DNA of 38,568 nucleotides, taken from positions 1 to 38,568 of the forward strand of contig SVII01000013.1 in assembly GCA_015069605.1 (NCBI GenBank), read 5' to 3'. The notes under the pieces were generated by a model. It ran no database searches. It was given only the letters and a program-made list of their open reading frames with translations, and was not told the DNA's origin. Position numbers and translations under genes: made by a program. Origin of the DNA: Clostridiales bacterium. GTDB lineage: Bacteria; Bacillota; Clostridia; Christensenellales; Borkfalkiaceae. Shown one piece after another: positions 1 to 38,568 of the stretch (positions are counted from its first letter, which is position 1; every line of letters starts with the position of its first letter).

Positions 1-159
1 CTTTTCGATTTTTTGACGGCCGCCACGACCAAAACCGCTTTGGCGCAATGCCAACGCGTTGTTGATTTGATCGGTATTAATTTGCAAATGCGCAGGCAAT
101 CCTTCTATAATTGCCACTAGCGCTTTACCGTGGGATTCCCCTGCCGTCGTTAATTTCAT
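1..159 (-). CDS. aroC: Chorismate synthase, N-terminal part (cut by window start)
   Basis: The 53 visible residues open with [20 protein letters not shown], the diagnostic N-terminus of chorismate synthase (GESHG motif), followed by a segment ending GFGRGGRQ. The enzyme converts 5-enolpyruvylshikimate-3-phosphate to chorismate in the cytosol with reduced FMN, the last shikimate-pathway step. The gene runs off the left edge, so about 85% is missing. The start at 159 is preceded by AAGGAGAT, which overlaps the stop codon of clpC; the 11-base gap suggests co-transcription or coupling with the stress operon, which is an uncommon position for aroC. Identity is firm from the N-terminus; whether the gene is intact cannot be seen. 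Confidence 0.93.
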
Positions 160-170
160 AACTATCTCCT

Positions 171-2813
171 TTACGATTGTGGATAACCACCTTGGGTGGA
201 AAATATAAATTCTCCGCCGTAAAAATCTACCGTTACTTGCTGTCCGTTACGGACTCTGCCAAGCAAAATCTCCTCGGAAAGTCTATCCTCAATGCGTTTT
301 TGAATGACGCGTTTCAACGGTCTTGCGCCGTATTGCGCATCGTAACCTTCTTTCACGAGTCCATTCAAAGCTGCGTCGGTGACGTTTAAAACAATACCGC
401 GCTGCTCCAAAAGACGTTTTGCCAAGCCTTGTACAATCTTGCCGCCGATCTTCGCGCAATCCGCTTCCGACAAGCGATGGAATACAATAGTATCATCCAT
501 ACGATTTAAAAATTCAGGTTTAAATTTCTCTTTTAAGGCTTTCGTGATATTTTCTTTCATATCGTCGTACTGGTTTTGGTCGGCGCGATCGTCCTTGCCA
601 CCATTGCCGCCAAACCCGTACACGCCCGTACGCTCGCTTTGCGCAACCGCCGCGCCGACGTTGGACGTAAGAATAATCACTGCATTTTTAAAACTGACCG
701 TTCTCCCCTTACTATCCGTCAAACGCCCATCGTCTAAAATTTGCAACAATAGATTGAACACGTCAGGATGCGCTTTCTCAATTTCATCAAACAAGATAAC
801 GCAATAGGGTTTAGAACGCACTTTTTCCGTCAACTGTCCCGACTGTGTATCGTCATACCCCACGTATCCGGGGGGCGCGCCAATAAGTTTGGATATGGAT
901 TGTTTTTCCATATATTCACTCATATCCAAACGTATCATTTGCTCTTCCGAACCGAACATGGATTCGGCAAGCGCTTTGCAAAGGTCGGTTTTCCCCACTC
1001 CCGTAGGTCCAACGAAGATAAACGAGCCTATCGGACGAGAAGGGTCTTTTAAGCCCGCACGCGCTCTTCGAATCGCTTTTGAAACCGCGCAAACGGCTTC
1101 GTTTTGACCAATAATGCGTTTGTGCAGGTCTTTTTCCAAACGCATAAGTTTCTCCCCTTCTTCCTGCGTGATCTTCATAAGGGGAATTTTTGCGCGAGCG
1201 CTAATGATTGCCGCTACGTGTTCTCTACCGATCCCAAGTCTGCCGTCGGGCATACGCAAGGGGGACTGCGACTGAATCAAGGCATTGACCTTTTCCACGG
1301 CGCGTTGCCGTTCTTTTAATGCTTCCGAAGCCTTAGCGTATTCCCCTTTGCTTTCATATAATTGTTGTTCTCTTGCGAGCTTTTCCGCTTCTTCTTTCGC
1401 TTCCCGAAGTTCGGCACTGCCCCCTTCCTCCACAATGCGAACACGCGCCGCCGCCTCGTCAATTAGATCAATCGCTTTATCCGGTAAAAAACGATCTGTT
1501 ATATAGCGCGAAGACAGTTTCACTGCCGCTTCAATCGCTTCGTCCGTGATCGCAATACCGTGATGCTCTTCATATTTGGGACGCAATCCTTTTAAGATGG
1601 TAATTGCATCCGCTTCGGACGGCTCTTCTACGTGCACGGGAGTAAAGCGGCGTTCTAATGCACTGTCTTTTTCGATATATTTACGGTATTCTTCCACTGT
1701 CGTCGCGCCGATTACTTGCAAATCCCCTCTTGCGAGCATGGGTTTTAATATATTTGCCGCATCCATACTGCCTTCCGCTGAACCGCCTGCCCCGACAATC
1801 GTATGAATTTCGTCAATAAACAAGACAATGTCGCCGTCTTTTAATACCGCTTCGATTAAATTTTTTAATTTTTCTTCAAATTCGCCGCGATATTTCGAGC
1901 CTGCCAAAAGCCCCGGTAAATCCACGGAAAAAATCGTTTTATTATACAACTGTTCAGGGACGTTGCCATCCACGATGAGTTGCGATAACCCCTCCAAAAT
2001 CGCGCTCTTACCTACGCCTGGCTCCCCGACCAAAACGGGATTGTTTTTCGAGCGACGGGAAAGCACTTGCACTACTTTTTCAATCTCTTTTTTTCTGCCG
2101 ATTACGGGATCGATTTTACCGCGACGAGCGCGCTCCGTCATATCGATACCATAGCTAAGCAATTTTTCCGCCGCGCTAGCACTGATCGTTTTCGACGCCT
2201 TGTTTTGCTGTTTAAACTCCAAAGGGTTAAAGGACGATTGCGTGTTTTGGCTTTGCGAAACGGGCGGTTGATACCAAGGCGACGGTTCGCTGTTTTGAGC
2301 GTTGTACGTATTCTTTAAAGGATCGTTTTGCGGTGTTTGCGGCCACACGGAAGGCGTTCCACCTTCTAACATTTGCCGATTGCGCAAACCTGTAATTGTA
2401 ACTGCCGTTTTTCTTTTCAGTTCTTCAATATCTGCAAATTTTCTTAAAAAGCTGACACCAAGACATTCGGGCGTGTTCAAAATTTCATAAAGCATATGCG
2501 CCGTCGTGGCCAGCATACCGATTGCACGCGCTGCTTCCACCGATTTATTGTACATTTGCGTTGTACGAAGCGTTAAGCCTTGACCTTGGAAATTTTTATC
2601 CACCGTACGAGAAAACAGTAAGCCGTATTCATCTTTCATAACCCCTTCGCCCGTCAAAATTCCGTACGCCGAACATTCAGGAATACATAAAAATGCGTAA
2701 ATAAAATGCTCGCTGCCCACGAAACTTGTGTTGAGTTCCGCCGCCGTCATATTCGCTTTTTCCAAAGCCTTTCTAAAATTTTCCGACACTTCTGTCAATG
2801 GATACATTTTCAT
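171..2813 (-). CDS. clpC: ClpC-type AAA+ unfoldase of the ClpCP protease
   Basis: An 880-residue class I Clp ATPase with N-domain (about 1-145), first AAA+ module with Walker A GEPGVGKS at 263-270 and an FIDEIHT Walker B, a coiled M-domain near 470-530, and second AAA+ module with Walker A GPTGVGKT near 605 and a C-terminal D2-small domain. In Firmicutes ClpC unfolds substrates, including arginine-phosphorylated proteins marked by McsB, and feeds them to ClpP. Residues about 150-205 form an unusually long Pro/Gln/Asn/Ser-rich linker between N-domain and D1. The start at 2813 has AGAGG eight bases upstream; a second Met lies two codons in. It follows mcsB by 50 bases in the same operon. No CtsR boxes were recognised upstream of the operon. 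Confidence 0.96.
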
Positions 2814-2863
2814 CTTTTTCGCCTCTTATTAACCGCTTTTCCTGCGTTTGCCTTATGATAACT

Positions 2864-3883
2864 TTATTTTATTTGCACCAATTCGGGTAAAACTCTTCCG
2901 ACAGTGCTTGCGCGAGCCTCGTCACACGCTCTTTCGTCTAAATCACGAAGTCCGTTTGCGATACGGAATGAATGAGGACGCATACCGTCGATAAAACCGT
3001 GTAATTCCCGTAAATCTTCCGTCTTAAAAAAACCGAGAAGGATGCCAAGTTTCACGTCCGCCATTTTCAATAAAAATTCGTTAGAGGGCAGGATTGCGCA
3101 ATGCGTCAACGCACCATACGCGCGCAAACAGCGATCGCGAATTTCCACCTCTGACGTTGCCATCATTTTCTCGCGTTCCCGATTTTCCAAGTCGCAAAGG
3201 CTGAGCATTGTTTCGTTCATTTGATCAAGCAATTCCATTTCCGAAAGCCCTAGCGTTCGCTCGTTGCTGATTTGATACAAATATCCTTCCGCCGTCGAGC
3301 CTTCGCCAAACGCGCCGCGAACAGTCAATCCACTCTTCCTTAAAGATGGCAAGAGTTTTTTCAATCCGCCGCTACGCGCAAAACCAGGCAAAAACATCAT
3401 AACCGACGCGCGCATACCCGTACCGAGATTGCTGGGACAAGCCGTTAAATAACCCAACTTTTTATCAAACGCAAAGTCGAACATACTACCCAAGGATTCA
3501 TCAACGGCGCTAATGCGTTCATAAGCCTTATACACGTCGTAATGATCGAAAATATATTGCAAGCGCAGGTGGTCTTCCTCGTTGACCATAATGGAAATGG
3601 CGTTGTCTTTGGACACAAACGCCGCACCGCGTTTACTGCGGCTGAGCGCAGGGCTGATCAAATGCGCTTCCTGCAAAAGATTGATTTCATCTTCTTGCAG
3701 TTCCTGCATATCGTATTTTTTAAATTCGTCCAATTCGTCCAAACCACGCTCGACGAGATATACAACGTCGGAGGCTTGCTGTTCGTCCATTTTCGCTGGA
3801 AAAGGAAATGCGGCAAAATTTCGCGCTAATCGGATTCGAGTGGAAATTACGGTTGATTGGATAAATCCGCTTTCCTTCTCCAT
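2864..3883 (-). CDS. mcsB: Protein-arginine kinase McsB
   Basis: A 339-residue phosphagen-kinase-fold protein. It has the STRIRLARN motif near the N-terminus and CPSNLGTGMRAS around residue 150, which carries the catalytic cysteine and the signature loop; both are conserved in McsB. The family phosphorylates arginines on misfolded or regulatory proteins, marking them for ClpCP, and is activated by McsA. The start lies inside the mcsA reading frame (37-base overlap) but has a strong GAGGAGG eight bases upstream within mcsA, so the overlap looks real and implies translational coupling. Length is close to the family norm of about 350. No key residue is obviously missing. Confidence 0.96.
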   Translation of the reverse strand: MEKESGFIQSTVISTRIRLARNFAAFPFPAKMDEQQASDVVYLVERGLDELDEFKKYDMQELQEDEINLLQEAHLISPALSRSKRGAAFVSKDNAISIMVNEEDHLRLQYIFDHYDVYKAYERISAVDESLGSMFDFAFDKKLGYLTACPSNLGTGMRASVMMFLPGFARSGGLKKLLPSLRKSGLTVRGAFGEGSTAEGYLYQISNERTLGLSEMELLDQMNETMLSLCDLENREREKMMATSEVEIRDRCLRAYGALTHCAILPSNEFLLKMADVKLGILLGFFKTEDLRELHGFIDGMRPHSFRIANGLRDLDERACDEARASTVGRVLPELVQIK

Positions 3884-4401
3884 ACGAAATCCTCCTCTAT
3901 TTCTGCATTCCTTTCCATACGAAGCAGTTTCGCTTCGTAATCTTCCGCCCCGACTGTATCCCCTTCCAAACGCAATTTTTCAACAAGCATCGTCAATTCT
4001 CGATACTGACGTTTGTATTTTGCCGCACGAACAGCTTCAGGGGAATCTTCCGAGGTTTCCTCTTGCGCGTATTCTATGTTTTCCAAAGGCGGGCGTTTGC
4101 CCACGTGCGCTTTTTGTTTTTGAAAAGAGATTACCATCGGCGTCAGTTTATATTTTAAAGTTTCGTAACAATACGCGCAACCTACAATCTTCTTGTTTTC
4201 AACCTCTTCCGCCGTCGTTCCGCAATATGGACAAGCAGAAAGTGTTCTGCCGCCCTCCGCCTCTTCTACGCCGATTTGTAAACGGTCGTAACATTCCAAG
4301 CATAAATGCTTTTGCTGTTTTACGTCATCTTGTACGTCTTCGTATGTCACCGCCGCGTCGTGTATATGACAATGTTCACACAACTTTCTTTTTAATTCCA
4401 C
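3847..4401 (-). CDS. mcsA: McsA, zinc-finger activator of McsB (UvrB/UvrC-motif protein)
   Basis: A 184-residue protein with two zinc-binding pairs in the N-terminal half (CEHC, CLEC) and two more (CPYC, CAYC), followed by a C-terminal UVR-type helical segment around residues 130-170. This is the architecture of McsA, which binds and activates McsB and links it to ClpC. It starts with GTG at 4401, preceded by AAGGGGAA nine bases upstream. It lies 19 bases behind the XRE membrane regulator and overlaps mcsB by 37 bases, so it is the second gene of the operon. In Bacillus and most Clostridia the preceding gene is ctsR; here it is not. Confidence 0.93.
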   Translation of the reverse strand: MELKRKLCEHCHIHDAAVTYEDVQDDVKQQKHLCLECYDRLQIGVEEAEGGRTLSACPYCGTTAEEVENKKIVGCAYCYETLKYKLTPMVISFQKQKAHVGKRPPLENIEYAQEETSEDSPEAVRAAKYKRQYRELTMLVEKLRLEGDTVGAEDYEAKLLRMERNAEIEEDFVWRRKADLSNQP

Positions 4402-4420
4402 TATAAATTCCCCTTTCGCC

Positions 4421-5146
4421 TTACCCGTTTATTTCTTCTTTGTTTTCCAACGTTTCAACGTCGGGGTTTTCTTTTGTAATTTCTTGTACTGTCTTTGGTT
4501 CTTTGCTCGTTCTTTTTTCTTTGAGCTTATAAAAAAGCGAACGGAAGAATACCCATAAAATTTCTAAAACCTGCAAAGGCACGCCTAAGAGAAAAATGCA
4601 CCAAATACCGCTGTAATCCGCGCCAACTTGTTTACATATCAATCTTGCCGTTAAATAAATGGAGGTTAGCGACATCCATACCAACGTGGATACCGCTACG
4701 AAATTAAGCAATCTGTATTTCCAAATACTCGCATATACAATAATCAAAATGGCATTGACTGCTACGGCATAAATAAAGACAATCCACCATGCCCCCGACG
4801 GATTCCAAAGTCGAAGCACAACGAATAAAAACGTTGCAACAAGCCATACAAGTCCGCTGGAGAGTAACATAATCAGCCAATGCAAACCTATAGATTTTTG
4901 TTTTATTTCGGGTTCTTTCACGGGCTGCTCTTCACCAACCAATACGCTGAGCGTGACATTGTACAATTTTGCAAGCTGCAGCAACGTATAGACGTCGGGA
5001 ATACCGTTACCAGATTCCCATTTTGAAACCGATTTGTCGGAATAGTTGATTTTTTCAGCAAGTTCAGCTTGGGTTAATCCCGCGGCCTTACGATAATATA
5101 TTAAATTTTGAGCTATTTTCTTATTGATTTCGTTAGCATTTTCCAT
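4421..5146 (-). CDS. XRE-family HTH regulator with four membrane segments, in the ctsR position
   Basis: A 241-residue protein. Residues about 5-65 form a Cro/CI-type HTH (LTQAELAEKINYSDKSVSKW) and the rest holds four hydrophobic segments (about 85-112, 119-142, 150-175, 180-208) and a charged Lys/Glu-rich tail. HTH-plus-membrane proteins of this sort are common in Firmicutes, mostly uncharacterised. The longer open frame upstream to 5302 is unlikely: it runs over a promoter and a terminator. The chosen ATG at 5146 has no Shine-Dalgarno site but sits six bases after a -10 box, so the message may be leaderless. It is followed at 19 bases by mcsA, so it may sense membrane or protein stress and control the operon; that role is inferred from position only. 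Confidence 0.85.
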   Translation of the reverse strand: MENANEINKKIAQNLIYYRKAAGLTQAELAEKINYSDKSVSKWESGNGIPDVYTLLQLAKLYNVTLSVLVGEEQPVKEPEIKQKSIGLHWLIMLLSSGLVWLVATFLFVVLRLWNPSGAWWIVFIYAVAVNAILIIVYASIWKYRLLNFVAVSTLVWMSLTSIYLTARLICKQVGADYSGIWCIFLLGVPLQVLEILWVFFRSLFYKLKEKRTSKEPKTVQEITKENPDVETLENKEEING

Positions 5147-5152
5147 AATACT

Positions 5153-5182
5153 ATAATACCACACTTTTTCGTCTTTCGTCAA
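5153..5182 (-). promoter_or_regulatory. Sigma-A promoter of the XRE-mcsA-mcsB-clpC operon
   Basis: On the minus strand TTGACG (5177-5182), an 18-base spacer and TATTAT (5153-5158) with an extended TGG just upstream. The spacer carries a tandem GACGAAA repeat, a possible operator overlapping the promoter. Transcription would start at about the ATG of the XRE gene. Confidence 0.72.
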
Positions 5183-5254
5183 GTAGGTATGACAATTTTT
5201 CTTTATTTTATATGGTCGCGCGCGTAGAAAACAAAAGCAAGCAGACCTTTCGAC

Positions 5255-5284
5255 AAAAAAAGACGTACCCTTTGGGGATACGTC
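5255..5284 (-). terminator. Rho-independent terminator after ugpC
   Basis: Inverted repeat GACGTACCC / GGGATACGTC (5262-5284), flanked on the left by seven A (U-tract on the minus strand) and on the right by six T, so it may work in both directions. It lies 25 bases past the ugpC stop. Confidence 0.85.
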
Positions 5285-5308
5285 GTTTTTTGTTTTTATC
5301 AAAGAAGA

Positions 5309-6679
5309 TTATTCTTCGCTACCTTCTTCGTTTTCTTCAGTGCTTTCAGTTTCTTGTTTTGCCTTCAATTTCGCCATTCTTGCATCCTTTCTTGCCTGCG
5401 CTTTCATTTCTTTCGTTACGATACGAGCAGCTGCAATACGGCTAGACATTTCCTGAGGTGTAGGAGGAACGAATGCGGAACCTTCTGCGTTTTCTTCGAT
5501 GGTTTCATAACCAGCATCTCTTTCAAGAAGGGTTGCTTCCGTTTCTGCGTCGAACATATGAATGTGCTTTGCGTCGAATGCAAGTTCGATGATATCCTTC
5601 AATGCAACAATCGCACGGCTGGAAATCTTAGCAATCATCTGCGTGGAGTTGTCGATTACGGAGCTTTCTTTGTCTTCGTGATCAAGTTCGCAATAGATTT
5701 GCGTTTCAGCACCGAGTTTTTCGATAACTTCGATACGAGCCTGTACAATCGTGTCAGGAGAAGCTGCGATGAAGTTTTGATCTTGGTGGATATCTTCGGG
5801 ACGAACGCCGAGAACGATTTGTTTACCGGTATCAAGGTATTCGTTGATATTCTTAATTCTGTCAACTACGCTTTGAGGGAGCAAAATCTTGTTGCCGCCA
5901 ACGAAGTTTACATATACATTACCAGCTTCGGAAGTAAGCGTGGATTCTCTGAAGAAGTTCATCTGAGGCGTACCGATGAAGCTTGCAACGAAAAGGTTGA
6001 TGGGATAATCGTACAAGTTCTGAGGGGTATCTACCTGCTGCATGAAACCGTCTTTCATAACAACGATTCTCGTACCCATCGTCATAGCTTCGATCTGGTC
6101 GTGCGTTACGTAGATGAACGTCGTAGCAAGACGAGCGTGAAGTTTGGAAATTTCCGTTCTCATCGAAGCACGAAGTTTTGCGTCGAGGTTGGACAAAGGT
6201 TCGTCGAGCAAGAATACCTTGGGTTCACGAACGATCGTACGGCCGAGCGCAACACGTTGTCTTTGACCACCGGACAATGCCTTGGGCTTTCTGGAAAGGT
6301 AATCAGTGATACCGAGAATTTCAGCCGCAGCCTTAACCTTTTGGTCAATGATTTCCTTGGGTACCTTACGGAGTTTCAAACCGAACGCCATGTTGTCATA
6401 TACGGACATATGAGGATACAACGCGTAGTTCTGGAATACCATCGCGATGTCTCTGTCCTTGGGAACAACATCGTTCACAAGTTTGCCGTCAATGTAAAGT
6501 TCACCGGAAGAGATTTCTTCCAAACCTGCGATCATACGAAGAGTCGTAGATTTACCGCAACCGGAAGGTCCTACCAATACGATGAATTCTTTGTCTCTGA
6601 TTTCAAGACAGAAATCAAAAACTGCCTGTACACCGGAAGGGTACACTTTGTTAATGCCTTTCAGCGAAAGTCCTGCCAT
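5309..6679 (-). CDS. ugpC: Sugar ABC importer ATPase, UgpC/MsmX/MalK family
   Basis: A 456-residue ATPase: Walker A GPSGCGKST near residue 38, signature LSGGQRQRVALGR, Walker B VFLLDEPLSNLDAKLR, the switch histidine in VTHDQ, then a C-terminal MalK-type regulatory (TOBE/OB) region containing GVRPEDIH. The family energises carbohydrate importers; in Firmicutes one MsmX-like ATPase often serves several permeases encoded elsewhere, which fits its solitary position here. The C-terminus is about 80 residues longer than usual and ends in a charged Lys/Glu tail. The start at 6679 has GGAGG eight bases upstream; an upstream TTG start would run through that site. It is monocistronic, between its own promoter and terminator. 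Confidence 0.93.
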   Translation of the reverse strand: MAGLSLKGINKVYPSGVQAVFDFCLEIRDKEFIVLVGPSGCGKSTTLRMIAGLEEISSGELYIDGKLVNDVVPKDRDIAMVFQNYALYPHMSVYDNMAFGLKLRKVPKEIIDQKVKAAAEILGITDYLSRKPKALSGGQRQRVALGRTIVREPKVFLLDEPLSNLDAKLRASMRTEISKLHARLATTFIYVTHDQIEAMTMGTRIVVMKDGFMQQVDTPQNLYDYPINLFVASFIGTPQMNFFRESTLTSEAGNVYVNFVGGNKILLPQSVVDRIKNINEYLDTGKQIVLGVRPEDIHQDQNFIAASPDTIVQARIEVIEKLGAETQIYCELDHEDKESSVIDNSTQMIAKISSRAIVALKDIIELAFDAKHIHMFDAETEATLLERDAGYETIEENAEGSAFVPPTPQEMSSRIAAARIVTKEMKAQARKDARMAKLKAKQETESTEENEEGSEE

Positions 6680-6722
6680 ATTATTTTCCTCCAATTTGGC
6701 TTATCAATTTTTCATTACTAAC

Positions 6723-6751
6723 ATTTTACTATATTTTTTGTTTTTTTACAA
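6723..6751 (-). promoter_or_regulatory. Probable sigma-A promoter of ugpC
   Basis: Minus-strand TTGTAA (6746-6751), 17-base A-rich spacer, TAAAAT (6723-6728), about 45 bases before the ugpC start. Confidence 0.6.
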
Positions 6752-6830
6752 TGGGCAAAATCCACAAACTTGTCCGCCCCTATTGTATAGTTTGCACAAA
6801 CAAAACCTGTTTTTGTGACGTTTTGCATGT

Positions 6831-7760
6831 TTACGGCAAAATTTTTCCCGTCGAGAGATACATTTCGTACCATTCTTCACGAGTGAGCTCTACGTCCGCC
6901 GCCATACAAAATTCTTTCATGTGGTTAGGGGAAGTCGTACCCGAAACTACTTGTTTAAACGCGGGGTGACGCAATATCCAAGCGCACGCAATCGTAGCTG
7001 GCGTACAGTTGTATTTTTCCGCGAGTTGTTCCATCTTTGCATTGACTTGCGGGAATTTTTCTTTATCGAAAATCGAACCTTCAAAAAATCCGTATTGCAA
7101 GGGCGACCATGCCTGTATCGCTATCTTATTCGCGCGGCAAAATTCCATCGCGTCGCCTGCCCTGGACAGCGATTCGTCTTTGTACATATTGACGTTAAAG
7201 CCTGCGTCGATCATAGGGGTATGCAAAATGGAAGCTTGCAATTGATTTGCCACCATTTCAATCCCTTCGTTTTTGAAAAGTTGCATTTGTCCCGCAGAAA
7301 AATTGCTGACGCCAAACGCGCGCACTTTGCCTTCTTCTTTCAACCGGGCGAACGCCTCCATAACCTCTTCCGGCTCTACCAGCGTATCAGGACGGTGTAA
7401 AAGTAAAACATCAATATATTCCGTATTCAAGCGTTTCAAACTCGCGTCCACGCAAGAAAGAATATAGTCCTTGGAAAAATCAAAACGTGTGATCGAGCCA
7501 TCGGGTTCTTTACGAATCCCGCACTTTGTTTGTAAAATATACTGATTTCTGGGGATTTCCAAATCTCGAATGGCTACGCCAAAAATGCGTTCGCAATCGC
7601 CGCCGCCGTACACGTCTGCCAAATCAAACATATTGACGCCTGCACTCATGCATTCGATCATAACCTTTTCCGTCTGTCGTAAGGGTTTGTCCGCAATACG
7701 CATACAACCCATAACAATCCTTGACGCTTTGATATCCTCGCGCAAATCGCAATATTTCAT
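6831..7760 (-). CDS. Aldo/keto reductase (YdhF-like)
   Basis: A 309-residue TIM-barrel oxidoreductase. Family motifs: FDLADVYGGG (catalytic Asp and Tyr), the catalytic Lys in LQTKCGI, the active-site His in LLLHRPD, and GVSNFS followed by a C-terminal cofactor segment SGTTSPNHMKE. Aldo/keto reductases reduce carbonyl substrates with NADPH; the natural substrate is unknown. The closest recognisable subgroup is the YdhF-like oxidoreductases that recur in gut Firmicutes. The start at 7760 has AGGAGG eight bases upstream. It is 22 bases behind the YigZ-family gene and probably co-transcribed with it. Confidence 0.9.
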   Translation of the reverse strand: MKYCDLREDIKASRIVMGCMRIADKPLRQTEKVMIECMSAGVNMFDLADVYGGGDCERIFGVAIRDLEIPRNQYILQTKCGIRKEPDGSITRFDFSKDYILSCVDASLKRLNTEYIDVLLLHRPDTLVEPEEVMEAFARLKEEGKVRAFGVSNFSAGQMQLFKNEGIEMVANQLQASILHTPMIDAGFNVNMYKDESLSRAGDAMEFCRANKIAIQAWSPLQYGFFEGSIFDKEKFPQVNAKMEQLAEKYNCTPATIACAWILRHPAFKQVVSGTTSPNHMKEFCMAADVELTREEWYEMYLSTGKILP

Positions 7761-7782
7761 GAAGTCATCCTCCTATTTTTTC

Positions 7783-8415
7783 TTATTCTTTAAAAGGCGC
7801 GTAATATTCCGAATTTTTTTCGATTTTTACCCTGCCTTGCATGTAGTCAACAAGCTCCGCGCAAAAACCTTCTTCCTCTTTCTTTTTAACCGCTACGCAA
7901 AACCGAACGTCCGCGCCGTAATCCGATGAAAGCAGGGAGCAGGTATGCGTTGAAATGAATTTTTGCGCACTATCAATGCCTGTATAATCGACGTTGATGA
8001 ATAGTTCGCTACACATCTCCAAAACGCGAATATCCGCTCCATCGAGGTTCTCCGCCGCAGAGGAAGAATATGCGCGCACCAAACCGCCTGCACCGAGTTT
8101 AATTCCACCGAAATACCGCACGACCGCCACCGCCGTTTCGTATAATTTCTTGGCTTTCAGCACTTCTAAAATAGGAACGCCTGCCGTGCCTTGCGGTTCT
8201 CCGTCATCTGAAAAACGTTGTAAGTTTCCCGTTTTATCCGAGATAAAAGCAAAACAAACGTGTGTGGCAAGAGAATGTTTTGAACGGATTTCCGCAATAA
8301 ATGCCCTCGCCTCCTCCTCGCTTTCCACGTGCGCGGAATAGGTGAGAAATCGGGATTTTTCTATAATCTTTTCACTCTCGTGACGGGCAAAGACCGTACG
8401 TACCGATTTTTCCAT
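7783..8415 (-). CDS. yigZ: YigZ/IMPACT family protein
   Basis: A 210-residue protein with the UPF0029/IMPACT N-terminal domain: ATHVCFAF, then RFSDDGEPQGTAGVPIL and VVRYFGGIKLGAGGLVRAYS, the strongest family signatures, and a shorter C-terminal alpha/beta domain. Bacterial YigZ proteins bind nucleic acid and are of unsettled role; the eukaryotic homologue IMPACT regulates GCN2, but that cannot be carried over. Length matches the family (about 205-215). The start at 8415 has AAGGAAG upstream. It precedes the aldo/keto reductase with a 22-base gap. Confidence 0.93.
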   Translation of the reverse strand: MEKSVRTVFARHESEKIIEKSRFLTYSAHVESEEEARAFIAEIRSKHSLATHVCFAFISDKTGNLQRFSDDGEPQGTAGVPILEVLKAKKLYETAVAVVRYFGGIKLGAGGLVRAYSSSAAENLDGADIRVLEMCSELFINVDYTGIDSAQKFISTHTCSLLSSDYGADVRFCVAVKKKEEEGFCAELVDYMQGRVKIEKNSEYYAPFKE

Positions 8416-8449
8416 GTTCGTTTGCTTCCTTTTTTGATATCTCTTTAAT

Positions 8450-8491
8450 GAAGAAAACGCGCAAATACGCCGCTACGACGTATATACGCGT
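8450..8491 (-). terminator. Probable terminator after tyrS
   Basis: ACGCG...TACG pairs with CGTA...CGCGT (8457-8491) with a small internal loop; on the minus strand it is followed by TTTTCTTC. It lies just past the tyrS stop. Confidence 0.5.
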
Positions 8492-8500
8492 TTCGTTTTC

Positions 8501-9697
8501 TTATTTTACTACGATTTTAAGGTGTACTTTCTTACCCTTATGCAACACAAACTCGGTTGCGGGGATAGGCATATTCGCGTCGGTCACTTTAGTTTCATCC
8601 ACCGAAACACCGCCCTGTTCAATCAAACGACGAGCTTCGCCTTTGGATTTTGCAACCCCTGCCGCTACCATAGCGTCCACAACCGTCGCAACGTCCGTCA
8701 CTTCTTTCGTCAAAAGTTCCGCATCCGCACCGCCAAACGCTGCTTTTGCTTGGCTTTGTGCAAGGTTAGCCTTTTCTTCACCATGAACTTCTTTCGTAAG
8801 CTCGTAAGCGAGAACTTCTTTTGCTTTATTGATGCGTTCGTCTTTGTGCGCGCACAGTTCGTTGATTTGTTCAAGAGGCAAGAACGTGAGCAATTTCATA
8901 CATTTTTCCACGTCTTCGTCTGCCGTATTTCTCCAATATTGATAGAATTCGTAAGGTGTCGTTTTGTTTTCGTCAAGCCATACCGCACCCTTTGCCGTCT
9001 TGCCCATTTTCTTGCCGTCCGACGTCGTTAAAAGGGTAAACGTCATGGCAAACGCAGGCTTTTGTTCCTTGATGCGGATCAAATTTGCGCCAGCAAGGAT
9101 ATTGCTCCATTGATCGTCGCCGCCAAGTTCGAGAGAACAGCCGTATTCACGATGCAATACAAGGAAATCGTATGCCTGCATCAACATATAGTTGAATTCC
9201 AAGAAGGAAAGGCCTCTATCCAATCTCTGTTTGAAACATTCCGCCGTCAACATTCTGTTTACGGAGAAATGCGCGCCGATTTCACGAAGGAAGTCAATAT
9301 AATTGAGATTCATCAGCCAATCGCCGTTGTCCACGATAATCGCTGCGTTTTCACCTTCAAAATCTACGAAACGAGACATTTGCTTTTTGAAGCATTCGAC
9401 GTTGTGACGAATAGTTTCTTTCGTCATCATTGAACGCATATCCGTTCTACCCGAAGGATCGCCAACCATTGCCGTACCGCCACCAATCAAAATGATGGGC
9501 TTATGCCCTGCTTGTTGCATATGATGCATTGCAATAAGTTGCATAAAGTGTCCTACATGCAAGGAATCTGCCGTGGGATCGAAACCAATATAAAAAGGTA
9601 CGCTCTCATTTCCAAGTTTTTCGTACAATTCTTCTTCAAACACCGTCTGTTTGACAAAACCTCTCGCACGGAGAGTGTCCATTACGTTGGTCGCCAT
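8501..9697 (-). CDS. tyrS: Tyrosyl-tRNA synthetase
   Basis: A 398-residue class I synthetase that charges tRNA-Tyr. Visible motifs: HIGH equivalent HVGH (residues about 47-50) after [11 protein letters not shown], tyrosine-pocket segments [13 protein letters not shown] and [14 protein letters not shown] equivalent KMGKT, and a C-terminal S4 RNA-binding domain with [14 protein letters not shown]. The insertion pattern and length fit the TyrRS subgroup with the shorter KMGKT loop. The start at 9697 is preceded by AAAGGAG. No T-box specifier or antiterminator (TGGNACCGCG) is visible in the short leader, although many clostridial tyrS genes have one. Confidence 0.96.
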
Positions 9698-9742
9698 ATC
9701 TATATTCTCCTTTTATAGATAAATTTTCTTTTGTCATCGTTT

Positions 9743-9772
9743 ATTTTACCATTTTTGTCCTGGAATTGTCAA
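9743..9772 (-). promoter_or_regulatory. Sigma-A promoter of tyrS
   Basis: Minus-strand TTGACA (9767-9772), 18-base spacer, extended TGG-TAAAAT (-10 at 9743-9748). The -35 box overlaps the first of three AAGCGTT repeats. Confidence 0.78.
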
Positions 9773-9807
9773 GCGTTTGATGATATTTTCTAAGCGTTCC
9801 AAGCGTT
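9771..9807. repeat. Three AAGCGTT repeats between tyrS and the WYL regulator
   Basis: AAGCGTT occurs at 9771-9777, 9792-9798 and 9801-9807, the last two as a tandem nine-base repeat (AAGCGTTCC, AAGCGTTTT). The first overlaps the tyrS -35 box. The arrangement suggests an operator, possibly bound by the divergently encoded WYL protein; that is inference. Confidence 0.5.
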
Positions 9808-9872
9808 TTGCAAGTAAGTTTTCTTGCCTTTTTGTTCTTTTTGTCTATTTTTGACGGTGTTTGTCGAAAAAC

Positions 9873-9901
9873 TTGACAAGTTCTGTCATATATGATAGAA
9901 T
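9873..9901 (+). promoter_or_regulatory. Sigma-A promoter of the WYL regulator
   Basis: TTGACA (9873-9878), 17-base spacer, extended TGA-TAGAAT (-10 at 9896-9901). The start codon is 33 bases downstream. Confidence 0.82.
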
Positions 9902-9934
9902 TTAGAAAAATTTTCCATTTTTGTGGTTTGATAC

Positions 9935-10861
9935 ATGAAATACACTCTGCTTTTAAAAATTTTATTCGATTTATTAGGCAAACGAAAAGTGACGGCGAGT
10001 TACCTTTCCGAAAAATACGATATCTCCCCTCGAACTGTGTATCGATACGTGGAAGAGTTGGCAAAAGTCGCGCCTGTGTACGTCAAACGCGGTCGGGACG
10101 GTGGTGTATATATTGCCGATAATTATAAATTGCCGATGGGGTTTATGACGGAAAAAGAATACGATGCTGTAATTGAGGCATTAAACGCTGCGTACGCAAG
10201 AACGACGGAAGAGCGTTTTTTGCAGGCAAAACGTAAAATTTCCGCGCAGGAAAAGACGGAAGCAAACGAGTTAGTTTTCGTGGGCCGTACTGAGGATATT
10301 TTTATAGACGGCGGTACATGGGGCGCAACGAAAGGATATTTTGACAAAGTTAGAGCTTTACGGGAATGTATTCGTGAAAAGAAAATTGCCGACGTTTTGT
10401 TTTTTATAAAAAACGAACCGCCTATGCTTAGAAAAATCGAGCCGCACGTACTTGTTTTTACCAAAAACGCGTGGTATGTGTATGCGTTTTGTCATAAGCA
10501 ACGCTCCTTTGCCTTGTTTCCCGTCGGAAAAATACTGTCCATATTAAAAACGGACGAACGGTTTATCCGACGCCCTTTTGCGGACACGGATATTCAACCG
10601 CCCATAAAGCAAGCGACACCAAATATAGAAGTGGAACTCGAAATTGCCGATGACGCATTATCAGAGGCACAAGCATGGCTTGGTGCGGATTACTTGGAGC
10701 AAAAGGATAAAAAATGGCACGCCGTTTTTACTGCGGCTAATGAGGAAATCCTTGCAAAATGGATTGTAGGATTGGGCGGAAACGTCAAGGTACTCTCCCC
10801 TTCCTCCTTGATTAAAAAAGTAAAAAAACTCGCAAAAGAAACACTTTCTCTATACGTATAA
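9935..10861 (+). CDS. HTH_11/WYL-domain transcriptional regulator (YafY-like)
   Basis: A 308-residue regulator. Residues about 1-60 form a winged HTH (KVTASYLSEKYDISPRTVYR) and about 140-230 a WYL-type domain (VLVFTKNAWYVYAFCHKQ), followed by a short C-terminal extension domain. WYL domains sense ligands, often nucleotides or nucleic acid, and such proteins commonly repress neighbouring genes. There is no strong Shine-Dalgarno site; the ATG at 9935 is the first in frame and gives the expected start of the HTH. It is transcribed alone, divergently from tyrS, with repeats in the shared upstream region. Target and ligand unknown. Confidence 0.88.
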   Translation: MKYTLLLKILFDLLGKRKVTASYLSEKYDISPRTVYRYVEELAKVAPVYVKRGRDGGVYIADNYKLPMGFMTEKEYDAVIEALNAAYARTTEERFLQAKRKISAQEKTEANELVFVGRTEDIFIDGGTWGATKGYFDKVRALRECIREKKIADVLFFIKNEPPMLRKIEPHVLVFTKNAWYVYAFCHKQRSFALFPVGKILSILKTDERFIRRPFADTDIQPPIKQATPNIEVELEIADDALSEAQAWLGADYLEQKDKKWHAVFTAANEEILAKWIVGLGGNVKVLSPSSLIKKVKKLAKETLSLYV

Positions 10862-10867
10862 TATTTA

Positions 10868-10908
10868 CTCCGCCACACGTGTTTAAAACACCAAGGCGGA
10901 GTTCCTTT
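10868..10908 (+). terminator. Terminator of the WYL regulator gene
   Basis: CTCCGCC (10868-10874) pairs with GGCGGAG (10895-10901), with an inner GTGTTT/AAAACAC stem, followed by TTCCTTTTT. Confidence 0.82.
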
Positions 10909-10979
10909 TTCTCGTTTTTTGGGAATATCCGTAAAAATCGGCGGCTATACTATATAGAGAACATTTTTTGGAGTGGGAT

Positions 10980-12029
10980 ATGAACAAGATACTGTTTACA
11001 GGCGGTGGAAGCGCGGGGCACGTGATCCCCAACCTTGCGTTGATGGAAGAAATTTTATCCGCGGATATGGCGGACGTTTGTTATATGGGTACGAATGGAA
11101 TCGAAAAACAACTGGTTTCGGAGTGGAAAGTCCCCTATTTTCAAATCGAATGTCCGAAACTTATTCGCGGACATGGGTGGGGCATTTTAAAACGCAACCT
11201 TAAAATTCCCACGCAATTTCTCCATGCCGTAAAACAAGCAACCGAAGGATTGAAAATTTATAAACCTGACGTCGTATTTTCCAAAGGCGGCTACGTAGCG
11301 TTGCCCGTTATATTTGCCGCAAAAAAATTAAAAATTCCTTGTCTTACCCATGAGAGTGATTTTTCCGTTGGGCTTGCCAACCGTATTATTGCAGGAAAAT
11401 GCAAACACGTATTCACTTCCTTTCCCGAAACAGCGTCCTCCGTTCGCCACGGAAAATATAGCGGTGCCCCTATTCGACGTAGTATTCTTTCCGCCTCGCG
11501 CGCGGAAGCAAAACGAAAATTTGGGATCGGTTTTCAAGAAAAAACTTTATTGATTTTCGGTGGTGGTAGCGGTAGCACCGCCATCAATGAAGCCATACGA
11601 AAAAATATAAAAACATTGACGGAAAAATACGTCGTGTTGCACGTTTGCGGCAAAAATAACGTCGTGGATTGTAATATAAAAAACTATCTACAATTCGAAT
11701 TCATCTCGGACATGGGTGCGGCTTACGCAGCAGCCGATATGATTGTCTCCCGATCGGGCGCGGGTACGGTGTTTGAAATTTTGGCTCTTCAAAAGCCCAC
11801 CCTCTTCATTCCACTCGAAGGACAAACACGCGGCGACCAAAAAGAGAACGCGGAATATTTCTTAAAAAAAGGACTTTGTCACGTGCTTTCACAAAAGGAT
11901 TTAGAGCGTTTACCCGAAGAAATTGAAAAAACGTTTGCTGACGAGCGTTTGAAAGAATGTTTAAAAAATAGCAACGTTTTGATCGGCAACGAAATTATTT
12001 TACGAGAAATCCACGCCCTGCTACCTTAA
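10980..12029 (+). CDS. murG: MurG, UDP-GlcNAc:lipid I N-acetylglucosaminyltransferase
   Basis: A 349-residue GT28-family glycosyltransferase that adds GlcNAc to lipid I at the inner membrane face to give lipid II. Motifs: TGGGSAGHVIPN (N-domain G-loop), FSKGGYVALP, HESDFSVGLANR, FGGGSGSTAIN, and the C-terminal donor-site SRSGAGTVFE and EGQTRGDQKENA. Length fits. The start at 10980 follows GGAG at a good distance; the upstream TTG frame would begin before that site. It is not in a division and cell wall cluster but next to yunB, one base apart, which suggests shared expression. Whether it is the cell's only MurG or a second, sporulation-linked copy cannot be seen. Confidence 0.9.
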   Translation: MNKILFTGGGSAGHVIPNLALMEEILSADMADVCYMGTNGIEKQLVSEWKVPYFQIECPKLIRGHGWGILKRNLKIPTQFLHAVKQATEGLKIYKPDVVFSKGGYVALPVIFAAKKLKIPCLTHESDFSVGLANRIIAGKCKHVFTSFPETASSVRHGKYSGAPIRRSILSASRAEAKRKFGIGFQEKTLLIFGGGSGSTAINEAIRKNIKTLTEKYVVLHVCGKNNVVDCNIKNYLQFEFISDMGAAYAAADMIVSRSGAGTVFEILALQKPTLFIPLEGQTRGDQKENAEYFLKKGLCHVLSQKDLERLPEEIEKTFADERLKECLKNSNVLIGNEIILREIHALLP

Positions 12030-12030
12030 T

Positions 12031-12732
12031 ATGAACCGCTTTAACGAATACGCTTTGCCAAGTTATAAAAACAAAAAACACCGACATAAACACAGAAAGA
12101 AAAAATTAATTTTCGCTCTTGTTTTGACGGCAATTTTTGCAGTAATTTTATTTACCTATTTCCAGCGAAACGTTACTCGCGTTTTAATTTCCATCAGCGA
12201 AGCGACCATGCGCGCTAGTACGACGATTGCAGTCAACGACGCCGTGTATTATACGTTGAGCGACGATATGCGTTACGAAGACCTTGTCAATATTACTCGC
12301 AACGAGAGTGGCGACATCATTGCCGTTGCCGCAAACCCCTTAAAAATCAATAAAATTGCGCGTGACACCGCATCCATTTCACAATCCAACCTCAAAAATT
12401 TGAGTTTAAACGGTATCCCCGTACCCCTTGGTGCTTTGACGGGAATAGAGGCCTTTGCAGGGCTTGGCCCAAGTATTTATTTCCGTATTATCCCCGTCAG
12501 CAGCGTGTCTTGCGATTTTTCTTCCGCCTTTGAAAGTGTGGGCATCAACCAAACCAAACATTCCATTTATTTAAACGTGATTGCGGATATTAGCATCGTT
12601 ATGCCCTCGCGGACGGAAAATTTCGCCGTTGTTACGGAAATACTCGTTGGAGAGTCCGTCATTGTCGGATCTGTCCCCGATGCCTATTTACAATCGGATA
12701 TTTTTGGCAATAAACCCGATCTCTCCCCTTGA
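12031..12732 (+). CDS. yunB: YunB-like sporulation protein
   Basis: A 233-residue protein with a basic N-terminus (KKHRHKHRKKK), one membrane segment at about 27-46 and an extracytoplasmic alpha/beta region matching the YunB family (NDAVYYTL, SLNGIPVPLGALTG, IPVSSVSCDF, THSIYLNV-like core). In Bacillus subtilis yunB is made in the mother cell under sigma-E and its loss lowers sporulation; the mechanism is unknown. It begins one base after the murG stop, so coupling is likely. Its stop is 15 bases from the stop of spoVAE on the other strand, with no hairpin between. Confidence 0.82.
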   Translation: MNRFNEYALPSYKNKKHRHKHRKKKLIFALVLTAIFAVILFTYFQRNVTRVLISISEATMRASTTIAVNDAVYYTLSDDMRYEDLVNITRNESGDIIAVAANPLKINKIARDTASISQSNLKNLSLNGIPVPLGALTGIEAFAGLGPSIYFRIIPVSSVSCDFSSAFESVGINQTKHSIYLNVIADISIVMPSRTENFAVVTEILVGESVIVGSVPDAYLQSDIFGNKPDLSP

Positions 12733-12747
12733 ACTCTTCCTTTCTTT

Positions 12748-13131
12748 TTAATTCTTTTTACTGCGGGATTTAAAAATCATTGCCGTTAAAAAGGAAAAAA
12801 TCACCGCAGCGGAAATCCCCGCGCTTGCGGCGCTCAACGCGCCCGTGAATGCACCAAATAATCCCTTTTGCGCCCCCTTGATCGCGCCATTTGCTAACAA
12901 GTACCCAAAACCGCTGATGGGAACGGTTGCACCCGCGCCTGCAAAATCCACGAGGTATTGATATAATCCCAAACCTTGTAACGCAACGCCCGACAACATA
13001 AATAATACCAAAATTTTCCCTGCCGTCAAATCGGTGAAATTGATGACCACTTGCGCAATCATACATATTAAACCGCCCACTGCAAACGCTTTGATAAAGC
13101 TCCAAAAAATTTCTATATACGTTTCAAACAT
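12748..13131 (-). CDS. spoVAE: Stage V sporulation protein AE (SpoVAE)
   Basis: A 127-residue, almost wholly hydrophobic protein with about four membrane segments and the family core GGLICMIAQ and GAGATVPISGFGYLLANGAI. SpoVA proteins form the spore inner-membrane channel for dipicolinic acid uptake in sporulation and release in germination. The start at 13131 has AAGGAG seven bases upstream. Its usual partners spoVAC and spoVAD lie 4.4 kb away on the same strand, beyond the hydrogenase operon, and this gene has its own forespore-type promoter. Confidence 0.93.
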   Translation of the reverse strand: MFETYIEIFWSFIKAFAVGGLICMIAQVVINFTDLTAGKILVLFMLSGVALQGLGLYQYLVDFAGAGATVPISGFGYLLANGAIKGAQKGLFGAFTGALSAASAGISAAVIFSFLTAMIFKSRSKKN

Positions 13132-13151
13132 TTTCTTTCTCCTTACAAAAT

Positions 13152-13181
13152 TATTTTGTGAGAAATGTGTTCGCTTTATAC
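13152..13181 (-). promoter_or_regulatory. Candidate sigma-G promoter of spoVAE
   Basis: Minus-strand GTATA (13177-13181), 18-base spacer, CAAAATA (13152-13158). Compared with the sigma-G pattern (GHATR, 17-18, CATWHTA) there is one mismatch in the -10. It is about 20 bases before the start codon. Confidence 0.55.
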
Positions 13182-13187
13182 AAACAT

Positions 13188-13226
13188 AACTTCCCTCAAC
13201 GTTTTTTTGTTGGGGAAGTTTTTTTT
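13188..13226 (+). terminator. Plus-strand terminator upstream of the hydrogenase operon
   Basis: AACTTCCCTCAAC (13188-13200) pairs with GTTGGGGAAGTT (13209-13220), followed by a run of T. No plus-strand gene lies directly before it; the nearest is yunB, so it probably ends yunB transcripts that read antisense through spoVAE. Confidence 0.8.
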
Positions 13227-13268
13227 GTAAAATTTACATTATTTTAATAAAAAAATGCAGTCATAACG

Positions 13269-13297
13269 TTGACACTTTCAAGGAAATATTGTATAAT
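13269..13297 (+). promoter_or_regulatory. Sigma-A promoter of the hydrogenase operon
   Basis: Perfect consensus TTGACA (13269-13274), 17 bases, TATAAT (13292-13297), about 50 bases before nuoE. This predicts strong vegetative expression. Confidence 0.92.
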
Positions 13298-13347
13298 AAC
13301 CCTGTATGATTTAATTTATACTTTTACTACAATGAAGGAGGGCTACT

Positions 13348-13836
13348 ATGGCTCATTTACAAGAGGCGGCTGTCAAAAAAATCAACGAAATTTGCGACAG
13401 ATACGTCAATGAAAAAACTCCGCTTATGATGATCCTGAGTGATATCCAAAAGGAATATGGTTACATTCCTCTGGAAGTGCAGGAAATCGTTTCCGAAAGA
13501 ACGGGCGTTTCGGTCGCTGAAATTTACGGCGTCGTTACCTTTTATTCGTTCTTCTCGCTTACGCCTAAGGGAAAATACGTAATCGGCGTATGTTTGGGTA
13601 CGGCTTGTTACGTAAAAGGCGCTCAACAGATCATCGATAAATTCTCTGAAATCATCGGTATCAAACCAGGCGAAACTTCCGCGGACGGTTTGTTCACTTT
13701 GGACGCTTTGCGTTGTATCGGCGCGTGTGGTATTGCTCCTGCCGTTACTATCAACGGTAAAGTGTATCCCAAATTGACCGTAGACGCTGTTCCTAAAATC
13801 GTAGATGAATATAAAGCAATGGAGGCAAACGACTGA
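13348..13836 (+). CDS. nuoE: NuoE-like [2Fe-2S] subunit of bifurcating [FeFe]-hydrogenase (HydC/HndA type)
   Basis: A 162-residue thioredoxin-fold ferredoxin. Four cluster cysteines are seen in CLGTAC and CIGAC. In trimeric electron-bifurcating hydrogenases (HydABC, HndACD) this subunit joins the NAD-binding flavoprotein. The start at 13348 has GAAGGAGGG upstream and a consensus promoter. Its stop overlaps the start of the next gene (TGATG), so the subunits are translationally coupled. Position as the first of three hydrogenase genes makes the assignment more specific than the fold alone. Confidence 0.93.
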   Translation: MAHLQEAAVKKINEICDRYVNEKTPLMMILSDIQKEYGYIPLEVQEIVSERTGVSVAEIYGVVTFYSFFSLTPKGKYVIGVCLGTACYVKGAQQIIDKFSEIIGIKPGETSADGLFTLDALRCIGACGIAPAVTINGKVYPKLTVDAVPKIVDEYKAMEAND

Positions 13837-15719
13837 TGATTAAGAATTTTCAAGAATTAGATCAGATGTACAACAAATGCGCGTCTTGCCTCAACGGTAA
13901 ATTCACTGGCGAAGACGGCAAAAGACATATCGTGCTTTGCGGCGGTACGGGTTGTATCTCCTCGAGATCGGACGAGATCACTGCGGAATTTAAAAAGCTC
14001 GTAGAAGAAAACAATATGCAGGACAAAGTGACCGTAAACCAAGTAGGTTGCTTTGGGTTCTGTTCCCAAGGGCCTTTCGTAAAGATTTATCCCGAAGATA
14101 CTTTGTACCGTTTGGTGCAAATCGAAGACGTTGCGGAAATCTTTGAAAAGGATATTAAAAACGGCGAAGTTATCGACCGTCTTTTGTACGTAGATCCCAA
14201 CACCGCAGAAAAAGTTACCAAACAAGAAGATATCAATTTCTATAAAAAACAAGTGCGTGTAGCGCTTCACGGTTGCGGTAGTATTGACCCTGAAAATATC
14301 AACGAAAGCCTTGGCGCAGGTGCTTTTAAAGGTCTTGCGCGCGCTTTGCAGATGGATAGAGCGGAAGTTATTCAAGAAGTGCTTGAATCTGGGCTTCGCG
14401 GCCGCGGTGGCGGTGGGTTCCCTACGGGTAGAAAATGGCAGTTTGCTTACGCGCAACCCGAAGGCGAAAAATACGTAGTATGTAACGGCGACGAAGGCGA
14501 CCCTGGTGCGTTCATGGATAGATCTATCCTCGAAGGCAACCCCCTCGCTGTTATTGAAGGTATGATGATTGCAGGGTATGCAATCGGCGCGCAAAACGGT
14601 TATTTCTACGTTCGCGCGGAATACCCTATCGCTGTAAACAGATTGAAACTTGCCGTACAACAAGCGGAAGAATTGGGCTTGTTGGGTGATAATATTCTCG
14701 GTACGGATTTCTCGTTTAGAGTACATATCCGTCTTGGCGCAGGCGCGTTCGTTTGCGGTGAAGAAACGGCTCTTTTAAACTCTATCGAAGGTCAGAGAGG
14801 TATGCCTCGTCCCCGTCCCCCTTTCCCTGCTGTAAAAGGACTTTGGGATAAGCCCTCCATCATTAACAACGTAGAATCGTTGGCTTGTGTACCTTTCATT
14901 TTGCGCGAAGGCAAAGACGCGTTTGCAAAATTTGGCACGGAAAGATCTAAGGGCACGAAAGTATTCGCACTCGGCGGTAAAATCAACAACGTTGGTTTGG
15001 TGGAAATCCCTATGGGTACGACGCTCCGCGAACTGATTTATGATATCGGTGGTGGCATTCCCGACGGAAAACAGTTCAAAGCTATTCAAACGGGCGGTCC
15101 TTCGGGCGGTTGTTTGACTGCGGAAGACCTTGACACGCCTATCGACTTCGACAACCTTGTTGCGAAGGGTTCAATGATGGGTTCGGGCGGCGCAATCGTT
15201 ATGGACGAAGACAACTGTATGGTTGACGTTGCAAAATTCTATATGGAATTCATCTGCGACGAATCGTGCGGTAAATGCACCCCTTGCCGTATCGGTACGA
15301 AGAGAATGCTTGAAATTCTCACTCGTATCACCGACGGTAAAGCTACGATGGATGACCTTACTGAATTGGAAGAATTGGCGGAAAACATCAAGAGCAACTC
15401 CCTTTGCGGTCTTGGTCAAACAGCGCCGAACCCCGTACTTTCCACTTTGAAACATTTCAGAGAAGAATACGTAGCGCATATCGTGGATAAGAAATGCCCC
15501 GCGCATATTTGTAAGAATTTGATGCAGTACGTGATTGAATCGGATAAGTGTTTCGGTTGCGGCGTTTGCGCGAGAGCTTGTCCCGTTGGCGCGTTCGTAA
15601 AAACGGACTACGTTGCGCCTGGCAAGAAATTGCCTGCTTACGCGGTTGATCAAAACAAGTGTATCAAGTGCGGTATGTGTATTGCCTCCTGTAAATTCAA
15701 GGCAATCGTGAAAAAGTAA
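13836..15719 (+). CDS. nuoF: NuoF-like NADH/FMN subunit of bifurcating [FeFe]-hydrogenase (HydB/HndC type)
   Basis: A 627-residue flavoprotein. Residues about 1-120 form a [2Fe-2S] thioredoxin-like domain (CGGTGC, GCFGFC); the core has the NADH/FMN loop GRGGGGFPTGRKW and NGDEGDPGAFMDR; then an [4Fe-4S] site ESCGKCTPCRIGT near 470; and a C-terminal two-cluster ferredoxin domain (CFGCGVCARAC, CIKCGMCIASC). This is the HydB architecture, not plain respiratory NuoF. With HydA and the NuoE-like subunit it couples NADH and ferredoxin oxidation to hydrogen production, or the reverse, in the cytosol. GGAGG lies just before the start. Fourteen bases separate it from hydA. Confidence 0.94.
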   Translation: MIKNFQELDQMYNKCASCLNGKFTGEDGKRHIVLCGGTGCISSRSDEITAEFKKLVEENNMQDKVTVNQVGCFGFCSQGPFVKIYPEDTLYRLVQIEDVAEIFEKDIKNGEVIDRLLYVDPNTAEKVTKQEDINFYKKQVRVALHGCGSIDPENINESLGAGAFKGLARALQMDRAEVIQEVLESGLRGRGGGGFPTGRKWQFAYAQPEGEKYVVCNGDEGDPGAFMDRSILEGNPLAVIEGMMIAGYAIGAQNGYFYVRAEYPIAVNRLKLAVQQAEELGLLGDNILGTDFSFRVHIRLGAGAFVCGEETALLNSIEGQRGMPRPRPPFPAVKGLWDKPSIINNVESLACVPFILREGKDAFAKFGTERSKGTKVFALGGKINNVGLVEIPMGTTLRELIYDIGGGIPDGKQFKAIQTGGPSGGCLTAEDLDTPIDFDNLVAKGSMMGSGGAIVMDEDNCMVDVAKFYMEFICDESCGKCTPCRIGTKRMLEILTRITDGKATMDDLTELEELAENIKSNSLCGLGQTAPNPVLSTLKHFREEYVAHIVDKKCPAHICKNLMQYVIESDKCFGCGVCARACPVGAFVKTDYVAPGKKLPAYAVDQNKCIKCGMCIASCKFKAIVKK

Positions 15720-15733
15720 GCGGAGGTGAAATC

Positions 15734-17500
15734 ATGGCGAAAGTAAATATTAAAATTGAAGGTATTCCTTTTGAAGTAGAAGCCGGCTTGACAATTTTGG
15801 AAGCAGCGAAAGCATGCGGTTTTGAAATCCCCTCCCTTTGCGCTTTTAATCACGGCGAATGTTCCAAGGGTTCGTGCCGTGTGTGCTTGGTAGAAGCTAC
15901 GGGCGCGAGAGGTTTGGTTGCATCCTGCGTATATCCCGTTGCGGAAGGCATGGAAATCACGATTTCTTCCCCCAAAGCAACAGCAGCAAGAAGAACTTCC
16001 GTAGAACTTCTTCTTTCTAACCACAATAAAAATTGCCAACAATGCGAAAAGAACGGCAAGTGTGAATTATTGCACGTAGCTAAGGTCACGGGCGCGCGCG
16101 ATAATATGTATCAGGGCGAACAAACACCTGTTACTGTGGATAAACTTACCCCTTCTATCGTGAGAGATACGTCCAAATGTATCCTTTGCGGTAGATGCGT
16201 GGAAAGATGTAAAAATGCGCACGGACTTGGTATTCTCGGTTTTGAAAAACGTGGCTTCAATACCATCGTTGCTCCTGCGGAAAATAGAAGTTTTGGAAAA
16301 TCCCCTTGTATTTTCTGTGGTCAATGCGTCAGCGTTTGCCCTACGGGCGCGTTGATGGAAGTTTCCGAAATCGATAAAGTGGACGCGGCTATGAAAGCAG
16401 GTAAGTACGTCGTTGTACAAACTGCTCCTGCTGTTAGAGCGGCTTTGGGTGAAGAATTTGATATGCCCATCGGCACGCTTGTAACAGGTAAAATGGTTGC
16501 GGCATTGAAACGTCTTGGGTTTAAGAAAGTGTTCGACACCAACTTTGCGGCAGACCTTACGATTATGGAAGAAGCTACGGAATTATTAGACCGTATGCAA
16601 AACGGCGGCAAGTTGCCTATGATCACTTCTTGTTCGCCTGGTTGGGTCAATTATGCGGAATATAACTACGGTGATCTTCTCCCCCACGTTTCTTCCTGCA
16701 AATCCCCCCACCAAATGTTCGGTGCGATTTTAAAGAGCTACTATTGTGAAAAGAACGGCATTGACCCCAAAGATATGTACGTGGTTTCCATTATGCCTTG
16801 TACGGGTAAAAAAGCGGAAAAGGAAAGACCTGAACTTTCCGTAAACGGTCTTAAAGACGTTGACGCTGTTTTGACGACGAGAGAACTCGCAAAATTGATC
16901 AAGCGTTCGGGTATCAATTTCACAAAACTTCCCGATGCGGAATTTGATAACGATATCGTTGGCGAATACACGGGTGCATGCGTTATCTTCGGTGCGACGG
17001 GCGGCGTTATGGAAGCGGCGCTTCGTACGGCGGCATTTAAGCTCACTGGGGAAGAGCTTGCGAAAGTGGAATTGACGGAAGTTCGTGGCTTTGATGGTAT
17101 TAAATCTGCTACTTATACGATTGCAGGCAAAGAAATTAAAGTTGCCGTTGCACACGGTATGAAATACGCGAAAGTGCTTCTTGACCAAATCAGAGAAGGC
17201 AAGAGCGAATATCATTTCATCGAAATCATGGGTTGTCCCGGCGGTTGCATCGCAGGTGGCGGTCAGCCTTACGTAAAACCTTGTTTCTTGCCCAACGAAG
17301 ACGCGGATATTTTGGATACCTACAAGGCAAAGCGAGCTGCGGCATTGTATCGCGAAGATGAATCGAAGGCTTTGCGCGCTTCGCATAAGAACCCTCAAAT
17401 TATTGAATTGTATGAGAAATTCCTGGGTGAACCTAATTCGCATAGGGCGCATGAATTGTTGCATACGACTTATGCGACAAAAGAAAAATACAGCGATTGA
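15734..17500 (+). CDS. hydA: [FeFe]-hydrogenase catalytic subunit, group A3-like (HydA/HndD)
   Basis: A 588-residue catalytic subunit. In order: N-terminal [2Fe-2S] domain (CSKGSCRVC), His/Cys [4Fe-4S] site (HNKNCQQCEKNGKC), two [4Fe-4S] motifs (CILCGRC, CIFCGQC), then the H-cluster domain with L1 TSCSPGW, L2 MPCTGKKAE and L3 EIMGCPGGCIAGGGQP, which supply the four H-cluster cysteines, and a C-terminal small-subunit-like tail. The TSCSPGW form and the nuoE-nuoF partners indicate the NAD/ferredoxin-dependent bifurcating group. L3 has MGC where many enzymes have MAC. GGAGGTG precedes the start. Maturases (HydE, HydF, HydG) are not in this window. A terminator follows. Confidence 0.96.
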   Translation: MAKVNIKIEGIPFEVEAGLTILEAAKACGFEIPSLCAFNHGECSKGSCRVCLVEATGARGLVASCVYPVAEGMEITISSPKATAARRTSVELLLSNHNKNCQQCEKNGKCELLHVAKVTGARDNMYQGEQTPVTVDKLTPSIVRDTSKCILCGRCVERCKNAHGLGILGFEKRGFNTIVAPAENRSFGKSPCIFCGQCVSVCPTGALMEVSEIDKVDAAMKAGKYVVVQTAPAVRAALGEEFDMPIGTLVTGKMVAALKRLGFKKVFDTNFAADLTIMEEATELLDRMQNGGKLPMITSCSPGWVNYAEYNYGDLLPHVSSCKSPHQMFGAILKSYYCEKNGIDPKDMYVVSIMPCTGKKAEKERPELSVNGLKDVDAVLTTRELAKLIKRSGINFTKLPDAEFDNDIVGEYTGACVIFGATGGVMEAALRTAAFKLTGEELAKVELTEVRGFDGIKSATYTIAGKEIKVAVAHGMKYAKVLLDQIREGKSEYHFIEIMGCPGGCIAGGGQPYVKPCFLPNEDADILDTYKAKRAAALYREDESKALRASHKNPQIIELYEKFLGEPNSHRAHELLHTTYATKEKYSD

Positions 17501-17532
17501 TTGTAGATTATTGGCAATATCGTAAATACGCA

Positions 17533-17564
17533 AAAACCTCTTCTTTTACGAAGAGGTTTTCTTT
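17533..17564. terminator. Bidirectional terminator between hydA and spoVAD
   Basis: AAAACCTCTTC (17533-17543) pairs with GAAGAGGTTTT (17550-17560), with T or A runs on both sides; it serves the convergent hydA and spoVAD genes. Confidence 0.9.
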
Positions 17565-18575
17565 TTATTCTACGTTTTCTATAGCAACTGCATGAGCAAT
17601 TCCAGGAATACTCTCCCCTTGTCCGCTCGAAACCGTCGATAAAAGTGCGCCCGTTGCCACAAAAAGCACTTTGTTGAGCTCTCGTTTTTTTAATTTGTCC
17701 ATGATATAAGAATTGAAAACGACTGCGCTGCAACCTGCGCCGCTACCGCCTTGAAATTCCTTTTCAATGACTTTATAAATAATTTCGCCGCAATCCACGT
17801 GATTGCCTGTAATATCCACTCCCTTTTCCCACGTGAGATCTTTTAAAATACGGCTGCCCAAAGCTCCCAAATCCCCCGTGACAATCAGATCGTAATAATC
17901 AGCGTTTCTGCCCGTATCTTTTAGATGTTGCAAAATCCCAAGGGATGTACTAGGACTCATTGCGGCACCCATATTATTTACGTCCGTAATGCCATAATCT
18001 ACGACTTTCCCAAACGTTGCCGACGTGATTGCAGGCGCATTTTTTAAATCATTATCCCCACCCATGTCCGCGATTAGCGCACCACCTGCGCCCGTGACCG
18101 TCCATTGGGCTTGCGGCGGACGAGTGTTTCCTAGTTCCAAAGGATAACGGTATTGTCGTTCTGCAGAAGAAAAATGACTGCCCGTTGCCGCGATAATTTT
18201 TTTATAATATCCTGCGTTGACAAACGCCGCCGCAATCGCCAAACTTTCCGCCATAGTGGAACACGCTCCGTACACACCCAAAAAGGGAAAATCGTAATCG
18301 CGCGCCGCAAAAGATGCGGAAATAATTTGATTAAGCAAATCACCTGAAATGAGTAAATCCACGTCCTTTTCTTCCAAGCGTGCGTTTTGGATTGCTTGTG
18401 AGATTGCATAGGAAAGCATTTTACATTCCGCCTTTTCGTACGTACTTTCCCCAAACATATCGTCAGTTAGCGCTTTATCGACGTATTTACCGACAACTCC
18501 TGCGCATTCTTTCGGCCCTGCAATCGTTCCCGTTGCCACAATTCTCGGTTTGTTTTTAAAAAAGATTGTTTGCAT
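17565..18575 (-). CDS. spoVAD: Stage V sporulation protein AD (SpoVAD)
   Basis: A 336-residue thiolase-fold protein with the family segments ATGTIAGPKE, GVYGACSTMAES, ATGSHFSSAERQYR and GAGCSA. SpoVAD sits on the spore inner membrane and binds dipicolinic acid. The cysteine in GACST is at the thiolase active-site position but the protein is not thought to be a thiolase. The ATG at 18575 is preceded by GAGGGG at a good distance; a 14-residue longer frame has no such site. It is 16 bases behind spoVAC and shares its transcript. spoVAE does not follow directly. Confidence 0.95.
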   Translation of the reverse strand: MQTIFFKNKPRIVATGTIAGPKECAGVVGKYVDKALTDDMFGESTYEKAECKMLSYAISQAIQNARLEEKDVDLLISGDLLNQIISASFAARDYDFPFLGVYGACSTMAESLAIAAAFVNAGYYKKIIAATGSHFSSAERQYRYPLELGNTRPPQAQWTVTGAGGALIADMGGDNDLKNAPAITSATFGKVVDYGITDVNNMGAAMSPSTSLGILQHLKDTGRNADYYDLIVTGDLGALGSRILKDLTWEKGVDITGNHVDCGEIIYKVIEKEFQGGSGAGCSAVVFNSYIMDKLKKRELNKVLFVATGALLSTVSSGQGESIPGIAHAVAIENVE

Positions 18576-18591
18576 CTCTTTCCCCTCGCGT

Positions 18592-19044
18592 TTATAAAAA
18601 CAAATAAATAATCCCAACGATTGTGCCTGCTAACACACCGTAAACGATAATTGGGCCTGCAACAATGAACATTTTTGCCGCCAAACCGTACACAAGCCCT
18701 TCCGTTTTAAATTCAATCGCAGGCGAGGCAACGCTGTTGGCAAACCCCGTAATGGGTACAATCGAACCCGCGCCTGCATTCCTACCAATTCGGTCGTAAA
18801 CACCAAAACCTGTCAATAGCGTGCCTAAAAAAATTAAAATCACGCTGACTGTTCCTGCAAGCTCGTCACCGCTCAATCCTGCCACCTCTTCTAACATAAT
18901 TCGTAAAAACTGCCCGATAACACAAATGAAACCGCCTACGATAAACGCTCGAAAACAGTTTTTAAAATGTTGCGTCGGTGGATCAAACGAATTGACGTAC
19001 GCTATATAATTCTTATTGTAATTCTCTCTATTTTTACCCGTCAT
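18592..19044 (-). CDS. spoVAC: Stage V sporulation protein AC (SpoVAC)
   Basis: A 150-residue membrane protein with an N-terminal soluble stretch (YNKNYIAYVNSFDPPTQ) and about four hydrophobic segments containing FIVGGFICVIGQ and GAGSIVPITGFANSVASPAIEFK, strong SpoVAC signatures. In Bacillus SpoVAC acts as a mechanosensitive channel in spore germination. The ATG at 19044 is chosen because GGGGGCAGGT lies just upstream; a frame 13 codons longer has no site. No clear sporulation promoter could be fixed in the 140 bases upstream, although one is expected. Confidence 0.95.
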   Translation of the reverse strand: MTGKNRENYNKNYIAYVNSFDPPTQHFKNCFRAFIVGGFICVIGQFLRIMLEEVAGLSGDELAGTVSVILIFLGTLLTGFGVYDRIGRNAGAGSIVPITGFANSVASPAIEFKTEGLVYGLAAKMFIVAGPIIVYGVLAGTIVGIIYLFL

Positions 19045-19184
19045 CGCGTACCTGCCCCCTTCTTTTTGTATTTTCAATCCCACACGGAAAGCACGTTTCC
19101 CTTTCTTCCCGCGTTCGTATTTCCGTTTCGTACACTTTGATTTTTTCCATAGGAACAGTTTGCGAATATTCTCGTTTTTTATAC

Positions 19185-19222
19185 AAAAAAAACTGCCCTT
19201 CCGTTTTGGGAAGAACAGTTTT
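19185..19222 (-). terminator. Terminator of the mrnC-recR operon
   Basis: AAACTG-CCTTCC pairs with GGAAG-CAGTTT (about 19189-19221) with a small bulge; on the minus strand it is followed by eight T. Confidence 0.85.
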
Positions 19223-19241
19223 TAATAACAACCTTATTATT

Positions 19242-19835
19242 TTACATTTTATTGCGTTCAACAAACGCGCGCGCCAATGTCACCTCGTCTGTGTATTCGA
19301 TTTCTGAACCGATAGGAATACCATGTGCCAAGCGCGTAACCGTAATATCGAACGGTTTGATGAGCTTTGCGATATACATTGCCGTTGCATCACCCGAAAC
19401 GTCGGGATTTGTTGCTACGATTACTTCTTTCACTTCACCGTCCTGCAAACGCGTCAACAGCTCTTTTATACGGATATCATTAGGCCCAACCCCTGCAAGC
19501 GGATCAATTACGCCATGTAAAACGTGATAAACACCCTTAAATTCACGTAATTTTTCAATCGCCGCCACGTCTTTAGGTTCTTTAACAACACAAATGGAAC
19601 TTCTGTCCCGATCACGACAAATCGCGCAGGTTTCTTCCTCCGTGAAATTGCCGCAAACGCGACAGTATTTTACTTTTTTCTTGACGCCTAAAATCGCCTC
19701 AGCAAATTCGCGAGCTTCCTTTTCGGGCATATCGATAATTTTATAGGCGTATCTTTGCGCCGTTTTTTTTCCTACGCCGGGGAGTTTAGAAAACTCATTA
19801 ATTAACCGACCGATAGGTTCGATAAAAATTTCCAT
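19242..19835 (-). CDS. recR: Recombination mediator RecR
   Basis: A 197-residue protein with N-terminal HhH region ([18 protein letters not shown]), four-cysteine zinc finger (CRVCGNF, CAICRD) at about 57-72, a Toprim domain ([29 protein letters not shown]) and C-terminal [20 protein letters not shown]. It works with RecF/RecO to load RecA on gapped DNA. Length is as expected. It follows ybaB by three bases, the common dnaX-ybaB-recR order, and ends at a terminator. Confidence 0.97.
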
Positions 19836-19838
19836 GGA

Positions 19839-20171
19839 TTAAATCATTCCCCCAAGCGCGCCCATGTCGCCGTATTTGCCCATTTTTTCCTCGTAAACTT
19901 TGTCTGCTTTTGCATAGCCGTCGTTGATCGCAGCCATAATCAAGTCTTCCAACATTTCCACATCCGTGGGGTCTACGATGCTTTCATCAAGTTCGATACC
20001 GTTAATGATTTTTTTCGCATTCATATACACAACAACCGCTTCACTTGCCGCCGTGCCTACGATTTCCCAATCGTCCAAAAGTTCCGCGGTTTTCTCCATT
20101 TCTTCCTGCATTTTTTGCGCTTGACGCATCAAGTTTTGCATATTGTTGTTTCCGCCTTTAAATCCTGCCAT
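19839..20171 (-). CDS. ybaB: YbaB/EbfC nucleoid-associated protein
   Basis: A 110-residue protein. The N-terminal helix has the family pattern NLMRQAQKMQEEMEK, followed by a small beta core and a C-terminal helix (LEDLIMAAINDGYAKAD). YbaB family proteins bind DNA as dimers. The start at 20171 has GGAGG at about ten bases. It sits between dnaX and recR, its usual neighbours. Confidence 0.94.
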   Translation of the reverse strand: MAGFKGGNNNMQNLMRQAQKMQEEMEKTAELLDDWEIVGTAASEAVVVYMNAKKIINGIELDESIVDPTDVEMLEDLIMAAINDGYAKADKVYEEKMGKYGDMGALGGMI

Positions 20172-20215
20172 AAGTATTTTTCCTCCGAAATTATATATTA
20201 TGATTTTTTATTATC

Positions 20216-22003
20216 TTATTTTACGTCCACTTTAATACCGCCGAACGTTTCTTTGATTTCATTCAGCTGCTTATTAAAAACGTCCGCTTGTTTTCCACGA
20301 ATACGGATATCATATCCACCGACCTCAATGCCCATTCCTTCAAACGCTTGCTTGATGAGCGCCGCGTGATCTTCTTTATTCAATGAGCGGTAAATCGTGT
20401 CGCTGGTTGTGTATAACACAAACGTTTCGCCCTCATATTCGCTGTCTAGATCCATACAAAGCGTCAATAATACACCGCTTCTTGCAATCTTTCTAATGCT
20501 GCGCAAAAATGCACCAAACGTCGCTTTCGCATCTCCTCGCGCCGCTGGCTTGATAACGCGGGGCACAGGCTTTTCGTTCGTAGATTGTACGTGAGGCGTT
20601 GGTTCTATTTTAGGTTCTTCTTTTGAAGCAAATCCCGTATCAAAATACACGTTTCCGCCCGTTTCACTCTCGTCAGGCGGAGCGTCCAAAGCGGGTGGAA
20701 CTTCGTCCTCGTAAACAGGTTCTTCCACCTTCGCAATCGGCTGTGCTTTTACGGGCTGTTTCACGGCTTGTTTGATAGGCGTTTCTAACGTAGGCGTTGC
20801 ATTTGCAGTCGCGTTCGACTCGTACATACCCCCTGCATTTGCCACAACAACGCCGTTTTCGAGTCTTTTTTCCAACTCGGAAATACGGGCAATCAAGGAC
20901 TCGATATCATAGTCCGCTTGCGGCATACTTGCTTTCATCACCGCCGTTTCAAAAAGGATACGCGGTGATGCGGAATATTTCAAATCCGCCTCTACGTTTG
21001 CAAAAATTTCCGTCACGCGAAGAAGTCTATGACCGTCCGTAGCTTTGGCTACGCCAGCCACCATTTTATACATTTCATCGGGAAACGCCAAAATTGTTTG
21101 ACCGTCGCGGCAGGTTTTCGCCACCGCGCACGCATTGAGAAAATTCATAACGTCTTTCAACAACATTCCAACACTTTTGCCTGCGGATAAAAAGGTTTCC
21201 GCTTTTTCAAACGCCGCGCCTGCGTCGCTTGTCAAAACTGCATGGCAAAGTTTTGCGACTTCCGCAAAATCCGCATTGCCAAGCACCGTATTTACGTCGG
21301 CATATGTTAATTTTCCGCTCGTGTACGATGCGCAAGTGTCCGCAATCGAGAGCATATCTCGAACGCTCCCCGCGCCTGCGCGCGCAATCGCGGCAATCGC
21401 TTCGTCGTCGTATTTTTTTCCGATTTGATCGAACACGAAACGGAGTCTGTTTTCCAAATCTGCCTGCGGAATCAATTTAAAATCAAAACGCATACAACGC
21501 GATAAAATAGTCGCGGGGATTTTTTGCGATTCCGTTGTCGCCAACACGAACACCGCGTGCGCGGGCGGTTCTTCCAACGTCTTTAACAGTGCGTTGAACG
21601 CCCCAGGAGAAAGCATATGCGCTTCGTCGATAATATATACTTTGTATCTACCCGCTACGGGGGGATATTGCACTTTTTCGCGCAAATCACGCATCTCATC
21701 CACGCCGTTGTTGGACGCCGCGTCGATTTCTGTAATATCCAAGTTGGACGGATCTTTGAGCGCCTTACACGTAGCGCATTTTCCACAAGGAGAACCGTCC
21801 ACGGGGCTTTCGCAGTTGATTGCCGCCGCTAAAATTTTAGCGATACTCGTTTTACCCGTTCCGCGAGGGCCGCAGAAAAGGTACGCGTGACCAATCCTGT
21901 CCGTATCAATCTGATTTTTCAATACCGTAACGATATGTTCTTGCCGAACGACGTCGTTCAACGTCGAAGGGCGAAACATGCGATATAATGCCAAATACGC
22001 CAT
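20216..22003 (-). CDS. dnaX: DNA polymerase III subunits gamma/tau
   Basis: A 595-residue clamp-loader ATPase. It starts YLALYRMFRPSTLNDVV, with Walker A GPRGTGKTS near 46, zinc-finger cysteines (CESP...CGKCATC), Walker B/DExx IIDEAHML, sensor 1 TTESQKIPATILSRC, then the clamp-loader domain III, a Pro/Glu-rich linker (about 395-490) and a C-terminal tau-like domain. It loads the beta clamp. The start at 22003 has GAGGAGG upstream. No internal slippery heptamer for a gamma form was identified, though it was not searched exhaustively. It lies 14 bases after sigH. Confidence 0.97.
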   Translation of the reverse strand: MAYLALYRMFRPSTLNDVVRQEHIVTVLKNQIDTDRIGHAYLFCGPRGTGKTSIAKILAAAINCESPVDGSPCGKCATCKALKDPSNLDITEIDAASNNGVDEMRDLREKVQYPPVAGRYKVYIIDEAHMLSPGAFNALLKTLEEPPAHAVFVLATTESQKIPATILSRCMRFDFKLIPQADLENRLRFVFDQIGKKYDDEAIAAIARAGAGSVRDMLSIADTCASYTSGKLTYADVNTVLGNADFAEVAKLCHAVLTSDAGAAFEKAETFLSAGKSVGMLLKDVMNFLNACAVAKTCRDGQTILAFPDEMYKMVAGVAKATDGHRLLRVTEIFANVEADLKYSASPRILFETAVMKASMPQADYDIESLIARISELEKRLENGVVVANAGGMYESNATANATPTLETPIKQAVKQPVKAQPIAKVEEPVYEDEVPPALDAPPDESETGGNVYFDTGFASKEEPKIEPTPHVQSTNEKPVPRVIKPAARGDAKATFGAFLRSIRKIARSGVLLTLCMDLDSEYEGETFVLYTTSDTIYRSLNKEDHAALIKQAFEGMGIEVGGYDIRIRGKQADVFNKQLNEIKETFGGIKVDVK

Positions 22004-22017
22004 CTTTTCCTCCTCGC

Positions 22018-22590
22018 TTAACGTTTTAATACTTGTTGTAATTTTTTCTTACTGCGTTGGATTGCATTGTCCACGCTTTTGGGCGTTTTCCCTGTCGCCT
22101 CGCAGATCTCGGCGCAGGTCATACCATCCATGTACATCGTTGCAATTTTAAATTCAAAATCGGAAAGAACACGACTCATAGTTTGTTTAAACTCTCGTCT
22201 ATCGTCGCTTAAAATAAGCACGTCTTCGGGGCTTAATCCTGAAAATACCCATTCTTCGTCCAGTGGCAATACCCCGCCCTCCGTCGGGCTGTTCTTCCGC
22301 GCCGAAGTTTTGACTGCATCCACGATACGGCGATACACGCAAAGATAGGCAAAATTTTTAAAACTTCTACCGTCCTCTTTCTTTTTGTAATCCCCGATCG
22401 CATGATATAAACCGATCATGCCTTCCTGAATCAAATCTTCCGTTTCTCCGCCCACAAGGAAAAATCCACGCGCAATACCGCGCACAAGCCCTGCATGCTT
22501 TAACAGCAGTTCTTCCGTGGCTTGCTTGTCCCCATTTTGCGAGAGCTCTACAAGCTCCTCGTCCGATTTTTTCAGGTTGATTTCCGCCAT
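22018..22590 (-). CDS. sigH: RNA polymerase sigma factor, SigH (Spo0H) type
   Basis: A 190-residue sigma-70 family protein with region 2 (LIQEGMIGLYHAIGDY, FKNFAYLCVYRRIVDAVKT) and region 4 HTH (GMTCAEICEATGKTPKSVDNAIQRSKKKL), with no regions 1 or 3. Its size and the upstream order mrnC-rlmB match sigH of Bacillus and Clostridium, the transition-state sigma factor that starts sporulation. The product is expected to activate early sporulation genes; those with candidate later promoters nearby (cwlD, spoVAE) are further down the cascade. AAGGA precedes the start at 22590. It is not an ECF factor by its region 2 sequence. Confidence 0.88.
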   Translation of the reverse strand: MAEINLKKSDEELVELSQNGDKQATEELLLKHAGLVRGIARGFFLVGGETEDLIQEGMIGLYHAIGDYKKKEDGRSFKNFAYLCVYRRIVDAVKTSARKNSPTEGGVLPLDEEWVFSGLSPEDVLILSDDRREFKQTMSRVLSDFEFKIATMYMDGMTCAEICEATGKTPKSVDNAIQRSKKKLQQVLKR

Positions 22591-22617
22591 ATTTTTCCTT
22601 TTCTTGAACGCTTGATT

Positions 22618-23334
22618 TTATAATCTATTGCGTACAACTTCGTACGCCGCAATCCCCAAAGCAACTGATGCGTTGAGGGAGTTTACTTTCCCCTGCAAGG
22701 GAATGGACAAAATTTTATCGCATTTTTCTTTCGTCAAACGTTTTACGCCGCTATCCTCGCCGCCGACGATTAGCGCTACGTTACCCAAAAAGTTTTCACG
22801 ATAAATATCCTCGCCGCCTGCTTCCAAAGCGTACACCCAATAACCTTCTTTTTGCAACTTTTCCACTGCTTGATTTAAGTTGGGAACTTTTGCGACCTTC
22901 ATATGTTCCGCCGCGCCTGCGGAAATACGGATTACGCTCTCCGTTACGGACGCACTACCCGATTTGGGAATAACGACACCGTCCGCGCCTGCACATTCTG
23001 CCACACGAATAATACTGCCGAGGTTATGCACGTCCTCGATTCCATCGCAAAGCACGATAAATCCGCCTTTTTCGCTTTTCTTTTCCGCGATCATATCGTC
23101 GAGATCGTAATATTCATAATCGGTAGTAAAAGCAATAACGCCTTGGTGACGGTGCGTTTCGCTCTCCTTATCCAACACTTGTTTATCGACGAATTGCACG
23201 CGGATATTCTTCCTACGCGCTTCCGCAAAAATCAAGCCAAGAGAGCCCTGCGCGCCTTTTTCCAACAAAATTTTATCGATGTTTTTTTCCGTTTTCAGCA
23301 GTTCAATAACCGCGTTTCTTCCTTCCGTTTTCAT
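22618..23334 (-). CDS. rlmB: 23S rRNA guanosine-2'-O-methyltransferase, RlmB/TrmH family
   Basis: A 238-residue SPOUT methyltransferase with N-terminal substrate-binding domain (EGRNAVIELLKTEKNIDKI) and the knotted domain motifs DGIEDVHNLGSIIRVAECAG, IVGGEDSGVKR and IPLQGKVNSLNASVALGIA. It methylates the 2'-hydroxyl of a 23S rRNA guanosine. The start at 23334 follows the mrnC stop by four bases with AGAGGAT as the ribosome site. TrmH tRNA methyltransferase is the alternative; the N-terminal domain and the mrnC neighbour favour RlmB. Confidence 0.92.
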   Translation of the reverse strand: MKTEGRNAVIELLKTEKNIDKILLEKGAQGSLGLIFAEARRKNIRVQFVDKQVLDKESETHRHQGVIAFTTDYEYYDLDDMIAEKKSEKGGFIVLCDGIEDVHNLGSIIRVAECAGADGVVIPKSGSASVTESVIRISAGAAEHMKVAKVPNLNQAVEKLQKEGYWVYALEAGGEDIYRENFLGNVALIVGGEDSGVKRLTKEKCDKILSIPLQGKVNSLNASVALGIAAYEVVRNRL

Positions 23335-23338
23335 AATA

Positions 23339-23788
23339 TTATCCTCTTCCGCAAGGGCGTAATGCCTTTACTTGTTCATGTTTTTCAAAGGTTTCGGGCG
23401 CACTTTGCGCTAATAATTCTTTAATCCTATCGTGATCGCCAACCAAATACAAAAAGCCGAGCACCGCTTCAAAACCCGTCGAACGATTGTATTCTCTTTG
23501 TGATGCACTTTTTGCTTTCGTGCCTTTTTTGGCATTTCTGCCACGACGAAAAATCGCTTCTTCCTCTTCCGTAAACAAAGGTTGCAATTTATCTAAAAAT
23601 TCGCTTTGGCCTTTGGCGGATACCACACGCGCGGCAACGTCTTGCAACTGTCCTACTTTACCAATCCCCGAAAGCGTCAATCTTTCGCGGACGTAAACCG
23701 AATACACCGCGTCCCCTACGAACGCCAACGTAACGGGACTAATCTGTGTTGCCTGTTGTCTGGTTAAAGGCTCTCTTTCCGTAAACAC
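23339..23788 (-). CDS. mrnC: Mini-ribonuclease 3
   Basis: A 149-residue RNase III-like domain without a double-stranded RNA-binding domain. The signatures LAFVGDAVYSVYVRE and FEAVLGFLYL carry the acidic residues that bind the catalytic metal. Mini-III matures 23S rRNA ends in Firmicutes. It starts with GTG at 23788, seven bases after GGAGG, and is the first gene of the operon that continues with rlmB, sigH, dnaX, ybaB and recR. The C-terminus is short and basic. Confidence 0.94.
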   Translation of the reverse strand: MFTEREPLTRQQATQISPVTLAFVGDAVYSVYVRERLTLSGIGKVGQLQDVAARVVSAKGQSEFLDKLQPLFTEEEEAIFRRGRNAKKGTKAKSASQREYNRSTGFEAVLGFLYLVGDHDRIKELLAQSAPETFEKHEQVKALRPCGRG

Positions 23789-23817
23789 TTTTTCGCCTCC
23801 GATAATCTTTACCTGAT

Positions 23818-23846
23818 ATTATATCATAATAGAGAGAAAATTTCAA
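23818..23846 (-). promoter_or_regulatory. Sigma-A promoter of the mrnC-recR operon
   Basis: Minus-strand TTGAAA (23841-23846), 17 bases, extended TGA-TATAAT (-10 at 23818-23823). Confidence 0.88.
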
Positions 23847-23875
23847 GCGATTATGCGTTATTTTTCTCTTTAGAG

Positions 23876-23908
23876 AAAAAATCCGCGTTATTGATGCGCG
23901 GATTTTTT
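23876..23908 (-). terminator. Terminator after cwlD
   Basis: AAAAAATCCGCG (23876-23887) pairs with CGCGGATTTTTT (23897-23908); symmetric A and T runs would allow either direction. It is 25 bases past the cwlD stop. Confidence 0.88.
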
Positions 23909-23932
23909 GCATTTTTTATGTTTATAGAAAAT

Positions 23933-24640
23933 TTACGTAGCCACGTCTGAAAGATACCTCATCACCCCTGCGGCGATTGTTTCTACTAAACGTTTTTGGC
24001 CAACGTTACTTGTCAACATATCCTCATCGGCGGCATTGGACAAAAAACCGCACTCGACAATCACGGAAGGGCGCGGCGTACATTCCAGCATAAAATATTG
24101 CCCAGCCGATGCCTTTCTACCCTTTGCGCCGTCCGATTTATACAAATTATTTAAATCTTCTTGTAAAATCTTTGCCAGCCGTTCACTTTTTTCATTGTCT
24201 TTATTATAAAAAACTTGCGCTCCACGAGAAGATTGCGCTGGATAATAATTTTGGTGAATGGATACAACAAGCATAGGATCGGTATTTTCTATAATCTCTT
24301 TCCGTTGTTGCATATCGCGCCGTTTAAATCCTTTAGTCGGCGTTCCATATAAGCCAGCTTCCGTTTTTCGAGTCAGTGTTACGTCAAACCCCATATCCGT
24401 CAAAACGTCTTTCAGTTGCAACGTAATCGAAAGATTAATATCACTTTCCTTTACTCCCGTGTTTTTCCCAACCACACCGCCGTCAATTCCGCCGTGACCT
24501 GCGTCTAAAACAATCCGCATCCCACCGTCGGAAAAGGAAGAAACGGGAAGCGGCGCGATTAACACACGAATACATAACGCCATCGCCGTCACAAAGGTAA
24601 CTATTACCGCCAAACACAATGCAAAAATAGATTTTTTCAT
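23933..24640 (-). CDS. cwlD: Germination-related N-acetylmuramoyl-L-alanine amidase CwlD
   Basis: A 235-residue protein with an N-terminal signal-anchor (residues about 5-29) and an Amidase_3 domain. Zinc ligands are visible in LDAGHGGIDGG, the following Glu (GVKESDINL) and SIHQNYY; the catalytic Glu is in VECGFLSN. CwlD removes peptide side chains so that muramic-delta-lactam can form in spore cortex, needed for germination. The single catalytic domain, length, sporulation context and a sigma-E-like promoter favour CwlD over a vegetative amidase. There is no Shine-Dalgarno site, and the start lies five bases after the -10 box, so the message may be leaderless. Confidence 0.88.
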   Translation of the reverse strand: MKKSIFALCLAVIVTFVTAMALCIRVLIAPLPVSSFSDGGMRIVLDAGHGGIDGGVVGKNTGVKESDINLSITLQLKDVLTDMGFDVTLTRKTEAGLYGTPTKGFKRRDMQQRKEIIENTDPMLVVSIHQNYYPAQSSRGAQVFYNKDNEKSERLAKILQEDLNNLYKSDGAKGRKASAGQYFMLECTPRPSVIVECGFLSNAADEDMLTSNVGQKRLVETIAAGVMRYLSDVAT

Positions 24641-24645
24641 GCTAT

Positions 24646-24674
24646 ATCTTATGCGCTTTTATAGTAGAATATAC
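24646..24674 (-). promoter_or_regulatory. Candidate sigma-E promoter of cwlD
   Basis: Minus-strand GTATATT (24668-24674), 14-base spacer, CATAAGAT (24646-24653), against the sigma-E pattern GHATATT-14-CATACAHT: full match in the -35, two differences in the -10. It matches the known mother-cell expression of cwlD in Bacillus. Confidence 0.58.
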
Positions 24675-24708
24675 CAATTCAACGCATACCTGCCTATCAC
24701 TTTTTTAA

Positions 24709-24735
24709 ATATCCGCCGCTACTTGCGACGGATAT
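24709..24735 (-). other. Hairpin between cwlD and the DeoC-like gene
   Basis: ATATCCGCCGC (24709-24719) pairs with GCGACGGATAT (24725-24735) with one mismatch, just past the stop of the DeoC-like gene. There is no U-run after it on the minus strand, so it is a weak terminator or an RNA-stabilising stem. Confidence 0.5.
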
Positions 24736-24746
24736 TGTCAGAAAAA

Positions 24747-25805
24747 TTATAAAAACTTCAAATCGGACGTTGGCGGTGTTTGTGCTGTAATAGCTTTTGA
24801 TTTATTATCGACGACCTCTTTTGGTTTATCCGCATCCTGCGATGTGTTAGATGAAAGCGCGGATGGGGTTGTGGGCGGTATTGCAGGCAGCGCGGGCACT
24901 TCCGTTGGCACGGATGGGAAACGAATTTTTTCCGCTTCTTGCATCCACTCAGAGTAAACATCGTGAATATGCTTAGTTACGATTCGTCCCATACCTGCCC
25001 CTGTCATTTTCTTAAAATCCGCTATATTTTCCACTTCGGAAATCTCTAATTTGCAACCGCACATCATATCCAAACGCAATTTTTCACAGCCTTCAAAATA
25101 CGGAACGCAGAAGTATTGCACTCCCATTTCACACGACAATCTTGCCACACGCGAAAGCGTCGGATAGGCGTATTTTTTGTCCACCCAAACCTTTAAAACC
25201 GCTCTTTTTGCGATACGTTTTAAACGTTTCAATTCTTTTCGTATCTCGCCGTAACGACATTCTGATAAAAGCGAAGGCGTAAGCATTACGGTGATTTCTT
25301 TCGCACCGCGTTTGATTGCCCATTTTGCTTCGTACGCCTTCATTTTCGACAACGTTTCACCGTCACCACCAATAATACAATCGAGCTTTACATTACTGCC
25401 CGTCAAATAGGTGCGCGCATATAACAGTTTTGTCGGCGGTAATTTCACAGCGGCTTGCTTCAAACGCACGGCGCGTTCGCATACCCGTTGCACGTCCTCG
25501 CCTTGCGATAACATTGCTTCCGACCGAGCGATAGCGCGCATAATTTCTTCTACTTTCTTTTGACGCTTATACGCACGATACTCCTCAGCATCCTTACGCG
25601 AAAGAATGACACCCTTATCCGTCGTGGCAAGGTTTTTCGTGTGCGTTGCCGCGGGCGAAGTGATTGCCACGGGCTGTGTTGCAGGCTTTAAAGAAGAATT
25701 TGCATTCGTAAGTATTTCTTTTTGTTCCGTTTGCTTTTCCATACGTTGAGTATGCGACAAAACTGCTTTTCTTATTCCAATTTTCTCCAATTTGTGACAA
25801 GACAT
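24747..25805 (-). CDS. Unrecognised protein with a degenerate DeoC-like (aldolase) barrel and disordered tails
   Basis: A 352-residue protein. Residues 1-70 are low-complexity (Thr/Ala/Gln/Lys), 75-100 probably helical, 105-292 resemble deoxyribose-phosphate aldolase, and 297-352 are Pro/Thr/Ser-rich. In the core, VKLDCIIGGDGETLSKMKAY then EAKWAIKRGAKEI parallels the DeoC stretch VCTVIGFPLG...KAFEAKEAI..GADEI. The DeoC catalytic Asp (EIDMV) appears as Thr (EITVM), the Schiff-base Lys segment FVKTSTG appears as YFCVPYFEG, and the second Lys segment VKASGGI as LEISEVEN. An aldolase function is therefore unlikely. The start is unsure: ATG at 25805 (leaderless, four bases after a -10) or 25742. 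Function unknown; genes around it are cwlD and a small membrane protein. Confidence 0.72.
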   Translation of the reverse strand: MSCHKLEKIGIRKAVLSHTQRMEKQTEQKEILTNANSSLKPATQPVAITSPAATHTKNLATTDKGVILSRKDAEEYRAYKRQKKVEEIMRAIARSEAMLSQGEDVQRVCERAVRLKQAAVKLPPTKLLYARTYLTGSNVKLDCIIGGDGETLSKMKAYEAKWAIKRGAKEITVMLTPSLLSECRYGEIRKELKRLKRIAKRAVLKVWVDKKYAYPTLSRVARLSCEMGVQYFCVPYFEGCEKLRLDMMCGCKLEISEVENIADFKKMTGAGMGRIVTKHIHDVYSEWMQEAEKIRFPSVPTEVPALPAIPPTTPSALSSNTSQDADKPKEVVDNKSKAITAQTPPTSDLKFL

Positions 25806-25809
25806 ACGT

Positions 25810-25817
25810 TGTATACT
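25810..25817. promoter_or_regulatory. Shared symmetric -10 for two divergent, apparently leaderless genes
   Basis: TATACT on the plus strand (25812-25817) and TATACA on the minus strand (25810-25815) overlap. The plus ATG is six bases and the minus ATG four bases downstream. -35 boxes are weak on both sides. Confidence 0.45.
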
Positions 25818-25823
25818 GTTCGT

Positions 25824-26129
25824 ATGAAAAATGCAATCTTCCTTATTGATAATTTACTGCTGTCCGCTTTCCCCTTAGGATTCATTTCCTTGATTGTTAT
25901 GTTTTTGCTATGTTTTGGCGGTGTACACATCATCAAATTGGCAAAACTTGGTTGGGATAGCCGCAGCCATGAAAAGCCAAAAAATGCCCCCATGTCAAAA
26001 CCTGCAGACTGCATAAAAGAAAAAGCTCCTGCAAGCCAACCGCAAGAGCCCGTATATTATATTGTCGAACGCAAAAAGAAACGTCCCAAAACTAGTTACG
26101 GCGAGCCAAAAGAAATCCGCTTTAAATAA
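25824..26129 (+). CDS. Small single-span membrane protein of unknown function
   Basis: A 101-residue protein not recognised as a named family. Residues about 13-36 form one hydrophobic span (FISLIVMFLLCFGGVHII), followed by a positively charged, probably cytoplasmic tail with a Pro/Lys/Ala-rich stretch and a C-terminal block EPVYYIVERKKKRPKTSYGE that looks conserved in type. There is no Shine-Dalgarno site; the ATG lies six bases past a TATACT box, suggesting a leaderless message. It is divergent from the DeoC-like gene and ends at its own terminator. A functional link with the DeoC-like protein is only a guess from the shared promoter. Confidence 0.7.
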   Translation: MKNAIFLIDNLLLSAFPLGFISLIVMFLLCFGGVHIIKLAKLGWDSRSHEKPKNAPMSKPADCIKEKAPASQPQEPVYYIVERKKKRPKTSYGEPKEIRFK

Positions 26130-26142
26130 GGCGGATTTTTTA
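26113..26142 (+). terminator. Terminator of the small membrane protein gene
   Basis: AAATCCGC (26113-26120) pairs with GCGGATTT (26131-26138), followed by T; the stop codon lies in the loop. Confidence 0.85.
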
Positions 26143-26172
26143 TTTCAACGCGTACCTGCCCCACCCGTTTGA

Positions 26173-26559
26173 TTATTTTTCCGCGCCCGCAGGACGAAGT
26201 TCGCCCGAATCCTCGTCGAATTTTTCTAAATTTTCGCCGTTCGCCCACAGTCTTTCCAAATGATAGAAGAGCCTTGTTTCGTCGTTGAAAATATGCACAA
26301 TAACGTCGCCATAATCTATTACAGCCCAACGGCCGTCGCGCACACCTTCCATACGCGTAGGCGCAATCCCGTGATCGCGTTCAATGAGTTCTTCCACTCT
26401 TTCACCCATCGCTTTGATTTGCGGAGCGTTGCTACCGCTTGCCAAAACGAAATAATCGCAAAGATCCGTCTTTTCGCGCACATACAACGCGACGATGTCC
26501 TTACCTCTCTTATCCGCCAAAGCCTTACATACAGCAATTGCTAATTCCTTACTTGTCAT
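26173..26559 (-). CDS. rsfS: Ribosomal silencing factor RsfS
   Basis: A 128-residue protein of the RsfS/Iojap family: KGKDIVALYV-like strand, CDYFVLASGSNAPQIKAMG, and WAVIDYGDVIVHIFNDETRLFYHLERLW. RsfS binds L14 on the large ribosomal subunit and blocks subunit joining in starvation. The ATG at 26559 is preferred because AAGGAG lies seven bases upstream; the ATG two codons earlier is only one base from that site. It follows the nadD-yqeK fusion by about 18 bases, the usual Firmicutes order. The C-terminus has an acidic extension. Confidence 0.95.
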   Translation of the reverse strand: MTSKELAIAVCKALADKRGKDIVALYVREKTDLCDYFVLASGSNAPQIKAMGERVEELIERDHGIAPTRMEGVRDGRWAVIDYGDVIVHIFNDETRLFYHLERLWANGENLEKFDEDSGELRPAGAEK

Positions 26560-26577
26560 ATTCATTCTCCTTTCGTA

Positions 26578-27729
26578 TTATTCTTTATTTTTCGCGGCGT
26601 AAAAATCGTATGCTTGTCTTGTCAACGGATAGACCTCGCCGCCTTTCGTTTCTAAAAATTCCAAAGTTTGCCTAAGCGCTTCTTCCATACATAAATCCAA
26701 GCCGCTTTTATCCCAAAATAGCTTCCGCAAAATCTCTACACCATCGTAGGAGCGCTCTTCCTCTAACATATCCGCAAGAAAAATGAGTTTTTCAAGTTCG
26801 CTCATATTCGGTCTTGCGCTGGTGTGGAAACGGATCGCGTTAAGGATATCTTCATCCGTTACGGAAAAATATTTTTTTGCTACATACGCGCCTTGATACT
26901 GATGAATGACGGGCAAAGGCACTTCACCCCACTCTTTTTGTAAGGTAAAATCCTGCAAATATGGAGAATCTTCGGGTAGATTTTTCGCACAATCGTGAAA
27001 TAGTGCCGCCGTAATCGCTTTTTGCTCTGATATTTTCAAACCATTTGCGCGTGCCGCGGCAAGGTTCGCCACACGAATACTGTGCATCATGCGTTGCGTT
27101 TTTTCCAAGCCTAATGCCTCTTTTGCATTTTCGATTTTGTACAGTCCGTTTTTTTGGATATATTCCGCCACCGATATAGGGGTAAAGTGCGTTAAATCAG
27201 TACCTGCCCCCGCCAAAACGCGAATTTTTGTAGAAGAAACGTCCGCACCGTTGTAATGAATTTCAGCCAAATCTTTTCCAAATTTCTCATGAAAAAATTT
27301 GCGTTCGGGTGCTAACCAGCCCTCTTTTTCATTTCGGCCGCAAACTGCCAACGTTACGTTTTCTAAAATCTTTTGAGGTTCTTTCCACGTTGGAAAATCT
27401 CGCAACATATCCGTACCAACCAACCAAAAAATTTCGGCTTTTGGATATTCCTTTTTAAAATGCTCGCAGGTCAAATACGTATAACTTGTACCGCCTTGCA
27501 TAATTTCAAAATCGCTGATTTCCACCTTTGGCTGATTTACAAACGCCAAACGGCACATTTCCAAACGATACGTTGCATCCGCCAATACTCGCCAAGGTTT
27601 ATGCGGCGGCGAATAGGCAGGCATAACGATAAGTTTGTCTAAATGCAAGCTTTTGATTGCCGCCTCCACCAAACGGATATGTTCTATATGAATGGGATCA
27701 AACGACCCACCAAAAATCGCTATTCTCAT
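26578..27729 (-). CDS. nadD: NadD-YqeK fusion: nicotinate-mononucleotide adenylyltransferase plus HD hydrolase
   Basis: A 383-residue fusion. Residues about 1-195 are NadD: IFGGSFDPIHIEH (the HxGH-like site reads HIEH), PAYSPPHKP, WLVGTDML and ADVSSTKIR. Residues about 205-383 are YqeK: HSIRVANLA, FHDCAKN (HD metal site), HQYQGAYVA and FHTSARPNMSELEKLIFLADMLEE. NadD makes deamido-NAD; YqeK is an HD-family hydrolase of Ap4A. In Bacillus they are neighbouring separate genes; here no stop lies between. The start at 27729 follows AAAGG. rsfS follows in the same operon. Confidence 0.94.
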   Translation of the reverse strand: MRIAIFGGSFDPIHIEHIRLVEAAIKSLHLDKLIVMPAYSPPHKPWRVLADATYRLEMCRLAFVNQPKVEISDFEIMQGGTSYTYLTCEHFKKEYPKAEIFWLVGTDMLRDFPTWKEPQKILENVTLAVCGRNEKEGWLAPERKFFHEKFGKDLAEIHYNGADVSSTKIRVLAGAGTDLTHFTPISVAEYIQKNGLYKIENAKEALGLEKTQRMMHSIRVANLAAARANGLKISEQKAITAALFHDCAKNLPEDSPYLQDFTLQKEWGEVPLPVIHQYQGAYVAKKYFSVTDEDILNAIRFHTSARPNMSELEKLIFLADMLEEERSYDGVEILRKLFWDKSGLDLCMEEALRQTLEFLETKGGEVYPLTRQAYDFYAAKNKE

Positions 27730-27750
27730 AAATTTTGTATCCTTTACATC

Positions 27751-27779
27751 ATTATACTATAAATTTATGTTTTTTTCAA
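27751..27779 (-). promoter_or_regulatory. Sigma-A promoter of nadD-yqeK-rsfS
   Basis: Minus-strand TTGAAA (27774-27779), 17 bases, TATAAT (27751-27756). A plus-strand TATACT (27754-27759) overlaps it and may fire toward the divergent membrane gene. Confidence 0.8.
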
Positions 27780-27814
27780 GTTTAAAAGGCAATATTTTCG
27801 TCAAAAATTTCAAT

Positions 27815-28567
27815 ATGAAAAAATCAGCTTTTATTTCCGACGTATTATTTACAACTTTTTTGACTGCTCTTTTCACTCTTTGTTTGTTTCGATATCTAAA
27901 AATCGGGTTTTGGCTCGCGGTGAGTTTAAGCCTCGTTTGCGGTATTTTGGCGGGCGCATCCGCTTTCGCATATCTACAAAGCAAACGCAAAAGTCTGTAT
28001 CTCAAACGTTCGGACGAGGCGCAAAAAGAAAAATTTTTATTACATCTTGCCTTGCTTTCCGACGAACAAAAACGTAAATATTTCACTCCACTTTTAGCGG
28101 AAGAAGATAAACCTATCCACTCTTTTGGCAAACGTTGCCTCATCAACGAGGATACGTTCTGGAGATTACAATTTACTCTATCCCCCGTCAACGCTGATGA
28201 TATCGCGGCATTTTCGAGAATACGTTCTTTAAAGAAAAAAGTGGTGTTATGTTCTAAAATTGATGAAGAAGCTTTTTTGCTTTGCCGTCGGCTTGCCATT
28301 GAAGTGAAAACCGGTGACGACGTGTATCGATTCGTCAAAGCGAAAAACGGGTTACCTGAAAAATTTTTAGGTGAAGAAAATGCGGATAAAAAAACGAAAC
28401 GGCGTTTTCGGCTTTGGTTCGCAAAAAACAACAGTCGCCGTTTCCTCGTCGGCGGCGCATTGGTTCTTGTCACCTCGCTAATAACGCCCTTTCCTTATTA
28501 TTATCTTATTTTGGGAAGTTTACTCCTTCTTGCCGCGCTTTTCATCCGTGTGTTTGGCTATGAATAA
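27815..28567 (+). CDS. Orphan membrane protein with two N-terminal and two C-terminal spans
   Basis: A 250-residue protein not assigned to a family. Two hydrophobic spans at about 8-26 and 30-52, a soluble middle of about 150 residues rich in Lys/Glu/Arg (KRSDEAQKEKFLLHLALL, CLINEDTFWRLQF), and two more spans at about 208-246. Both ends are then membrane-embedded and the middle lies on one face. The start is unsure: ATG at 27815 gives a normal N-terminus but has no Shine-Dalgarno site; an in-frame ATG at 27767 would overlap the divergent promoter. It converges on nnrD with nine bases between stops. No function proposed. Confidence 0.7.
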   Translation: MKKSAFISDVLFTTFLTALFTLCLFRYLKIGFWLAVSLSLVCGILAGASAFAYLQSKRKSLYLKRSDEAQKEKFLLHLALLSDEQKRKYFTPLLAEEDKPIHSFGKRCLINEDTFWRLQFTLSPVNADDIAAFSRIRSLKKKVVLCSKIDEEAFLLCRRLAIEVKTGDDVYRFVKAKNGLPEKFLGEENADKKTKRRFRLWFAKNNSRRFLVGGALVLVTSLITPFPYYYLILGSLLLLAALFIRVFGYE

Positions 28568-28576
28568 TTCGCTGAT

Positions 28577-29503
28577 TTAGCTTTGAATTGATAAAAATGC
28601 CTTACCCAGGTACGTGATGAAGTCGGTTGGCGTAGCGGAATATTCCCCGTGGTCTTTTGCAGCAAGTTCCGCTGCTCTTCCCAAAAGATACGCCGCCGCA
28701 CGAGCTCCGTCATAACACGTTGCGCCTTCCGCGCATAAACCTGCAATCACCCCCGAAAGCACGTCGCCTGTGCCACCCGTTGCTTGCGCGGAACAACCAC
28801 TGGTGTTGATCGCAATATGCTCCCCATCGGTAATTACTGAATAGGCGTTTTTCAAAAGCACCGTCAGCTTGTGGCGTTTTGCAAATTCTGTGGGTGCCTG
28901 CACCCCCAAACGAATAATCTCCTCCACCGTTTTTCCAGTTAAACGAGCAAATTCTTTGATATGCGGCGTTAAAAGAACGTCGCAGTTTTTATTTTCAAAT
29001 AAATCGGAAAAGTTTCCTTTTTCGTATTTTGCCAGGCTATTCAAACCGTCCGCATCAATAATCAGTTTCCCGGTAAAGCGTTGTAAAAGATATTTCGCGC
29101 CATCGGAAACCGCTTTCGATTCGCCCATACCCATACCGTATGCTATAACGTCATATCCAAGCAGTTGTTTGAAATTTTCTTCCTTAAATTCCAACCGCTC
29201 CCCGTCGCTGATCGTTTTCAATAAAATTTCAGGCGCTTTTAAAATATAATACGGCAAGATGTTTTTCGGTAAAAATAAAGCCGTGTACCCTGCGCCTGCC
29301 CGTAAACATCCCATGGCGGAAAGATACGCCGCTCCTGTATAATCAATACAGCCAGCTACGATTGCCGCGCGGCCGTACGTACCTTTGTTGGACTCGCGTA
29401 TGCGTTTCGGCAAAATCGCCGCAACGTTTTGATCGTCAGATGCAGTCGCACCGCACATTTCCCACAACAATCTTCCTCTTTCTTCCTTTGAAACGTTCGT
29501 CAT
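28577..29503 (-). CDS. nnrD: ADP-dependent NAD(P)H-hydrate dehydratase
   Basis: A 308-residue ribokinase-fold protein of the carbohydrate-kinase-like NnrD family: KRIRESNKGTYGRAAIVAG, GAAYLSAMGCLRAGAGY, YGMGMGESKA, LIIDADGLNSL, LLTPHIKEFARL and ATGGTGDVLSGVIAGLCA. It repairs hydrated NADH and NADPH. The epimerase domain NnrE, often fused in front, is missing: the N-terminus has only about 25 extra residues. The start at 29503 has GGGAGG upstream. It is the third gene of a recX-birA-nnrD run. Confidence 0.94.
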   Translation of the reverse strand: MTNVSKEERGRLLWEMCGATASDDQNVAAILPKRIRESNKGTYGRAAIVAGCIDYTGAAYLSAMGCLRAGAGYTALFLPKNILPYYILKAPEILLKTISDGERLEFKEENFKQLLGYDVIAYGMGMGESKAVSDGAKYLLQRFTGKLIIDADGLNSLAKYEKGNFSDLFENKNCDVLLTPHIKEFARLTGKTVEEIIRLGVQAPTEFAKRHKLTVLLKNAYSVITDGEHIAINTSGCSAQATGGTGDVLSGVIAGLCAEGATCYDGARAAAYLLGRAAELAAKDHGEYSATPTDFITYLGKAFLSIQS

Positions 29504-29525
29504 ATTGCGCCTCCCATTCTATATT

Positions 29526-30227
29526 TTAGACGCGTATCGATACCTCTGCCGCCGTCAAACGTTTGGATTTGCCATCAATTTCCACGTGCAAACCGCCTTC
29601 GTTGTCAACGGAAATCAGCCTACCATGTACGCGTTCATCGCCAAAAATCAACGTCGCTTCTTTTCCCATATACCCCACGTAAGAGATATATTCTTCCATT
29701 GTATGTTTTTTGAAAAGTTCTTGTACCAAACGCTCCGTCACTTCCTCAACGGAAAAACGTTTTCCCGTAATCTCTTGCATCGTCGTTGCAATATTTTTAA
29801 GCTCTTCGGGCAACGAATTGCAAACGTTGACTCCTATTCCTACAATCGAAGAAGAAATATTTAATCCCGAAAAGACGTTTTCGATAAGAATACCGCATAT
29901 TTTTTTATCGTTTACGTAAACGTCATTTACCCATTTAATCTTCGGCTGTAAGCCGTAATATTGCAACGTTTCGCAAACCGCCACTGCCGCTTGCGCCATA
30001 ATTTTAAACGCTTCTTTTGCAGGGAAATTGTCATAAAAAGAAAGTTTCGTTAAGTACACGCCCCCCTCCTCCGAAGAAAACGAGCGTCCTTTCGTGCCTC
30101 TTCCTCCTATTTGCCGTTTCGCCGTTACAATAAGATCTTTGCCTTCCTGCCGTTTTGTTTTTGCGTATTCGTTGGTAGAATCGATCTCATCAAAGCGTTG
30201 CCATACAACCTCTTTTTTCGCATTCAT
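29526..30227 (-). CDS. birA: Biotin--protein ligase, class I
   Basis: A 233-residue ligase with the catalytic core only: FDEIDSTNEYAK, the biotinyl-AMP loop QIGGRGTKGRSF, KWVNDVYVNDKKICGILIE (catalytic Lys) and a C-terminal SH3-like domain. The DNA-binding HTH of bifunctional BirA is absent, so it should not repress biotin genes. It biotinylates the carrier protein of acetyl-CoA carboxylase and relatives. The ATG at 30227 has GGCAGGT close upstream and GGAG farther away. It lies 24 bases after recX. Confidence 0.94.
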   Translation of the reverse strand: MNAKKEVVWQRFDEIDSTNEYAKTKRQEGKDLIVTAKRQIGGRGTKGRSFSSEEGGVYLTKLSFYDNFPAKEAFKIMAQAAVAVCETLQYYGLQPKIKWVNDVYVNDKKICGILIENVFSGLNISSSIVGIGVNVCNSLPEELKNIATTMQEITGKRFSVEEVTERLVQELFKKHTMEEYISYVGYMGKEATLIFGDERVHGRLISVDNEGGLHVEIDGKSKRLTAAEVSIRV

Positions 30228-30251
30228 CTCGTACCTGCCTACTCCTTTTTC

Positions 30252-30875
30252 TCAATCTTCTTCCTGCAATCCAAATGTTTGTAGCGCAGATTTTGCAATT
30301 TCATAATCAAAACCTTTCCCCATCAAATACCGAAACGCTTTTTGCAACGTCGGCGCGTCCGCCGTTTTGCCACGCATATATTTTTCTAAAATCTTACAAG
30401 CGGTTTGTTCTTCCGTTTCACTATCCAACGTATCTAGAGCCGCGTCGATCTCCTCGTCGGAAATTCCTTTCCCTCGCAGTTCCATACGGATCAATCTACC
30501 GCCCTTACGTTTCGCCGCGCTTTCCACGTAACTCTCCGCGTATTCGCCGTCATTCAAGAAATTATATGAACGTAATTTTTCGACTACGTATTCAACCACC
30601 GAGGACAAATATCCCTTTTTCGTGAGGAAATCCCGCACTTGCTTTTCCGTCTTTTGCGTAGCGGAAATATGCGTCAACGCCTTATCAAACGCGGTGTTTT
30701 TCTCGCTTTCCAACTGTATTTCCGCAAGCCGCTCTTCCGTGACAATTTGCCCGACTTTCAAACGGTTTTTCATTACCGCTTCCAAAGTCAAACCGCAGCT
30801 AAACCGCCCGTCGATATATACGTTACAACGACGTTTATCCTTTATTTGCGGCGTGATTTCCGTAATCTCGTTCAT
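30252..30875 (-). CDS. recX: Regulatory protein RecX
   Basis: A 207-residue helical-repeat protein: CNVYIDGRFSCGL at the N-terminus, then three-helix repeats with EKQVRDFLTKKGY, LNDGEYAESYVES and GISDEEIDAAL, and a C-terminal third repeat KAFRYLMGKGFDYEIAKSAL. RecX binds RecA filaments and limits their activity. The ATG at 30875 has AAGGAG upstream; a longer frame would cross the promoter. It is the first gene of recX-birA-nnrD. recA is not in the window. Confidence 0.92.
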   Translation of the reverse strand: MNEITEITPQIKDKRRCNVYIDGRFSCGLTLEAVMKNRLKVGQIVTEERLAEIQLESEKNTAFDKALTHISATQKTEKQVRDFLTKKGYLSSVVEYVVEKLRSYNFLNDGEYAESYVESAAKRKGGRLIRMELRGKGISDEEIDAALDTLDSETEEQTACKILEKYMRGKTADAPTLQKAFRYLMGKGFDYEIAKSALQTFGLQEED

Positions 30876-30896
30876 ATCCTCTCTCCTTGCGTTTTT

Positions 30897-30925
30897 ATTA
30901 TACCACAAACGCGGAAAAAAGTCAA
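30897..30925 (-). promoter_or_regulatory. Sigma-A promoter of recX-birA-nnrD
   Basis: Minus-strand TTGACT (30920-30925), 17 bases, extended TGG-TATAAT (-10 at 30897-30902). Confidence 0.88.
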
Positions 30926-30981
30926 CACCCACTTTCATTTTCGCTTGCCTTAAAAAAATAAAAATTTTTCCCTGTAACCCG

Positions 30982-31010
30982 TTTACTTTTTCGAGAAAAG
31001 GTGGTATAAT
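30982..31010 (+). promoter_or_regulatory. Sigma-A promoter of the phosphoribosyltransferase gene
   Basis: TTTACT (30982-30987), 17 bases, extended TGG-TATAAT (31005-31010). Confidence 0.8.
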
Positions 31011-31020
31011 TGATAAGTAA

Positions 31021-31060
31021 ACATTCGTCCGATGTGCAGTCTATGCAAAAAATGGACGTG
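31021..31060 (+). promoter_or_regulatory. Structured leader before the phosphoribosyltransferase gene
   Basis: CGTCC (31026-31030) pairs with GGACG (31054-31058), extended by ACA/TGT, enclosing a small TGCA...TGCA hairpin. It ends just before the ribosome site. It does not match a known purine riboswitch by eye; a regulatory role is unproven. Confidence 0.35.
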
Positions 31061-31076
31061 TAAGGAGATTACGTAA

Positions 31077-31616
31077 ATGAAATATTATACCGTTGATTTG
31101 AACGGCTTTGAAGCAAAACTTCCCATCCTCACTCTGCCCAGCGGCATCGGTATCGCATTTTTCAATTTGCATGGCGACAATGAAATGACCGAGCATTGTG
31201 GAAAAGAACTCGCAAAACTTTTGAGCGATTGCGACGTGTTGATTACGGCGGAATCCAAAGGTTTACAGTTGACGCACTGCGTTGCAAGAGAATTGGGACA
31301 GCGTTATTACGCTGTTGCGAGAAAGAGCAAAAAATTGTATATGCAGGACGGCATTGAAATCACTATCGAATCCTCTATTACTACGGGTAAAGAACAAAAA
31401 TTGTATCTTTCCAAGCACGACGTGGAGCTTATCAAAGGTAAAAAAGTAGGCATTGTGGACGACGTAGTATCTACAGGCGCATCTTTGAAAGGTTTGGAAG
31501 ATTTAGTGGAAAAAGCGGGCGGCATTATACATAAAAAGGCTTTCGTACTGGCGGAAGGTGACGCAAAGAATAGAACCGACGTCATCTTTTTGAATACAAT
31601 CCCTATATTCGAGTAA
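31077..31616 (+). CDS. apt: Phosphoribosyltransferase, adenine-PRTase-like
   Basis: A 179-residue type I PRTase. The PRPP loop is GIVDDVVSTGASLKGLEDL (about residues 124-142). TAESKGLQLTHCVARELG and YYAVARKSKKLYMQ match the APRT-type substrate region. It would salvage a purine base with PRPP; adenine is the likely base by resemblance, but xanthine or a regulatory role (PurR-like) is possible since the first 40 residues differ from standard Apt. The start at 31077 has AAGGAG upstream. It is monocistronic, between its own promoter and terminator. Confidence 0.8.
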   Translation: MKYYTVDLNGFEAKLPILTLPSGIGIAFFNLHGDNEMTEHCGKELAKLLSDCDVLITAESKGLQLTHCVARELGQRYYAVARKSKKLYMQDGIEITIESSITTGKEQKLYLSKHDVELIKGKKVGIVDDVVSTGASLKGLEDLVEKAGGIIHKKAFVLAEGDAKNRTDVIFLNTIPIFE

Positions 31617-31663
31617 GAAAATTCTTCAAAAAACTTGACATTTTTATCCAAAAAAGGAAAAAG

Positions 31664-31696
31664 GCGGTAACGTGAGAGCGTTATCGCTTATTTTTT
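31664..31696 (+). terminator. Terminator of the phosphoribosyltransferase gene
   Basis: GCGGTAACG (31664-31672) pairs with CGTTATCGC (31679-31687), one G-U pair, followed by TTATTTTTT. Confidence 0.9.
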
Positions 31697-31739
31697 ATAA
31701 AAAGCCAATGGAAAACCTCGTATTTTTCCGTCGAAACAC

Positions 31740-31768
31740 TTGCATTTTTTTTTATTATAGTTTATAAT
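31740..31768 (+). promoter_or_regulatory. Promoter of the repeat-protein gene
   Basis: TTGCAT (31740-31745), 17 T/A-rich bases, TATAAT (31763-31768). A leader of about 95 bases follows, with a perfect ACGGTTT/AAACCGT hairpin at 31820-31840 before the ribosome site. Confidence 0.72.
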
Positions 31769-31870
31769 GTAATATGAAAATATAGTGTACAGTCGATTTT
31801 TATGACTTGTGACGCTTTTACGGTTTTGCAACGAAACCGTTAGACATGAAAATCAAAAGGAGTTCATCGT

Positions 31871-32389
31871 ATGGCTCATTATGTTGAAGATACAACTCTT
31901 GAAGTTGTTGAAAATGATTTTGAACCTCGCAAAGGCGGTTTTTTAGGTAAATTTATCGCTTTGTTGCTCGGGTTAATCTTAGGGATTGCCGCTACGCTTG
32001 GCGGTATCGTCGGTGCAGGATATATTTTTATCAACAAACCCGTCGATGAGGTAGTAAACACTGTCAACAAATTTGGTATAAACATTGACGTTTCGCAATA
32101 TCTCCGCGAAGAATATGCGCAAAAGAAGATTCTCGATCTTTTCGGGGACGTCGGCGGCGCAGTTGCTGATATTCAAGCTGGCAAGGGTACGCTCTCCTCT
32201 TTGGATGCGATCTCCCCTAAAGTTGGTGAATTGGTGGGCAAACTGGCCGAGGGCACGAATAAATTGGCTATTCCCATCACGAAAGAAGATTTGATGGCGA
32301 AACCTCTCTCGGAAATGCCTACTTACTTCAAAGAAAGTATCAACAAAACAGCCCTTGGGATTGTTTGTTGGCAATGGGCAAACCGCTGA
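31871..32389 (+). CDS. Membrane-anchored repeat protein, N-terminal piece (frameshifted)
   Basis: A 172-codon frame, family not recognised. About 26 acidic residues, then one membrane span (about 27-53, LLLGLILGIAATLGGIVGAG) and an outside region (VDEVVNTVNKFGINIDVSQY, then GDVGGAVADIQAGKGTL). The last natural residues read KESINKTALG; after that the frame gives nonsense and stops at 32389. The next frame continues the protein, so this and 32365-34122 are one gene of about 750 codons broken by a missing base near 32357-32359. The start has AAAAGGAG nine bases upstream. The protein would be anchored with its bulk outside the cell. Confidence 0.8.
   Translation: MAHYVEDTTLEVVENDFEPRKGGFLGKFIALLLGLILGIAATLGGIVGAGYIFINKPVDEVVNTVNKFGINIDVSQYLREEYAQKKILDLFGDVGGAVADIQAGKGTLSSLDAISPKVGELVGKLAEGTNKLAIPITKEDLMAKPLSEMPTYFKESINKTALGIVCWQWANR
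32357..32359 (+). other. Frameshift site joining two halves of one gene
   Basis: The reading frame breaks at CTTGGGATTG. Adding one G to the GGG run gives ALGDCLLAMGK, fusing the upstream frame into the downstream one without a stop. Possible causes: a real mutation, phase variation in the short G-run, or a sequence error. Confidence 0.75.
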
Positions 32390-34122
32390 CACCTATGATG
32401 GAAGCAATTTCCTATGGGGAACGCGACGTAGATTATTACGTAAACGATGAAGGCAAAGCCGTTATGATCGGCGATGCAAAAAAGACGACCGTAGCCGATT
32501 TATTGGACGGCGATATGATGAACATATTGGGGCGTATAACAATGGAATCCGTCATTGACGTTTCCCCTACCGATACCGTTATGTGCGCGATTGCATATGG
32601 CCCTTCCACTCGATACACCGTTGTCGGCGATACTATTGTGATGAACCAAGTGGTGTATTTCACCGAAGACGAGGTTACGTTTAAAGACGATCTCGGCGAA
32701 GTTGTAACGGGTGCGAATATACAAGCTATTGAAGGCGGCTATAAGTTGGATTTTGCAACGGACAAGACCAACGAAGACGGAACGCCTGTATATGAAACGC
32801 AATACATTTTCCTCAATAATGCGGACACGGGTGAGTATTTAGCGTTCTATGATTTGGAAAAAACTAAACCCGTTACCTATAAAAAGACGAAAATTAAGGA
32901 TTTGCAAAAAGACGCAATGTCCATCATTGACAGCGTATTGTTGAAAGACGCATTGAACGTTGACGAAACCTCGCACGGCATCTTGCGTTCGCTTGCTTAT
33001 GGTGAAGAAGGTGTTGCTTATTTCATCAACAGCAGCGGAAAAATTGAAATGAACGTTGGTTATTCCCCTCGTACCATCGGAGAATTGAGAACGCGTGGTG
33101 AAAATTTGATCAACGATATCTATTTGAAAGATATCATGGAAACCAATACTGACGATGCGATTACGATGTTCCTTCTCTACGGTAAACAAGGCATTCATTA
33201 CGATATGGATAGTGAATCCAACGTTACGATGAGAAAACAACTCATTTTGATTTATAATGATGGTTCCAACAACTTCGTATATAATGAATACGGCGAAGAA
33301 ATAACCGTTGAAACTTACGATTTGAACACCACAGCACAAACCTATTCCGTGAAAAAGAATGGCGAAATCGTTGCTACGTATAAGTACGTTCTCGCAGATG
33401 ATATGTCCCCCGTTACAACGGAAGATGATAACGTGGCAACCGCTTATTATCTTTGCGACATGGAAGGCGAAAATTTGTATTACAAAGCGACGACTTTGGG
33501 CGATCTTGCAGGCGGTGACAACGTCATTTCCGATATTTCCAAGCGTTTGACAATTGGTGAAGTTTTGGGCAAAGAAGCTGTGGAAGAAAACCGTTTCTTC
33601 AAGCACGTTCAAGACGAAACGGTGGAATCCCTCCCCCACGCCATTGAAGAATTGACCATCCAGCAAGTGTTTGCAGACAGCGTTTATAAGACGGACGCTG
33701 ACGGCAATTTCCTTGATAAAAACGATAATATCACAACAAACCGCGACGAATATGTTTTGGAAGGTTCTTGGTGGTATTTGTTGACATCCTATGACGAACA
33801 CGGAAATGAAGTTGTAAAAGATTATACTCTTAACGAAATGGATGCGTTGATTGCCAACATGAAAACCAACGTGCATAACGCTACGATTCGTAAGTTATAC
33901 AACGACGGCATGATTACTGATTTAGATCCAACCACATTAAACAGCGAAGTTCGAGGCAGCATCACCAGCTCCCCTCTTGGTGATATGACTGAAACGCTGC
34001 AGAATAAAGGCATCCCTTATTCAATCGGTGAGAATAAAGCCTATATGGGCGATTTGACCGTTGAACAAATGATGAATTACGTCAACGTTGTATTCGAAAC
34101 CATTGGCAAGCTGGGATTATAA
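32365..34122 (+). CDS. Membrane-anchored repeat protein, C-terminal piece (frameshifted)
   Basis: A 585-codon continuation of the gene starting at 31871. The protein is made of loosely repeated units of about 60-110 residues: a T-I-x-[DE]-L start (TVADLLDG, KIKDLQKD, TIGELRTR, TLGDLAGG), a short helix with I..I.L.D.L, and in several units a YG end (AISYG, AIAYG, SLAYG, FLLYG) followed by G-x-x-Y and a beta strand pair. Composition is acidic with few cysteines, fitting an extracellular protein. No LPXTG or known surface domain is seen. The start given is only the open-frame edge; there is no ribosome site and it is probably not translated alone. A terminator follows at 34137. Confidence 0.75.
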   Translation: MLAMGKPLTPMMEAISYGERDVDYYVNDEGKAVMIGDAKKTTVADLLDGDMMNILGRITMESVIDVSPTDTVMCAIAYGPSTRYTVVGDTIVMNQVVYFTEDEVTFKDDLGEVVTGANIQAIEGGYKLDFATDKTNEDGTPVYETQYIFLNNADTGEYLAFYDLEKTKPVTYKKTKIKDLQKDAMSIIDSVLLKDALNVDETSHGILRSLAYGEEGVAYFINSSGKIEMNVGYSPRTIGELRTRGENLINDIYLKDIMETNTDDAITMFLLYGKQGIHYDMDSESNVTMRKQLILIYNDGSNNFVYNEYGEEITVETYDLNTTAQTYSVKKNGEIVATYKYVLADDMSPVTTEDDNVATAYYLCDMEGENLYYKATTLGDLAGGDNVISDISKRLTIGEVLGKEAVEENRFFKHVQDETVESLPHAIEELTIQQVFADSVYKTDADGNFLDKNDNITTNRDEYVLEGSWWYLLTSYDEHGNEVVKDYTLNEMDALIANMKTNVHNATIRKLYNDGMITDLDPTTLNSEVRGSITSSPLGDMTETLQNKGIPYSIGENKAYMGDLTVEQMMNYVNVVFETIGKLGL

Positions 34123-34136
34123 TTTCAGAAGCAATA

Positions 34137-34171
34137 AAGGCGGAAGGCTTTTGTCCTTCCCCTTTCTTTTT
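34137..34171 (+). terminator. Terminator of the repeat-protein gene
   Basis: AAGGCGGAAGG (34137-34147) pairs with CCTTCCCCTTT (34155-34165) with one mismatch, followed by CTTTTT. Confidence 0.78.
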
Positions 34172-34247
34172 AGTTCGTCTTCCTCAATTTTTTCGACAAA
34201 ATATCTTTTATTTCCTTCTAATTCTTGGAAAAAACAAGCAAAAACGT

Positions 34248-34276
34248 TTGACTAATATTTTAAAATAGGATATAAT
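34248..34276 (+). promoter_or_regulatory. Sigma-A promoter of rpsF-ssb-rpsR
   Basis: TTGACT (34248-34253), 17 bases, TATAAT (34271-34276). Confidence 0.9.
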
Positions 34277-34282
34277 AATTAC

Positions 34283-34336
34283 ATACGGCTGTTAAACAGC
34301 TACCTTGTGCATTTTGAAATGCACCGAATAAGACCA
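34283..34336 (+). promoter_or_regulatory. Candidate S6:S18 autoregulatory leader
   Basis: The rpsF leader holds a GCTGT/ACAGC hairpin and a strong GTGCAT...ATGCAC hairpin (about 34306-34325) followed directly by CCGAA, then AAG that could pair with the preceding CTT. A CCG bulge beside a hairpin is the hallmark of the S6:S18-binding leader known upstream of rpsF in many bacteria. Assigned by position and this pattern, not by model search. Confidence 0.5.
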
Positions 34337-34349
34337 GGAGGTGAAAAGT

Positions 34350-34634
34350 ATGGCTAAATACGAAATGCTCTATTTGATCAACAACGATTTGACCGATGAA
34401 GCAAAAGAGGCGAAAATCGTTAAGTTTGAGGACGTCGTAAAGTCGATGGGTGGTTCTGTGGAATCCTCTGAAAAGTGGGGAACGAAAAAGACCGCTTACC
34501 CTATCAACTACAAGAACGAAGCTTATTTTGTTCTTATGACGTTTGAAGCAAACGGTAAAGTCGTTGAAGAGTTGAAGCGTATCGCAGGCATCGACGCAGA
34601 CGTTGTTAGACGTTTGATCACGAAGCTCAACTAA
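34350..34634 (+). CDS. rpsF: 30S ribosomal protein S6
   Basis: A 94-residue S6: KYEMLYLINNDLTDEAKEA, EKWGTKKTAYPINYKNEAYF and ELKRIAGIDADVVRRLI. It binds the 30S platform together with S18. The ATG at 34350 is used because the GGAGG site lies just before it; the longer GTG frame at 34341 overlaps that site. It is first in the rpsF-ssb-rpsR operon. Confidence 0.97.
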   Translation: MAKYEMLYLINNDLTDEAKEAKIVKFEDVVKSMGGSVESSEKWGTKKTAYPINYKNEAYFVLMTFEANGKVVEELKRIAGIDADVVRRLITKLN

Positions 34635-34647
34635 TTGAGGAATTAAA

Positions 34648-35067
34648 ATGAACAAAGTATTTTTAATCGGAAACTTAACGCGTGACCCTGAATTGACCGA
34701 AACAGCCTCTGGCGTTGCGGTTTGTCATTTTGCTATTGCTGTCAACAGAAATTATTCTTCGCAAGACAGCGAACGCCAAACGGATTTCTTTAACTGTACC
34801 GCTTGGCGCGCTACGGCAGAAACGATTGCGCGTTACACCAAGAAAGGCAACAAGGTTGCAGTTGGCGGTAGCATTCAGCTTCGCAACTATGAAGACAACC
34901 AAGGCGTAAAACGTACGGCTGTGGATATTATCGTACAGGATATTGAATTCCTTACCCCGAAGACCGCAGGCGAGTTTGAAGATGTTGCCGATGCACCTCG
35001 TCAGTCCGCTCCCAAAAAGAAGCCCACGCTTCAGGCTATGGACGACGACAGCGATATTCCTTTCTGA
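34648..35067 (+). CDS. ssb: Single-stranded DNA-binding protein
   Basis: A 139-residue SSB with the OB fold start NKVFLIGNLTRDPEL, the FFNCTAWRATAETIARY segment and YTKKGNKVAVGGSIQLRNYED, then a short linker and the acidic tip DDDSDIPF that binds repair partners. It is essential in replication and repair. It follows rpsF by 13 bases and precedes rpsR, the universal order in Firmicutes. Confidence 0.97.
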   Translation: MNKVFLIGNLTRDPELTETASGVAVCHFAIAVNRNYSSQDSERQTDFFNCTAWRATAETIARYTKKGNKVAVGGSIQLRNYEDNQGVKRTAVDIIVQDIEFLTPKTAGEFEDVADAPRQSAPKKKPTLQAMDDDSDIPF

Positions 35068-35110
35068 GATTTTCAGAAAGACAACTAAAATTATAAAGGA
35101 GTAACGTATT

Positions 35111-35359
35111 ATGGAAGAAAAAGCACCCGTAAAAAAGGTATATAAGAAAGCGCCCCGTAAAAAGGTTTGTGCCTTCTGCCAGGAAAAACTTGACGTTATC
35201 GACTACAAAGATATCAACCGTTTGAAGAAATTTATCACGGAAGGCGGCAAGATTATCCCCCGCAGAATGAGCGGTACGTGCGCTGCACACCAAAGAATCC
35301 TTGCAACCGCTATTAAGCGTGCAAGAATTACGGCTCTTCTCCCCTTCAAAGGTGAGTAA
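35111..35359 (+). CDS. rpsR: 30S ribosomal protein S18
   Basis: An 82-residue S18: a basic N-terminus, [40 protein letters not shown] and [16 protein letters not shown]. The CxxC and a later Cys suggest the zinc-binding form of S18. AAAGGAG lies before the start. It ends the operon; a terminator follows about 110 bases on. Confidence 0.97.
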
Positions 35360-35469
35360 TTGAATTAAATGTTATAAGACAAATTCGATTTCAATAAAAA
35401 GCACAAAACTTTCCGACCTGAAATTATATATAATCTTATAACAAAAACAAAACAAAATAACTAACAAAA

Positions 35470-35502
35470 AAGCACTCTGCATCACCGCAAAGTGTTTTTT
35501 TA
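35470..35502 (+). terminator. Terminator of rpsF-ssb-rpsR
   Basis: GCACTCTGC (35472-35480) pairs with GCAAAGTGT (35487-35495) with a wobble and one mismatch, followed by seven T. Confidence 0.8.
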
Positions 35503-35755
35503 TTTTACCTAAAAATATATATAATTCTACCCCCTAATACAGCTCAATGCCTTATATTTCCTAGCAATTCGTCCCCTCTACCTATATATAATTATATAGT
35601 AAAAAGTATAGTTATTTTCTTCTTAATTCTACTTCTAATACAGCCTGTAATTCAGTCCGTCATTTACGTCCCTCGGTCCGTCTTTCTGCCCCCGCCACAG
35701 GTAAATTCGTTTTGTCATTTTCTTGTAAATCGGCCTTGTACTACGACAGCTGAAT
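35503..35755. repeat. Gene-free AT-rich stretch with direct repeats
   Basis: The gap 35360-35832 holds two terminators and, between them, no supported gene. AATTCTAC...CTAATACAGC occurs at 35523-35543 and 35625-35644. TATATATAAT occurs exactly at 35425-35434, 35516-35525 and 35583-35592. GTCCGTC occurs twice near 35655-35682. No -35 fits the TATAAT copies, so these are not clear promoters. Confidence 0.55.
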
Positions 35756-35788
35756 AAAAAAGCTCCCGACGGCTGTCGGGAGTTTTTT
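35756..35788 (-). terminator. Terminator of the ABC transporter gene
   Basis: CTCCCGAC (35763-35770) pairs with GTCGGGAG (35775-35782); A-run on the left gives the U-tract on the minus strand, and T-run on the right allows the other direction. Confidence 0.9.
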
Positions 35789-35832
35789 GTTTTATTTTGA
35801 AGGTACAATTTCTATCACTCAAAAGAATGTCT

Positions 35833-38568
35833 TTAACGAATTAACTCGACAGGCTTCTTTTTAGAAATTTTTATAATCGGCAAAACGGCAGAAGCCACCG
35901 CCGTCAAGAGGCTCAAGCCTAACATAATAAGCACTTGCCGCCACTCAAAAATCGCAAAAGCAACGGGAATATTCATTGTCCCCATAATATAGGAATTAAC
36001 AAATACGCAACCCAATACGCACAGCAGGTTCGCAAAAAGCCCATTTATCAAGCCTATCAGTAAGCTCTCAAACAAAAAGGTCAGTAAAATATCCTTCCCG
36101 CCTGCGCCAAGCGCCCTTAAAACACCAACGCTGCGACGCTTACTTGCAATACTTGTACTGATATAGTTGTAGAGCATAAAAACGGAAAACGCTGCAAGCG
36201 CCAACGACACGTACAAGAATAAATCCGCTGCTTGACGAATGATAGGCTCGTTTTCTTGGATTATCGTCAACACCTCATTTTGATACCAAGTAAACGAAAT
36301 CCCTGTTTCGCTTATCATATATTGCACGATTTTATCCGCGCCGCTACGCAAGCTTTGCTGTGAAAAAAGCACTTTCGCATAATCCCCTTGCTCGGGATAA
36401 ATCGACAATGCGCGCATCAAAGAAGGATTTATCATTAGCTTGAACTCCAACGCAGACGAAACGTTATTGCCGTCCACGCCGAAATAGAACCCAACGATTT
36501 TGACCTGCATAGAGAAAGCTTCGTCCGCTTTGGATGTGATTGTAGCCATACAGGGCTCAACCGACTCTTTCCTCAAAATTTGCAATGCCCTGCTGAACTC
36601 TGCGCGAACGTTGTCCATACTGCCGTTTTCAAGCTTACGGAAAATCGAACGCACGCTTTGCCTATCCGCCTCGCTATACAGCATGGCAATTTCTCTTGTG
36701 AACACAGCATCAAGATTTAGACAGTTTACCAAAACCTCATCGTCTGAAAGCGTAATTTTTCCGTCCGCGGAATAGTCACCGCTGAATAGAAGCACGTTCT
36801 TCTCATCGAAATACTCGCTATTGTATACGTAGTCGGTCAGTGATTTTTTCGCGGTAGAGTTCCCCACCGAAAACATTCGATCCGTATCGCCTGCGTAAAA
36901 AATATCAGCCGAATTCGTCTTTTGGTTTATGGCGTTTCGAAATCCTCTTGCTACAAACAGGCACTTCTGCGCACCTGAGTTGATGAATACGTTATAATCA
37001 TCAAACAATGCATTCAATTCATCGTTGCGAGAGGCGGAATATTTTATCGGATCGTATTTATCGGGAATTTCTCCACAGTCAATAATCCCAACAATTGTGT
37101 ATTTCTTGTCCGCAACGGAAATGGTATGCCCAAGCAAGCTCTCTGCGTTCTCAACATACTCGCCACCAATCTGTCTTCCGTTCAAATAATAGACGATAGA
37201 ATCGGCAAGATAGGTAGAAATTGCAACGTTATACAAGGATTCCTCGGTCACCCTGCCATCATCGTCACACTGAAGGTATGGATACGTACCTGCCACCAAC
37301 GAATAGCCGAAGTTCTTAAACGTACCGTCCGCGTTTATTTCCCTCAAATCGTCAAACTCAATAAAGCCGTTAATAGAATTGGTGTAGTAGCGTTTGCCGA
37401 CGAGTAGCCCCGTTTCGGTGAGCTCCCCAATTGTCTGGGTGTGGGACAATCGCCCCGTAAGATTATCGCGGAAGTCGAATATTCCCTTTACAGTCCCCCC
37501 TGTTTCCTGTGTCAAATTCTCTATCGCATCATCGGAAAGCTTGAGGTTGTATTTTTCTTCATAGCCGTCTTGCCCTATATAGTCCACAGTGGCAACCATC
37601 GTAGAGGATATTTCGTGTAAACGATTGAGTAGCCCCTTCTGCACCGTAAAGTTTGCAACGGCATCGAATAACCCAAACACCGCAAATGCAAATGCGGAAA
37701 TTAATACGGTAATGAGCAGGCGAATCGGCTTGACTGTCACGGATTTCCACCCCAAGTACGCCGAAGTTCTTAGCTTCATTTTACTCTTTTTGAAGGGAAT
37801 CGGTTGAGGATTCTTCGCAAGCACCTCAGCTGTCGGCTTTTTATCGCGGAAGCATACTCTTTCCGTTACTTCAATACGCTTTCTCTCTTTGACTGCCTTT
37901 GCTAAAATTTCCTTTTCTTCAAAAGACAGCTCTGCTCCTTCTTTGATAATTACGGCATTTTCTCGCTCGCTAACGTTGGTCTGCAGGTCCTTTTCCGTAA
38001 AGGTAACGTCCTCGACGATTTTACCGTCCACAAGACGAATGATACGGTCGGCGTACCTTTCCGCAAATTCATTGTCGTGAGAAACGACAATTACAAGCTT
38101 GTCCTTCGATAGCTTTTTCAAGGTATCGAACACCTGCGCGCCTGTTGCGCTATCAAGTGCGCCCGTCGGTTCATCCGCCATAATGATATGGGGCGATTTT
38201 ACAAGAGCGCGCGCAATTGCCACACGTTGCCGTTGTCCACCCGAAAGCTCGGAAGGCTTACGACTGCGCAAACCTTCAATTTCAAACTCTTCCAGTAGAC
38301 CGTCAATCCGTTCTTCGTCCGTGGGAACACCTTGCATCTCCATGGCAATCTTGATGTTGTATTCCACCGTGTATTCCGAGAGGAGATTGTATTCCTGAAA
38401 AACAAACCCCACCACCGTGTTACGGTAGCTATCATATTCCTCAGCGGAGAAAGCGGAAAAGTTCTTGTCCTGAATGGAGATTTCCCCTTCGTCAATCCCA
38501 TCCAAGCCCCCGATAACGTTCAGAAGCGTTGTTTTCCCGCTTCCGCTCTTGCCCAAAATAAAAATCAA
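35833..38568 (-). CDS. ABC transporter ATPase-permease fusion, MacB/FtsX type (cut by window end)
   Basis: At least 911 residues, N-terminus outside the window (about 30-40 missing). The ATPase has Walker A GKSGSGKTT at the very start, Q-loop VGFVFQEYNLL, signature LSGGQRQRVAIARAL, Walker B IIMADEPTGALD and the switch His VVSHDNE. After a charged linker (about 195-265) comes one membrane span (about 280-302), an outside domain of about 460 residues and three C-terminal spans with the FtsX-type core KRRSVGVLRALGAGGKDI. This MacB-like type exports or repels peptides and lipoproteins or acts in peptide-antibiotic resistance; the substrate here is unknown. No two-component system is visible beside it. 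A terminator follows. Confidence 0.9.
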   Translation of the reverse strand: MIFILGKSGSGKTTLLNVIGGLDGIDEGEISIQDKNFSAFSAEEYDSYRNTVVGFVFQEYNLLSEYTVEYNIKIAMEMQGVPTDEERIDGLLEEFEIEGLRSRKPSELSGGQRQRVAIARALVKSPHIIMADEPTGALDSATGAQVFDTLKKLSKDKLVIVVSHDNEFAERYADRIIRLVDGKIVEDVTFTEKDLQTNVSERENAVIIKEGAELSFEEKEILAKAVKERKRIEVTERVCFRDKKPTAEVLAKNPQPIPFKKSKMKLRTSAYLGWKSVTVKPIRLLITVLISAFAFAVFGLFDAVANFTVQKGLLNRLHEISSTMVATVDYIGQDGYEEKYNLKLSDDAIENLTQETGGTVKGIFDFRDNLTGRLSHTQTIGELTETGLLVGKRYYTNSINGFIEFDDLREINADGTFKNFGYSLVAGTYPYLQCDDDGRVTEESLYNVAISTYLADSIVYYLNGRQIGGEYVENAESLLGHTISVADKKYTIVGIIDCGEIPDKYDPIKYSASRNDELNALFDDYNVFINSGAQKCLFVARGFRNAINQKTNSADIFYAGDTDRMFSVGNSTAKKSLTDYVYNSEYFDEKNVLLFSGDYSADGKITLSDDEVLVNCLNLDAVFTREIAMLYSEADRQSVRSIFRKLENGSMDNVRAEFSRALQILRKESVEPCMATITSKADEAFSMQVKIVGFYFGVDGNNVSSALEFKLMINPSLMRALSIYPEQGDYAKVLFSQQSLRSGADKIVQYMISETGISFTWYQNEVLTIIQENEPIIRQAADLFLYVSLALAAFSVFMLYNYISTSIASKRRSVGVLRALGAGGKDILLTFLFESLLIGLINGLFANLLCVLGCVFVNSYIMGTMNIPVAFAIFEWRQVLIMLGLSLLTAVASAVLPIIKISKKKPVELIR

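Follow-up and report, generated by a model that had tools for sequence, protein, structure and literature searches.

A DeoC-homologous putative pseudoenzyme with a forespore-type promoter in a family of gut Clostridia

The locus and its genes

The window, the whole stretch of 38,568 nucleotides that was analysed (contig SVII01000013.1 of assembly GCA_015069605.1, family Borkfalkiaceae), belongs to an assembly of 1.34 Mb in 35 contigs. The gene studied here is on the reverse strand, between a cwlD-like amidase gene and a divergent small open reading frame (ORF). Six genera of the family are labelled g1 (which includes the window genome), g26, g28, g29, g128 and g132. The locus contains the following features:

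23933–24640 (−), cwlD-like amidase, downstream neighbour in g1
24747–25742 (−), pseudo-DeoC coding sequence with its corrected start, 331 aa
24750–24915 (−), low-complexity C-terminal tail, variable in the alignment
24927–25547 (−), DeoC-homologous barrel, limits approximate
25614–25742 (−), low-complexity N-terminal tail (ORF residues 22–64), variable
25743–25805 (−), promoter DNA, read as non-coding
25824–26129 (+), divergent ORF for a small membrane protein, 101 aa, starting 6 nt after a −10-like TATACT
26173–27729 (−), two genes that we take from their sequences to be rsfS and nadD, the neighbours most commonly shared across genera

The first-pass annotation had assigned the gene to an ORF at 24747–25805 (−). 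This frame exists in the window, but its start is most likely misplaced. An ATG stands at the M22 column of the frame in 30 of 31 aligned g1 orthologues (alignment A1, from which the orthologue of genome G025 was left out), and in five of the 31 (L038, L040, L048, L051 and L053) an in-frame stop is found no more than seven codons 5′ of this column. For both reasons the true start is most likely the ATG at 25742, rather than 25805, giving a protein of 331 aa. Residues 1–21 of the longer frame are almost certainly untranslated, and the corresponding DNA, conserved around TTTGTCGCATAMT, is read as promoter. Residue numbers below refer to the longer frame.

The deoxyribose-phosphate aldolase (DeoC) pattern recognised in the first pass was borne out by profile comparisons. 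The window protein matched NCBIfam TIGR00126 with an E-value of 4e-15 over residues 101–231, a PDB search returned DeoC 3ngj (E 6.3e-11), and a wider-family profile (A3) matched PDB DeoC chains with an E-value of 6e-39 over the barrel. The TIGR00126 score, 55.8 bits, is under the curated cut-off of 117.3. Pfam gave only sub-threshold chance matches and no DeoC family for the window protein, and Pfam DeoC matched three of the 40 rows of alignment A2, at E 0.01. By these comparisons the window protein is homologous to DeoC well above chance, and the TIM-barrel fold is presumably kept. A PHROGs search returned nothing, a plasmid collection contained DeoC-level matches in two Proteus records, and an NCBIfam match to methionine gamma-lyase (best 18.4 bits, cut-off 549.7) was judged to be chance. 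The low-complexity tails described at first can be seen by eye on both sides of the barrel, and their length is very variable among 40 rows. The first pass knew of no described family of this kind, and a literature search gave nothing relevant.

The neighbouring amidase was correctly named cwlD in the first pass, with an E-value of 6.7e-41 to PF01520; its match to TIGR02883 (E 4.1e-50, 170.5 bits) is under the cut-off of 221.55. It is encoded on the same strand after a gap of 106 bp, and among the genera surveyed it adjoins the gene in g1 only, where it does so in all 30 loci. The cwlD neighbourhood is conserved among homologues within g1 only, and the neighbours shared more widely are the small membrane ORF, rsfS and nadD. 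In a first survey of 49 loci rsfS was found beside the gene in 48, the sole miss (L032) being a locus where the sequence ends, and in a further survey it was found in 34 of 40. The six loci without it were L195, L198, L202, L208, L216 and L217, of which L195 and L208 are at contig ends. The L202 copy (g28, genome G434, catalytic columns ACG) may have moved, because the usual neighbours are all missing from the 7.5 kb retrieved. The divergent 101-aa ORF is beside the gene in 30/30 g1 loci, 17/19 others and 34/40 further loci; it matched no family above the Pfam cut-off and none in NCBIfam or PHROGs, and it has a conserved basic C-terminus, YYIVERKKKRPK..YGEPKEIRFK. Another divergent membrane ORF, at 27812–28567 (+) between nadD and nnrD, is retained in most surveyed loci, with a sub-threshold Pfam match.

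Profile matches in the window include spoVAC, spoVAD, spoVAE, yunB, a sigma-H relative and cwlD, some of them under equivalog cut-offs. A sigma-G homologue elsewhere in the genome scored 350.9 bits (equivalog cut-off 457), with a model that also matches in 10 of 14 control genomes. Given this set of matches and the sigma-G homologue, the host organism looks like a spore former. A sigma-G-like site (G000:C11:9220–9248) some 70 nt upstream of the sigG homologue (L152) is consistent with autoregulation. At 12748–19083, spoVAE is parted from spoVAC–spoVAD by genes resembling, and presumably encoding, an NADH-linked hydrogenase set.

Catalytic columns and descent of the gene

Three motifs in the canonical DeoC of the same genome (L061) defined the catalytic columns: DEIDM for the Asp, KTSTG for the first Lys and KAAGG for the second. 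This housekeeping copy, at 103–783 of L061 and on a separate contig, has an intact Asp/Lys/Lys set. The E. coli numbering of these residues (D102, K167, K201) is assumed from the first-pass annotation. In the window the columns are:

25290–25292 (−), catalytic Asp position, here Thr172 (g1 rows: Thr in 28/31, Ser in 3/31)
25107–25109 (−), first catalytic Lys position (K167), here Cys233 (g1 rows: Cys in 11/31, Ser in 20/31)
25044–25046 (−), second Lys position (K201), here Glu254 (g1 rows: Glu in 26/31, Gln in 5/31)

The catalytic Asp and both Lys are therefore all replaced, as had been proposed from the window alone. Two glycine-rich motifs, one following the second Lys and one at strand 8, which bind phosphate in DeoC structures, are also changed, from KAAGGI to LEISEV and from GTS to VTK.

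The extent of the loss differs between genera. All 33 g1 rows read T/S, C/S and E/Q at the three columns, and none is intact. The 17 g28 rows display nine combinations, again with none intact, while the two g128 rows read DCK and ESK and the single g132 row VLY. Among 18 g26 rows, nine read ERK, seven EKK, one EVK and one EVI; since both Lys are kept in seven and the second Lys in 17, some residual activity is possible in this genus. Altogether, the set is partly or wholly lost in 71 rows of g1, g26, g28, g128 and g132. It is intact in 17/17 g29 rows and in 29/29 canonical rows. Two further rows, L195 (frame fused to a transporter part; DKK) and L208 (truncated; EKK), were excluded from the tree and from the triad and motif counts. 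By its active site, the window protein would be no DeoC aldolase in spite of its homology, and it is best described as a member of a putative new pseudoenzyme family, whose intact form, judged by the same columns, persists in the sister genus g29.

Strong matches were found in 32 of 37 g1 genomes, the window genome included, and the orthologues derive from gut metagenome assemblies. The five g1 genomes without the gene are 61–84% complete. Two further g1 genomes, 94 and 96% complete, have no match, yet spoVAD is present in both, which indicates that the pseudo-DeoC would be dispensable for sporulation in some genomes. All six labelled genera of the family contain the gene. Matches outside the family, sought in 297 genomes of the order, did not surpass an E-value of 4.6e-25, and the 13 order rows taken for the tree all keep Asp/Lys/Lys. 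A combined profile at a threshold of 1e-12 matched 205 of 251 family genomes, canonical copies included.

A tree from a quick, short search, calculated with no bootstrap and with two long branches flagged, placed the 71 pseudo rows on one side of a branch with an SH-aLRT support of 99, and these rows together with g29 (88 rows) on one side of another with a support of 92 (g29 alone, 88); a smaller tree gave 98 and 89 for the same two branches. The canonical rows, among them the housekeeping DeoC copies of g1, g28 and g26, fall outside the 88-row group. Each g29 genome listed has one match, and the housekeeping DeoC of the other genera, where found, is located elsewhere in the genome. The simplest reading of the tree and the gene order is that the common ancestor had an active deoC gene at the nadD–rsfS slot, which remained active in g29 and lost catalysis in the other genera. 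Intact-triad homologues, which the first-pass annotation had named as evidence that would tell against it, do exist at the same slot (g29, 17/17); they look ancestral, and do not seem to tell against the loss in the other genera.

Despite the loss of the active site the barrel has been retained, as first suggested. The dN/dS ratio (NG86) is 0.09–0.24 for ten family pairs and 0.07–0.08 for three canonical pairs, with synonymous distances that are mostly above 1. The pseudo-DeoC protein is under purifying selection.

Promoter and start of translation

The DNA upstream of the corrected start contains one further feature:

25749–25777 (−), sigma-G-type promoter GAATA-N18-CATACT, whose −10 box ends 6 nt before the ATG at 25742

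The conserved DNA in this region has the order GGAATAA, a free spacer, TTTGTCGCATAMT, 6 nt, and ATG. The pattern GNATR-N18-YATAMT is present within the last 60 nt of 27/31 g1 loci, which are orthologous and not independent, against an expectation, derived from those loci, of 0.0037 per 60 nt, and YATAMT stands exactly 6 nt before the ATG in 27/31. Sigma-G promoters have a spacing of 17–18 nt. The B. subtilis consensus boxes cited in PMC3416734 are GNATA and CAWAMTA for sigma-G, and GTATA and GGNAANAMTR for sigma-F; the window promoter matches the sigma-G boxes at 5/5 and 6/7 bases, with an 18-nt spacing. Its −10 box alone is one mismatch from the sigma-K consensus cited there (PMC3416734), and only the −35 box and the spacing favour sigma-G over sigma-K. 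Inspection by eye upstream of the gene showed no sigma-K −35 box.

A sigma-F-type pattern, GHATA-N14/15-GGGAAA, precedes the start in 8/17 g28 loci, by a definition tightened after the sequences had been viewed, and its GGGAAA ends 10–12 nt before the ATG. Only nine matches to it occur in total in the 312,658 nt of the g28 loci on both strands. Of the earlier patterns, the first matched 3/17 g28 loci and a looser one 9/17 g28 and 1/2 g128 loci, with a chance expectation of 0.018 per 62-nt window. In L115 both boxes are kept with a different spacer. Elsewhere, a search for forespore promoters in g26, g29, g128 and g132 found only one sigma-G-like site (1/18 in g26) and one loose sigma-F-like site (g128). 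Transcription in the forespore, by sigma-G in g1 and by sigma-F in part of g28, is a well-supported prediction from these sequences. The spore half of an earlier proposal for a spore- or envelope-related role is supported by the sigma-G-type promoter and by cwlD in 30/30 g1 loci. The envelope half is unsupported, since by eye the protein has neither an export signal nor a hydrophobic N-terminus and the promoter type is that of forespore genes.

The distance of 6 nt between the −10 box and the ATG suggests that the pseudo-DeoC mRNA is leaderless, its transcript starting at about the ATG. This reading rests on the spacing, because absence of a Shine-Dalgarno site is weak evidence, being common among the window genes and the g1 housekeeping deoC genes. 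At the g1 starts a 5-nt site was found in 0/31 and a 4-nt site in 1/31. The count of 0/31 was obtained with a narrower rule than that used for the other genera, where a 5-nt site was accepted before any in-frame start among the first 110 codons and was found in 16/17 (g29), 2/18 (g26) and 3/17 (g28) loci. A strict site is also absent from 17/34 window genes, a hand-picked set with one wrong start (27812), and from 8/10 g1 housekeeping deoC genes.

Within the window, a −10 box at −12 to −7 of an annotated start was found only at the pseudo-DeoC gene and the divergent small ORF. At other sigma-G-like sites in the genome, a start codon 6 nt after CATACT belongs to GerA (GTG), Veg, a zinc-dependent phospholipase C-type protein, and a 60-aa ORF with no Pfam family. 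Across the genome the bare sigma-G pattern is not in excess (22 sites, 19 in the reversed control). CATACT-N6-ATG shows a weak excess, with nine sites and five in the reversed control (for N9, three and eight). Starts exactly 6 nt after the box, at L154, L155, L158 and L164 (all G000) and at 25742 and 25824 in the window, mark possible leaderless forespore mRNAs. Leaderless translation is described as rare in mapped clostridia, with 15 potential cases in C. difficile 630 (PMC7438776); the present loci hint that these bacteria use it for some forespore genes.

Basic face, tails and candidate functions

Three further elements of the protein bear on its possible function:

25554–25586 (−), conserved N-terminal motif EEYRAYKRQKK ahead of the barrel (in g1, E75 invariant, K80 and K83 nearly so)
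25203–25256 (−), basic helix after strand 4, RYGEIRKELKRLKRIAKR, assigned as a helix by homology, with seven positions scored for basic residues
24750–24767 (−), C-terminal peptide SDLKFL, a remnant of the tail motif ETDYRCRLEGSDLKFL of relatives

A loose form of the basic N-terminal motif is present in 31/33 g1, 12/17 g28, 10/18 g26, 15/17 g29, 2/2 g128 and 1/1 g132 rows, and in none of 29 canonical DeoC rows. The seven positions of the helix have a helical spacing, and every row of the locus family has four to seven basic residues there, with means of 6.2 (g1), 6.5 (g28), 5.9 (g26), 5.5 (g29), 6.0 (g128) and 7 (g132). The corresponding means are 1.6 for the housekeeping DeoC copies of g1 and g28 and 2.6 (1–5) for other members of the order, and the single g26 housekeeping copy has 0. 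The mean barrel pI of the locus family is 9.64 in g1, 9.69 in g28 and 8.82 in g26, with 9.11 for L118 of g29; for housekeeping copies it is 5.75 (g1, 10 rows), 6.11 (g28, five) and 6.97 (g26, one), and for 13 other members of the order 6.87 (4.97–9.44). Since g29, with its intact active site, also has the basic face, this face predates the loss of catalysis, and the basic helix need not explain why the pseudoenzyme is retained. A search for ETDYRCRLEGSDLKFL in all loci retrieved and the window matched at 18 distinct g1 C-termini of these orthologues only, which suggests a partner-binding peptide after a long variable tail in part of g1.

The preferred explanation, on which we are evenly divided between acceptance and doubt, is that the protein is a pseudoenzyme derived from a DeoC in place, made in the forespore, which acts without catalysis by binding a polyanion or a partner. 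An active deoxyribose-phosphate aldolase would have sat after nadD–rsfS in this bacterial family and descended in place to the pseudoenzyme, to be transcribed by sigma-G in the forespore (by sigma-F in part of g28) as a leaderless mRNA. From the replaced columns we infer that the window protein has no catalytic activity; it would then act in the forespore or spore core, where its basic face may bind a polyanion such as DNA, RNA or the ribosome, or an acidic membrane. The long flexible tails, together with the conserved C-terminal peptide in part of g1, may recruit a partner.

An unlikely but still substantial alternative is a neofunctionalised enzyme, in which D142, C143, the GG-GET loop, T172, C240, C251 and E254 form a new active site in g1. 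In the 31 g1 rows D142, G147, G149, K156 and E159 are invariant, and C143, E150, T151, T172, C240 and C251 are nearly so. A different conserved pocket, as anticipated in the first pass, can therefore be drawn within g1 (D142, C143, GG-GET, C240, C251), but it does not extend across genera: g28 shares the GG-GET loop without D142 and varies through nine combinations at the catalytic columns. Moreover, K156, E159 and G149 are also frequent in canonical DeoC and so may be structural. It is improbable that the protein is a ligand sensor that binds, but does not cleave, a nucleoside-derived metabolite or deoxyribose phosphate; its barrel core is kept, as are the Lys and Glu of the loop helix and, in seven of 18 g26 rows, both catalytic Lys, whereas the window has replaced both glycine-rich motifs to which phosphate would bind. 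A slightly poorer prospect still is that the gene matters as a transcription unit, its sigma-G promoter driving cwlD in the forespore and its protein being incidental. The strand, the 106-bp distance and the constancy of cwlD in g1 would suit such an arrangement, but the protein is under purifying selection and the gene persists in g28 and g26 with no cwlD found beside it. Decay towards loss, to which the absence of the gene from some g1 genomes might point, is already disfavoured and barely credible in view of open frames and conserved motifs in 31/31 aligned g1 rows, the low dN/dS and the conserved promoter.

A more specific form of the preferred polyanion- or partner-binding pseudoenzyme can be put forward only tentatively. 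In this one bacterial family a metabolic aldolase would have been turned, in place, into a spore protein that binds a polyanion and is expressed in the forespore only, from a leaderless mRNA; it would belong to the nucleoid, the ribosome or the inner membrane of the dormant spore. Catalysis would have been lost stepwise, with genus-specific replacements, while a pre-existing basic surface was kept, and some of the forespore genes in these genomes would have leaderless starts.

The pseudo-DeoC resembles the DeoC aldolase (TIGR00126, PF01791; EC 4.1.2.4) in its barrel and in sharing its locus with the intact g29 DeoC. It differs from the aldolase in lacking the Asp/Lys/Lys set and the glycine-rich motifs, in its TIGR00126 score, in a barrel pI of about 9.6 rather than about 6, and in its added tails, N-terminal motif and forespore-type promoter. 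The promoter type is that of the forespore sigma-F/sigma-G regulon, which includes GerA, SpoVA and the small acid-soluble proteins, and the GerA gene of this genome has the same promoter-to-start spacing, with GTG. We know of no member of that regulon related to DeoC, and none was found in a literature search. Pseudoenzymes in general keep the fold and lose the catalytic residues, with an active paralogue elsewhere in the genome, and they are usually known only as end points. Here, in contrast, the loss can be traced genus by genus through intact, half-lost and fully lost forms, mostly at one locus in sister genera, which makes the order of events open to test. There is, in addition, a different, forespore-type promoter in two pseudo genera, g1 and g28. 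If the preferred explanation is true, uncultured gut bacteria would have a spore protein of a kind not recognised before.

A link between catalytic loss and the ability to sporulate was considered and rejected, spoVAD being present in 225 of 251 family genomes, g29 included. Two loci have unusual arrangements. Genome G438 (g26) contains two family copies, L207 and L208, one of them at a contig end, and the DeoC of L195 (g29) reads as fused to part of an ABC transporter near a contig end, which is probably an assembly or frame artefact.
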